Origin: Sclerodactyla briareus
Lineage: Eukaryota; Echinodermata; Holothuroidea; Dendrochirotida; Sclerodactylidae
Reading direction: 5' to 3'
DNA: 64,000 nucleotides
Assembly (NCBI GenBank): GCA_026419785.1
Contig: JAODTK010005631.1
Coordinates: forward strand, 124,001-188,000
This document shows positions 1 through 64,000 of this stretch, piece by piece. The notes under the pieces are model-generated. The model had not been told where the DNA came from. It saw only the letters and a program-made list of their open reading frames with translations, and ran no database searches. The position numbers and the translations under genes were made by a program. How positions within the stretch are numbered: the first letter of the stretch is position 1; each line of letters begins with the position of its first letter.

Positions 1-2080
1 TCCACAGATGCTCTGGATGGTTGGCCAGCCTGACCCTTTGAGTGTTGCATGGCTGTCTACCATAGTAGGAACGAAGTTTTGAGTGGGGGGGCGGGGGCTG
101 AAGTTTGTAGACGGACAATGGGGGAGTGTGTCTAAGGATAGGGGGTGTCCCCTCCCCTTTGGAAAATGCTTGCATTTCAGATAGGTTAGATGCCAATTTG
201 GTGACAATTTAGCACACTTATACACCATTCCATTGGGGGAAATCACATTTTCACGATTACGACTTGGTGATTCATTTTTTCTGTACCCAAATTGAATAAA
301 ACAAAGGGCCCGAGCGTTGGTTCTAACTTTCACACTTTGGCTAATATGCCCAAACTTGTTGTTCTGAACAGTTGTTCCAGTTGAAATAGTGCTGTGATCG
401 GACGTTGTTCACAGTCACCCACTTATACAATTTCTGGGAAACTCACTATACTGTAGGTTGTTTGCTGGCGATGACCTACAATCGCTGATGATTATTCCCC
501 AATCAGTGTCGTTGGTTTTGATGATTTTTCATTATCGATACCGCTAACATGGTTGACATATGGGTCCGGCAGGCAAAGGGGTGGTCAAACAAGATATAGC
601 ACTAAATACCATAAATTAATGAAAAAATGAGGAATATATAATCAACATAAATCCATATTTTTCCGGAACCTTAATACCTTAATTAACTCGTTACAGAGTT
701 AGGCCCCACTGAGGATTAAGTTCCTTTGTTATATTACGCGGACATTTGTATAGAATTCAAGTATAAGATCTCCATTGGCAATACCAGTTCTATTTGGCAC
801 TGACTCATCCAGCTGACCAGGGATTGCGTGTGCATGCCGATTGCGACTGCTAAATACAACAAAATACTCAGTGTACTGGTTGGTGCACGTACATACACGT
901 AGAGATTATATCGCGGGTCGGCAATCGGGCACACAACACGTAGGCTTGAAGGGTCAGAATATTGCGTTTTGAGTAATGCGAATATTAATTCGCAGGTTCT
1001 TGCTTCTAAATGTGGAAGATGAAGAAACACACAAATTATAGGCTGAATTATAGCATATATAATTTAATAATTTGTGAATGAAATAAAAAAGGGTTTTCTT
1101 CATTGGGAAGTGGGGCGATGCTATTCCCGCCCCAGCCCCCCGGTTCTTACGCCCTGGCTTTACTGCTATTGTTTGGAGCCCTGGTGGCATTCCCCAACGG
1201 AAGAGGAGAGGGAAAAGGGGACTCATAGTTCCAATCTGGAAAGGAAAAGGGTGTACTCGGGACTGCAATAACACAGCGGGTTACCTCTTCCTCTCGCACC
1301 TGGCATAGTCTTCGCTAGGACATCCTGAACAAGATCCGTTTGTTGTTGACAGCTGCATGCCATCAACGTCATGAGCAGTCGAGGTGTTTTACTTCCAGAA
1401 GTCCACTGTCGATCGCCGCGGACTCACAGCCGAGTTAAAGCTCTCCATGGGCCTTGGCGGTTTTTCTAAATCATCATCCATACCAGTTTCCACCATTCAT
1501 TCGCTATTGTCAATTACCAACCCTCAGGGGTGGGAAAGGCTCATTGTTCACGCACCCCCCACAGACACACATGGGTCATGGACGCATCACGGTTGCTGGA
1601 CATGCAGTAGGAGCGCAATCCTAGGCTTACCATAGTTCAATTTGAACTACTACTGGTTGTAAACGTACAACATATACAAGTGAGGCGAAATGTTAATTAC
1701 AATGTGGACGTCCACGAACACTCTCTGAAACATTCATTCATTCCCATGCCACTTTTAAAAGTAACCACTATTTAAGAGACTTATAATCAGCCCACCACAA
1801 AATAATTTCTCTTTTGCATCCACGGGTCTGGGGAGAACATATCATACCACATCTTCTCCATATAGTTTGATGATATAAGAAAGGACAAAAAATCTCCAAC
1901 TTGAGGTAGGTAAACGTATACCTTCGTGTGACGTGGTGACTCCTCCGAAATGACGGTCTACGTGAATGAGTCAGATGAATATTCTTAGTTTGTGCTGTCT
2001 GAGAAAGTCTCTCACTAGGGCGTTCTGGGGCGAGATCTCTTGCCGGAGCTAAGCTTTCTACCGAGTGGACTCTTATTCTA
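1..2080. other. Unrecognised non-coding DNA
   Basis: No gene, RNA or repeat was recognised here. Open frames are short, overlap on both strands, and lack domain-like composition. There are G-rich runs near 85-150 and a C-rich patch near 1125-1145. Confidence 0.5.
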
Positions 2081-2089
2081 CTGAGTAGT

Positions 2090-2690
2090 TACTGTTCCAC
2101 CCCAGAGCCAGTCCCCCCCTTCTCGCATTTCTCGGCAGAGATGAGGGCAGGAGAACTGTCGTAAGCATAATCATCGAATGTAACTGCGCCAACAGCCGGT
2201 ATTTCATGGACCAATGCGGCGTCGTCGAAGATTTTTTTAACAAATTATACTTGCGGCGGCATCGTCTTCAGTTTCTAGGAACTTCAACAGCTTAGACTAG
2301 GCTGCTGTAATTCGTAGTTTTCCAGAGTTGGGGATAATGGAGGTTATCGCTGGTTCTCGCGACAGCCAATGAACCAGGGTCCACCTCCTCGCAACTGTTT
2401 GCAAAGAAGGGACGACATGAAGACACTATCTCGTCGTTCCTGCAGGGACAGCAGACTTTTTTATTTCTAGTTCACGGATCTCCCTTCACCCTGTTTTTTG
2501 CGTCTTGAGGGAGAAAGTGCACTCTTCTTGATTGTATGTTGTGGGGGGCGTGAAGCGATCTTGTTTCGTCAATGAAGACCTGTCTTCAATGTGAAACTGC
2601 TCGGAACCAATTGCCTCGATTTGCTGAGTCTGTTTCCGTAACTGATTCGTCAGTACAGTCGCGAGAGTGAAAAACAAGCAATTCTCACCG
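2090..2690 (-). pseudogene. Possible decayed coding remnant
   Basis: Read on the minus strand, this stretch gives several protein-like segments in different frames with few internal stops. One runs from about 2230 down to 2095 and contains KKIFDDAALVHEIPAVGAV, then an acidic/aromatic stretch, and ends at a stop codon. It begins at a run of seven A residues, where a one-base change would join it to an upstream acidic segment (LETEDDAAASIIC). A further open segment at 2486-2677 is polar and glutamine-rich. I do not recognise a family. It could be an eroded transposon or host exon, or chance. The evidence is only composition and frame continuity. Confidence 0.2.
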
Positions 2691-2849
2691 CAATGGACGG
2701 ATCACCGTCTTCCACGGATCATTAACTAGTTGTTGGGTGATTAATGAGTGATTGCACTGATTGCACTGATTGACCTTTCTCGTGTGCTGGTAGTGTCCCA
2801 CGCCTATCATTTACGAGCATGTTGTTTTTACAGTTTTTTGCCTCTTTTC

Positions 2850-2856
2850 TATATAT

Positions 2857-2923
<67 letters not shown>

Positions 2924-2976
2924 ATTATATATATATATAATTATATATATATCTATATTATATAATATCATATATA

Positions 2977-3021
<45 letters not shown>

Positions 3022-3050
3022 CTATATATATATATATATATATATATATT
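2850..3050. repeat. (TA)n microsatellite, about 200 bp
   Basis: An almost pure alternating TA tract with a few AA, TT and C interruptions. Open frames across it (Ile/Tyr repeats) are meaningless. Its true length is uncertain because such tracts assemble poorly. Confidence 0.97.
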
Positions 3051-4770
3051 GCCTTCAGTATTTTTCTTTGTTCAATTGATTTCCCAGAATTTTATTGGAT
3101 ATTGTCAGGTTCTATTGAAGTTACTGTTTTATCAGTTGTTCTTCTTTATTTTGCAATGCACTAGGCTGCCGCCACTTCATGAAGCCTGCAGATCTAGCTC
3201 GGGCATTGCTACTGCACAGCCGATCACTCCATACATTTCATACATAATAACCTTATTATTATGTATTTTATGACATTATCGAAATGTAGCCAGCTTTTAT
3301 AGGTTTCACAAACGGCGCACCATAAAATAGACTCGAAGTTTCATGCTTAACAAGGCAGAGGGGTACGAAATATAGCTGCATACCACCACAAGTTTGCACT
3401 GACTAATGGGAACTTGCAAGTCTGCACGATTTCGATTACTGATTTTTCAAGTGCAGACTCAAACACTCAATCATCATATCAGAGATAAACATATCACTAT
3501 CAATTCACAATGCATATATTAGGGGTGCACATGTTGCAAGATTGGATGGAGGAAAGCTGTTTTTCTGCAGTGATTCTCCCGTAGTGAGAATTTTCGTGCA
3601 ATGATAGTGTTGTGACACCTATTGCGCGATATCAAACAAGCAACTGTTGTGGACGTTTCAATATTTTAACTATTGGCAAAATGGTTGGTGGGGTCTAGCA
3701 TCGACAAGGAAGTTTTGCGTAGCTAATGTATACGTGTTACCCTGGCCTTTATATGTATAGTTATATAACCGATTAACCCTATGGAGACTATATATAGAGT
3801 ATGACTGATTTCGCATAACTGGTAGTGTACACACATGGCATCCCAAAGTAAAACTAGCACCAGTGGTGCAACTATAATTTGTGTGAAATGTGTGTGAGGT
3901 AAGTGTTTTGATTAGGGTGGGTGAGTAGGTTAGATGAGTAACTTGAGGCTAAGGGCCAGGGGTTCATACAGATTACGGTTTGGATGGTACCAGAGCATGA
4001 AGCTATCATATTACATGAAGAGGCTATGAGCCTGTGCCTAATGGCGCATTTAATGGACCGTAAGGAATACAAAAAACAAAAGTTCAGCATGTGTAACGTC
4101 CCCATAGAAACAAGTGTGTTATTAACTTGTTGTGTCGAATTGTGTGAACATGATTTTGCATGGCGCAGGCCCACACTCACCCATGGGAGCACATGCCTGG
4201 AAGGCACCTAACCGCATCCACCCACTGCTCCCAATCACTCCGGAGCCTCCTCTGGGGAAGTGACCAGCCTCACCCATCCCCCAACTCCCTGGGGCAACCA
4301 CCCCTACCATGAGCTACAGGGACAACCCTCAGGACACGGTGGACACGATCTTCTGCCGGGTGGTGTTCCATAGTATAGGCTGGCCTAATGGTGACGACAG
4401 TTATAAAACAACTGCAGTCAGTGTTTACTCTAATTGTCAGTGTTACACTAATTTGACAAAACATGCCCAGTATAACGGAATCACAACGTATTTATAGTAC
4501 AGAACGTCAGAAACCATATTCATATCCATCACAAAAATGTGTTTGAGACTGGCAGTAGAACTGTCGAGTTTATATTCTGAAATTGCTCAAAGTTCAATTC
4601 AGCCTTTATTTCATGTCCCCTTTCCAGCCACGAAACTACCCATACTGCAGTAATATATTGTATAAATGATATAAAAACTACAATTGAATTTTTTTTAAAC
4701 CCATGGATCTGAAGGTCAAAATCGTAATTTCGTGGATAGGGTCCCCGTGGCGAAAAATATAGTAACGGTC
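3051..4770. other. Unrecognised non-coding DNA
   Basis: No feature recognised. A CA-rich, GC-richer patch at 4165-4320 stands out in composition from its AT-rich surroundings, but has no convincing coding frame. Confidence 0.45.
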
Positions 4771-4774
4771 GGCC

Positions 4775-4975
4775 GGCTTCTTTTTATCTCATCGGTCCCG
4801 AAGGGCAAGATGAGATATTGTAGTCACTTGGCCATTTCACCTATATTTACTGTTGCTGGTTGTCATAGCAACGGTTGCTATGGTAACCATCGTGGTGGTT
4901 AGGTTACTATCCACTGAGGGGTACCCATTGGTGGGGTACCGTGGGTGCCGGGTGATCCAGCAATGAGGTGCACTT
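4775..4975 (+). repeat. Dispersed hairpin-containing repeat, copy 1
   Basis: This segment matches the reverse complement of 56115-56305 across nearly its whole length. Shared landmarks in order are CTCATCGGTCC, CCGAAGGGC, GATGAGA, CATTTCACCTATAT, ACGGTTGCTATGGTAAC, CTATCCACTGAG, and a GGTG-C-GGGTG-TCCA tail. CTCATC and GATGAG flank the GGTCCCCGAAGGGC core and can form a stem-loop. No transposase, A/B box or poly(A) is seen, so the class (SINE or MITE) is undetermined. Confidence 0.75.
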
Positions 4976-4982
4976 ATGAACG

Positions 4983-5022
4983 TGTCCGTTTGTGTGTGTG
5001 CGTGTGTGTGTGTGTTTCCGTG
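4983..5022 (+). repeat. GT-rich microsatellite
   Basis: An interrupted GT tract (GTGTCCGTTTGTGTGTGTGCG and so on) directly after the hairpin repeat. Confidence 0.8.
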
Positions 5023-5024
5023 TC

Positions 5025-5560
5025 TGTCAGATTTTTGATGGTTTTTCGCAAATATCTCCATTTTGGAATTGCTCTGAATAAGGCAAATTTGGCACACACT
5101 TGATAGTCACAACACACATCTTTGTTCTCAGAATAAGGTGGTAACTATCAAAATTGTGGACAAATTGAGGGCAAAAAACGAATTTTGGGGCAATTTCTCA
5201 ATTTTACGAATTTTTCACTATTTTTCAAGATATTCGCTGATTTCGAGGCTGAAATGATTTCAAACTTTGTAGCAATGCAAAAAGGCACAAATGACAACTT
5301 TTCCCATGCAATCAGCCGAAAATTACCAAAAAGGTGGATTTTAGGGGGGGGGGGGAAATGGACTTTTGGCAAATCTGTTCTGTTTTCAGCATATTCAGCA
5401 AGGTACAGAGTGTCAAAACAAGGGTTTCCCAGCATCGATGCTGTACATTTACTGACATTTCTATGAATATAAATATTTTTGGGGGAAAACAGCAGTTCCC
5501 AGACTTATTTTGATAATTTTGTCTATTTGTAACTCGCGAAAATGCAGCATGTAGAAACAA
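5025..5560 (+). repeat. AT-rich repeat module, class unknown
   Basis: Contains TTCGCAAATATCTCCA-TTTG followed by TAGTCACA and CAAGATATTCG-TGATT, all of which recur in the same order on the minus strand at about 57425-57190. Similarity between landmarks is weak. A poly-G run lies at 5344-5355. The module has no convincing coding frame. See the finding on swapped module order. Confidence 0.4.
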
Positions 5561-6270
5561 CTGATCAGTTCCACAGTTGCCGATGGGGATTGCCCTCTTA
5601 ATTTAATTTGCGAACTGTGATCACCATTGTCTCCATAATAGAGATGATTTGAGTGCTGTAATTTCGATTGTTCTTCTTGTATATGAGGCATCGAAAGATG
5701 GCATTCAATTTTTTTTCATAGGTTATCCTTAGTGCTTATTTTCTCGAATATTGCAAATATTGAATGTAGCTTTGAGCATCACACACAGGGATATCATTCT
5801 GCATCGTTACAACTCTTCTCTAAGAAGAAGGGCTCTGTCGGGTTCATACTTCATAGTAAGTTGAATAGGCCTTTCCGTACAGCATAGCAGGCTTGCCTTG
5901 TAGGGATGATTAGTAATTTTAAATATAACGTATATCTCCTAAGATCTACAAAGTATTCAGTAGCGCTGTACAACCCTAATGAAAAGCCAACTTGAAAAAA
6001 TGAGACTTGAACTGGCCAAGAGTTGGGGAATTCCTGGTTTATAAGTAGTAGGTAGTAACTCATGGTCAGCCCAGGCCCTAGGGTGCATATGACCTGATCA
6101 GCTGACTGTATTGATTGTCAACTTTGAGTAATGGCCAAGCGTGCTAAAAGTAGTATGTGTGTTATTTTCCTCATATGCAATATTCCCATACCCCGAACAT
6201 GTTCACCAAATAAGCAGATATTAAACACTTCATATGTTTGGGGAGGCTTTTGACTCCTAAACACTGCTTC
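5561..6270. other. Unrecognised non-coding DNA
   Basis: AT-rich sequence with no recognisable gene, RNA or repeat. Confidence 0.45.
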
Positions 6271-6271
6271 C

Positions 6272-6400
6272 AGGTGTTGGTGTCGGTGTCGGTGTTGCGC
6301 TCCGATTTCCGATACCGATGTCGGCGTTGTCGGTGTTGGTGTCGGTGTCGAGAGCTACTGGTGTCTGCGTTGGTGTAGTTTCGGATGTGCCGGTGTCGTA
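6272..6400 (+). repeat. Degenerate GGTGTC minisatellite
   Basis: A hexamer-based repeat (GGTGTCGGTGTTGG with variants such as GATGTCGGCGTTG) that fades towards 6400. The open frames over it are Ser/Val and Thr/Asp repeats and are not genes. Confidence 0.85.
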
Positions 6401-6451
6401 CGCAACACTGGTAACGGCCCCACTTGCATGGTCGTTACCAGGGCTAGGCTT

Positions 6452-6540
6452 CACACACACACACACACAACACACACACACACACACACCACACACACAC
6501 ACACCACACACACACACACACAACACACACACACACATAC
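6452..6540 (+). repeat. (CA)n microsatellite with AACA and CCACA phase breaks
   Basis: About 90 bp of alternating CA interrupted at roughly regular intervals by a doubled A or C. Confidence 0.95.
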
Positions 6541-6649
6541 GCACTAACATCTACACATACCGTCATGGCTGTATCGATTCATCTGACTTTGTTAAAAAGT
6601 AAAAAAAAAGAGAGCGAGAAGAAAAAGCCAAAAGGCTTAGTGATTCCTT

Positions 6650-7110
6650 GACTGATTCTGACTTGATCAAGCTAAGCATTGTCATCTTACTTGCTTACAA
6701 AATCTACAGTAGGGACCATGTTGTACTCATTATATGGGGAATTCACATACCACGTATGAACTCCATCCATCAGGAAGGGATGAGTTCTCGCGCCAACGAG
6801 ATAAATTGCGACTTATCATTTTCTCACACTTTCCCATTTTTTGCTCATCCAAAACTGGAAATAGTTCACACAGAAGAATTGGATTCTTGCACTTCCCGTA
6901 GGAAAGCTGCATACTCAATTTCAACCTGATCGAGTCAGGCATTCTGAACTTATCATTTTAAAAATGTTTCCAGACTTAACCTCTCTTAACCGCAAATGAC
7001 CTTTGACCTGACCACGAAAACATGGGGACCATGTACTCATTATGGGGATTGTGGCTCAATATGCTTGATTTCGGTCTCGGTATTTTCCTGTGTTACACAT
7101 TCAATTCTCT
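6650..7110 (-). repeat. AGGTCA-family repeat, minus-strand copy
   Basis: Read on the minus strand, this carries the landmarks of the 15.1-16.8 kb array: a TGAACTTGG-like block, CCCCATAATGAGTACATGGTCCCCAT, then GGTCAGGTCAAAGGTCATTTG. On the plus strand these are TACTCATTATGGGGATT (about 7033) and GACCTTTGACCTGACC (about 7000). An upstream portion around 6705-6770 repeats the TACTCATTATATGGGGAA and CATACCACGTATGAACTCC blocks, so there are two half-units. A related B-type half (CACTTCCCGTAGGAAAGCTG) lies at about 6890. Confidence 0.7.
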
Positions 7111-7450
7111 CACATTTAGATGGGAGATAAGTATTCGCCACAGCACAGCGGAACCATGTGCCACAGTGCATTTTGAACGTTAACGTTAAACGTTTGTTTA
7201 CAATAATAATGGATTTTCATTTATGGTATACTTGCATGAGCACAGAGGATGACGCCTATCCGATGCCAAGCAAGGGTGCCTACCTGGAACTGCACCTTAT
7301 TATCAGCTTCACGAGGTACACAGAACAAGGCAATGCCCCGGAACCATACTGCGAGGTGTAATCACACGCAGCTCCCTCCCCTCGTTTGTCCCTGCTCCAA
7401 TCCCTTGTGCAGCAAGTAGGCAACATATACCATTCTTAAAGTCTTTGGCA
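7111..7450. other. Unrecognised non-coding DNA
   Basis: No feature recognised. A CCCTCCCC-rich patch sits at about 7370. Confidence 0.4.
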
Positions 7451-7519
7451 TGATCGACCCGGACTCGAACCCCCGGTCCCCCGGGCGGAGGGCCGACGCT
7501 CTACCAATTATGACAACCA
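7451..7519 (-). repeat. tRNA-derived SINE head (tRNA-like, decayed)
   Basis: On the minus strand there is an A-box-like TTGGTAGAGCG (plus 7497-7507) and a perfect B-box core GGTTCGAGTCC (near 7463-7473), spaced as in tRNA genes. The two ends pair as a partial acceptor stem: TGGTTG with CGATCA, including two G-U pairs. The 5' half of the D-stem is missing, and the T-stem and anticodon stem are badly mispaired. It is therefore not a working tRNA but a tRNA-derived SINE head or tRNA pseudogene. No poly(A) or tail repeat could be assigned. Confidence 0.65.
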
Positions 7520-7920
7520 CCAGATTAAAGTATAGTGACATATACGGTATGCTCTATACTTAGGCAAATAATGCAGCTCAATTCCCGCGAAATATTCGAC
7601 CAACCTTAGCAACAGGGACGGTGCAATCAGGGTACATATGGAACAGCCCCCCCCCCCCCCCCCACTCCCCCTCCATTGAACAACCCTAATTAGGAAAAAG
7701 TGGACCCTCGTCGGGGAGCTAAGTGAAGGCTCGTCGCGGAGCAAAGCACGGAGAGAAAGAAGGAAGAAAACGTAGGGAAATAAAGAAAGACAAACAGTAA
7801 ATGTGGGAATATACATATGATGTAGATGGGTAGGGCGAGGCAGGCTCGTAGCCAGCTTCCGCAGTAAATGGGCAACTTGCCTTCCCCAATGGCTACGCCA
7901 TTGGGGCGAGGTGCATTTGC
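7520..7920 (-). repeat. Probable miniature element remnant with poly-C/G core
   Basis: A poly-C run at about 7649-7667 and an inner TCCATTGAA block resemble the poly-G/C cores of repeats at 39.6 and 63.7 kb. On the minus strand the region starts with CAATGGCGTAGCCATTGGGG, reminiscent of CAGNGGCGTAGC-type ends elsewhere in the window (48592). A right end was not identified. The open frame at 7508-7930 (140 codons, minus) spans this repeat and poly-Gly sequence and is not regarded as a gene. Confidence 0.4.
7884..7906. repeat. Perfect palindrome, 10-bp arms, 3-nt loop
   Basis: Arms CCCCAATGGC and GCCATTGGGG are exact reverse complements around TAC. It lies at the end of the probable miniature element. 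Confidence 0.9.
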
Positions 7921-7951
7921 TGCGTGTCATCCGTCTGGAAACTTGTCTCTC

Positions 7952-7972
7952 CCCTCCCCCCCCCCCCCCCCC
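7952..7972. repeat. Poly-C tract
   Basis: A run of about 18-20 C within CTCCCC-rich sequence. The length is likely unreliable. Confidence 0.85.
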
Positions 7973-8209
7973 CTCGTTGGGAGAATCATGGCGCTGTACC
8001 TGCCAGTGCCATAATCACGCTGCCCAGATGGTACGAATTCCATTTCGGCGCTCTGCAGGGCTTGCGCAGTCCGCAGAACTCGCTCACTGATCGATTCCCT
8101 GCGCAGCAATCTGTGGATGCCCTGCGCCTGCGCACTCTTGGTGGCTCCTTTTGTTATTCTTGTTTTTCGATTTTTGCGGACTGCGCAGTGTCTGCGCTAC
8201 GGACTAGTG

Positions 8210-9240
8210 GATGGCTAGCTTTGTATTGTTTGGGGGTCAAGTCCAAGATCACCCAAGGTCTGAGAAAATAACTGTGCATCAAAATGTTGTAGAGAGATCA
8301 TTTTTACGCGAAGGATTGGATTGTGGAATGGTGATCTTTTTCGCTATGCAGTCAGGTCGAAGGTCACCCATGATCACTGTCCTATTATGATGACATGGCA
8401 GAAAATGACTCTTGTCATCCACTCGGTGCACGGCAAGGTATCTTTGAGCTCTTTAGTTCTCTCGTTTTCTGCACTGTGATCCCAGTAAAAATATGCAACG
8501 AAATGATGTGGATAGCTCATATGTGGCTGGAGGGTCCAAAGTCACCTAAGGTCAACAAACGTCGAAGTTTTCATGTTAGCAAGAGAACTGTGCAACCAAA
8601 GGATGCGGAGAGATCAATAGTCACGAAAAAAAAGTCTGGAAAGTTTGTGAGCCTAATAACAGTTGCACAGTTATTGTGCTACAAGCCTAACCAGACTATG
8701 ACATCTGTCGACCTTCAGGCACCTCGTACCTGACCCCGAAACAAAGGAGATAATCTATTTCACATAGAGACCCGTTGTCCCAAGTATGAACTCCCTATAC
8801 CGCTTCGTTACACAGTTATTGTGCTCACGAGCCTTTCTGCTCACTTTCAGTGACCTCAGGCTTTGCACAAACCATTAGAGATCTAAATGCCAGTTTAGTT
8901 GCACACATCCATTGTTTTCACAACTTTGCAGACTTTCACCTCAGTTGACCTTTGACGACCTGTATCTAATCCCAAATGAGTAGAAGAAGTCGTTACTCTA
9001 ACTGGGCAATTCTCGAGGCAGGTATGAACTATCTACAACATTTCGTTGCACAGTTATTGTGCTCACCAACTTTGACCTCTGTTGAGCTCAAGTGATACTG
9101 CACCTGACCACAAAACAACATGGATCACCTACATCACATGCCGACCCTACGTGCCGAGTATGAGCCTTCCACATAGCTTAGTAGCACAGCTATTGTGCTC
9201 ACAAGAAGCGTCACATCCACACGCCAAAATCCACTTCTGC
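8210..9240 (-). repeat. AGGTCA-family diverged tandem array, minus strand
   Basis: The landmark ACAGTTATTGTGCT recurs at about 8668, 8813 and 9052, with a variant CACAGCTATTGTGCTCACAAG at about 9186. Between these lie AAGTATGAACT blocks and TGACCTC/TTGACCTTTG blocks. Read on the minus strand the order matches the plus-strand arrays at 15.1 and 49.3 kb: half-site cluster, then AGCACAATAACTGTG, then a TTCATACTTGG block. Unit length is irregular (about 145-240 bp). I see no coding frame that survives the repeat structure. Confidence 0.7.
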
Positions 9241-9572
9241 GTGACTACATAGTCGTATTTCGCCTGCGGCAGAGGAATGAATAACCCACGGGAGCCGGGT
9301 GCATGGACCAGCGATAAGTAACTCTTCAGAAACGGCGTGGACGCGTCTGTGTGTGTTCGCGTAAGTCAGATAATCTATGTTTTGGAATTACTGAACATTT
9401 TCAATTCTTGCGATTAGATAGTCATGCGCGCTCCGGATTAGAACATCCTTCATTCGCACCCAGTAAGCTACCATATGTATCATTTACACATTTGGGTCAC
9501 CCCGGGAAGATAATTTTGACGGTTAATTACCAACTTTCTGATCCAATTTGAACTAAATACCGCCATGGAGAG

Positions 9573-9595
9573 TTTTTTTTTTTTTTTTTTTTTTT
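9573..9595. repeat. Poly-T tract
   Basis: 23 T residues. On the minus strand this is an A-rich tail at the 3' side of the repeat at 9600-9945. Confidence 0.9.
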
Positions 9596-9599
9596 CAAT

Positions 9600-9945
9600 T
9601 CTCGGAGGGGCACCCTCTTATGACCTTGAATTAATGCCAAGAATGAACAGTGTTAATTTCCCGTGAAGTTCAACGATACCCACATACCTAATTTGAACTT
9701 CACACATGCTTGCATTCATTTGATATCGTGCTGACCAGTTGTCAGAGGTTTGCCCCTCTCACGACCTTGAATGACCTCGAATAAGAACATCCTCAAGTAA
9801 ATGTGCATCGCACGTACCTAATTTGAACTTGGTGCATGCTTGCGCCGGTTAGATATCCTGCTGGCAAGCAGTGTCTGGAAGTGGCACCTACACACACGTA
9901 CGCACATTTACAAACACACACACACACACAAACACACATACGCAT
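9600..9945 (-). repeat. AGGTCA/CACGATATC-subfamily repeat with GT border, minus strand
   Basis: On the minus strand the order is (GT)n (plus 9886-9940 as CA), then a CAGCAGGATATCTAAC block, AAGCATGCACCAAGTTCAAATT, AAGGTCATTCAAGGTCGTGA, then a second half-unit with CAGCACGATATCAAATG and TGAAGTTCAAATTAGGT. The same order, including the GT microsatellite at the 5' side, is seen on the plus strand at 49.2 and 62.8 kb. Confidence 0.8.
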
Positions 9946-10969
9946 ACCTGCTTATTATCGCAGAATTATCTGCACCAAAACCAAGCAGGCCTAGACGTGA
10001 GATCACCTATCGTTGTATATCTGCCATATCCCATGAGTCGTGTCGCAGACCTGACATTATCGCTGAATTTACAGATCCTCCATATGACGTACATGGTGCT
10101 ATTCAGTTCTACAATACCACTCGGCCAGCTGTTGGATAATCACGCACCCTCCAAGAGGAACGTCATCACAATTAGACGCGATGCCAATGGTGTACTCCAG
10201 ACATTGCTATTGCTGAACAAAAGAGGCGTTCTGTAGAAAAAAGCAGTGGCGCAAAAGCAAGCGTGAATTCCACAGTCAGATTATCTGGCGTATGCAAACT
10301 CATCAAGGCATTGTCCGAAAGGGAAAGCAGCTACTACCAAAATTTGACTCAAGACCATGCCAATGATAAAAAAAAAAAAATCACTCTTTCGGATCGTATC
10401 TTCCCTTTCTACTTCCTCAAGTGCTCTGCTGCCATCACATACATCTGAACTTGAGTTAAGTGAACGTCTCTACAGCTATTTCACTGAGAAAATTACTGAC
10501 ATTCGTGCGGAACTGGTCACCACAAGTATCAACAATTAACGTTGATGATGTTGAGGCAAATTCATCAGCCTCTCTCAGCTCGTTTCAGCTAATTTCACCT
10601 GAGGATATTCGTTGAATTGTCAAAGTCCAGCTGTTCTGACTCGTTTCCGACATCATTTATCAACACGTTGTCGGGGTAGTACTGCTCATATTTGTCGAAT
10701 TGTGAACAAATCACTCGAGACTGGAGTGATTCTTATGACAGCAATCATTACACCTCTCCCGAAAAAAGCCAACTCTTGATGCTGAAGTCATGGGTAAGTT
10801 TCGGCCAATATCAAACCTGCCATTCATTGCAAAAAGTTATTGGAAAGGCAGCATCACGTCAGCTCATGGATTGATTACCTTGATATCAAGTATTACTGGA
10901 ACTATTGCAGTCTGCTTACCGACAGAGGCACAGCACGAAGACAGCATTGCTCTTGGCCAACTCTTCGTT

Positions 10970-11135
10970 AGGGCCTTTTCACACTTGTAGCTTTGTGGCT
11001 TTCCTTTCGTTTTTTTTTCCACTATGACTGACTGTTTCTATTGTTCTTTTAGGATTTCGTTTTCTTATGTGAAGCGCATTGGTACTCTTCGTGATATTGC
11101 GCTTTATAAGTATACAATATTATTATATTATTAAT
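10970..11135 (+). mobile_element. SINE-like insertion inside the LINE
   Basis: The reverse transcriptase reading is interrupted after the block coding for the pre-palm region and resumes at NDILTALDSGQ (about 11137). The intervening sequence ends with GTGAAGCGCATTGGTACTCTTCG, TTGCGCTTTATAAGTA and an ATT-repeat tail. A GCGC-TTTATAA plus (ATT)n ending is typical of many SINE and L2-type 3' tails. I could not define target-site duplications. Confidence 0.55.
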
Positions 11136-11769
11136 GATATTCTCACTGCATTGGATTCAGGTCAAAATACTGTTCTTGTCCTGCTAGACTTATCAGCACA
11201 TTTGATACGCACAATATGGCTCATCGTTTGCCACAACCTTGGCATTAATGGTGCTGCTTCACAATGGCTACGTTCCTATCTCTCTGAAAGATCCTGGCTC
11301 ACAAATGTTACGATTGGAGTTCCACAAAGGTCTGTGTTAGGACCTTGGCTATGCACTGTGTGCATTTCTCCTCTTGGCCAGTTGACGACAATCAAATATA
11401 CTTGTCATTCAAGAAATCGCTCTCTTCTGTTGTGGCTACAATTGAGGAATGTGTCACGATATTAGGGCAATGGATTATCTGAACAAAAACAAATTGACAT
11501 GATTGACTCGAAGACCGATGTCATTGTCATTCGGCATATTGTCTGCCTCAAATTACTGAATACCAAACTGCTCCAGTGCCATTGTGCCGTCGCAATCTGC
11601 CAGGATATTGGTGTCATATTCGATAATGTGTTCACATTTAGGTGACACATTGGAAGCATGTGCCGTGCCTTTCACTTCTTCCGCAAAAAATTGCGCCGGA
11701 TCAGCAAGTTTCTTTCAATGAGAGCCTGCTCTACCATTCATGCGGTTGTGACATCGAAGCTTGATTATA

Positions 11770-11848
11770 ATCATAAATGAATTTATATAGCGCTAATTTT
11801 GTATCCACATTCAAAAGCGCTGCACAAAACGATCATCGTCATTCCCTG
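11770..11848 (-). mobile_element. Short SINE-tail-like insertion inside the LINE
   Basis: The LINE C-terminal reading breaks after SKLDY and resumes at SLLYGLPD. The inserted ~75 bp begins TAATCATAAATGAATTTATATAGCGCT and ends AAAAGCGCTGCACAAAACGATCAT. This reads on the minus strand as an AGCGCTTT tail followed by an AT-rich 3' end. A possible short duplication (ATCAT) flanks it. Confidence 0.5.
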
Positions 11849-12300
11849 CTGTACGGACTACCTGATGTTCAGCATGCTGCAGCTAGAATTGCCACCATTA
11901 CAACCCCAGTTCTGCAACTGTTGCACTGGTTACCAGTTGCTTATCGCATTGAATTCAAGATCCTGCTACTGGCCTATACAATTCTGAATGGTCAGGCACC
12001 GCAGTTATTTTGCAGTTCGATCACACCTATTCTGCTTCCCGTTCACTTCTATCTTCGAGCAAGGTCTTCTAGTGGTACCTAAAGGAAGCTTGCAACTTAT
12101 GGCCGCCATTTATTATCGGTAGCATCTCCTGAACTCTGGAACAAACTTCGTTGGATATCAAATCATCGCCAAATGTCAGCACTTTTGAGAGAAGACTGAA
12201 ATCCGTCTGTTCTTGAGAGCATTTTTCAATTGACTCAGCGCCACTGACTATTGTGTTACACTTTGGATATTAGGTGCTATAAAAGTGTTTTGATTGATTG

Positions 12301-12534
12301 ATTGGTTATTGCATTGATTTTTTTTTTTTCATTTTCAGCAAGAAAGACAAAATCACGAAACAATAGTTCCAGTGGCCGAATTGGATGAGACCTTGCGACT
12401 CTGCGGCCTCGCTCATAGGGTTGCGGGGAGCTAAAGGTCGACCTTTTTCTATATTTCAATCTTCAGAATTCTTCCGATGTCTAGCGTGCCTTAATTATAT
12501 TCCCGCAACACTTTTAAGTGTCGGCGATATTGTG
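12301..12534. other. Unrecognised spacer after LINE 3' end
   Basis: Poly-T (12319-12328) followed by sequence with no recognisable feature. Confidence 0.4.
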
Positions 12535-12990
12535 GTTTTGGGAGTGCAGCCGCCGTCTCCGCCGCCGCCACCGCGTCGGAAATTCCGTCCGTCCCCGTTA
12601 AAATTTCGGATGAGTTCGAAGTTGGCATCGCTGCTTGTCTACTGCCCTCTATTTTTCAGGTTATACCCGGAAAACAGGGGTAGTCCGATTCCCATGAAAC
12701 TGGTGACTGGGGACAAAAGTTGGTCCTGAAAAACATGACGGTGATGACAAGGTCACCAGAGGTCAAATTTGCGTTTCATTCGTGATCTTTGTAACTTTTG
12801 TCGGATTTGAACGAAATTTGGAGAATGTGAACTACGATTGGTCTGTATAACAGATAGGGCATTTCAAAGTCACCAGAGGTCAAATGGACATCAACATTTA
12901 ATGTGCTTCCTTCAAACGAGGTCCACGAAGTTCATTTCTGCGGGGATATACACGTCGGCGGTTGACCCGCCTGCACATGTCTAGTTCTTC
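12535..12990 (+). repeat. Dispersed repeat family X, plus copy
   Basis: Matches the reverse complement of 42310-42610. Shared landmarks in order are a GCCG-CG-CGCCG-CCGC start, CCGTCC, TCGGA-GAGTTCGAA-TTGGCAT, ATTTTCAGGTT, ATACCCGGAAAA-AG, CATGAAACTGGTG, GGGACAAA, and CAAGGTCACCAGAGGT. The right part adds CACCAGAGGTCAAATGG and ends near a GTTGACCCGCCTGCACATGTCTAG motif. No terminal repeats or coding frame are visible, so the class is unknown. Confidence 0.65.
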
Positions 12991-13009
12991 TTCGGATGTC
13001 CATCGAATG

Positions 13010-13625
13010 TCGATGATGACTGTTATGCGACGAGAAAGTTAGTTGTAACAAGCCCACGTGTGTATTGCAAGGCTGGCGCGAGAACGGCAGATTCGCCCAC
13101 GACCAGTGCATGCGTGTTCAGTTAATAAAACATGAGTGTGTCTCCTTCGTGTTTCCGTTGATAGTCTTTCAGTCTTTTCTGCTCAATACTGTGGACTGAC
13201 TTTCTCACTGACATTCTTCACTCACACCGATCCGTGGCAACTGCTTCCACGTAGCATGGTTTGACGCCAGCGTTCTTCATGTGTCTTTTCAGCACACCTT
13301 TGAAGCGAAGCTTCTAGCCCCCAAGCTTCCTCTTACTTTCGGTGAGCTGTCCATAGAAGACTGCCTTGAGGAGACGAGTATCAGGCATACGACTGTCCAG
13401 CCCAGTGTATAGCAGTGATGCTACGAGGAGTGCTACTTAAAACTAAAACATCGGGAACTCTGTCTTGCCAGTGGATTCCAGAATTTGTCGCAAATGTCGT
13501 AGTTGTGTTCCAGTGAGCTTCTTAATATGCCTTCCCCAGAGGGTCATGCACTCTGTCGAGTAAAGAAGTGCTGTTTGAGTGTATCCATTAAGAAAGTGAG
13601 AAACTATCCATTATTTTCCCGGATC
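13010..13625 (-). mobile_element. LINE 3' end with C-terminal zinc-finger motif
   Basis: Read on the minus strand, this is the C-terminal part of an endonuclease/reverse-transcriptase LINE. The blocks in order are LWGRHIKKLTGTQLRHLRQIL (about 13555-13490, a region common after the RT thumb), DSRMPDTRLLKAVFYGQL and TESKRKLGG (about 13395-13310), KLRFKGVLKRHMKNAGVKP (about 13310-13255), SVHSIEQKRLKDYQRKH (about 13195-13150), and a zinc-finger-like C-x3-G-R-I-C-R-S-R-A-S-L-A-I-H-x3-AC (about 13110-13045). Frameshifts and stops separate these blocks. The RT core is absent, consistent with 5' truncation. It belongs to a different LINE group from the 10-12 kb element. Confidence 0.8.
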
Positions 13626-15095
13626 ATCTTCATGCCAGTAAATGAAGTTTCCGGAGAATCTGAGTATTGAAACTGGATTCCTCTTGCATGCTATACGATA
13701 TTCACTTAATTTAGTCGTAAATAAACACAGTTATAACTAATATCGACAATTTTTTTTACAATCGTTCAGTCGCTATTTGTAGTATGCTGCATTACTTATA
13801 GTATTTACTTACTACTCGCCTTCTTCGCAAACACGAACGTACCGTTCAGCAGTTCCCAAATACGATAATAGGCACTATAGAATGGGAATTGACCACTGTT
13901 CTTTTTTTATCCCAACTTTTGCCAAACGATCACAATCTGCGACGTCTGAATGCGATGATCGTTGGTGCGCCCTATTTACTCTGAATAAATATCTACAAAT
14001 TCATACTTCTTTTACTACAGATTTGAAACTTTTGCAAATGTTCCTGAAATGCCATGGCGCGATTGTGGGTACTAGGGGGTCTCCACGACCTCTGTGAACC
14101 CCGATCATTTGCCGTTTTACAAAGATTTGTCAACCAAACTGGGGCTCATGATTAGTGTGTCCGTTCTGCGAGTATACGTGGCCCACATATTGCGCCCTCT
14201 GATGCCCGCACCGACAGGTTGCCCCCGGGTTAGCGAATAGGAGGTACTAGAGGGGTGTCTTCGACCTCAGGTGTTCGAATCATATAAAAGAGACACGGGT
14301 GATTTATTAGACAAGCAATGGTTCCAATATTCGGAGGGAACAAAGTTAAGATTCTCAGTTCGAATGATGTTATACTCAACAGTGGAAGAATGTTACACCA
14401 GTCATTATAATATTGTTTTTCTTGTGGATTGTTAAGCACTATTTAGCCAGCGGTATTGTTAGCTCTTGGAAATGGAGTAACCGACTCCGTTCGGACTCAC
14501 GGGAGCTTCTTATCTATCTGAAACTCTTTCTCTCTGGTTATGATATGCGAGAGAGTTCAGTCACTTGGACTGGAATTTCTATTCGCGGGATTATTGTGGT
14601 TTAAGGAGAAACTACACATGTAAATTGCAGCCAGTCCTAAAAATCGGTAAATCCTATAAAAAAAGTAAGGACGTTTCTTAATATTCATGAACCGGAATTG
14701 AAAAAAAAAACGTCATTGTTCAATGGATTTATACATTTTTATGGAACTTTTTTTATCAGAAGGTGAAGAGAAGGTTCATGTATCCCTTCCAAATAACTGC
14801 AACTGTCAAAATAACCCTCCATGCTGCACACAATAGGGCTTCATGAATGATGAGACCCAATTCGAATATGCGCATACATAATCAGCTCCGGCGGCCATTT
14901 CGTTGGATTCTGGTGGGAGCCCTTTTCTTCCTCATTCATTGATACCTAAGTTGTTATTGACAATTATGCTCCTATTTAGAGGTACGTTCCCAATCCCCTG
15001 GGACCTCCGGTACAATAAGGGTTAAGTTTCTTGTGGAATCATTCCATCCATACTGTTTAACTACTCGTGACATTTCCAATCATAGGAATCTATTC
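13626..15095. other. Unrecognised non-coding DNA
   Basis: No gene, RNA or repeat recognised. AT-rich, with scattered poly-T and poly-A runs. Confidence 0.45.
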
Positions 15096-15103
15096 AAGCA
15101 TGA

Positions 15104-15141
15104 CAGTGTGTGTGTGAGTGTGTGTGCGTGTGTGTGTGACG
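15104..15141 (+). repeat. GT-rich microsatellite at array border
   Basis: GTGTGTGTGAGTGTGTGTGCG and so on, immediately upstream of the tandem array. Confidence 0.9.
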
Positions 15142-15245
15142 CCTTGCTTGTTAACACGATAACTCAACCCCGCTTGGATGGATCAAGTTCATACTTTGTA
15201 TATGGGTTTCCCATAATGAGTACATGATCCCTATTGTTTGGGGTC

Positions 15246-15278
15246 AGGTCAAAGGTCATCTGAGGTCAAGGGAGGTCA
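15246..15278 (+). promoter_or_regulatory. Potential nuclear-receptor site cluster (DR1 + DR4 + DR4)
   Basis: Four exact AGGTCA half-sites at 15246, 15253, 15263 and 15273, spaced 1, 4 and 4 bases apart. The same spacing occurs at 15548-15580, 15872-15904 and 16181-16213. DR1 and DR4 spacings are the known preferences of RXR partners, HNF4 and TR/LXR-type receptors. Occupancy or function is not implied by sequence alone. Confidence 0.45.
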
Positions 15279-16440
15279 AAATCTGAAAAGCTTGTTAACA
15301 CGATAAGTCCAGAATGCCTGGTCTGATCAGGTTGAAACTTGGTGTGCAGCTTTCTAATGAGGAGTACAGGAAACCTATCGTTTATGGTGTAATTCGTGGG
15401 TCAGATTCGAAAAAGAGAGAAATTGTGAAGCTTGCTAATTTGGCACTTTTAAGTTCGTAACACAATAACGACCCCACTCGGACGGATCAAGTTCATACTT
15501 GGTATAGGTTCCCCATAATGAGTACATGATCCCTATTGTTTGGGGTCAGGTCAAAGGTCATCTGAGGTCAAGATAGGTCAAAGTCTGAAAAATTTGTTAA
15601 TACGATACGTCTGGAATGCCTGGTCCGATCACTGTGATCGGGTTGAAACTCGGGATACAGCTTCCTTATGGGGAGTACAGGGACCCTATTGTTATGGTGT
15701 AATTGTGTATGGGGGGTCAGGTTTGGGAAAAAATGGGAAATTTTGAAAAATTGGTAATTTGGCCAATTTTAGTTCGTTAACACAATAACTCGATACCACT
15801 CGGACGGATCAAGTTCATACTTGGTATATGGGTTCCCCATAATGAGTACATGATCCCTATTGTTTGGGGTCAGGTCAAAGGTCATCTGAGGTCAAGAGAG
15901 GTCAGAGTCCGATTTTTTTGTTAACAGGATAAGTCCAAAATGCCTGGTCCAATCAGGGGTGAAACTCGGTTTGCAGCTCCTTAGGAGAGGAAATACGGGG
16001 AAAACCCTATGTTATGGTGTATTCAGGGGTAGATTTGGGGGGAAATGGGGGAAATTGGGAATAGTTGATAATTTGGCCAATTTTAGCTCGTTACCACATA
16101 ACTCCCCCACTGGATTGACAAGTTCATACTTGGTATATGGGTTCCCCATAATGAGTACATGATCCCTATTGTTTGGGGTCAGGTCAAAGGTCATCTGAGG
16201 TCAAGAGAGGTCAGAGTCCGATTTTTTTGTTAACAGGATAAGTCCAAAATGCCTGGTCCAATCAGTTGAACTTCGTTGTTGCAGCTTCCTTATGAGGAAT
16301 CGGGAAACCCTATTGTTATGGTGTAATTCAGGGGTCAGATTTGGGGGGAAATGGGGGAAATTGGGAAGATTTGATAATTTGGCCAATTTTAGCTCGTTAA
16401 CATGATACATCGCCCCGACTTTGTATATGGTTCCCCATAA

Positions 16441-16476
16441 TAAAAAAACACAAAAAAAAAAAAAAAAAAAAAAATA
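16441..16476. repeat. Poly-A tract inside array unit 5
   Basis: The conserved CCCCATAATGAGTACATG block is interrupted after CCCCATAAT by an A-rich run broken by a single CAC, then AATACATG resumes. It looks like a poly(A) expansion or the tail of a lost insertion. Confidence 0.75.
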
Positions 16477-16840
16477 ATACATGTCCCTATTGTTTTTTTG
16501 TCGGGTCAAAGGTCATCTGAGGTTAAGAGAGGCCAAAGTGTGAAAACCTTGTAAACATGATAAGTCCAGAATGGTTGGTCGGTTTGATCAGGTTGAAATT
16601 TGGTCTGTGCTTTCTTATGGAGTACAGAACCCTAATTGTTTTTTTTTAGTGTCGTAGTGGAATTTTATCAAGATTGAAAATTTGTGAATGTCATATTTTG
16701 CCGCAATTTTTGGCTTGTAAATATTATAGTTCAACTTCATTTGGATTGTTGCGGCCCATACTTGGTATGTGTTGTTTCCCCCTCAAGCGTAATGAAACTT
16801 TTTGTTTTGGGGTCAGGTCAGAGGTTACTTAGTAATGCAG

Positions 16841-17142
16841 TGAAATTGAAATGTTGCACATAGGTAGCAACCCGAGGAGGAATATTCTTCGTTGTTGTAA
16901 GAATAAAATTTCTTTCCATGTCTAGACATTGTTCCTCCAAGATATATACCTTTTGCACCACATTTGTCAGAGCAGCCTGCTGCATGGTACAACACGAACA
17001 TAAAGAGTGCATGTAGAAGGGACATAAGTCTTACTCTGCATGGTTTGCTCCTCTATTGACAACAGAGATAATTCGTATGGAAAGTGATTGTCTTAACATC
17101 AGAAGTTCGAACAGCATGAATGATATCCTTTTATTGCAGATC
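16841..17142. other. Unrecognised non-coding DNA
   Basis: No feature recognised. Confidence 0.4.
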
Positions 17143-17300
17143 ACACTGTCTAAGTGGCAGTGCATGGATTCACAATTGAGGGTCCTGGGTTCGCAGCCCC
17201 AAAGACCACCAAAGTCATACCAAAGACTTGTATCTGGAGTTGCACTGGGTACAACAGGAAACTGTACTGCATCACTGTAGCCCTCAGAAATAAATGTCTA
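17143..17300 (+). mobile_element. tRNA-derived SINE
   Basis: A tRNA-like head at about 17143-17210 carries an A-box-like TGTCTAAGTGG (17147-17157), an anticodon-arm-like TGGATTCACAATTGAGGGTCC, and a B-box-like GGTTCGCAGCC (17188-17198). Box spacing is appropriate for RNA polymerase III. The following ~100 bp (CCAAAGTCATACCAAAGACTTG to CCCTCAGAAATAAA) would be the SINE body and tail, but I could not confirm a second copy in the window. It is degenerate, as the B box has two or three mismatches. Confidence 0.5.
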
Positions 17301-20300
17301 TAGACCAACATGTCAGGTTAATACTTTTTGAATAAGTGGCATATATGCATGTGATGATTTTGCCGTATATAGTCATGAACATTGTATGAAGGATGACAAA
17401 AGCACAACTCAGGACAGTATCGTCACCTAATGGTTTGTTCACTTGATCTGAACTAGTTACTATTTTTCCAAAAAAGCAATTAATTTTGTCAAGTATTAGG
17501 ATATGCTGTCAAAAAGAACCACGTTTTTGAAAATGGGACAAAAAATACACCCCTCTGCCAGCCAGCAGACAGGTCAGACACTACATTGGTCTGACAAACA
17601 AATAGAGGACAGGCAATGTATCCTGATGGACACCCCTGACACCGAGCCATATGGCAAAGAATCACAATGCATTGTGGTTTCCTTGTGCAGTTCTGCAGTT
17701 ATATCTCTTTTCATAATGTCGGTGGTCCATATACCATGAAAAATAAACACAGACCAGTTGAACCTTATATTGGGAGGAGAGAACGTCCGAGATTCAAATG
17801 AATAGTTAAAAACTGCCAGTTTAATAGCTTCAAAAATATGCCGTTGCTAATCCAGATATAGGCCTAATTTTGTTGTAGTCGTCAAAGGTATACACACTGT
17901 CACTCCATTCATGGTGGAAGAAAACACGATCATCCTATATGCCTATATTATGTAACCCATGAAAAAAACTCTGCAGATAAAAATACGTCGTTGCAGATAC
18001 ACATACATTAACAACACCCAAACTGTAGGAAACTGTTCCAAAATCGTTACCTTAACCGTGAAGAAATAATCTACTATCGAGTGAAACAAGTTTTAATAAA
18101 GTCTAGCAATAACAAATAAACTAAACAATAGCTGTCTCTTCTGGTCAATATGAAAATCATATGAAGGTACCATTTACCCAATACAAAATAAGATAATGTC
18201 CGGGTTTCCTCCCTCAATTTCTCAGCACAGGACAGGCGTTTCTAACAAATGTCGTCCTAATTTGAACATAAAACGGTTCCCCATAAAAAATTCTCTGGCT
18301 CTCAGAATCAATGTACAATCACGAATCACTATTTTTCGCGATTGAAAACCAACTGAATCGTCTCTCAAAATGCGATACGAATTTCGTAGTGGGAGCAGTG
18401 TGGCGCCAGTTCACCGACGGACGGGGGTCCAAGTTCCTCCCGCGACAGGGTGTTCCGGAATCCGAGTGCAGGAGATTCCGAGCCTCACCCTTACTCCGAG
18501 GTCAAAACCTGCCATTTTTATGCTCTTTTTTTTTACGTTCTCTCCCCAAGAAGAAAGCAAATTGAAAGAATGAAATACAAATTGGAAAAGCATTGTTAAC
18601 CCATCTCAGTGACATCCCTCCACCAGCGCTCTGGAATAGAATTATGCTGCAAATTGCCGTTTGTATCTCATAATTCTTCAATTTGTGAAACAGCGCCATC
18701 ACTTAAATTTGTTATTAGATAGCCGCGCGTAAGGCAAATTTCGTCGATCTATATATATCACCCCGCATCGCGACCTGTTGACCCGTACTCGCTTAATTCT
18801 CGATATAATCTCGTTTCAACCATTCTGTGAGTATTCATTTCGTTGTCATACCTTTATATAGTTGTCTATCACAACGTTAATAGTTACGATACTGGTAGTT
18901 TTCCGCTTCGTAACACATTTAATATACCACCCTGTCCACAACTACACACGGGTGCACTGGGCTCCGGAGGTCCGATTTTTTTAATTCTTGCCGTGTCAAA
19001 GGAATTAGTGAGAATCAGATATACTGGACCATTGTATTTCAGTATCACCTCTGAGGTCTTTCGGATGCTCATTGTATTATCTCTTTTTTTCCACGGGGGA
19101 TACTGCGCAACTGAGTGTCTTACAGAGAACACTGATGTTTACACTGGTTTCTACCTGGCCACTTCGCAAACTTCAGTTTCTACATAAAACTGAAAGGAAA
19201 CGTAGGTCGCGCAACGCTTTCATCTATGCAGTTGTCGTGGCAGGTGGAGTATAATGAAGAATTCGCCGATTTCAGGTTCCACGAGTGCGGAGATTGTGCT
19301 CGTAATAGCTCTATGAAGTCTGGCTGAAATCGACGGGAAGAAGATGTGGGATCTTGCCTGGAAAACAGTCGCAATTTTGCGGCGCTTTTCCGAACAAATA
19401 ACGAGTGAGTTTCACCGCGGGGTGTACAACACTGTCCCCGACAGTGACTGACCCTCCCGAAATTCGTCAATTTTCTAAAGATTTCCACTGCACAAAAATT
19501 ACAAGACAATGCACTCAAAGGTCAAGTAGGGTGTGTAAAAAGTATTATAGTTCGATAGTGTCAAAAGAATTTATTCACGAAGATTCGCAAGATATTCCAG
19601 GCCGTCTGGGCGCTGACATACGATCCCTAGAACGTGACCAAGAAGCGTACACACTAATCAGTACTTAACTAATGTATGCATCCTTATGCAGTTCCATACA
19701 ACAGCGCTACCACCGGTTCCGAGGATCAAACCATTTGCTACGGATGATAGGTCACTGTCCAAAAGCGAATCTAATTCCCTAATGTCGCCATTTTTGTGTA
19801 CGTACTCACTCGTAATCTGCCCAATTCGCTGGATAATAATTCTAAAAACCATATTATTCCGCTAAACTTTCTACTTCATTCTATCATCGTTGCTAAGGTA
19901 CCGTTCGATCGTCTAAAATAGTGTCCGCTTTTTACCAGTTGTCCGGACTATCCAGGTATGCTATACAAACTGGTGTCAGGCCCAATGTTAGCTATCAATT
20001 CACTGCAGCCCTTACGTTACATTCACAACTGCAGCTAACCAGGCCTACTGAAGGCTCCATTGTTGGCGTTAGGCCAGCCTTGTAATATAGCATCACATTA
20101 CTTTTTGTCCCTGCATCGTTTGTGTTACCGAGTGAACAAGGTGACCAATTCAAGAGTTTGAACAAAAAACGCAGGGCCGTAAGGGTTACCCCCCCTATGA
20201 TATAAGGAATACTTTGTTTTACAAATTCTAAAAATAAAATGCGAAATTACACAATATTGGCAACTTAGCATTCACCTCTCTCATATAAAATGCGTTTTGA

Positions 20301-20892
20301 TTCAACTCCTGACTAGTTTTGTACCAGCTTGGGCTTGAAAAAGTGGGTCAATCCTGATTATAGAACGGCTGGTAACGCTATAACATTACATGTTAAGTTA
20401 GTACCACGCCTAATCGATATCCTACCCCCGAAAAAAAAAAAAAAAGGTAGCTCGGGCCCGAGTTGAGATTGTAGCCTGAATAAATTATGCTACAGTTCCC
20501 AGCAGGCTACAGAAAAACTTGATCATTTTTACAACTGTAACAACATTTCAGTATACTCTTCCATTCAAAATAGGTCAGCCCTGAATGTATTAGATTATTA
20601 AAGAATTTCAAGTATAAACCTAGACGTTGATATGGTACGTACTAAGTTACTACTACCAACTCGTAGCATGCTTAGGCCAGGGTTTTGCGACTGAATTTTG
20701 TCGATACGGTACAGTAGTGCCAATGTAGGCTTCCGTGCCTGTATTTATGCTCACTTGTTTATTGATTGTGTTCACATTCAGTCTAAGCACTTAGTATAAG
20801 ATGAAGAGCCAATGTGAAGCTGGAGCTTGAATTTACAGTAGTAGAACTTGGGAGTTGAATATTGGTTGGTATGTAGTAGAGGAAAACAGTTG
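17301..20892. other. Unrecognised non-coding DNA
   Basis: About 3.6 kb with no recognised gene, RNA or repeat. The longest open frame (18843-19187, plus) has no recognisable domain and is overlapped by open frames in other phases. A poly-A run lies at 20430-20444. Confidence 0.45.
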
Positions 20893-21360
20893 TTGTGTGG
20901 AGCGGCAACCCTGCCGCTAGCAGACGACGTCACTTTGGTGAGTGACGGGTTTTCTGGCTGCCTCAGGTTTTCGGGTGTTCGGGCGCTCTGATTGGCTCTG
21001 CCGTCACCTGACCTCTGTAGCGAGAGCAGCGCGGGAGACACAAACCGTTACTTGCCAGTGTGCAACAAGAATCCGTCCGGGCCAGGTTGCATCGTCCGTA
21101 CTGGTGTACCTTCACGGAGCTATTGCGGAGCAAATACGCCAGGATCGTATTACAACCTAACCTCATCTTGCTTATACTACAAGCTACAACGGGAGCGTCT
21201 GCGGCAGTTGCCCCCGTCAATCTACGCTGGAGAAGAGCCGACTACATTCACCATCTTACTAGCTACGTCGAGGAGCTTACTACCGAGTCCAGCAACGGGA
21301 AGTTTGGCCCTCTGTGTCGACTTTGGCATGAAGGACCTGGATGACAGGTAGATGAACTGA
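20893..21360 (+). other. GC-richer segment, uncharacterised, with overlapping open frames
   Basis: Starts with TGTGGAGCGGCAACCCTGCCGCTAGCAGACGACGTCACT. A diverged match lies at 30396-30440 (TGTGGAGCGACAAAAAACTACC, AGCAGACGACTCAGTGACG). It contains CRE-like GACGTCAC and an inverted CCAAT (GATTGGCT, 20990). Two overlapping plus-strand open frames (20992-21351 and 21060-21344) run through the GC-richer part, followed by ACAGGTAGAT, a possible splice donor. No family is recognised for either frame. The shared start favours a repeat over a host first exon, but the latter cannot be excluded. Confidence 0.25.
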
Positions 21361-21720
21361 TTAAATTGTCAGCCTAAAATATGCTAATTAAGTGGTCTAA
21401 TTTTGCATAATTTATGCGAATTTCTCAAGTCTGTCGGATTTTCTCGAAACTTGGTGGATGTGGTCTACCATTGTTCCCAAGAAATGTAAAAGTGAAGTCG
21501 GAATCACTGGAGGTCATTTAATGTGTCTACTTTGCATAATTAGGACAAGTTTGTTTTATTTCCACAAAACTTGGTAGATATGATCCACCTTTGATCCTGA
21601 TCATTTTAACGTACAGCTGGAGTCATCATAATTATGTGCCTAATTGCATGATATATTCCAATTTCCAACTTGGTAAGAATTTCGCCAAACTCAGTAAGTA
21701 TAGTCTGTTAACATTTTCTG
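21361..21720 (+). repeat. Tandem repeat, about 110-120-bp unit, three diverged copies
   Basis: Recurring blocks are TTTGCATAATT-ATG/AGGACAA, a TTC-AA-TTTCTC/CC run, then AAACTTGGT-GATATG/GTGGTC and a CCACCTTTGATCC-like block. Copies begin near 21404, 21531 and 21645. Adjacent to the GATCGC motif and another AGGTCA copy. Confidence 0.6.
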
Positions 21721-21769
21721 GATCTGATGGGCTTGATGTTCATGAATTGATTGAATTCCATCATATAAT

Positions 21770-21848
21770 GAACTAGTTGGTTGTTTGTGTTAGTGAATAA
21801 TACAAACCGCCGATCGCGCAGCCAGGCGAGACACGTTTGGCGATCGCT
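21770..21848 (+). repeat. GCGATCGC-containing repeat motif, copy 1
   Basis: GAACTAGTTGGTTGTTTGTGT, then an AATACAAACC block, GATCGCGCAGCCAGGCGAGAC and TTTGGCGATCGC. A diverged copy of the whole string lies at 41026-41104. The GATCGC and GCGATC blocks at its two ends can pair. Confidence 0.75.
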
Positions 21849-22036
21849 TTGAAGTTCATACTTGGTATGTGGGTTCACATGATGAGTAACATGAACCCCA
21901 TTGTTTTGGGGTCTGGGCAGAAGTCGTCTGAGGTCATCAGAGGTCAAAGCCCCAAAATCGTGTAAACACAGGTCCCGATTGGTTGGGCCTAGCACGTTGA
22001 AATTTGGTGTATAGTTTTCTTATGGGGAGTGTCACA
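21849..22036 (+). repeat. AGGTCA-family repeat, single dimeric unit
   Basis: A half (GAAGTTCATACTTGGTATGTG, ATGATGAGTAACATGAACCCC, GGGGTCTGGGCAGAAGTCG, GAGGTCATCAGAGGTCA) followed by the B half (TGTAAACACAGGTCCCGATTG, GTTGAAATTTGGTG, TTATGGGGAGTG). Same order as the array at 15-17 kb. The half-site pair AGGTCATCAGAGGTCA is a DR4. Confidence 0.85.
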
Positions 22037-22037
22037 G

Positions 22038-22112
22038 GGTCTAATAGTTGAGTATTAGAGTGGCATCACTTACTATCCATGTTGACTTCGATTCCCAGTC
22101 TCTTTGATTTAC
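22038..22112 (+). repeat. tRNA-like SINE head (weak)
   Basis: TAATAGTTGAGTATTAGAGTGG resembles a D-arm/A box and TGACTTCGATTCCC resembles a T-arm/B box at about the right distance. No full cloverleaf can be drawn. It abuts the AGGTCA repeat unit and could be chance. Confidence 0.35.
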
Positions 22113-22264
22113 TGGGATTATAGCCCTTCAATCAGGGTTTTGATCCCCGCACATTCTATGGCGGATAGTGAGTGTTGGGTAACGTATAGGGTATACGTAA
22201 AATTGCATGGCAGGAGCAAATTTGGGGGTGTGTCATTCTTCCGTTGCTGGGTGCGTGAAGGTGG

Positions 22265-22435
22265 ACATGAGGTTACTGTGTGTTTCCCCGTTGCGATTCT
22301 GTTAGGGTTACTGTGTGTTCCTGACCGTGTGGCGTAGGGTTACTGTGTGTTCCCCCCGACGTATTGACTGTGTGTTTTTTCCTATGAATCGCGCATTTTT
22401 TCGCGCGGAAGTGGGCCTACTCTGTGTTCCCAACT
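22265..22435 (+). repeat. Minisatellite with AGGGTTACTGTGTGTTCC core
   Basis: Copies begin near 22271, 22304 and 22336, with decayed copies near 22366 and 22417. Spacing is 30-33 bp, then about 51 bp. Confidence 0.75.
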
Positions 22436-22784
22436 TAATGCTGGAGGCCAACCACCGTCACGTCGATGGTATAACCGGAGCCGGAGCTCCCGTAAGTCTA
22501 CGTCTGGGATTTGCCCCGTTAGTGTCCCTTAACACCACTCCCCTTTTTTTTTTCCCAGTATTGTATTCTATTGCTATCTAAGTCAGACATCTGCACACGT
22601 GTGTGTGGTAATGTGTCGTTAAATATTTAGTTTCCCCAAACGTAGGTTATTCTATGTATTGTGTATTGGTTGCCCTATAACACCAAGTACCATCTTCGCA
22701 GTCTTAGACAAAATATGTAGAATTTAATTGTCAGAATTGATCATTATCTTCCTGCAGCTTCAGGAATTTTAGCGTATCCGTCAT

Positions 22785-22951
22785 GTTTCGGTGTACATGT
22801 ACAACAATAGTTCTTACCGTTCCATGTATAACTCTACTGGTTGATGTTTTATGAGCTACAATCCCCCCAAAATTAGTTGGTTTCGGTATACATGTCAACA
22901 TTGTTTCTTACCGTTCCATGTATAATCGAATATGTTTGATGTTTAGGAAGC
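22785..22951 (+). repeat. Tandem duplication of about 85 bp ending in TIR-like sequence
   Basis: TCGGTGTACATGTAC, CTTACCGTTCCATGTATAA and GATGTTTTATGAGCTACAATCC at 22785-22870 recur as TCGGTATACATGTC, CTTACCGTTCCATGTATAA and GATGTTTAGGAAGCTACATCC at about 22873-22960. Each copy ends in the first part of the inverted-end element described next. Confidence 0.7.
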
Positions 22952-23136
22952 TACATCCCCGCCAATTAGTTGGAACACCCTCCCCGCACCCCATTTCAAT
23001 GTTGTTCTCTTCAAACTTGCAGGATTTTCGACTACGAGCCAACATTGAACAGGGGGGATGGGGGAGGGGGTACCGTGACTGACATAATCATTCTGCTGAG
23101 AGCCATGTATTGTTCCAACAATTTTGGCGGGAGTAT
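22952..23136. mobile_element. Inverted-end element, copy 1
   Basis: Left end TACATCCCCGCC-AATTAGTTGGAACA, right end TGTTCCAACAATTTTGGCGGGAGTATA: imperfect inverted repeats of about 28 bp. The interior shares CGCACCCC-ATTTCAATGTTG, GATTTTCGACTACGAG, AACATTGAACAGGGG, GGTACCGTGACTGAC and ATTCTGCTG with copies 2-4. No coding capacity; MITE-like. Confidence 0.8.
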
Positions 23137-24675
23137 ATTCCCCTGCTATTTGTGCGTATTGTGGGAGACTCGTCAGGAGCAGAACAGCTAGCGGATGCTC
23201 GCAATTTGCAACGTTCCCATCACCACCAGAATAGAATTGCTTGACATGTTTCATGGCTCTTGTAAAGAAGTATGTGTCGTGGCTCGACATGGACCCGGAT
23301 AACTCATGATATTTCCGACATGAAAATCCATGAACACACAGCTTTAAACGCTGCCCTCTAGGAGCAGTTTGCCAACCCGTACGCGATTTACCATCACCGG
23401 CCTGTCAGCTAGGAACACCAGGTTGTCAGGCATACCCCAGATCTATTGACATTCGGCCTCTATTGAAATCGCAATCATGTATCGCAAAAAAAAAAACTGT
23501 GACGTCACAGGTCGCCTGCTCAACCCATTTGGTATTGTTGCCGGTGATACTGTGTCCTTTTCTAATACCCGCTTTATTACCGCGCTTCTTATGTTGCAGT
23601 TTGGTTGATTCGATTGTTGTAACAATAACTTTTTAGTACACATTCATTAAAGGCCAAGAAATTACAATTATTGTCTTTGGAAAAGCGACTGTGGACCACA
23701 GAACGCAACACTGCGTAGTGATTCATGCCGTGTTTATTTACTGTTTTGTACGGACGGGACATCGTTTAATTGGCTAATGGTGTATGGTTGAACTATGACA
23801 CAATGCTGCAATTGTTCTTTCGATGCGTTTCGGAAGCACCGTCATTGCGCACTCTGAGAGCACCACATAGGCCTAACGACAATATATAGCTCCAATGCCC
23901 AAGCGCTTGCAACTCATATTCGCGGCTGGAGGCGCCGACTGACGTATTGCTATGTACACTATGAAATGGGTAATCCTGTTTTGTGGCGCGATAGTCGTGA
24001 ACGTAATCTCTCCAGTCACATTCTGATGATTGACATAATGGGTTTGACCGTAACACTTATGACGGCCAGGAACGGTTCATGTTTGGTTGAGATTCAATAC
24101 ACCGTGCTCAGTAGGTGTTTGTTGCTGTAGGTTGGATGCATTTTTGGCACACGGAATGCTGTAGGCTCGTTCCAAATCCAATGGTAACTACGTTAAACCA
24201 TTTTAAAAGCCAAGAAGTTCCTGATATAAGTTTACTCCATTAACTGAATTTGCATTTAGTTTACCATTGTAATGCGATACATATGGATCTATAACGTAAA
24301 GGTAATCCTTTCGTGTTTGACATTTCCATTTCATTGGTATGTTTTTAGTCTTGAGTGTTGAACTTCGCCAAGTCCCGTTGTTTTGTCACGGCTCTTCTGC
24401 TCCGTTGGCGTAATCCAGGCGACCAAGTCCCTTTTCCCACAGATGTCGGCATTCGCACGTCGTAAGTCTTTGCTTCTTCCTCTGTCGCCATGTGGACGTA
24501 GGGTGGTTATAAAAAGTTGTCTGATATATGTCCTTATAAGGTGTCGAGACTATCGTGACGTGTAATAATACGACATCAACACGTGCATACAGATTGAAGT
24601 TTGTAGCACGGGTTTTCCGTCATACAACGTCCCCCGATGTCCCCCTGCCTACATAGCACGCGTTTGTATGGGGGA
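23137..24675 (+). repeat. Tandem unit A (body)
   Basis: About 1.54 kb, matching unit A' (24927-26443) throughout with numerous substitutions and indels. It has no open frame conserved between the copies, so it is non-coding. It contains TGACGTCA (23500-23507), shared with A' (25289-25296). The last ~180 bp, from GGTGGTTATAAAAAGTTG (24504), are shared with A' and with B but not recognisably with B'. Confidence 0.9.
24504..24675 (+). repeat. Common 3' segment with TATAAAA, shared by A, A' and B
   Basis: GGTGGTTATAAAAAGTTG, TGATATATGTC-TTATAAGGT, GTCGA-ACTATCGTGACG, CATACAGATTGAAGTTTGTAG and CGTCCCCCGATGTCCCCCTG recur at 26269 and 28280. TATAAAA is at 24508. Each occurrence leads directly into an inverted-end element. 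Whether it acts as a promoter is unknown. Confidence 0.8.
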
Positions 24676-24926
24676 TAGACAATCCATCCCGCCAAAATTA
24701 GTTGGACACCTCCCCCGCACCCCCTATTCAATGTTGTTCTCTTCAAACGTGCGATTTTTCGACTACGAGACCACATTGAAGAGAAAAAAAAAAAAAAAAA
24801 AAAAAAGAAAAAAACAAGAAAGGGAGAAAAAAAAGAAAAGGGGGGATGGAGGATGGGTACCGTGACTGACTCAATCATTCTGCTGGAATCCATGTATTGT
24901 TCCAACAATTTTTTGCGGGGATTGTA
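24676..24926. mobile_element. Inverted-end element, copy 2, with A-rich insertion
   Basis: Left TAGACAATCCATCCCGCCAAAA, right TTTTTTGCGGGGATTGTATA. Between the conserved ACATTGAA and GGGGGATGG blocks lies a purine run of about 55 bp (24781-24840, mostly A with G) absent from the other copies. Confidence 0.8.
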
Positions 24927-26443
24927 TATCCCATGCTATATATGCGTACATGAGGGAAGACGCGTCAGGAGAAACACTAGCGGTATGCTCGCAATTTGCA
25001 ACTTTTTCCCATCACCACCAGAATAGAATCGCTTGACATGTTTCATGGCTCTTGTACAGAAGTTTGTTTCGTGGCCCAACATGGACCCGGATCATGAATA
25101 TTTCGACATGAAATCATGAACACACAGCCCTGTTTAAACGCTGCCCGCGACTTAGCAGTTTGCCAAACCGCGTACGCGATTACCATCACCGGGCTGACAG
25201 CTAGGAACAACAGGTTGTGCAGGCAAATCCCACAGATCTATTGAACAGTCGGGGCCTATTGAAATCGCAATCAATATCGCAAAAACTGTGACGTCACGGT
25301 AGCCTGCGCAACCCATTGGGTATTGTGCACGGTGGATACTGTGTCTTTTCTAAATAACTGACTTAATTACCGCGCTGCTTATGTTGCAGTTTGGTTGATT
25401 CCGATTGTGTGTACATAACTTTTGAGTACACCTTCAGTACGGCCAAGAAATTACAGCATTAATGTTCTTTGGAAAAAGCGACTTGTGGACACCACCAAAA
25501 AACAAGACCGCAACACTGCGTAGTGATTCCATGCCGTGTTTATTTACTTTTGACGGAACGGGACATCGTTTAATTGCTATGGTGTATGGTTGACCTATGA
25601 CACAATGCTGCAAGTTGTCTTTCGATCGTTTTCGGAAGCGCGTCATGCGCACTCTGATGAGCACACTCATAGCCTAACTGACAATATATACACCGAATGC
25701 CCAATCGCTTGCAACTCATTCGCGCTGGAGGGCGCCTGAACTGAAGTATACTATTTACACTATGAAAGTGTATCTGTTTTGTGGCGGCGATAATCGTGAA
25801 CGGTAATGCTCTCCATTGTGACATTCTGATGATTGAATTAATGGTTTACCGTAACATTAGTACGCCAGAACGGTCATGTTTGGTTGAGATTCATACACCG
25901 TGCTCCTAGGTTTGTCTGTAGGTTGGATTCATTTTTGGCACACGGAATGCTGTATGCTGTTCCAATGCCAATGGTACCTACGGTAAACCATTTTAAAAGC
26001 AGAAGTTCTGATATATGTTTACTCAATTAACCGAAGTTTGCATTTAGGTTTTACATGAATGCGATACATAAATGGAGCTAAACGAAAGGTAAATCATTTC
26101 GTGTTTGACATTTCCATTCCATTGGTGTTGAACTTCGCCCAGTCCGTTTTGTCACGGCTCTTTGCTCGTTTGCGTAAGCCAGGCGCGCTAAGTCCATTTT
26201 CACAAGGATTTCGGGCACTTCGAACGGCGTCAGTCTGGCATCTTCCTCTGTCGCCATGTTGACGTACGGTGGTTATAAAAATTGGCTGATATATGTCACT
26301 TATAAGGTTGTCGACACGATCGTGACGGGTAATAATATACAGACCTCAACACTGACTACAGATTGAAGTTTGTAGCACTTTCCGTCATACCACTTCCCCC
26401 GATGTCGCCCCTGCCCACATAGCACGCGTTTGTATGTGGGATA
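24927..26443 (+). repeat. Tandem unit A' (body)
   Basis: Second copy of unit A in the same orientation. It ends in the same TATAAAA-bearing segment (TATAAAA at 26274) before inverted-end copy 3. The open frames differ from those of A because of indels. Confidence 0.9.
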
Positions 26444-26697
26444 TACAATCCCCGCCAAAATTAGTTGGAACCCATCCCCCGCACCCCCTATTCAATGTTG
26501 TTCTCTCAAAACTTGCATGATTTTCTACTACGAGACCAACATTGAACAGGGGGGATGGGGGGGGGGTACCGTGACTGCAGGATTTTCGACCATGAGATCA
26601 ACATTGAACAGGGGGGAGGGGGAGGGGTAACCGTGACTGACACAATCATTCTGCTGGAAGCCATGTAGTGTTCCAACAATTTTTGGCGGGGATTGTA
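26444..26697. mobile_element. Inverted-end element, copy 3, with internal duplication
   Basis: Left TACAATCCCCGCCAAAATT, right AATTTTTGGCGGGGATTGTA: excellent inverted ends. The interior is duplicated: GATTTTC-ACTACGAGACCAACATTGAACAGGGGGG...GTACCGTGACTG is followed by a second GATTTTCGACCATGAGATCAACATTGAACAGG block. The left flank is A-type and the right flank is B-type, so this copy marks the switch. Confidence 0.85.
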
Positions 26698-28460
26698 GTT
26701 TTGTTTGTAGTCTCGATGCATATAGTAAGTTGATGCCATATGTGTAGCCCTACACAGTATAATCTTGCAATTGAATATGTAAATTGGCGAATAGAAATGT
26801 TTTTTTGCATCTAAGACTAGATAACATATTGGAATTTCGGGCTAGATAGCACATTTGATAAACGAACTAAATGGAGGATGAATAGAGTTTATACGAATTA
26901 GATCATATATATTGATATGGGTTTACGAGAGGATGTATATGATCCAATTATTGAATCAGGAATTATTTTTATAACTTCGTATATATTTTTTCCAGTACTG
27001 TTATGTTTGTTGAATGAACGATGATATCGTGCAAGTTTGAAAGGGTTTTTATTTGAGCTTAGTAATTACAAATTGTTTGGAAGCTACCTAAACACCCTCT
27101 TACCCGCCCAGGTTACTACCCTGTAAATGCATAATATCATTATGTTTGTATTGTTTAATGTTGCAGGGTTTCCCTACGGGTTTTTTTTCCAATACAAGGA
27201 AAGGACCAACTCGTCGACTGCTGTCCCTCTCTGAAGTTTTTGTTTTCAAGCACCACGTGGACAAGGAGTACAGGCCCCAATGGAGTCATTTTTCATCCAA
27301 AAACAAAAGAACATTTGTGAAGAATCAATATTTTTGGCAATTTCCCCTTGTAAACACAGAACAACCCATCTATCTAGCCTTTTATCTTTCTTTCCTTCGC
27401 ATGACTTTGCCTTCTTTCAGCCCCGTGTTTCCTTGTCTTTGACTGTGTTGACCAACCTTTGCTACTTTAGTCATCGACCACTGGGGACCCTGTTGACCTT
27501 AAGTTAACTGTCAAGGTCATTAAGGGGGCACAAAAGCTTTTTGTGGGAATTCTGCTTTTTGGCTCACAATAAAACTTGTTCACTGACTACTGTTTACCCT
27601 TTATCCCCGCAATGGTCAAGGTCAGGTCAGTGAAAGCGGGCGTAACTCCCCTGGGGTTTTGGGTGTGGCCCACAATTTGGGATAATGTGCTTTTGGGATG
27701 GCAAAAAAAAAACCTATTTTCAGTCAAACTTCCATTTGCAGGGCAAAAGTACCTTCGAGGCCAAGCAATAACGGTGGTAACTAAGGCAAGCCAGCAGGAA
27801 GAGAGCCCTTTGAAAGAAACTTAGCAAAATCATCCCCCCCCCCATCAATCACACTAGTTAACCTCTGTATTGAGTGGGTGTAGCTACTCAGTGCTGACAT
27901 TTAATACATCTGGCCAACTCCAACGATTCTTCTTTTCGAGTGAAATTGTATCATACCACAGTAACGCGGCCACAAGAAAACTAAATGTTCAATATCTCCA
28001 AGATTGACTCGATCTGTGACAATCTGTTACAATACCCGATCAGATATTCGGGCCTCTATATCATACTCTCTAGTTCTAAGGTTGGTCACTGTTATTACTG
28101 TTTCATAATGTTCAGCTATCAATTAATTTCTTCGGACGTCACATTTATCACATTGTTTTTACATGCTAGTACAATGCTTGTACCAGTTTGGCTCTACATT
28201 CTAGGCTCTGTCGCCATCAATGTGTCCTTCAACACGCCTTCACTGTTGTCTCCACATGTCGTTCGCATGTTGACGTAAGGTGGTTATAAAAAGTTGGCTG
28301 ATATATGTCACTTATAGGTTGTCGACCCTATCGTGACGGTGTAATAACATAGCGACCTCAACACGGTGACATACAGATTGAAGTTTGTAGGCACGGTTTC
28401 CGTCCTACCACGTCCCCCGATGTCCCCCTGCCTACTTTGCACACTTTTGTATAGGGTATA
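26698..28460 (+). repeat. Tandem unit B (body)
   Basis: Matches unit B' (28655-30290). Shared blocks run in order from GTTTTGTTTGTAGTC, ATAGTAA-GTTGATGC and CTAGATAGCACATT to CACGTGGACAAGGAGTACA, CAAGGTCATTAAGG-GGCACAAAAGC and CCAGCAGGAAGA. Open frames (27146-27442 here, 29000-29488 in B') align only loosely and are interrupted differently, so no gene is called. A poly-C run lies at 27832-27841 and aligns with one at 29837. Confidence 0.85.
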
Positions 28461-28654
28461 TACATTCCCCGCCAAAATTAGTTGGAACACCTCCCCCTAC
28501 CCCCTATTCACTTTTGTTACTCCTTCAACTGCAGGATTTTCGACTACGAGAACCAACATTGAACAGGGGTATGGGGGGAGGGGGTACCGTGACTGACATA
28601 AATCAGTCTGCTGGAAGCCAGATGTATGTTCCAACAATTTTGGCGGGGATTGTA
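28461..28654. mobile_element. Inverted-end element, copy 4
   Basis: Left TACATTCCCCGCCAAAATTA, right AATTTTGGCGGGGATTGTA. Interior blocks as in the other copies. Its left flank is the TATAAAA-bearing common segment of unit B, and its right flank is the start of unit B'. Confidence 0.85.
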
Positions 28655-30290
28655 GTTTTGTTTGTAGTCCTCGGGGCCATATAGTAAAGTTGATGCAATA
28701 TTTTGTAACCTGCAATATTATAATCTTGCGATTGAATATGTAAATGCGAATGAATGTTTGCATCTAAGAACTAGATAACATATTGGAATATTCGAGCTAG
28801 ATAGCACATTGATATACGAACTAAATGGAGGATAAATAGAGTTTACTAATTAGATCATCTATTTTGATATGGGTTTACGAGCAGATGTATAAGATCCAAT
28901 GTATTGAATCAGGGAATTATTGTTTTACTTTCGTATATATTTTTTTCCAAGTAACTTGATGTAATTTTGGTTTGACTGTAGCGAGGATATAGTGCAGTTT
29001 TGAAAGGGTTGAATTTGAGGCTTAGTACTTCAAATTGTTTGGGAGGAGCTACTAAACACCCCTTATACCCGCACAGGTTCCACAAAACTGTAAAAATGTC
29101 ATATTACATTAGGTTTGATGTTGTTAAATGTTTGCATGGTTTCCTTTCCCTACGGGATTGTTGCCAATACAAGAAAGCAGACCAACCACTCTCGACTCTG
29201 TCCCTCTCTGACGTCTGTGTTCAAGAACCACGTGACAAGGAGTACATGAACCCCAATGAGTCATTTTTCCATATTCCAAAACAAAAGAAATATTGTGAAA
29301 GAACAATATTTGGCCAGATTTCCCTTGTAAACACAATAACTAAACCCATCTATCTATCCTTTTATTTGTCTTTTCTTTCCATGCCTGACTTTTTGCCTTT
29401 TTCTTTCAGCCCGTGTTTCCTTGGGTCTTTTACTGATGTTGACCAACTTGATCACTCGTTCAACATCGATCACTGGGGACACCTTTGACCTTTAAGTTTA
29501 CATGTCAAAGGTCATTAAAGGGGCACAAAAGCTTTTGTGGGGAATTCTCTTTTTGCTCAAATAAAACTTGTTCACTGCCCTACTTTTACACTTTATCCCG
29601 GCATGGTCAATGTCAAGGTCAGTGACGCAAAGGCGTAACTCAAGGGGGTTTTGGGTTTTGGCCCACAATTTGGGGATAATTGCTGTTGGGAGGTCCAAAC
29701 AAAAACATATTTTTACGGTCAAACATTTCATTTTTGCAGGGGCAAAAGTACCTTGTCGAGCAAAGCATAACGTGGCTAACGAAGGCAAGGCCAGCAGGAA
29801 GATAGCCTTTTGAAAAGGAAACTTAGCAAACTACTCCCCCCCCCCCATTTCAAATCACACCTAGTTAACCTCTGATTGTGGTGTGTAGCGACTGCCAAGT
29901 GCTGACCATTTAATTACAATCTGGCAACTCCACGATTCTTCCTTTTCGAGTGAAATGTGTATCATACCCCAGTAACGGCGGACACAAGAAAACTAAATGT
30001 TCAATATCTCCAAGATTGACTCGATCTGTGACAATCTTTGACCATCCCAATCAGATATTCGGGCCTCTGTATCACACTTCTCCAATTCTAAGTTTGGTCA
30101 ACTGTTATTACTGTTTCATAATGTGCCGCTGAATCAATTAATTGCATTCGACGTCAATTTCATCACCATGTTCACATGCCTATAGTAACATGCTTGTACC
30201 TTTTGTCGCTACTTTCTAGGCTCTGTCGCCATTCCATGATGTCTTCACAACGCTTCCACTGTTGTCTGTTGTCTCCACTGCCCTTCACTG
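28655..30290 (+). repeat. Tandem unit B' (body)
   Basis: Second B copy. It holds the longest open frame of the window (29000-29488), which I treat as incidental because the aligned stretch of B is broken in other places. The match to B ends near CTCTGTCGCCAT (about 30220-30300), where B runs on into the TATAAAA segment and B' does not. Confidence 0.85.
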
Positions 30291-31790
30291 TTGTTATAAC
30301 GCAGCTTGCGACTCCACTTCAATACGGCAGCCACCACCTTCACGCACTTGCCCAAATGTGTTGAACCATTCCCGCCTATAGATTAATTCTGTAGTGTGGA
30401 GCGACAAAAAACTACCACGTAGCAGACGACTCAGTGACGCCATCCCCATGACACACCTTTCCGCGGTCCCAGGAGACCTGATGATTGCGCATCGGTCCCA
30501 GTATGCTACCCGCCCGTAATCCCGGAATGTTGCACCCCTGTAAGGATTCACTAACAATGCATCTCTGATCTTAACTTTCGTATCTTATACTCCATTGGGA
30601 TTTACGAGACTTGGATTACAGGCTCAGCGACAGCGAAGCCTAACAACACTGTGAACCCATACCTCGCTATTCACCACCTGCCTGCGCAGAGGGAGCCTAG
30701 CCTGCCACCGCAGCGTCCCTGCTTAACGAATCGCGGAAAATGTTGGAAAAAATTGGAAATTGAGAGCCGTTATGTGGTTTTTTTCCCACAATGTGCTGGT
30801 ACAATCTCGCCCATTTTGGTCTTGATCTGGCTATAGGTTGTCAGAAAGAGTCCAGTAATCACTAGCCTTTTGGCTTTCGGTTGTCTTATCTCTCTACCAA
30901 GCCCACATTGTCTCCGGTGGGTATCTCCTTTTATCTTGCAGACGCTGCTTACCTCATAATCATACAGTGTCAATTGTCACACCCGATCAAGATGATGGAG
31001 ATTGTCTGCACGACATAGCACAGCTTGTCAGGTATCCAAGCAGTCAGAACCTTTTATGACTCAAAACCAGAATGACATACCGCAAACTTCTTGTAAATCC
31101 CACAAATTTTATTACATGGGCTGGCATTGTCCACACTGAAGGTCTATAACAGCTATGCCTTCGGTTGTTCAGAAGGTTTGTGTTCGCTTTGTAGCTGCCC
31201 CGTCGTGTTTACATCAGCTGGCTTTTTTTCATCTTAGATTTACTATATTGCATATCTAGTATTCTAGATAAAAAATAAGTGCTGATCAGTGTTTGCTTCT
31301 CATCCAATGGTTCTTGACCACTGTCTATTGTGGATTGTTTTACAACGACTGGTCTCTTTTTCAAGTGTTTTTTCGGCGATCTTCTGTCAACATTTCCGCA
31401 GGATGATTTCAGTTCTTCGTGGAATGGTCCTGTTGCTGTGTTTACAGCGTGTGGTGCCTTCTGTTACATGGGAGAGGTCCTCTTAACTACAGTGAACAGG
31501 TTTACTGAAGCATAATTGGGATGTTCCGTAAACTCTAGCCTGTGGACCCTATTTGTCTGGGAGAGATCCAATGCCGGCCCTACATGGAACAGGACGCGGT
31601 TTTAATTACTCGATAAGACCTCTTGATGTAATCCTGTACGCCGAACTTGAAACCGCCGCCGTCACTGTCCGTGAGTCATTTTGGTATACTGTTGAATATT
31701 GAAGGGGCACGAAACCAGGGGAATACTTCAGCATCGCAAATCTAGCTCTCGGTTTTTCCGAGGTGGGTAGCTTGAACAAACAACCGCCGA
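30291..31790. other. Mostly unrecognised; short match to 20.9 kb
   Basis: 30396-30440 is a diverged copy of the 20893-20945 segment. The rest has no recognised gene or repeat. Confidence 0.45.
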
Positions 31791-33215
31791 TTTCATGTAC
31801 GTTTGTGCCTACTAAAAACTCACAGTCCTCCCCTGCACAAGACAGAACTACTCGAGTTTTTGACTTTACTTCAAGTGAACATGATTTTGCATAGTAGCCT
31901 TGACGGAGACATGGCTCTTGGATTCCGACAACACGACAAAACTCTCAAAGACCTGCCCCATGTGTTACGATTTCTATTTTCACGTTCCCCGTACAAATCG
32001 ATGTGATGGCGGGATTGCTGTACTGCATAATCAGCCATTCATCGACACTCTAACACCTGTTTCCTGGCTAGATCATTCGAAAGCCTCAGCTGTGATCTAT
32101 TCCTTCAGGGAACTGTTGCGCTCCAGTAAACTGGTGGTTATATGCAGAGCCGCGTAACATCTGTAAAAACATTACACCACGTCTGGCCACGAGAATTTTT
32201 CTGATTATTTGGCAACAAAATAGCTCTCTCCTCTCTCCACCCAAAATTGCTAATAAGTGGGGAGACTTTAACTTTCACTGGAAAAGCCGCTGATTTTGAC
32301 CATTGCCCACAACCACGGCATTGACATCCACCTGTATGCTGACGATCCCAGCTGTATCTACTATTTGAGCTAAACTCCCCTATTGCTGAACTTAGCTATT
32401 GAGTCTTGTGTAAGTGAGATCAAGCACTGGATGACATCGATAAACTTAAGCCAATGATGCCAAAACCGAGTTAATGCTTATGGCCCCTAAACTTACATCA
32501 ACAACAAAATTAAGCAATTCAGCTGTAGTCAAATTGGCGGACGCCCAGGTTCAGTCTGCCCAATGCTCCGATCTTGGGGTTTTGTTGATGTTGCTAGGAC
32601 GATGGAACCCAATTAGGAATTGTCAGATTCTTATTCTATATCAGGAAGATTCATGCAATAAGAAAGAAAAATCGCTTCAGATCAGGCAGCTGCTTTCTAT
32701 GCATGCTTTGGTTCTCTCACGCTTCGATAACAGCAATTCATCTTGGGATTCTGATAAACTCTATAAGCTCCAACTTGCAGAACACTGCTGCTAGTGTTGA
32801 CATCTACAAGAAATATGAGCACAAAACGCCAATCCTTCAAGATGTACACTGGCTCCCATACGTGAACGAATAATTACAAAATCGCCTACGTACCTGGGAA
32901 GCTATGAATGGCAGCGCCCCTGAGTACATCACTACCTTGAGAACTGTACGTATGCTTAGTCTTGTGATAATCTGTTTCGGGTTGTCTCGAGGTCCTCATC
33001 ATTTTGGAAAATCTTGTTGCCACTGCCGCTCCAGGGTGTGGAAGATCTGCCACTCGTTGGAGGAACTGCACCATTGAAATCACTTTAGATCTCCCTGAAA
33101 CCCTGCTGTTAAGGAGAGTGTTCAATATGACTTGGGTATTTCTGTCTTGTTATCTGCAGCCCGGATAGTTCGCTAGATGGATGGCGCAATTGTAATGCTG
33201 TATCATTATTAGATT
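31790..33215 (+). mobile_element. Internally deleted CR1/L2-type LINE relic
   Basis: The endonuclease part reads NSQSSPAQDRTT at about 31820, the APE-type ETWLLDSDNTTK motif (about 31904-31940), YDFYFHVPRTNRCDGGIAVLH (about 31965-32030), and WGDFNFHWK (about 32260-32290, the GDFN metal/phosphate motif). It then jumps almost directly to the RT catalytic box HLYADD (YADD at 32335-32346), so most of the RT and the linker are missing. After YADD come KHWMTSINLS, DAKTELMLMAP (about 32455-32490), RQLLSMHALVLSR (about 32685-32725), ILQDVHWLP (about 32840), and an APRVWKICHSL-like block (about 33020-33060). Several frameshifts and stops are present. Non-functional. Confidence 0.85.
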
Positions 33216-33595
33216 ATAAATTACATGAAATGGTCACTGGTTAGAGGGCCATTGTGGGTTCAGGATTTTTTGGGCTTCAAGAGTCCAGGTTGGCCCAGGG
33301 GCCTATTATGGGAGGTATCAAAAAAATGGAGCTACTACAAAATTGGTGACACAGGAGTGAGTTCGGTCTAAGGAGGTATAATAGCCATGCTTTCAGGGTT
33401 CCCGGAGTTGGGACGAAAGGCCCTGGGGCCCATCCTTTGGATTCTACTATTTGCAAATTGGTGCACACGGTGCCCGGTGCCCATCATGAAATTCACACCA
33501 ATGATACTCTACGCATCCTCCCACAGTTTCAACGATTTTTTCATAAGTTTAGAGGCAAATGTCCTATAGTGACATTTAAACAGTAAACACTATCG
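33216..33595. other. Unrecognised spacer
   Basis: No feature recognised. TGGTCACTGGTTAGAG followed by GTGGGTTCAGG at 33230-33263 resembles tRNA boxes, but they are too close together. Confidence 0.35.
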
Positions 33596-34170
33596 AAAGA
33601 CACATTACCGTCCCCCAAACAGTAAGTCTTGGCTGGATGCTGACCCAAATTCGACCCAATGTTCATGACCCTTTGATTTATCTTTGATCCTGTGAAGGTT
33701 AAGGTCATTCAGAGGGGCACAGTAGTCTATGCCACAACCAGTCAATCTTTGCTTGATGTTGATCAAACTTGACCCAATTGTAAAATTCCAAAATGTATTT
33801 TCGGCAAATTACTTATATATTTTTCGAAATGTCATAATGTTCCTTTAGAGGTGCTTTTAGCTTGTGACAATCATGGTGCCCATCAGAACAGTAAAATATG
33901 ATGAAAAGAACAAAACAGTTCATTCTCGGTTGGATGTTGACCAAAATTAGACACAACGGTCTAACCCATGGAGACATCTTTGACCATGCGGAAAGTCCGG
34001 TTATAGTCATCATAGGCACTGTGTTAAATTGCATTTTTCTCTATCAATTGGTCATCCTTGATGGATGTGGGCACACTCGGTAACAATGTTAATGGACTGC
34101 TCAGACATATTTGGCCATTGGAGATTCAAGGTCAATGTCGCTACAGGGGCACCTTGGCAGTGTTTGGAAT
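33596..34170 (+). repeat. Diverged tandem repeat with GTTGACCAAA and GGGGCAC blocks
   Basis: Repeating order: CAGT-A-TCTT-GCTGGATG-TGACC-AA, TTCGACCCAAT, GACC-TTTGA, AAGGTCATTCAGAGGGGCAC. Copies start near 33620, 33748 and 33920, with a decayed one near 34045. Similar blocks (GTTGACC, CACTGGGGAC, AAGGTCATTAAGGGGGCAC) occur inside units B and B'. Confidence 0.55.
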
Positions 34171-34420
34171 GCCCATCTAGCCTCAGGACATTGGTCTTGG
34201 GACATTTGGATGGTTTGGCAGCACATTGTGCTCAGTATTAGAAGCTGAAGTAGTGATCAACACAATAGTTTCCTATAAGGGCCCAATAGGTTATGTTGCA
34301 CACGGTGTTTTGGTCAAAGAAGATAATTCTTTGAGGGAATTGTTAACCAAACTTGCAGGACCAGAATGTGTAAGTGAGTGGATGATCCCTCACATGTTCA
34401 CCGGGTTTCATGAAAAAAAA
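34171..34420. other. Unrecognised non-coding DNA
   Basis: No feature recognised. Confidence 0.35.
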
Positions 34421-34560
34421 AAAAACATGCCAAAAATAATAATAATTAAATAATAATAAAGGGGCATTAAATAGCGCTAAATACAACAATAAAGGGAACC
34501 ATGGTCTGAAGCGCTGAATATGCCAAAACTTAGGTGCGGAACTACAGGTCCTCAGGAAAA
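34421..34560 (-). mobile_element. SINE/LINE 3' tail-like segment
   Basis: On the minus strand: AGCGCTTCAGACCATGG, TTGTTGTATTTAGCGCTATTTAATG, then a (TTATTA)n tail and T-rich end. The AGCGC-TATTTAA plus ATT-repeat ending resembles the tails at 11.1 and 11.8 kb. Confidence 0.4.
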
Positions 34561-34807
34561 TCCCTGAAAAAGAGATGTGACTTGAACTTGATGAAGCTAG
34601 AGATCTGAGGTTCCTACGGATAACAGCCGTGATTCATGATGTGACGCCAATTTTTTTTGAAAAACGATCCCCGTAGGATCGTACGGTAAGAGGAAAAACG
34701 AGATTTGTTTTTTTGTTTTTTTTTCAGAATCCGGAGACATCTAGTGGGGTCGAGGGAAGACAGGTAATATATGTAAAGATGGGGAGCCAGTGGTAATGGC
34801 ACGAAAC
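34561..34807. other. Unrecognised spacer with poly-T
   Basis: No gene. T-rich runs at 34651 and 34708-34724. Confidence 0.35.
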
Positions 34808-34809
34808 AC

Positions 34810-34817
34810 AAATATAT

Positions 34818-34848
<31 letters not shown>

Positions 34849-34938
34849 ATGATATATATATAATAGATATAGAGATATATATAGATAGATATATATATAT
34901 ATATATATATAATATATATATATATATATTATATATAT
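34810..34938. repeat. (TA)n microsatellite
   Basis: About 130 bp of TA with GATA, AGATAT and AATA interruptions. Confidence 0.95.
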
Positions 34939-36290
34939 GAGTAATTGAACCCACTCGGCACCCCCTCCCCAATTTGGCTTATTGTCAACACCAGGCGCAA
35001 ATGGCCTTCATTAGTAAATCCTGTTGTGAAAGTCTCAAGCCGTCTTCTATGGAGTTATCACTTCTGTGGTCACGCACTGACGGAGGACTAGATTGTCCGA
35101 AAGATCTGCATCCAAAATATATCAGCTTTTTAACACATTTTTGTCATAGAGAAATTCCTATTTCGCCAATTATCGAGATCCAGCCTATTCATTTACGTAG
35201 CATTGTGTTTTACAGTTTTGCCTCGGTCATATATATATTAATAGGGTTAATTATACATCAGAGATGCACAATACTATGAGATATGGAATCCACATGCAAT
35301 CGTCAACATTGTAGAGGGTGATCAAGTTCAGTCATAGTGTGGCAAAATCGGTAGGATGTGGTCATCAGGGCGGTCTCCAGCATCAAGAGTGTTTCAACCC
35401 TTAAAACTGTGACACCTCCAGCTGGGGCGGTAGTGCGGCAGCACTACCTCAAACGCCTTCCAGGTCCTGTAATCACGTCCGCACAACAACCAGCATGACA
35501 CCTTCTCTGCTCTCTCGCCAAGTTCTTAAGCTGTGTGAACTATTGCCGAAATAAATGAATCTCTCTTTGACAAAAGACCAATTGATGTTTTGATTAGGTC
35601 AGGATAATCAATAAGAGGTGATTGACCTTCTAGCAACAATGTACCTTTTTCCCTCAAATCTCGTCTGGAAGTTTGAATTGAAACAGGGGGGGCCCTGGCT
35701 CGCTGGATGCAAGGAGGAGTTGATTCACTCCAGCAACTAGTAAATGTGTGTAATTACCTGACATTGAAATATCAACTAAAAGGCCACAAGTCCTAATGTT
35801 TCTTCGGATTCCTTGAGGCTTGATGATCTTCAAATGGAACATCCGACCCTGACCAAAATTGGGGTTTTAATCCACTTAAAATGAGGAACCCACAGACCAA
35901 GTAGTTGCTAGATAGCCTAGGTGGGAACCGTTGCCATGTTCACAAGCAAAATTGGCTAGAATTTCCACAACTTCTCATTTTGCCCCCCAAAATTGGTCGA
36001 CATGAAACACCACAGGATCATTTATCCACATAAGGAACTAGTTGCGCAACAAACTTCAACTTATCAAACCAGGCATTCTAGTTATTATGTTCATAGGTTT
36101 TTTCAGACGTTGAATGTGTAACTTGGATTCCCTTCGAGGGGAACCTAAACGAGGATCTCTATAATTATGCGGTACCCAAACACAAGTATTAGCCGATCTA
36201 TCATGTGGATCAAGGTATGGTTTTAACAATTAACTAAATATTGAAAGGAACCTAGGTAGTCACCCAGGAATGTATGTGTGTGTCATAGTC
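34939..36290. other. Unrecognised non-coding DNA
   Basis: No gene, RNA or repeat recognised. Confidence 0.45.
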
Positions 36291-36299
36291 TAATTCCTG

Positions 36300-36960
36300 T
36301 GAACATGATGGGAGTCCAGGTTCCAGAACGCTCAGATTGATTGAGTTGAAATTAGTGTGAGTTCCGTATTGGGAAAACAATAAGCCATTGTTGTAGTGTT
36401 GATTTTTTTTTCTCATTAAACACGTGAGTCCAAATGCGTGGTTCGCTCAAACTATATTTTAGGGTATCGCCGGAGGGGGAGGGGGGGGGGGGAGCTTTTG
36501 TGTTAAATGAAAGATCGAAGACCGTTACAAATATGTTGTTTGCCGGTGAAAACAACGTGATCAAATTGATGGAGTAAGCTCTACTGGTGTGTGGGCTCTC
36601 CATGATTAGTACTTGGTCTCCATGCTTTTGGGGTCAGGGGCAAATGTCATGGAGGTGTCAGGAAATCAAAGCAGTAGTAGAATCACTAAGCCTCGTTGCT
36701 TGGGTTCAGTTTTCTAGTTCGTCCAAGATGGAACCCCATTCTACAGTGAGGAAACAAACAACATGGGTTTCAACGCCTCATAAGAAAAACTACATACTGA
36801 ATATCAACTTGACTGAGACAAGCATTATGAACTTACATGTCACAATGTTCTTCAGACTGTGCTCGGGGTCCATGGATGGACCACAAGAAGGTGTGGTTCA
36901 GTTATCATGATGGGGACCCAAATAAAACAAGATGAGCATATAAGGTCAAATTTGTCACGT
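36300..36960 (+). repeat. AGGTCA-family repeats, decayed
   Basis: A B-like half (GAACGCTCAGATTGATTGAG, TTGAAATTAGTGTGAGTTCCG) at about 36325-36385 and an A-like half (GTGTGTGGGCTCTCCATGATTAGTACTTGG, TTTTGGGGTCAGGGGCAAATGTCATGG) at about 36588-36650. A further diverged fragment lies at 36790-36960. A poly-G run at 36480-36493 interrupts. Confidence 0.55.
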
Positions 36961-37189
36961 GTCACTAGCCAGGTGTAATAAACACACACACAATGTTAGA
37001 ATGCATAAATTCCCTCGACTTGCCAATTATTAAACAGAGAGGTTCCAGCCACGCACAATGAAATGAGAGGTATGCCTGTGCATTTCATCATTCCATGTGG
37101 TGATGGGATTCTGAGTACGAGGGAGGTTGAGAATCAAGACCTACTTAGCCCTTGAGAAATATAAACAGGTGTGCCGCACGTTCTAAACG

Positions 37190-37615
37190 TACCTTCAGGA
37201 AAAAATAAAGAAAGTTGGACCACTCACTGGTAGCGAGGGATACCGACATAAAATAGGCAGGTCCAGCGGAATCCTAAAGAATATGAACTTAAACTGGCCT
37301 GCAGCTAGTTGTGTGTGCGCTGCTATGATCTTGTGGTTATCGCTCAGGCCTTATGTCATTTGCGACAGTGATTTTGACTGCAAGGGTTGCATCTGTCACA
37401 AGATTTGCGCTCAGCAATTTCTCTTTCGATGCCCTATTCTAGACACCCACAACCTGTTGCTGTGCAGTGCTGACTACGTGGGTGTGGTGGTGACGTAATC
37501 AGATGTCAACTTGTGATCCATTAGTTTGTGGGTTTTATTCTACATGTACCCTGAGCATCATGAAGAGAATTTTTTACCATGTTGCCCCCTCTTTAACGTC
37601 ATAATATGTGGTGTA
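37190..37615 (+). repeat. Direct repeat, left copy (about 430 bp)
   Basis: CCTTCAGGAAAA, TTGGACCACT, GATACCGACA-AAA, GGTCCAGCG-AAT, CCTAAAGAATATGAACT, AAACTGGCCTGCAGCTAGT and many further blocks recur in order at 37872-38300. Copy-to-copy distance is about 680 bp. The 71-codon open frame at 37283 is not preserved in the right copy. Confidence 0.88.
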
Positions 37616-37871
37616 CAATCTTTGCTCATTTGAGGGGGCGGGCATTTCGCGACGCTTTCACCAGCTTTTTTCGTACCTGCATGTGGATTACGGTAGAGGG
37701 AAGGTGAGATCATAGACATAGTCCTTGGTAATAAAAGGATTTCGCTGCCATTGAGCTAGAGCATAGACCTACACCTGCCTCCCCATGGTAACAAAGTTCA
37801 AGACTGCAATGGCGGCAGTCACTGTAATCAAACACCGCACACAGCCATTTCCAAAGTTGTCGCCTTGTCTA
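37616..37871. other. Spacer between the 37-kb direct repeats
   Basis: No feature recognised in this ~256-bp spacer. Confidence 0.4.
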
Positions 37872-38300
37872 GATGTCCTTCAGGAAAATAATTGATTGGA
37901 CCACTGTAGCGCATATGGATACCGACACAAAACTAGCGGGTCCAGCGAATACCTAAAGAATATGAACTAAACTGGCCTGCAGCTAGTAACGGTAAGTTGT
38001 GCTACGGTAGCCATGGTCTCGTGGTCATCGCCACACCCTGGGTCATTTGCAGACATTGACTGCAGTTGACCGCATATGCCTGCATCTGGCACAAGACTTG
38101 CGCCTCAGCAAATTCTGTTTTCATGTCTTAGTTGGACCGACCGCCCACAAACCTATTGCTGTGCTCTGCTGAGCTTTGTGGTGTGTGGTGCCCTGGTGAC
38201 TAGATTCAACTTGTGATCATTAGTGTGTTGGGTTTTATCTCCAGTTGTCCCTGATCATCATGAGAGAAATAACATGTTTTCCCCTCTTTTAACATCACAA
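37872..38300 (+). repeat. Direct repeat, right copy
   Basis: Same orientation as the left copy. It diverges by substitutions and many small indels and ends at the CCCCTCTTTTAAC-TCA-AATA block. Confidence 0.88.
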
Positions 38301-38850
38301 TAATGTCAAATAGCATTGCATCCATTCGGTGTCCGATGAAGTTCGCAGCTGCTATTGCAGTGTCTAGGTCTGCTTGGCCTCGTTTGATTATTCCACATCT
38401 GGCAAATACGCCCTTAAGAAAAGGCTAAAAATAAAACTTATTCCAGTAAAACCCCCAGCATGAATGGGTAATCAATGGTAGGACCTTATTAAAAATCAGG
38501 CCAAACTTATTTTGGCCATCGGGTCTGCTCTTCATTCTTTTATTCTTTCTATTGTTTCATATTTTTTTCTTGGTTTAGAGCTGACCTCAGCATTCTACGG
38601 GGAGCTATTGTGTTAGTAATTGTTTATCTGTCACACGTGGATCAAATTGCTGTTCGGTTCTCCATTTCTTTGATAGATCATAATTAACTTAGTCACAAAG
38701 AAGTGAAAATAATGCTTCTCCTACATCATGGCCCCCATCTCACTTATTTGTCACAATACCCACCTCCACATGCTGTGATTATCTACAAACTGGCAAATTG
38801 CTCCTCCGACATCTATATGAATTGGTTTAACCATACTCAGTCCCTTATCC
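38301..38850. other. Unrecognised non-coding DNA
   Basis: No feature recognised. Confidence 0.4.
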
Positions 38851-38885
38851 AAGGGGCGGGGTTTGGAGGCGGCGCGCCCCCGGGT

Positions 38886-39070
38886 TGAGAGAAGGGAAAA
38901 AACGAGAAAGATCGGAAGATGGAAAAAGAAAAAGAGAAAAAGATAAAGAAGAAGAAAGATAGGGAGAGAGAGAGAGAGAGGGTGAGATAGGGAGAAAAGG
39001 AACGAAGGGATAATAAAAAAAAAATGAAGAAGGGAATGGACGAGAGGCAAGAGGTGGTGAGAAATAATAC
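38886..39070 (+). repeat. Polypurine tract, about 185 bp
   Basis: Almost entirely A and G on the plus strand, with isolated C/T interruptions. It includes GGGAGAGAGAGAGAGAGAGG at about 38961. It directly follows a GC-rich block (GGCGCGCCCCCGGGTTG, 38868-38885). The minus-strand open frame here encodes only Ser/Leu/Phe-rich low-complexity sequence. Confidence 0.9.
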
Positions 39071-39162
39071 TAGGAACCAAAAGAAAAATGACGTAGGCTA
39101 TTTGTGAGCCCTATAACAAATCAACCGTGTCGAAGAATGTCCCAACGATTTTAGCACTATCC

Positions 39163-39280
39163 CCCCCCCCCCCAACTCCCCCCTCCTCGCTGTTCTAATC
39201 CCGGTGACATCGCTTCAGGCGACCGGTATCTCGGATGATGAAATATTGGATCGCGGCTGAGAGTCCCCCCCCCCCCCCCC
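39163..39280. repeat. Two poly-C tracts
   Basis: C runs at 39162-39173 and 39266-39281, with CCCTCC-rich surroundings. Confidence 0.85.
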
Positions 39281-39624
39281 CACCCACTACCGGCTCAGAT
39301 ACAGTCATGGGTTAGTGTGATTTCCTGTGGATCGCCACAACCCTCTCACAAAAAATGGTGGTTTTTCTTGTAAACTTCAATGGGATTTAGGCAACTTTTT
39401 AGATTTGTGTTATTTTATTCGAAAAAATTGACAAGCTCACTCGTTCAATGTCTAGCGCCCCTGTACCAAAACTAAGGGCGTGGAAAGATCGGGAAGATTG
39501 GTCAGGCCTTGTCTTATTATCAAGGACGGCCTTAATATGCCTTCTGTGTACACTACGCACTCAACCCGACGGTGTCTGTGCGCTCAGACTTTAAATAAAC
39601 GACCAATGGAATACTCTCCTATCA

Positions 39625-39880
39625 GTAGCGTCGCCAAGGAAGGGGTGGGGGGGTGTGGGCACGTTCCCCCTCGAAAAACCATGGCACCTCCCCCCGTGCC
39701 CCCCCCCCCTCCATTGGATTTGTGATTGTCGAGAACAAAAAACTATCTGTAGTCATTATTCGACGACCGTTTGAGATAGACCTGGATACTGTGTTGTTTT
39801 TTATGACACGAAAGCAGTAATTTTGCCAAATTTGTTCCGAGATGCGCTAAAAAGTGGACAAAGTTCGTGCTCGCGCGTGG
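39625..39880 (+). repeat. Dispersed repeat Y, copy 1 (hAT-like start)
   Basis: Begins CAGTAGCGTCGCCAAGGAAG. Shares with 63740-63990 the blocks CCCCTCGAAA-CC-TG, GTGCCCC, GATTTTC/GTCGAGAACAAAA, ATTCTGTAGTC-TATTCGACTAC, a long middle, ATTTTGCCAAATT/CTAAATTCGCC, AAAAAGT, and CGCGCGTG. The start matches the CAGNGGCG-type ends seen at 48.6 and 51.5 kb. No transposase is present. Confidence 0.75.
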
Positions 39881-41020
39881 TACTATTGGTAGAATTCCGT
39901 CCCGCTGCTTTCCGCACCCGACATCTCTGCAAGCTCAATTGAACGTCTGTCTCATTGCCCCCTAGCTTATTCATATCGGTCTGTGACATATACAACAACA
40001 TTCTCATTGAAAACTACAATCAACCTCTTTCGAATTACTAAACCCTTTAGCCTCTTTCCGTTTCGCGTCCTCTCAACTACGCGCAATTTTGACCTGCAGT
40101 ATTCTACGCTATCAGACTGCTTGCATTTCAACTCTGTGTTTTCTCAGGAACTACTACTCGGAAGGTTCCTGCTCTCCGTGGTATAACGTTCATATCATGA
40201 TTGGGGCGTAGAGATTAAGCTGGCTAAATGTCCTGATTTTCTGCTGGGATCCTGATTTTTTTTTTCAGATGTGCTCTGGAAATCTTGAGAAAAAATGCTG
40301 ATGGATAGCTTCGCGCGCGCCTGGAGATATTAGTATCGCAGCATTTGTTTACATTTTGGCTAGAAGTCGGGCAACGATAGGACCGAGGCCTTCAAAATGT
40401 TCCACCGATTACAAAATTTGTGATCATAAATGCCATTTGAAGCTTGGTATGTGCAGCCTGAAACGCCCGGGAAAGGCCATTTCCGGCCATTTGCACAATA
40501 AAAATAAGTCGTCTACGTTTCGCGCCAATCGATGGTGGCACTCCGCTGAGGGAGGTTGGGGGGGGGGGGGAGCAGAGAGTTATTATGCCTCTGAAATGTC
40601 TTGCCCCCTCCCAAGACGTAAAGTAGGTCATTTCACTGCTCTATCCTCCCACTGAACATCCTACCCTGAGTCATTACGTGAACTACTATTTCCTACCATC
40701 TGAGTGACCCTGCCTCTCGAAACTTTCTCACGATTCGTGCCAAGCGCAAAGAAGGCAATGAAATGAAGGGCAATTTTGATTGTTAAAGGCAACGAGCCGG
40801 GCTGCTAAGGGATTTAGAACATTTCAAGTTGGATTTTGGGTCAAAGAAGGGAGTCGACTGAGCGACAAAACAATTCGGGTAGTTTAGAGATAAGATTTGG
40901 GGCATGCAGAAAAAAAACAATTAATGACTTCGTATTAAGAGTAAAAAATATTGGTCAGTTATTTTATGAATTTTTTATGTGTTATATGTGAAAATATTGA
41001 TTCGTTGGACATGACGTGAG
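39881..41020. other. Low-information repeat-like DNA
   Basis: Contains poly-T (about 40256-40265), CGCGCGCGCC (40312) and a poly-G run (40558-40571). It looks like eroded repeat sequence, but no second copy was found in the window. Confidence 0.35.
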
Positions 41021-41025
41021 TCGCA

Positions 41026-41104
41026 TGAACTAGTTGGTTTTTTGTGTGTGACTAATTACAACCACTTGATCGCTCACCCGGCGAGACCTTTTTGGCGATC
41101 GCCT
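41026..41104 (+). repeat. GCGATCGC-containing repeat motif, copy 2
   Basis: GAACTAGTTGGTTTTTTGTGTGTG, AATTACAACC, TTGATCGCTCACCCGGCGAGACC and TTTTTGGCGATCGC align with 21770-21848. Unlike copy 1, no AGGTCA unit follows it. Confidence 0.75.
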
Positions 41105-42165
41105 GTCTCTGGTTCTTAAAGATTAAACAAGATAACATATAATAAAATAATATAAGATCCGTTCCCACTTTATCGGCACTGTAATTATTCAGTGAACCCT
41201 AAATGAATAGTTCGGTTTAGATGTCGGCATATCTGTATGGGCTAACGGGCGGAAGAATCAGTGCTGTCACTCGTATGGCGTCCTGGTCTATATATGCGTG
41301 AATATGTTTGTGGAGAAAGAACCCAACCCTCCCATTTAGATCCAATATATTCAAGTAAGCGTGCAAAGATTATTCCTGTTTCAGCGTAATCCACAATGGC
41401 GCGAAGGCATGTTCTTTTACCCGATAGTGTAGTATACCCGGTCCCCTCTCATACCCCCGGGATCTGGGCGGTGTTGAAACCTCAACATTTACTCGTAAGC
41501 TCCGCGTCGACCGATAGTGACCCTCGCACCTCGGGTTGACAAATCCTGCATACGCCCCTGATACTGAATGCCTTTAAAACAACTACTGATAGCGAAAAAA
41601 GCCAGACTAACGAATAATAAACCCACTTGTTTTTATACCTCTTCCCTCAGGAGATCTCTCACTAACAACCTGGCGCCCCCTTTGTCAAAATTGTGAGGAG
41701 ATCGAGAGAAAAATAGTAAGCCTAACAACGTCTGGTATCTATGCGCTGCGCCAAAAAGAATATAATAGAGTGAGGCGCTGCCGGGATGTCCACTGCCCGG
41801 GTTTTGTGTTGTAGTAGTTTGATATTATTTTAAAGCGGGATTGCCGTCCAGTAGTAACTGGCGAAACAGCGACGGTGACGTTTGCCTGACGTCACAATTG
41901 GAAATCGCTTCATGCAATTCCATATCGATACGACATATCGTCACTTTTGAAATGTGAAAATTGAAAGTATAATTAAAATTGTTATTGATACACCGCGAGA
42001 CGATTTCCGTCGTGGCTGCCTGTTAAACAGCACCGCCCCTTGTTCGCCGGGAGTTGCTAGACAACAATGCCCCTTTGAACATGGCAATGGGTCACTAAAC
42101 ATTTTCGTGTTCTTGATTTCCACTAGAAATTACCACTATTCTCTATGAAAAAAAAAGAAAATAAC
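41105..42165. other. Unrecognised non-coding DNA
   Basis: No feature recognised. Confidence 0.4.
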
Positions 42166-42169
42166 AAAA

Positions 42170-42305
42170 ACAATTGCGTTCCTGTGCACTTCCTATAGGG
42201 AAGCTATATCCAAATGTGAACTTCATCAGACCAAGTTACTCTGTACTCACGGTGTTCACGTTTTCCAGATTTCGACCTCCGTTTCCTTTGACATAGCCTC
42301 CACAC
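42170..42305 (-). repeat. AGGTCA-family B-half repeat, minus strand
   Basis: TGTGCACTTCCTATAGGGAAGCT, AAATGTGAACTTCATCAGACC, TTCACGTTTTCCAGATT and TTTCCTTTGACAT parallel 6890-7010 block for block. Confidence 0.6.
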
Positions 42306-42309
42306 ATGT

Positions 42310-42610
42310 GGTAGTGTACAAAACCGACAATTGCGAGAAATTACCTCTGGTGACCTTGAAATCAACCATTTTTTTTCGATCCTGAATTTTGTCCCTACCC
42401 ACCAAGTTTCGTGTAAATCATATTAACTCGGATTTTCGCGTAGAACCTGCGAAATGAAGGGCAGCATACATATATCGCAATGCCCACTTTCGAACTCCTC
42501 CGAGTTTTCACCTGGACGGAAATGTATTAATTTCAGATCATCGAATGGAGCTTAACGCCTAAGTTCCTGAGGCGGCGACGGCGTCGGCCCAGTACTCCCC
42601 ACACCACTTT
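42310..42610 (-). repeat. Dispersed repeat family X, minus copy
   Basis: Reverse-complement match to 12535-12780. It begins (minus) at GGCCGACGCCGTCGCCGCC (about 42570) and proceeds through CCGTCCAGG, CGGAGGAGTTCGAAAGTGGGC and GGACAAAATTCAGGATC to CAAGGTCACCAGAGGT (about 42340). Confidence 0.65.
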
Positions 42611-43270
42611 CACCCCACCCGTTAAGTGTTGCGGGGTATGATTGAAACAATCATTTACAGAATTGGGCCATTCTTATGCTGTTGCCATCCTGTTCGTACT
42701 AATTTTGTTCGAACTGGGGATGCAACCTCTCGCTAACAGGATAGGGGGCAGAACTATAGCTCGAAGTTTAACACGTGCGCTTTCAATCGAGGCTACCCCT
42801 GTCTGCATGAACTTTGCTGGTGGCGCATGCGTAACTGCCATTGGTTAGCGCCATAGTCAGTATCGACCATGATAATCGTATTCTGCAAAGTAACGAGGAA
42901 TTTCTGCCAGATTATCTTCTGCCTATGCCCAATTTGTTTCCATTGCCACGATTGCTCATTGGCCCCTCTTACAGACCACTACATACCGGATCTTCTAGGT
43001 AGGCATAAGCCGAACCTCGATACTCATCTTGCGCATGATCATGATCTTATCCTCATTTTTCAGCAATACACTAGACAGTTTTAGTCGCCAACGAACCGTC
43101 GCATTTCCGGAGAATCTTGGTTGAATTCCGGTCCGGGTCATACCAAATACTTCGGAAAAGGTGCGGTTGCCTTCTTGCCAGGTGCCCAGCATGGGGGTTT
43201 TGATCAGGAAAACGATGGGGTTGGGGCCAATTTTTTGCCTCGACTGTTGCTTCCACCACTCCTACAATTA
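42611..43270. other. Unrecognised non-coding DNA
   Basis: No feature recognised. Confidence 0.4.
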
Positions 43271-43271
43271 T

Positions 43272-43322
43272 GGGGGGCGGGGGGGGGGTGGGGGGGGGGG
43301 GTGGGGGTGGGGGGGGGGGGGG
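43272..43322. repeat. Poly-G tract, about 50 bp
   Basis: G runs separated by single C or T residues. Potential G-quadruplex former. The poly-Gly and poly-Pro open frames over it are artefacts. Confidence 0.9.
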
Positions 43323-45960
43323 TTCCACACAAAGACATTGCCTCATTCCGTGTACCCGGTGAAGGGTTCACAACTGACAAGAACGTGCAGTATCCAGTCT
43401 GCACTCTTGTTGGCCTTGAAATGAGTTGTTCCTTCTGCTCGGCATCTATGGGCTCCTCATTTACGAAAAGGGACCTGCGTGTCAGTGCATCTTTTAAATA
43501 AATCATCACTACTCTAAAACAAATCCGACGCCAATCCTCATCGTCGACCGATCACCAGACCTGGCTGTCTTGGGCTCTTGACTCTTAATATGCTACCATT
43601 ACTTTGCGTGTTTCTGGTTTTAAAGGCACATATTCCAACCTATCCTGAAGCAGTAATTATCTTCTTTTAATGATGCCTTCAATTGAGCCCAACATTCCCC
43701 TGCCGAAAAGCGTCCAGGTCTTGTCAAGGGAGTCGAAGTCAAGTATGTGAGACAGTCTCTTTGGAAGTGGGAACGAGGAGCTCTTATTCGAAGTACCCGC
43801 ATCACAGGGACTGCCACCTGTGGTCTGAATGCCAATAGGTAGTAGTCAACTAGGCTCATGAGGTTAGTGGAAAGTGGCGATGTGATAGTGATAAAATGGA
43901 ACGGCGGCAAGCTCCATGCATTTATACTGAGTCTGATGTGTTTCCGGTACTGCTTTATTCTAATGAGGAATGTTGCTCAGCTAATGGAGCCGGACACGAA
44001 GCCTTTATTTAATGAATATTTCTACTCACTTTGTCACATTCTTGGTTACCTCTGACAGAACCGCTTTTCCATAGTGTAAGGTGGGCAATGCTTTAGACAG
44101 GCCCGGTTCGCGATTCTCTTGGGAATGTTGGCGCGCCGATTACTGTGCTTCCTGTCGGTACGGAACAGCCTGGGTTGTGGGCCGATTGTGCCTCGTATGT
44201 AGCTCGAGAGGGGGGGGGTGTTGCTCATTTCTGTTATTGCCAAATGAGGACCTTAGTCACCGAAGCAGTAGATGATTCCGGGTGTAGGCCATGTGCTCAA
44301 ATGAGTGACTGGTTTCACAAAGACATACCCACTGCAGTCTGTGGGTTGTTGATTGTAGAATATATTCACAGCTGACATGCCTTATCATAAGAGAAATAAG
44401 TCTTCTATATCTGTCCTCAACTGTTACCCCCTACTTATCTCATATTACGTATTCAAGTTTATGTTAGATCGCCTCTCGAGAAAAGTCCCACCCCACGATT
44501 TTTTATCTGACACCCGCTGATGGTGACAGAACACGTGTACTCGATCTTGACAGTTGAACGAAAATGTTTCAAACGAATAGCCAATTAGAACCACAGCAAA
44601 ATTAGAATTAGATCACAGCTTTTTCAGTTCTTTCCAAGACGGCAACGATGGCCGAATCAACGCTGATATACACAGAACGCACGAATAGCATGTTGGGCCG
44701 GGGTTTGATGCTGTTGTGAGGACATTGTCCTATTCCCAGACTGGCACCATAGTTTATGTAGGATCTCTGTCTTCGCATGCTGGTTCAGCCAAGAGAATGT
44801 TACCTCACAGTAGGTGCAGTATCCAAAGTTGCAACTCTGCGGGGCTCGGCTCGGCAAATATAACAAACACCAAAAACTTCACTAGCAGTACTGCGGGATC
44901 ACTCTGTTGAGGACGAGATCCCAGTTGAAGTCGACCAGTTGGATTGCGAATTTCAGACTGCTAGTCAACTACATACTGCTAGCACAGTCTCCACCCCCCC
45001 CCTCCCCTCCACACACACATGCCCAACACGTACAACATACAGGGCCGTGATACCCCGGAAAGCTCAGTGTGTCCGAATCAGGTCGATAGCAACTATGTTC
45101 GGGCTAAAACAAATACTATAAAATATCCCTGGGAATTACCCAGATTTACAAGTTCAACTTCGAAATACATTGGTCCGTAAAAATAGTTTTACAGAACATT
45201 CTGTGGCAAACCGTACGTTTGATCGGTCTGGAAATATTCTAGCATGGGCACTCAAAAATATTTGGTGTAAGTTTTCGACTAATTATTTTGTTATCCTTCA
45301 CCCATACCCATCACAAACACACCCATACAGTATCATCCCGCTCCGGATTATCACGCCTGCACATGGTGCGAAACGCGAGCCTGCAACGTTATGGCTTGGG
45401 CGATATGTATGGAAAAGGACTCATTGGCAATACTCTCTGGAGGACCTGAATGGAGGGCGCTTGTGACAACTCCGTTTGCGATCCATACGGGTGGGCCAAT
45501 TGAACAAGTCATCTGGGTTGCTTGTCTAGGTTAATCTAGGCCTAATAGTACCGATGCGATTTTGATGGACCGTGCCCTATGTCTCACCACCTAACCAGAC
45601 AATCGACGTCATCTTTGCTCACGTCAATTTGAGCGTCTTGGTACACGCCATCACGACTAGAAATGTGTCAATCTAAGCCTTGTTGTAGTAGTTGTTGCAT
45701 ATTTGGAAATGGTATGTCGCAGTAAGCTGATACGTTTTGTCCGCGACAAATAGCCAGTAGGGTCTAGAGATGTCTGATACACATTATACCACCATCGAAT
45801 AACTGCATTATTGCGTACCCTGACTCAGTCACTCATGGGCATCCACCTACCTCTTCCAGTCGCCGACCTCCCTCGTGTAAGCTACTATATAGGCCTGGAC
45901 CTGACCCACTCCCTACCAACTCCCGGCAGTACCAGCGGAGCTGTGTCAGCCATCTCTGCA
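43323..45960. other. Unrecognised non-coding DNA
   Basis: About 2.6 kb with no gene, RNA or repeat that I recognise. A minus-strand frame near 44657-44866 contains a C-x2-C...H...H arrangement with spacing unlike a classical C2H2 finger; not called. Confidence 0.4.
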
Positions 45961-45964
45961 GAAC

Positions 45965-46085
45965 ACGTGGTCTAGTGACCTCAGATGATCGTCAAGTTAA
46001 TCCAAAACAATTGTTCATTTTACTCATCTTGAGAAACACACATACTAAGTATGAGTTTTCCGTAGAGTCATGGCTTATCCGAACA
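45965..46085 (-). repeat. AGGTCA-family A-half repeat, minus strand
   Basis: TGACCTCAGATGATC, CCAAAACAATTG, TACTCATCTTGAGAAACACACATACTAAGTATGAGTTTTCC and CCGAACAAATCG match the reverse complement of the A half of the 15-17 kb unit. Confidence 0.65.
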
Positions 46086-46960
46086 AATCGAGTACGTATG
46101 AAAAGGGTCAAATTTCATACGCGCAGTGGAACATATTTTGTCCGTACACAAACAATATCCAGGCAACTTCGGGGTGAATTTAGTATTAAAAGTGTCTGTC
46201 ACAACTGCATGCATGCGTCTTGTCGCCTGTGGACGTTGTCTTCATGCTATATCAGTTCATCGGTGTCATTTATTTTAGATAATATAAAAAAAAAATCATA
46301 TAATATATTATTTGGTAAAGTTCACGCAAATTGAAATAAAACAGTATGATTACTACTTGCAAAATGTCCACTTTGTACTAACGTTAAAGTGGGTTCAACA
46401 GGAGCTAGTCCTACTAGATTATCAGGTGTTTATCCCGTATGGAACTCTAGCATCCAAAATATAGCTTTCTTCGACAAAATACACCTGGGAGGTCGAGCAG
46501 ACCAAATATGTTCTTGTACGCTCCGCGCCAACCTTATTTTCAATTTGTGCATTCATGTCGATTTTCAGCATATGGAGGACGGTACGACGTGGGCTTTCAA
46601 CGAGCGCAAACAACTGTTCAAAGTTGGTTCAGCCCTTGGCAGCTTCTCAATTGGACCTAACGAGAATTACTTGTATTAGTGGCATTTTAATAACTTTCCG
46701 GATAGAAGCATGCAGGAGTTCGGTTTCAGTCATCCTGGGTCGGACTTGAAAAGGTCATCGCCCTCGCTGGAGTGGTGACTCTTGGTTTGAAGGTGGTCAT
46801 CTCCCGCCCATTCCTAGTAGGCCTTAGCGGTGTTTTCAGTGATCCACGAGTATCGAACCAGCCTAATATTCCCATACTATCCGCTTCATAGTAGCGTTTC
46901 GTTCGCATACACAACTATTGGCACTACCAGATCCGTAAATCCTGCGAAGATCCGCGATAC
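46086..46960. other. Unrecognised non-coding DNA
   Basis: No feature recognised. Confidence 0.4.
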
Positions 46961-46962
46961 GG

Positions 46963-46983
46963 CGGGGGGGGGGGGGGGGGGGA
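46963..46983. repeat. Poly-G tract
   Basis: About 20 G after CGGC. The length is unreliable. Confidence 0.9.
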
Positions 46984-47266
46984 GCATACAATATGGACAC
47001 ACACGCCTAGAAGTCAATCTTCCACAAATGTTTCCCTCAACTTGGACCACTCTATGCCCCATGTAACGGTGACTCCTGTTTCGTGTGCTCGTTGGTAATT
47101 TTAATGTCCGTAAAGTGCCATTCTCCTTGCCGTCTGGGGAGCTCAATTCCTGTTTCTCATTTGCCCTACACGACACATAGTAGCCCTCCGGTCGGGCCCT
47201 TCTGTGGAAAAATCGTGAACAGATGCATGGAGTTCAATTAATCCCCCTAGAAACTCAAACTATTCT

Positions 47267-47281
47267 TACCCCCCCCCCCCC
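47267..47281. repeat. Poly-C tract
   Basis: A run of about 12-14 C. Confidence 0.85.
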
Positions 47282-47377
47282 TCCCGAGAGCCTAATGGTA
47301 ACACACACTTCGATCTCATATTAGGACCCGTCGTGTGTCTTTACCGGAGAGAATGTCTTCCCAGTGATCATGAATGC

Positions 47378-47609
47378 CAGGCCCGTAGTCAAGAGAGGGG
47401 GGGGTGCGAAACGTTGCGCCGCCCCTAGAGAATTGTTGCCCCCCTATAATTTTGTTCAGTGTGACATTTTTGAAACTTTTTCTTTGCCGTTCAGAACAAT
47501 TCAAACCTTGATGTCTTGCAACTACATCCCCGCTGAGCCCCCCCCCCCCCCCCCCCCCCCCCTGACAAAAGTCACGCCCCTCATGATCAGACCACTAGCT
47601 ACGGGCCTG
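47378..47609. mobile_element. hAT-like MITE, 232 bp
   Basis: Perfect 11-bp terminal inverted repeats: CAGGCCCGTAG (47378-47388) and CTACGGGCCTG (47599-47609). The next bases also partly match (TCA against CTAGT). CA...TG termini with a CAGG start are typical of hAT elements. Flanks ATGAATGC and TTGCGTGC agree at 5 of 8 positions, which may be a diverged 8-bp target duplication. The interior carries a poly-G run on one side (47396-47403) and about 22 C on the other (47540-47562), and no transposase. Confidence 0.75.
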
Positions 47610-48590
47610 TTGCGTGCTTGAAACCAACATCTTGGATGGGCTCCACGCCATCTACAGTGGCGCTCCGCTGTCGGGTTACAAAATCCTTATTGTCACCGTA
47701 CCGCCAGCTCCATGTAACGAATCCGTCCAGTCGAAATTGGGGACCTTCAGATCCCCCTAACAGCTTAGCTTGGCAGCATGGGGTGGACACAAATAACCAA
47801 GGAGAATTGTCATATATATATGAGCATGGTGTGCGCGTGGACATCGAGACATTCAATCATATTATTATCAGTTGAATACAACTTTTTTTTTTTTTTCAGG
47901 GCTGTGTTCATGCAGGCCGTGCACACGAGAAGTGCCGTTTAAAGCAACCTAGAGGGATTGCAAAGTCCGAAACTTCCTGGTAGGCCCCGGGCTGAAATAC
48001 GGTTGCATGTGCTCGGCTCTCTATATTCGCATTTTAAACACCTGCGGCGGCGCTCTGTAATGGTGCGATCAGTTTATTTGTCAAATAATTGATTCAGATA
48101 GTTGACGTTCTTAGCACACATGAACGATGGGGCTAGCTGGGGAATTATCTTTTCAACAGTAGAGTCTTTTTCATCCTCAATGAAATCGTTGAAGTTAAAT
48201 AATCTATTCTAGTCATTAATTCATATGATCTAGCCATGCTGTCACTCGAATTTCAAACTTCGATCTGTAGATAGTTGTTTCAATAAAACTCATTTTGTTA
48301 TTCCGTGTGAGTGAACTAGCCTAATCTAATATCAATTGATTGACGAAAACTTGACCATGCATGGGGAAATCAACATTTTTCCCCACGGAATTCTTGTTGT
48401 GGTATGCGTCTACTGTCTCTCTAGCTATTTATCATATTCATGTGATCCCCTCCAACATAATTTCGCACGTCACAAAGCGAGCTATAACACCGCGCCAACA
48501 TCCGCGACAATGCAAAATCCTTCAGCTCAACGGCTCATGGTCAGAGGCCATGAGATCAGCGTTTTCTGTCCCTTATGCTGCCAACCAGGG
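47610..48590. other. Unrecognised non-coding DNA
   Basis: No gene recognised. Poly-T at 47884-47897. Confidence 0.4.
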
Positions 48591-48830
48591 GCGTAGCTAG
48601 AAGGGGAGGGTGTGTGTGTCCCACTCCCGAAATGTGTAAGAATGATAACAGAAATTTCGCATCGCGCGGTGGCATGTTGGACAGTGGCGTCACAAGACTG
48701 TCCATTCTGGGGGGGGGGGGGGGGCACAGGGGGTACAGACTCTTCCATGTGCCGGGGGGGGGGGCACTGGATATGGCACTGGAATATTATCTAAGGGGAG
48801 CGCGACCATCACTTTAGGGGCCCGGCCGAA
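48591..48830 (+). mobile_element. hAT-like miniature element ends, nested
   Basis: CAGGGGCGTAGCTAG at 48591 and CAGTGGCGTCACAAG at about 48682 are two CAGNGGCG-type ends in the same orientation. They are followed by poly-G runs (48709-48724, 48753-48763) and a GGGCACTGG-rich stretch. No matching right end was found, so these are truncated or nested copies. Confidence 0.5.
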
Positions 48831-49205
48831 CTACTTTCCATCAGAACGGTTTCCTCAACATTGTTTTGGTGATTTGATTGACATCATCACATCAAGGTTC
48901 CCAACTAATCAGATAACATGTTTGCTACGCCCAGGTTATCATTCATTGTTCGAGCACTCTGCGGGGCGGGGCTAATTAAGTCAAAGTTACTAAACTCGCT
49001 CGACAACATGTGTAACATGTTCCGCTGCAGACGACACAGTACGTGAAGCGCGCGATATCTCCCAAGCTATGAGCCGCATTTCGACCCTACTTCGCAGTAT
49101 ACCCCGCGGAGCATTTGTGCTACAAATTCAGGATATACTGGGTTTTTTTTTTTTTCGATATCTCTTGTTTCGCACGAATTCATTTACACCGGAGGCAAAA
49201 GGCAG
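48831..49205. other. Unrecognised non-coding DNA
   Basis: No feature recognised. Poly-T at 49143-49154. Confidence 0.4.
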
Positions 49206-49217
49206 TCACGCACCGTG

Positions 49218-49267
49218 CGTATGTGTGTGTGTGTGTGCGTGTCTCTCTCTCTCTCTGTGTGTGTGTG
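49218..49267 (+). repeat. GT/CT microsatellite at repeat border
   Basis: ATGTGTGTGTGTGTGTGCGTG, then (TC)n, then (GT)n, directly before CAGCACGATATC. Confidence 0.92.
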
Positions 49268-49680
49268 GCACTCCAAATCAGCACGATATCTAAAGAACGC
49301 AAGCATGTATTAAGTTCAAAGTCTGTGGGTTGGACATAGAGAGGATGACCCCTATTTTTTGGTTCAAGGTCATTCGAAGTCTTGATAGGGTAAAGTTAAA
49401 AATGCTTAGCAGCACGATATCTAACGAACGCAAGCATGTATCAAGGTAAAATTAGGTTTATGGGTTGCATGTATGGTGAGGATGAACCCTATTGTTTGGT
49501 GTTATTTCAAGGTCATTGAAGGTCACCATAGCACAATTCTTATATATCTTGGAACATTTCAGAGGGATGCCGTTATGGGAAGATTTGTTCGTCTGGGCGA
49601 ACAACATCTGCTGACTGACTTTGACCTCATTTGACCTCATTTGACCTTGTGACATTGAGTGTTATTTTTTGTGATGCCCA
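49268..49680 (+). repeat. AGGTCA/CACGATATC-subfamily repeat, two units
   Basis: Unit starts CAGCACGATATCTAAAGAACG (about 49279) and CAGCACGATATCTAACGAACG (about 49411). Shared blocks are GCAAGCATGTAT-AAG, GGGTTG-CAT, GAGGATGA-CCCTAT and TTCAAGGTCATT-GAAG. A GACTTTGACCTCATTTGACCTCATTTGACC run lies at 49618-49647: inverted-orientation half-sites spaced four bases apart. Confidence 0.85.
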
Positions 49681-50100
49681 GATTTGTCTTGTTGAGTCAA
49701 ACCATAAAGTGAATTAGACTAATGTAATACAACGCTTCACTATCACGAGCTATCTCAAGGAACGCACATGTGTGAAATGTCAAGACAGCCTAAAACACGG
49801 GGAATGTTGTTCAACCTGGGTAGGTTGAACGTTTGACATTGACATTTGGCAACAAAATATTCTGGAGGCATGTTGTAATGGAAAGTTTGGTTGTCCATGC
49901 GAACTGCATGTAGTATCGTAATGCATGCTTCAAATGAATATTTCGTGTGGCCTCCTGTCACTCAGCAGATTAAGATACTTGTGTCGAGATTAAAAAAAAA
50001 TGACATAATTGTGCTCAGCGCCCAGATATATTCCTCAGGCAGGGGTATGTGATACCCATTTTGAGAAAACCTGCACCTTCATATGCCACCCAAGTAAACA
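49681..50100. other. Related repeat fragment, decayed
   Basis: ATCACGAGCTATCTCAAGGAACGCACATGTGTGAAATGTCAAG (about 49742) resembles the start of the same unit. The rest is unrecognised. Confidence 0.35.
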
Positions 50101-50104
50101 AATA

Positions 50105-50137
<33 letters not shown>
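50105..50137. repeat. (AAT)n microsatellite
   Basis: About eleven AAT/ATA units. Confidence 0.92.
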
Positions 50138-50138
<1 letters not shown>

Positions 50139-51345
50139 TTAATAAAGTAAATACACATGTATGACTTCCAATTGTCCACCTTGCATTATTAATACACACA
50201 ATTTCCTGGATAGACTGATATTTTCTTGTGGCACTGCAGCAATGAGCATAATATTCTTCACCCATGCTGTCGCTATACAGTAATCTGAAATTAGATGATT
50301 TTTTTTACAATCTGCGAAAAAATTGTAAAGAATCTGTTTTCAACGGATTTGAGTAGCCAAAGGAGTCTAGTTTTTCAAAAAGGCACCAAATAGCTGCCAG
50401 ACATGGTGAAATTAAGAAAAAGCGCAGTACAGTCGAAAACAGTGATTTGAGTTTTAAACAAAATGTGATTCATATATTATCCGTTATTGCTAACACACAC
50501 AAAAACTGTTAGCATGTCGCAGGACCAAGATGGCGCCCAATATAGCTGTTAGAAGCTTGAAAATATGGAAAGTGGCTGTAAGACATAACAAAATTTGGGG
50601 AGATGGCTAATACCAGTTGAACATAGTGACAGACGTTTCAGGCATATATGATATATATACCCATATGTATATCACTCATGGTATATACATTGCAAACACG
50701 CCATTTCCGTGCTGTTAGACGAGGCATGTGTTCTCGAATGTCTCACGCTACCACGTGTAAAAGTGGGAACCTACGAGGTAACAAAAGTTGGCGCCGCTGC
50801 GTTGGCTGCCACGGGTGTAGTAGGTCGTGAGCGAACGTGCATGCAGGGTGGTGCAGGCAAGGTCTTCATCAGGTTGCCAATGACCCTGAGGGTTGAGTCG
50901 CTAGTCGTGTGAGGAGGCGCTGCCTTGATACAAGACTATAAACCCGAATCATTATCTTAATCTTCCTATTAAAACAAGTATCAAAGCACCAATATAACTT
51001 GTACCTGATACATCAAAGTGACTCCCTATCGCATCCCTTCTCTCTTATAATTCTAATAATTCTAATAATAATAAATAATGAAGCAGTCTCAAAGCGCCTC
51101 ACAAATGTTCCTCATGTGGAGAGGTAAAGCGTTTCAAGAGTGGTGCCGAGTGAGAAGAAGACCGTGCACCAAAGTTGTTCCTATTATAGTGGCCTAGCTC
51201 CAGCCGCTCCTCTGCATATGGCGCGCACTTCGATGCGTGCGGTGAGCCTCATGGTGGCCAACAAACATATTCGTCTCGGAAGGGGGGGGGGGGGGAGTTG
51301 AGTTCGGGTCCCAAGGGAAGTGCGCCCTCATTAAGAGTGTCACCC
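50138..51345. other. Unrecognised DNA with one SINE-tail-like segment
   Basis: 51045-51110 contains (ATTCTAATA)n, AATAATGAAGC and CTCAAAGCGCCTCACAAA. This resembles, on the minus strand, the AGCGC-type tail of the insertion at 11.8 kb. A poly-G run lies at 51280-51295. Nothing else recognised. Confidence 0.35.
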
Positions 51346-51349
51346 TCCC

Positions 51350-52700
51350 TATTGGTTGATTAAATGCAATTTACGGGCCCCTAGACATATGCTGTTGCAA
51401 CGTTCGATAAACAATAGCTGAAGAACGTCTACTGAACAAAAAAAAAGGGGTTCTGTGTTAACAAAATATTGGTCACATGGGCCAAGGGCGGGGGCTAGGG
51501 TTCTGTACCCTGAACTTATCTGCGTGCGCCACTGGCCATATGTACAGGAGCGATGGGACATGGTGGCCAACCAGAGAAGAGAGATAGGTAGGAGCGGAGT
51601 TGTGGAGATCTTGAAAGCATACGAAGCAATGTTTATGTCAATCCGTGCAATGGCAGGCAGCCAGTGTATATCAATCAAAGCAGGGGTTGTGTGATCATGT
51701 TTTCGTGTAAGTGTGATCATACGTGTGCAGCTGAATTCTGGGTCCTTTGTCGACGTGCGATTTTATATCCTGTGTATTCTGTCAATGATGACATATTTCA
51801 GTGACATGATCTGAGAGCGTCAAAGTACGCCCGAAGTCTTTAAAAGTCGTCGTTGGTTAGACCAGGGTGACCCCCACGTGTAGGTTGGTCAGTAGTTCCG
51901 TGTAGTCTCTGCGGAATCGGGAGCGGAACTGAATGACTTCGTTCTTGAAGTCGTTGAGTAACAGACAATTTTCCGCCTTCCAACTCTAGATGTCGTCAAT
52001 ACAGCTTTCAATTGTTACACTTTCATCTGTGACTCTATGTACAATTAAGTGAAATCCGTGAATAACGATGAGCGTTCAAGGCTTTCACTACTCATTGCGC
52101 ATTCGCAGGAGTGCAGTCTCTATTGGGTTATTACGCCGGTAGACGACTAAACCTTCGAATGCAATGAATGATGAACGACTGAGCTAGCACCAATCTGGTC
52201 GAAGACAGTCCGTTCCAGGAACACATGTTCAAAGCAGAGATTCAGCACTGGTCGATAGTTCACCAATGCTTTTGGGTTCATTCCTGGCTCATTGAGCAAT
52301 AGTCGAACAACAGCATGTTGTATCTATCAGGAACTGCTGCCGTGTCCAACGACACGTTGACAATATTTACCAGGCCACCAACATGATCATCCTTCGTGGA
52401 TAGGGGGAGCTTGGAGAGCGAGTTCTCTGTTACTGAAGTGAATTCCGTAAAGCTGATGGGCGAGAAAGACTTGACAGCTGCACCTCGGGTGTTATAGGGA
52501 AGTTTCCTTGGCGATCTTTCTATCGAAGGAAATCCATTAATTTCTGTGTTTTCAGCGTCTGTATGATGTGGCAGAATAGAATGGGGCTCCTCTGTTTTTC
52601 ACCTAAGAGTTCGTCTCGATACGGTTGCAGTGCATGATACTCATTGCACGCTTGATTCACCTCGGAACACCATCTCATAGTCTGGCCCTGATTGAATCAT
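51350..52700 (-). mobile_element. CR1/L2-type LINE relic with internal deletion, minus strand
   Basis: From the high-coordinate end: a pre-RT region (VNQACNEYHAL at about 52655, FCHIIQTL), FTEFTSVTENSLSKL (about 52450), LVNIVNVSLDTAAVPD (about 52390-52335), a frameshifted NYRPV-type region and a VFLERTV-like block (about 52280-52190). A palm fragment is badly eroded (about 52110-52020). The part carrying the catalytic YADD and GVPQGS is missing. The relic resumes at AENCLLLNDFKNEVIQFRS (about 51985-51930), FGRTLTLSDHVTEIC (about 51835-51795), RKHDHTTPALIDIHWLP (about 51705-51640), then IASYAFK. A CAGTGGCGCACGCAG-type insertion begins (minus) at about 51536 and interrupts the C-terminus. Non-functional. 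Confidence 0.82.
51360..51536 (-). mobile_element. hAT-like miniature element inserted in LINE C-terminus
   Basis: On the minus strand the LINE reading is replaced by CAGTGGCGCACGCAGATAAG, a CAGNGGCG-type end, followed by GTTCAGGGTACAGAACCCTAG and CCCCGCCCTTGG. A poly-A run lies at 51440-51448 (plus). No mirror-image end could be fixed near 51360. Confidence 0.45.
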
Positions 52701-52990
52701 CTGGCAGTTACACAATACACCTTCCCATGGTACTATTATAATATAATTGGGTTACTAATAGTCAACAGTGGTTTTGTGTTATCACTGTCTAGTCTCAAGG
52801 ACACCCTTATAACTCTCTGAGTGGCCTATGACTGGACAGTTTGATGATTTAGTTATGGGCATTCTCAACAAAGTAGGCCAATCTAAAGTAAATTTATGAG
52901 GGTACCGCGGCCAGTATAGTGTATATGGCGAGGGTGGGGTGGAGTGCCCCCCCCCCTGACAGGTTTCACTGAGAAGAAAATCCTGGAATG
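52701..52990. other. Unrecognised spacer
   Basis: No feature recognised. Poly-C at 52949-52957. Confidence 0.35.
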
Positions 52991-53004
52991 AGTTGGGCTC
53001 ACAA

Positions 53005-54178
53005 CAGTAGATGAAAACCTTTCGAAAGGCCTCAGTGAAATTTAGTATTTTAGATGTCTCCAAACCCTATTTCTGTTATAATAATAATCTCCCGAGAAAT
53101 AACGGAGGTAGAGGCCTGAAAGAAGTTGCGGCCACGATAGAACTCCAGTGTGCCGGACTGCATGAATACATCTGCCAAGCTGAAGACACCGACCCACTGA
53201 TGGAGGCGGTGTGGCGTAACAAAGTACTGGTTGGCCACAAACCGAAGAAGGAGACAAGGGCAGACTGGCAGAAAGTACATGGAGAAATGGACAGCAAAAC
53301 CGCCCACATGGCCAATACCGAAGCAGGTCTCAGAAGTCACATCAACAGAGAAAGGCGTACCAGTGGATGAGCAGAAACACAGGGCTTAAACATAGGAACA
53401 GAGGCCGCCAATAACAGCAGCGCAAGATCAAGCCCTCAAAACCAAGTGCCACCGAGCAAAAAATACTGCGATCATCCGCAGATCCCGACGGCCGAATGTG
53501 CGGTGGAAAGATGAGAATGCGACCCAACATAGTGAGTGCATGTTCGAAAATAGCTGGGAGCCTCTATAAGGTTAAGACGCAACAACGTCGCAGCTGCCAT
53601 ACACCACAGAGTATGTGACTCCTACAAGATCCCAACGGAACACAGTAAGACATGGCTCCACAACCCAACAAATGGTTGGGAATGACAGACCCAAGATCCT
53701 CTGGGACTTCGAAATAAGAACCGATCGAGTCATACACGAAAGAAGACCAGACCTGGTGATAGTGGACAGACCGCAAGAGAGACAACGATCGTCGATGTGG
53801 CCCTTCCCAACGACACAAACATCGTGTGGAAAGAAAGAGAAAAGAGAGAGGAATACCAGGCTCTGCGACTCGCGGTACAGAGTCTGTGGAATGTCGAAGC
53901 CAAGTTGTGCCGCGTGATAGGGGATCGGCGCACGTCACACAACATAGACTCACATGGAAGATGATCCAGCACCCACCATGGCAACAGACTACGAAGGGGG
54001 GGGGGGGAACGGGCCCCCACTACTTGGCACTGCCTACATACTAAGACGTGTACTCAACCTCCCAGAATCCGGGTAGGATTCCGAGGTTAGAGAAAAACAA
54101 GGAGAGGTCACAAGCCAAATGAGAGAGTTGTGAGGAGAGAAAGATAATAATAATAATAAAATAATAGTAAATAATACT
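53005..54178 (+). mobile_element. R2-type LINE 3' end with restriction-like endonuclease, copy 1
   Basis: A frameshifted C-terminal half. The order is GRGLKEVAATIELQCAGLHEY (about 53108-53170), WRNKVLVGHKPKKETRADWQK (about 53212-53273), a region around 53430-53550 where a CCHC finger is expected but not intact, then ILWDFEIRTDRVIHERRPDLV (about 53697-53757), VIVDR, and after a frameshift TIVDVALPNDTN (about 53785-53820). The RRPD-(about 13)-D spacing is the catalytic core of the PD-(D/E)XK-like endonuclease found C-terminal to RT in R2/R4-type elements. A KERE..EEYQ-like segment follows. The 3' end is (AAT)n-type (54144-54178). RT itself is absent, so the copy is 5'-truncated. A poly-G run at 53996-54007 is inserted in the tail. 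Confidence 0.85.
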
Positions 54179-54184
54179 TATGAA

Positions 54185-54842
54185 AAAAAAACGATCGTCT
54201 GCCATGTAAAAAGTGGCGGCATAAACAACGCGGCAGATGCTATCCACCACGGAATTTGCAAACACTAAGACATACCCACAGAAGAACATTCGAACACCTA
54301 GCTCTCCACAACGAAATCAGTGGAGGAGAATGATAACACCAAGATCTTATAGGACTTCGAGATCCGGACTGTTGAGTTATCAGAGAAGGCGACCCTGACA
54401 TTGTGGTCGTTAACAATGCTACATCGTGAAACGGAAATAATAGATGTACATCCCCAATGACACGAACATAGTCGAGAAGGAGCGGGGGAAAAAGACCGAG
54501 AAATACCAGGATATCCGGCTCGAAGTACAGAGAATGGGGTTGTCAAAGCAAGGTTTAACAGTGGTGATTGGAGCACTCGGAGCAACACCCCAACAACCTC
54601 GAAAAATGCCTAGACGACACCATCCCAGGAACCCACACCACACAGAACCCTCCCCTGATAAAGAAGCGATAACGTGGAAGTGCCCCACATCCTGAGGAGA
54701 GTGCTCGATTCTTCCCAGAGTCCGGGTAAGGACTCCGGGAGAGAGGTACAGAAAGTTAGATGCCCAATCAGCAGATTGGAACAAAAAAGAGAAGATAAGA
54801 ATCATAGTCAATAATAGAATAAAATATAAATAATAACAAGAG
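54185..54842 (+). mobile_element. R2-type LINE 3' end, copy 2 (head-to-tail with copy 1)
   Basis: More strongly 5'-truncated than copy 1. The blocks are an IHHGICKH segment (about 54243), a diverged FEIRT-VI segment (about 54355-54385), PDIVVVNN (about 54394-54417), then after a frameshift ETEIIDVHP (about 54427-54453), again the PD...D endonuclease core. KERGKKTEKYQDIRLEVQRM (54471-54530), TVVIGALGATPQQ (about 54560-54600) and HILRRVLDSSQSPGK (about 54688-54735) complete the C-terminus. The 3' UTR (AGAGAGGTACAGAAAG, GAAGATAAGAATCATAG) and AT-rich tail parallel those of copy 1. Not functional. Confidence 0.85.
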
Positions 54843-56110
54843 GACAATCCCCGGAGTTTTGTTTATATATCATCGGCATCCACTGAAGATTTCAGTCTTC
54901 AAAAGTTCAGAACCTTCAGAAAATTATACTGGGTGGATAGTGTCTAATCCAGCAGTTGAGCACTATAATTAGGTGTGCTTAACAGGAAGAAGGTCTAGAT
55001 TCTAGTGTTTCTTGGCCAAGTCTTCCAAGACGAATTTGTTAAGTTTGAAATTGAAGTCTTAGAGGTTGTCAGGACCTTTCAGATCGGCGGGGAAAAGATG
55101 CAATAGTGAATGAGTGCAGCAAATATTGTAGCATCATTTTTCCAAAATCATAGGCTAGCTACATTTCCCGGGTTTTCTCTGGCGACGAGAGCACGAGAGG
55201 GATGGAGAGGAGGGAGGGGTTGGGTAGGGTGGCCCACTAAGTTCAGAGATAATTCCAGTTATTTCCAACTTACTGAATTGGGGGGCAAGTTCCACTATTT
55301 CCTTCATGGCTTTTCCCCTTCCCCATTCTCACCATTTCCTCTTCAGCCTTTCATTTTCCCCCGGACTGTGCTGTCAGTTTTTTTTTCTCTCGAGAATTGA
55401 CCAACGGCTGAATAAGGCAGCCCACAACCTTTCACATGATGGACATCCGTTAGGTGTTCCTCTTCCAAAAATCGACCAATATGTCTTTCTTCGGCTAAAT
55501 GGGGGTTTAGCTTCCTTTGGGATCACACTCTGACCCCTTATCTGAAAGTACACATTCGTTTGTGCATTGTTTACGTTTTCATGAATCTGGCTGTATTTTC
55601 ATGTATTCTCTTTTCAAAATATCCCTGTCATTGGGATTTTATCCTGTTGAAAGTATGTTGAAGGTGTGTTCGTTATCTTCAACAGCCATCAGACGTTACC
55701 AATAACTTGTCAGACTCAGGAGTACGATAATTTAAAGATGTCATGCCAGGATGCTGTGGTGGTTGTTAATTTCAAAATGGAGGTGGGTTGGTATACATGG
55801 TAACTACTGCTCTGGGCTCAGGAAGAGGGTGTGAAGTTTACCGGCGCCATTTTTATGACAGTTTAGAACTCTAGTAGACTGTTGCTTTAAAAGGTTAATT
55901 CCCAATGCAGCTGTTAAGTGTTGGCCTACGGATAGGCTAATTAGCATTGGTTGTAATAAATTAATGTTACAGCATGTCCACTGGGTTGTTGAGATTAATG
56001 TTAGGCAAGTTAGAGTGGCGTTAGGGTCAGATTCCAATTACCTTACAAATGTATAATCCGAAACTTTAACAACACCTAAACCTAACCCATGATCCTCACT
56101 AACACTTTGC
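54843..56110. other. Unrecognised non-coding DNA
   Basis: No gene or repeat recognised. Confidence 0.4.
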
Positions 56111-56114
56111 GAGT

Positions 56115-56305
56115 GCCCTAATTGATGGACCACCCGACACCTATGAGCACTCCGCCATAGGGTACACTCAGTGGATAGTCCTAAACCACCGCCCTGTTAC
56201 CATAGCAACCGTGCTTTTGCACATCAACCAGTATATATAGGTGAAATGTAAACTGACTACCAAAGTCTCATCCGGCCCTTCGGGGACCGATGAGATGAAA
56301 ATGTG
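56115..56305 (-). repeat. Dispersed hairpin-containing repeat, copy 2
   Basis: Reverse-complement match to 4775-4975, with the same order of landmarks. It contains CTCATCCGGCCCTTCGGGGACCGATGAGATG, a strong stem-loop: CTCATC/GATGAG outer arms and GGCCC/GGGGACC inner pairing. Confidence 0.78.
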
Positions 56306-57775
56306 GCCACGCAAGGCTGATATCGTATGGAGAATGATGAATGACGTAATTATGAGCTTGTTCACTAGCATTTCACTGTTCTGTTCAATTTCTGCCCCTC
56401 AAAATATTACATTGGTTCGAAAAAGGGCAGTTGGTCCAAAATGACCTATTCCAGGGCCTTTCATTTGTGGAATCAATGGCCTTTGAGTGGCAAAAGTGGG
56501 TTGAATGATAATTATTCTATTCAGGTTGGAAACGGGCCAGGGGCGATTTCCAGATGCAGATCCAGATGTATTAATCCCAAATCTTATCGTTTCCAACACC
56601 TGAACCTACTCTGATCTCACTACCATACCCCTAATCCCTACTGTACCAGTCTAACACTAATCTCGTACATCCAGTTACACAGGGGTATACTATATACGTA
56701 AATGCAATCGAGCAATCTAAATTAGCCATGTGCCAGCCTTAGCGTGAAGCCGACGTTCCACCTGCCTAGGAGTCTCCAGCATCAGGTTTGTCTTGCTCTG
56801 GTTGAATGAGGTGTGGACTAAGCACTTGTATTCCCACCTCTGCCCCCCCTTCCCTTCCTCTTACTCAGTCATGTCTGGTCTAGTCCAGTGGGGTATTGAA
56901 TGAGTGTTTTTCTCTCTCAAGTTCCAAAATTATAACAAAAATTCACTAGAGGTAAAGTGAGATTTATGTTTCAGGACTTTTGTCTTATCACAATTAAATT
57001 ATAACCATTCAGTCATTCAGTAGCTAGATATAAAAAAAACAAAAATTAAAAAAAAATTACAATGTGGCCGAAAATAGTGCGTGGCTCTCTAAAATTCCAA
57101 AATGTTTGGCACAATTCTGCTCGAATGCAAGGGAACAGTCATAGTTTGTTCCTTCCTGCTCGTTGGGAATCTCAAAATTATTGGGTAGCGTTTTCTAATC
57201 ACCGAACATCTTGAACAACAGGTGAGAAATGGGCAAAATGATTTTTTTTCACCCAACAAAAGACAATTTTCACTCCCCTCATGATCCCGGAATTTCCATG
57301 ATTTGAAGAAATGTGTCATCTTGGGAGAGTAAACGTGGGTTTCGTGTGACTATTTAGGAGTGTGCAAAAATTGACCAGGTTTAGTCACCTCAAAGTGGAG
57401 ATATTTGCGAAAACAATCGGAGAACACGCAAATGCAGGGGGAGGATATTATGTGTGAGAGGGTAATAGGATTCGTGGGGGATGAGGAGGTGGTGGTTGGT
57501 CGAGACAGGCACTAAAATCTCCGTGGGTGGACAGTCAGGGACGTCCTAAGATCCCGATTCCGTGAAGTGTTGTGCAGGCTGAAGTACACTAGGTCGGAAG
57601 TCGCGATTTGTGGTTTCTCCATAGGTTTGACGGTCGTGTTGAAGGTAGGACGATAGCGGGTCTCACTAGGTGGTTAAATTTAGAGTGCGCTGGGGTGGGC
57701 GTTCAGTTTGTGGCTGTTTCGTGAGGGATCTTTCGCTAAGGTGTCTTCACCGTAATGGTGCGGGGCGTCAGTGTT
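56306..57775. other. Mostly unrecognised; contains the minus-strand 5-kb module
   Basis: 57190-57425 (minus) carries TTCGCAAATATCTCCACTTTG, TAGTCACACGAAAC and CAAGATGTTCGGTGATTA, parallel to 5045-5240. The rest is unrecognised. Confidence 0.4.
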
Positions 57776-57779
57776 AGGC

Positions 57780-60760
57780 AAATTGGTCAATTTCTGCGTG
57801 AAAGGGTGTTAAACTAAATTTGGGAGCGAGGGTTTCTGGTGTGTAGGCTTCTGCAGGGTTGTTAATAGTAAGCAACGCAGTGGGAGATCCTGCGAGGTCA
57901 ACAGTCGGGGCGATAGATAGGTTAGACCAGGTGTCTTTTTTTCTGGCTAAGTCCAAGTATCAGGAAACAAGGTTTGATGAGTCGCAGATTTTAGTCAGGA
58001 AACGCAAGCAGGACGTCATTGGTATAAAGAAGTCGGGGTGAACAGTGATATTTTCCACAGCGAAGTTCACCTTCATGGTTATGTATTTATAAGATAGAAA
58101 CCGCTACTCTTCCGTGGCATTGGTGGTTGGGAGTTTTGTTGTATGGAGGTCTGACTTGATAGTTTGAGAAGGACGATATTGGTGTGGAGTTGTGTCAACT
58201 CGTTGGTGTGGAATTCCGTATAACTATCCGGTATTCCCAGTTCTTATGTAGTGGAGTTGTGTAACCGTCTCCAAATAGCTCTGAGACAACAAATCTATTC
58301 TTCCGACATGCTTTTCGAAGTCTGGGACAGAGTACAATTATTAAGGTTGATTTCAATTATCCAGAGATTTCTTGGTCTAATGGTACTAATGGCCCACCAG
58401 TCATGGGATATGGCTTTTCAATGTCACGCAGGATTGTTTCCTTCTCAGCAAGTACATTTTCCTACCAGAAGCATAATATTTGGATTTGAGTTTTGAGCAC
58501 GTGATCAAGATTCTGTAGATAATGTAGCGGCTGACTAAAGCTCGGTGCAAGTGATCACGAATTTTAGACTTTCAATGTGTCTTGTATGTCAAGAGCCCAC
58601 AGAGGTAGAACTTGTTCATTGTTTCGCGAAGGCCAAGTCGATAGCATGTCTAGTTTCTAGCGCAAGTAGATTGGCTACAATTGTTAGAAAGTACGAATGC
58701 TGTGGACTCTTTGGAATGTTTTTAATTGAAAGGTGACGAGGTTGATAAAAGTTTCCGTTCTGGGAGGAAAAGTCAAGTAAGAACAGAAGGCCTTCTTGGA
58801 TGAGAAGGGAAGTTGTTCTGGCCATCAAACGTAGACATCTTTGGCGACTTTATAGTTCTTCGTGTCCAGTGTCTGATTTGAGCAGTTTCGAAGTTTCAAC
58901 AAAAGTTAGTCAAACGTTTAGTTCCTGGTGCTCAACTTGATTTTGAGAGGCAGATTGCTCTAATATCAGGGAACCTAGTGCAGTTTTCTCTTATGTGAGG
59001 GGGAACAAGAACGTCAAGGACAACATTGGTCCTTTGATATATTCCGACTCGGGTAGTCAATCAGCGATAGAAGGAGATAGATAAGGTTCTCAATAATATT
59101 TCTCGTCTGTTTTTACTCAGGGAACTTGGATAATTTTGGTGACCTAGTTGTCGGGGTTGCTCCGAATAGTATTCATGATATGGTGTGTTCGCGTTTAGTA
59201 AAGGGAAAAACTGCAGAAGTCAAAATGATAAAGCTCTGGTCCGACGGCGTTTATCCTTTCTTACTAATCCTTTGCAGACGGTTGTCTGTTCATTAGCTAT
59301 TATTTTCAAAAGACTCTGCAAGAAGGTATGTTACGGATGATTGAGGGAGAGCAAAGTTTTAATATTTTCAAGAAAGGTAACGGTCTCTTCTTAATTACAG
59401 CAGTCAGTCTTATAGTGTTGTCTGGCAAGGTCATGGAATCAATCATTAGGGCGGAGATATGGTTGATTATTTCAATGGCATAGTCTGATGATTAGGGATG
59501 TCTCAACAGAGGGTTCAGGAAGAATCGGTTAGGGGTTTGACAATCTCTTGGAATTTAGGGAAGGTTAAAATTCTGTGCAACCCCCCCCCCCCCCCCGGCC
59601 CCCCCCCGATGCGTTGATATCATTCCTAGACTTCAGAAAGCTTCTGACAAGGTTCCTTATGATCGTCTCTTGCTCAAGTTGGAGAGATCTTGGCATTGAG
59701 GGGAATGTCCTTAAGTGGATTCGGGAGTGGTTCATAATAGGAACAACGAGTTGTAATTTAATGGGCGGTCGTCTTCGCGGCGAAGGTCACTAGTGGTGGT
59801 CCGCAGGGATCAGTTCTGGGCCGTTACTCTTCTGGCGATAGTGCGATTTGGAGGTTCTGTTCATTTCCATGGTTAAGAAGTTCGCAGACAGCGATACCAA
59901 CTTGCATCGGGAGGTCAGGTCGAATTATGATGCTGCTATTGTTTAAAGGGGTCTGGATATAATTTCCAATGGTCTTCCGAGGCAATGGTTTTCAATGTCG
60001 AAAGTGCAAAGTTATGCATGATTGGTTTTCACAATCGCAACGCTTAATCTTTCAGGTTAAATGGCCAAAATATCAGGAGTGATGTCAGAAAAAAATTAGG
60101 GGTTTGTTTTGAGCGTCTTTGGAACCTTCCAAGCAGTGTGCCGGAGAGCTGCTAGACGAGGTAATTGGATTCTTGATTAGAGACACGTCAGCGTCCTTGA
60201 TAATGATATTGTTGTCAGGCTGTTTGAGCAAGGGTGAGACCGCACCTGGAATAGTAGGACAAGTGGAACTCCTTACCTTTGCAAAAGGACAAGCAGGTTT
60301 TGAAACGTTTAAGTAGGGCAATTAGAATGATTCACTGTCTGAAAAATTAATCCACGAGGAAAAATTAAGGCGCTCGGTCTAACTACCATAGAGCGGAGGC
60401 GAATTCGGGTGACTTGATAAAGGTTTTCAAAATTGTCCATCTACTCGATGGCCTTTCCTTACACTACTTCTTTGAATTCCAATGTTACTGGCAAATAGAG
60501 GCCACTCTCTCAGCTTTTCGTGGCAAGCGCTGCAGATTGGACATCGTGAATATTTATTCTCGCAGAGGAGTGGATCAATGAGTGGAAATGTCTTCCTGAA
60601 AAATGTGTTTCTAAGAGGGTAAATGCGTTCAAGAACCGTCATGATTTATTTTCAGGAATCCACAGGCGAATTAGTTAGAGGTTTTGGTTCATTTTTCTTT
60701 CCTGGGATGTAGTGACTCTGGGGTCGTTTATGAAGATTATGTCCTTCCTGACCCTTATGC
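57780..60760 (+). mobile_element. Jockey/CR1-like non-LTR retrotransposon relic, nearly full ORF2
   Basis: An unusually complete but frameshifted ORF2. The endonuclease region has DVIGIKKSG (about 58011-58038) followed by EVHLHGYV-like sequence, then VDFNYPEISWSNGTNGPPVMGYG (about 58347-58415), the GDFNYPEI-W phosphate-binding motif with V for G. A linker LDLILRGR/DFERQIALISGNP-like block lies at about 58930-58990, then RGNKNVKDNIGPLIYSDSGS (about 58999-59058). RT follows: VSLIVLSGKVMESII (about 59405-59450), FLDFRKLLTRF (about 59620-59650), DLGIEGNVLKWIREW (about 59688-59730), GGPQGSVLG (about 59795-59821), and the catalytic box as KFADSDT (59879-59897), where an extra codon splits FADDT. 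Next are FNVEKCK-VM-IGFHNRN, a GLTTIEGRRIRGDLIKVFKI-like block (about 60370-60430), and a VNAFKNRHDLFSG end (about 60620-60655). A poly-C run (59581-59607) interrupts just before the palm. Confidence 0.87.
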
Positions 60761-61715
60761 ACGAAAATAAACTAAAATAAACATGCGCAAAAGGGCTCTA
60801 CTTGAACCGCTTACCCCCTGCTACTATATGTGTATTGGTCAAGGGATATGGTTCTACTGGAGCATTCCAGGCAAATTTAAAAGATTTATAGGCAGGGGTG
60901 ACTGACTCCCAAAACGAGCTGTATGACAGATGACAATTTAAAAAGATAATGTTCCATGCCAGATTATCTTGGGACTATAATACCTGTAGGTGGATTGTTA
61001 GATTTTCAGGCAGTTGTAGTCGTGGACTGTCAATATGATGCTGAAACAGTGATAAGCGCTAATAGCCAGACACAGCAAGTGATAATATGGGCTCCGTAAA
61101 TGAGGTGAGGGGTCATTATGTTGAATTACATTCACGATGAGTTCAAAGTCAACCCAAGGACGTGAGAGGAAAAAAAAAAAAAAAAATGGCAGTAAATCCA
61201 ATGTGGTTCTCTGTGGGCGCTAGCTGTGAATGAGTATGGTAACGTTTCCAAACGCTTTATGTGATGTAAGCGTCAGTTAAATCAATGAGAGTTTTTAAGT
61301 GCAAAATTCCATTTTCAAGTTCTCCATTGTTGATCACAGAGTATGTTCTCACTATAAGTGAAAGTTTGTTGATCACTGTCCACATTGTCCTGACAAGATT
61401 GTGTATGTCCTGGGATAAGTTATACAGAGGAGGATAAAATGCTCTCGGGATATACTCGGTGGCTCCGTGGTGCCAGGGCAGAGTATAGCAGAGGGGGCAG
61501 CGCCACAAAACAATTCCCCTCAATCCCCTACGTAGCATACTGACCCAACTGTTTTGTCGCAAAAACACCCAAGGTACCAACATTTTCATCTTTTACCACA
61601 AATGGCCCTGGAAAGTGGGCCAGCCCCTCCCTCTATGAATGGCACGGGTGCTAGAATCAGGCATAACTACGGGTGAAATATGGGGAGTATGCCCCAAGAC
61701 ACCGGGTCATTAACA
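60761..61715. other. Unrecognised DNA after the LINE
   Basis: Poly-A at 61168-61186 (plus). The 110-codon minus-strand open frame at 61257-61589 has no recognised domain and is not called. Confidence 0.35.
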
Positions 61716-61733
61716 AAACAAAACTTCTTCCCC

Positions 61734-61770
61734 CATTTTTATTTTATTTTTTATTTTTTATTTTAAAATA
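61734..61770. repeat. (ATTTT)n low-complexity tract
   Basis: TTTTTATTTTATTTTTTATT repeated with varying T number. Confidence 0.85.
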
Positions 61771-62200
61771 ATCGAAATACACTTACAAACTGGTCCAGAC
61801 AGTCTATGGCATTTAACCTTCTGGGGCACTTGCAAATTGAGCATAGGCCCCCTACTAACAACAATCATTCATCTGTCTATGTAATCGAGATCTCACACTG
61901 TAAATTGATGTAATACGGGGTGTGTGTGACCTGTGTGATGAGATGGTTGATCATTATAGTCATTCTGGAGCAGTGCAGCACCCAAGAGAATGAGCGAATA
62001 CGAGAGGCTAGAAGGACAGTCCTCGCAACCAGCACTTCCCCCACCCCTTCCACTTGTGCTTCTGTGTGCCCCTGGTTTAATTAGGGGTAAAACAGTACTT
62101 GATAGTAAGTAGGGAGCTGGGGAGTATACCGTGCCATTTGCAAATTGTCGCTGACCCATTTTGTGTGACCTTGTTTTGACTTATCTCAATTACCTTGTTT
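61771..62200. other. Unrecognised non-coding DNA
   Basis: No feature recognised. Confidence 0.35.
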
Positions 62201-62284
62201 TGCATGTTAAGCCTTAGATGGGACAACCACAGATTGCAAACTCATAGGACTTTGGTGAATACAATCCCTCCAACCACTTGTATT

Positions 62285-62362
62285 TGGTGCTTAGCCTAAG
62301 CAGTAAAGGCCTAGGCTGTGTGTGTAGTCAGGCCTATTAGGCCTAGCCTAAACCTAGACTGA
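62285..62362. repeat. AGGCCTA-rich cluster
   Basis: GGCCTAGGC (62309), CAGGCCTATTAGGCCTAGCC (62331) and CCTAAACCTAG form overlapping palindromes around AGGCCT. Confidence 0.6.
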
Positions 62363-62767
62363 TATGGATTTTACTCCACCCGAGCTCAGCCTATGTTCCC
62401 ATATGGTGAGGGCCCGGGCTACGCCTGAGTTGTTACGGCTCTTACTGTGCTCCACATATCTGTCAAGTCATTTTCTATCGATTCAGGTTCTCCCCTGTGA
62501 TACCATGCTCTCGGATCTGTTACCCTTGCATTATATAATCCCTGACGACTCATTGCGTGGGTGCATACAATTGAAATCAGAGTTATTACTGCTAGCTTGC
62601 ATCTTCACAAATTTGCAATGATCAGAAAATTTCATGTGGCCATGCTGGGAAATATCACACAGTCAGTTTTCAGTCAAGCCTATTAGGAAGGAAATGTATA
62701 TCCATTTTTGATTCTTCGTCGAAGGCAACAGGAAATCTATGCAGTCATGCAAGCGTGCGTATGTTGT

Positions 62768-62818
62768 GTGTGTGTTCTGTGTTGTGTAATGCGTGTGTGT
62801 GTGTGTGTGTGTGTGTGA
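62768..62818 (+). repeat. GT microsatellite at repeat border
   Basis: GTGTGTGTTCTGTGTTGTGT, then a pure (GT)n run, ending directly before GACACCCTCGTCAGCACGATATC. Confidence 0.93.
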
Positions 62819-63500
62819 CACCCTCGTCAGCACGATATCTAACGTACTCAAACTAGTATCAAGTTCAATTAGGTTATGTTGGTTGCACATATTGGGGAGG
62901 ATGAACCCCTAGTGTTTGGGTGCCCGTTCAAGTTCCTTCAAGGTCACAGAGTGCGAAGTTCAAAAAGCTTGTCAGCCGATATCTAACAACGCGGTACTAT
63001 CAAGTTCAATTGGTATGTGTGTAGCATGTATAGTGAGGATGAACTCTATGTTTTTGGTATCAGTCAGGTCATTCAAGGTCACCATAAAAAATCGGTCATA
63101 TCTCGCAACGAAACATTTTGGAGGACTGCCGTAATGGCAAGTTTTGTTATCTGGGTGAAATACATCTGGGTGACGGCGAACTTTTACCGCTCATTTGACC
63201 TTTTCATTTTTCGACCTCCTTTGACCTTTGGACGCTGGCGATTTTGCATGTTTTTTTTATAATAGCAGATGCAACTCTTTTCGACCAACAAAAAAGGTCA
63301 ATGACACTACCATACATACTACGATATTCTCTTATCACAGCTACTCAAAGAGAAAGGTCAAGAAGACAGCGAAACCAACTGGGGGGAAATGTTCAAATTA
63401 AGTGTGTTGATTCTAACACATGAATGAAGATTAAGCTTATTGTTTTTGGTATCAGGTCAAGGTCATTCAGGTCGCCATAGGGCATCCTTATATCTCTGCA
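62819..63500 (+). repeat. AGGTCA/CACGATATC-subfamily repeat, several units
   Basis: Unit starts near 62829 (CAGCACGATATCTAACGTACTC) and 62975 (CAGCCGATATCTAACAACG), with a decayed one near 63328. Each carries ATCAAGTTCAATT-GG, GAGGATGAACC/T, TTTTGGTATCAG and AGGTCATTCAAGGTCACC. TTTGACCTTTTC, TTCGACCTCC and TTTGACCTTTGG at 63190-63230 are inverted half-sites. Confidence 0.85.
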
Positions 63501-63735
63501 AACGATTCATTTTACAAGTGAGAACAAGCCTATAGCCAATCCAAAAAAAAATATATTTCCCCAGTGAAGACAGTACAAATTTTTTGATTTTTCCATTTTT
63601 AATTGTTATTTCCTAATTGTTTGAAGTATTGGACTCGCCCCCCCACACCAAAAATTTTCCCCCAGTGAAGACGTACAAATTATTTAATTATCAGGACCAC
63701 ACCAGTGACCAGCCTATATGTACCCTCCCTGACTG
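63501..63735. other. AT-rich spacer with a short tandem duplication
   Basis: TTTCCCCAGTGAAGACAGTACAAATT (63557) recurs as TTCCCCCAGTGAAGACGTACAAATT (63656), about 100 bp apart. Otherwise unrecognised. Confidence 0.55.
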
Positions 63736-63739
63736 AAAT

Positions 63740-63995
63740 GATGTACTACGAGGTGGGGTGACTTGCCCCTCGAAACCTGTGCCCCCCCCGTGTGCCCCTC
63801 AAATGCACTTTGTGGATTTTCGAGAAACAAAATATTCTGTAGTCGTATTCGACTACTGGTTTCGAAATGGATTCTGGCAAACCCAACAAACAATCACAAG
63901 AAAGGCCAGTATTGTGCTAAATTCGCCTTGAATGGGATAAAAAGTTTAACAATTTTCGCGCTCCGCGCGTGTTCAGTTGGGGATTTTTGTTCCGT
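63740..63995 (+). repeat. Dispersed repeat Y, copy 2
   Basis: Matches 39650-39880 in the same orientation, from CCCCTCGAAACCTGTGCC to CGCGCTCCGCGCGTG. The CAGTAGCG-type start of copy 1 is not evident here. The element may continue past the window edge. Confidence 0.75.
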
Positions 63996-64000
63996 CGATT

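Follow-up and report, generated by a model that had tools for sequence, protein, structure and literature searches.

A mosaic tandem array in Sclerodactyla briareus and its probable origin from a MITE-bounded satellite nested in a host repeat

The array and its surroundings

We analyzed a 64,000-nucleotide stretch of Sclerodactyla briareus DNA (the window), which lies in contig C2874 of the 319-Mb, 3171-contig assembly used for the genome searches. The window contains an array of two different units, A and B, each present twice in tandem with periods of ~1.79 kb (A pair) and ~2.0 kb (B pair). This arrangement, proposed earlier from the letters alone, was confirmed by self-BLAST of the 22.0-31.5 kb region against the window (E-value 0.0 for both pairs). 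A and A' are 81.9% identical over 1958 columns (23047-24926 vs 24835-26697), and B and B' are 81.5% identical over 1788 columns (26574-28251 vs 28528-30267). The features of the locus are listed below.

22026..22030, no strand: left GGAGT, which with its counterpart at 27265-27269 probably forms the target-site duplication of host repeat X; the site without X on C1564 (L044) has one GGAGT
22031..22951, plus strand: host repeat X, left part; in L043 the segment 22408-22778 runs directly into B1, and there are further left-flank matches in L045, L053 and L054
22785..22973, plus strand: 96-bp tandem duplication over the left edge, consisting of the X tail and ~22 bp of E (repeat scan and self-BLAST)
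22952..22953, no strand: TA, left copy of the composite's target-site duplication (a single TA in four fetched empty sites)
22954..23133, plus strand: E1, an inverted-end MITE-like element with a degenerate 3' end
23136..24488, plus strand: A body, a non-coding passenger
24489..24679, plus strand: T, the 3' part of the A unit (common stretch)
24680..24924, plus strand: E2, with a poly-A insertion at 24784-24839
24927..26254, plus strand: A' body
26255..26445, plus strand: T', with which the duplicated segment [T-E-B] begins (26255-26577 matches 28266-28595)
26446..26695, plus strand: E3, lengthened by an internal 62-bp tandem duplication; the composite insertion ends here on its right side
26696..26697, no strand: TA, right copy of the composite's target-site duplication
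26698..27264, plus strand: B1, the right part of host repeat X
27265..28265, plus strand: B2, genomic DNA downstream of X (C1564 matches at 66%, without X)
28266..30267, plus strand: second copy, [T-E4-B'], with E4 at 28463-28652 and B' from 28655

One copy of E stands ahead of every unit, as the earlier note had described for its inverted-end element. The ends of E2-E4 read CA(A)TCCCC...GGCGGGGATTG, and those of E1 are degenerate at the 3' end. The greater length of E2 comes from the poly-A insertion and that of E3 from the internal duplication (26514-26639). The T stretch (~190 bp) precedes E2, E3 and E4 and is missing after B', in agreement with the ~180 bp previously noticed in A, A' and B only. 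The TATAAAA reported for this stretch holds within the window, where all three T copies carry TTATAAAA (at 24507, 26273 and 28284), but not across the family: at the same position the majority of 71 genome-wide units has CTTATAGAAAG. Similarly, the interval 22952-30290 does hold the array, but the 96-bp duplication that overlaps its left edge begins earlier, at 22785.

A genome search with the B body returned full-length matches only at its own two places in the window. Its first 567 bases (B1), however, match a dispersed repeat, here called X, on C2321, C2339, C3113, C2936 and, partly, C1216. On C2321 and C2339 the B1 stretch is joined directly to the window's left flank. All four other X copies that were fetched (C2321, C2339, C2936 and C3113; the partial B1 match on C1216 was left out of the count) show a single TA at the position occupied in the window by TA-[E-A-T-E-A'-T'-E]-TA. 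Because the site is uninterrupted in these four copies, the stretch from E1 to E3 is a single insertion at a TA in X. The DNA surrounding X (up to window position 22030, and from base 568 of B onwards) is found without X on C1564, with a single GGAGT compared to two in the window. X itself is therefore nested, having been inserted with a probable 5-bp GGAGT duplication. X is ~1.49 kb long (22031-22951 plus 26698-27264), begins with GTCAC and ends with GTGAC; it is possibly an unclassified TIR element.

B is the right end of X together with downstream DNA. The B pair is one ~2.0-kb tandem duplication of [T-E-B] that runs from inside the composite over its right edge: 26255-26577 matches 28266-28595 at 86%, and the match then continues collinearly as B/B'. 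B' is without T because ordinary flank follows B' after this duplication. The term 'composite non-autonomous transposon', which had been suggested for the array, is fair for the A half. As judged from this genome, A and B did not turn out to be pieces of one known annotated transposon, as the earlier note had considered; A belongs to a satellite of its own, and B to the host DNA. For neither window flank was a haplotype contig seen, the matches being dispersed repeats only. Elsewhere in the window, a 309-bp tandem repeat is present in four copies (15146-16402).

The E element and the E-A-T satellite

The majority sequence of E, derived from 91 E matches, is 193 bp long with inverted ends of ~26 bp. 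Like a MITE, E is short, non-coding and bounded by terminal inverted repeats, and a TA target-site duplication is seen against 4/4 fetched empty X sites. The pattern of its ends (terminal sequence CAATCCCCGCC) has 31 matches within 3 mismatches. At the 12 loci for which both outer ends were available, TA is present at the low-coordinate end in 12/12 and at the high-coordinate end in 8/12. The four remaining high-coordinate ends are degenerate (L022, L039), lost (L028) or end in T without E (L019). In addition, at 5/5 other array edges that were inspected (C2876, C187, C948 and two on C1540), E and an adjoining TA border non-satellite flank. E is also found without A, as a single copy at L022, L024 and L028 and as a dimer at L023. 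Hairpin z-scores for three partial stretches of E were -2.0, -0.5 and -2.9. E is most likely a TA-inserting, Tc1/mariner-like MITE, its superfamily and mobility being judged from the TA duplication and the end structure.

Some arrangements of E are less regular. At L019 (C2987) four E copies stand in tandem ahead of a unit (4449-5223). At the right end of the unit at the same locus (~6745), TATACTGTAGC occupies the place of E and is a possible excision footprint. The array gaps without E on C278 and C1639 are not clean pre-insertion junctions.

The genome contains at least 62 matches to E and at least 57 to A. At several loci (C775, C1639, C2105, C278, C2589 and others) the units form head-to-tail arrays, that is, a satellite, with E at the unit boundaries; a satellite tied to a MITE had been one of the earlier suggestions, and it holds genome-wide. 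There is a 1.33-kb form of the unit without most of A 37-433, and the full-length form resembling that of the window is arrayed on C2589. Dispersed E-A-T-E copies occur at L039, L041 and L042, and L040 is E-A-E, with T not detected there. At the window locus, the empty sites reveal a passenger between two E copies flanked by one target duplication, the organization of a composite. Joined-flank searches for further empty sites of the composites on C2364 and C551 found none.

To compare individual units, 82 unit matches were chained from the fetched stretches; 11 shorter chains were dropped and 71 near-full units from 16 contigs, including the window, were aligned. The resulting tree requires 17 changes of contig label, close to the minimum of 15 and compared to at least 47 in 300 shuffles. 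Units form clades in 9/12 contigs with two or more units; C187 and C1540, probably parts of a single array, fall together in one clade, and the exception is C2105, within which C1948 is placed. A and A' are sister units (support 0.999). A weaker signal than that of the tree comes from nearest neighbours, which are in the same contig for 34/67 units (shuffled mean 6.4, maximum 16). Terminal branches average 0.102 vs 0.007 for internal ones, partly through assembly noise. The orientation of E relative to the body, assigned for 64/71 units (7 unassigned), is uniform in 12/12 contigs with at least two units, differs between arrays and changes 3 times on the tree. Since units group by array, the arrays would have grown locally. 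Each of them seems to have arisen from one or a few founders after insertion, with E orientation fixed at founding.

We observed no sign of a function beyond propagation in these sequences. The earlier statement that no protein is encoded stands for the pieces tried: neither five single-copy frames from A-T units nor six window frames matched any Pfam family, and one A-T frame matched no PDB chain. There is also no codon-position bias in the A-T unit, and at 112 aa the longest frame in the majority unit stays below the 95% value for base shuffles (123 aa). On these grounds a coding origin of A-T was rejected. A 50-aa A-T piece has 34 matches in the genome, many of them in contigs with known arrays; its match on C2067, considered as a candidate gene, turned out to be a satellite unit. 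A short minus-strand frame of A-T (e.g. window 26078-26272) may resemble the N-terminal region of some uncharacterised, helicase-like marine invertebrate proteins, with no family matched. In the window, Rfam gave no matches at the gathering threshold, and ARAGORN with the bacterial code also returned none. The unit is evenly conserved over its length, with values of 0.84-0.92 in windows of 30 bases.

Origin of the array and alternative explanations

We propose, with a probability of roughly 0.8, that the locus is the product of three nested events, set against a genome-wide background of composite jumping and unequal exchange. First, X (~1.49 kb) would have inserted with a probable 5-bp duplication. 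Second, a composite (E-A-T)2-E, its E copies enclosing A-T as a non-coding passenger, would have inserted at a TA inside X. Third, a 2.0-kb tandem duplication reaching from T' across E3 into X and downstream DNA would have produced [T-E-B][T-E-B']. The 96-bp duplication at the left edge may be the same kind of event on a small scale. Across the genome, an E-bounded unit would jump as a composite through its outermost E ends, presumably moved as a unit by a transposase. It would then be amplified in place by unequal exchange between E/A repeats, and edge duplications would add flanking DNA as new kinds of units.

The main rival to this reading is circle integration. Here a solo E would insert first at the TA in X, and homologous recombination between this E and an extrachromosomal (E-A-T)n circle would then yield E-(A-T-E)n, whose TA edges would be the same. 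The occurrence of E alone and as a dimer is in line with this scenario, and E-bounded arrays that group by contig would be expected from it as well. However, there is no solo-E copy among the four fetched X copies, admittedly a small sample, and dispersed E-A-T-E composites that sit at TA can be explained without a circle. We regard circle integration as possible, although rather unlikely.

A different question is whether E itself drives the edge duplications. In alternative transposition or re-replication, nearby E ends would act together, as in maize Ac (PMC4270019), and give rise to both tandem duplications and composite insertions. Edge duplications are indeed present at other loci. On C1540 (L017 and L018) a ~6.0-kb tandem duplication (6036 to ~12017 and 12018 to ~17990) starts in T and passes the array edge, a layout like that of the window's B pair. 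On C1948 (L021) the flank is tandemly duplicated (6807-8804 and 8805-10000) with a 1998-bp period and 99.75% identity; this duplication starts at the right end of E, as alternative transposition would have it, and the second copy has no preceding E. In the fetched loci, tandem duplications abut 4/20 array or composite edges vs 0/8 solo- or dimer-E edges, a small contrast from a scan whose threshold misses short duplications, whose flanks are unequal in length and in part short, and which has no matched random-position control. The 96-bp duplication at the left edge in the window came from the repeat scan and self-BLAST and not from this edge scan. On C948 a stretch of flank that begins at the E end has a second, 80% identical copy at a distance of 2.6 kb; being non-adjacent, it was not counted as an edge duplication. 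Against alternative transposition, the new junctions in the window and on C1540 lie in T or in the flank and not at an E terminus, unlike in maize. Alternative transposition thus appears improbable as the origin of the locus. The same low weight is given to the broader idea that E termini provoke recurrent edge tandem duplications, by aborted or alternative transposition or by fork stalling, and so turn neighbouring DNA into new types of satellite units, B being an early stage.

The second copies could also be an artefact of mis-assembled noisy long reads. Some noise is evident: the number of gap openings per mismatch is 0.62-0.91 for eight array pairs, seven of which join units of the same array, compared to 0.16-0.39 for 21 pairs of a control, a dispersed repeat (window 21322-21769) with many copies at 81-86%. 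For a ninth pair, the window's A' vs the dispersed unit on C2147, the value is 0.40. Likewise, E matches in arrays and composites (86) carry on average 10.8 indel bases and 19.6 mismatches vs 3.0 and 17.0 for solo and dimer E (five), and actin matches break frame on C1260 and C2792. Nevertheless, the ratio is high as well (0.36-0.51, ten pairs) among copies of X that lie in unique contexts, so the indel excess is no proof of an artefact. Moreover, A and A' show ~18% difference and have variants in common that distinguish them from every other copy (0.999), which is not expected of a duplicated read, and the same unit structure is present on many contigs. The 99.75% identical duplicate on C1948 indicates that part of the assembly is not noisy. 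Accordingly, an artefact is very improbable; the excess looks like residual assembly error in repeats, so that the divergences quoted here should be read as upper estimates, the divergence between copies being apparently inflated by assembly indels.

Finally, the earlier model of A and B as one architecture with a swapped body, prompted by the T and E common to both, is refuted by the empty sites, as other X copies carry B1 directly joined to the left flank, the four fetched copies being uninterrupted round a single TA, and the B body is matched over its length only at its two places in the window.

Relation to known systems

If the proposed history is correct, its steps can be read in order at one locus: a host repeat, the TA insertion of a MITE-bounded satellite, and an edge duplication that makes host DNA a tandem unit. 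Edge duplication, if general, would be a testable route by which new satellite monomers start. The case also illustrates that paralogous empty sites can resolve a 'mosaic array'.

In corals, as described in PMC2872659, full-size CMITEs form tandem arrays, in one example with similar intervening sequence, and a new element, CMITE-IN, was assembled by MITE insertion. The coral CMITE of that account duplicates TTAA (piggyBac-like), whereas E duplicates TA; here, in addition, a 1.1-1.5 kb passenger lies between the elements and arrays are found genome-wide. In Xenopus, according to two reviews (PMC12628747, PMC9659126), miDNA4 (Tc1/mariner) and Xmix/Xstir are MITE-linked tandem arrays, with MITE, tandem and composite forms. 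The tandem repeat there is inside the MITE, whereas in our case a whole MITE stands between passenger copies and closes the edges that were reached. For maize Ac/fAc, PMC4270019 reports composite insertions and tandem direct duplications of flanking DNA near transposon ends. The duplication junctions described there are at transposon termini and the target-site duplication is 8 bp, whereas two of the four junctions here are away from E ends. Tandem LTR-retrotransposons (PMC11899658) likewise form end-body-end-body-end arrays, as unequal exchange would give. An LTR retrotransposon has direct terminal repeats in fixed orientation and a 4-6 bp duplication; such a tandem was rejected for our array by the TA duplication, the inverted ends of E and its occurrence in either orientation relative to the body.

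Among the open-access papers covered by our searches, none describes whole MITEs placed between passengers together with edge duplications that capture host DNA. The kind of structure is known from MITE-derived satellites and the coral CMITE arrays, while the family and the variant are new. The locus is a clear example of satellite DNA growing out of transposons, though one with precedents.
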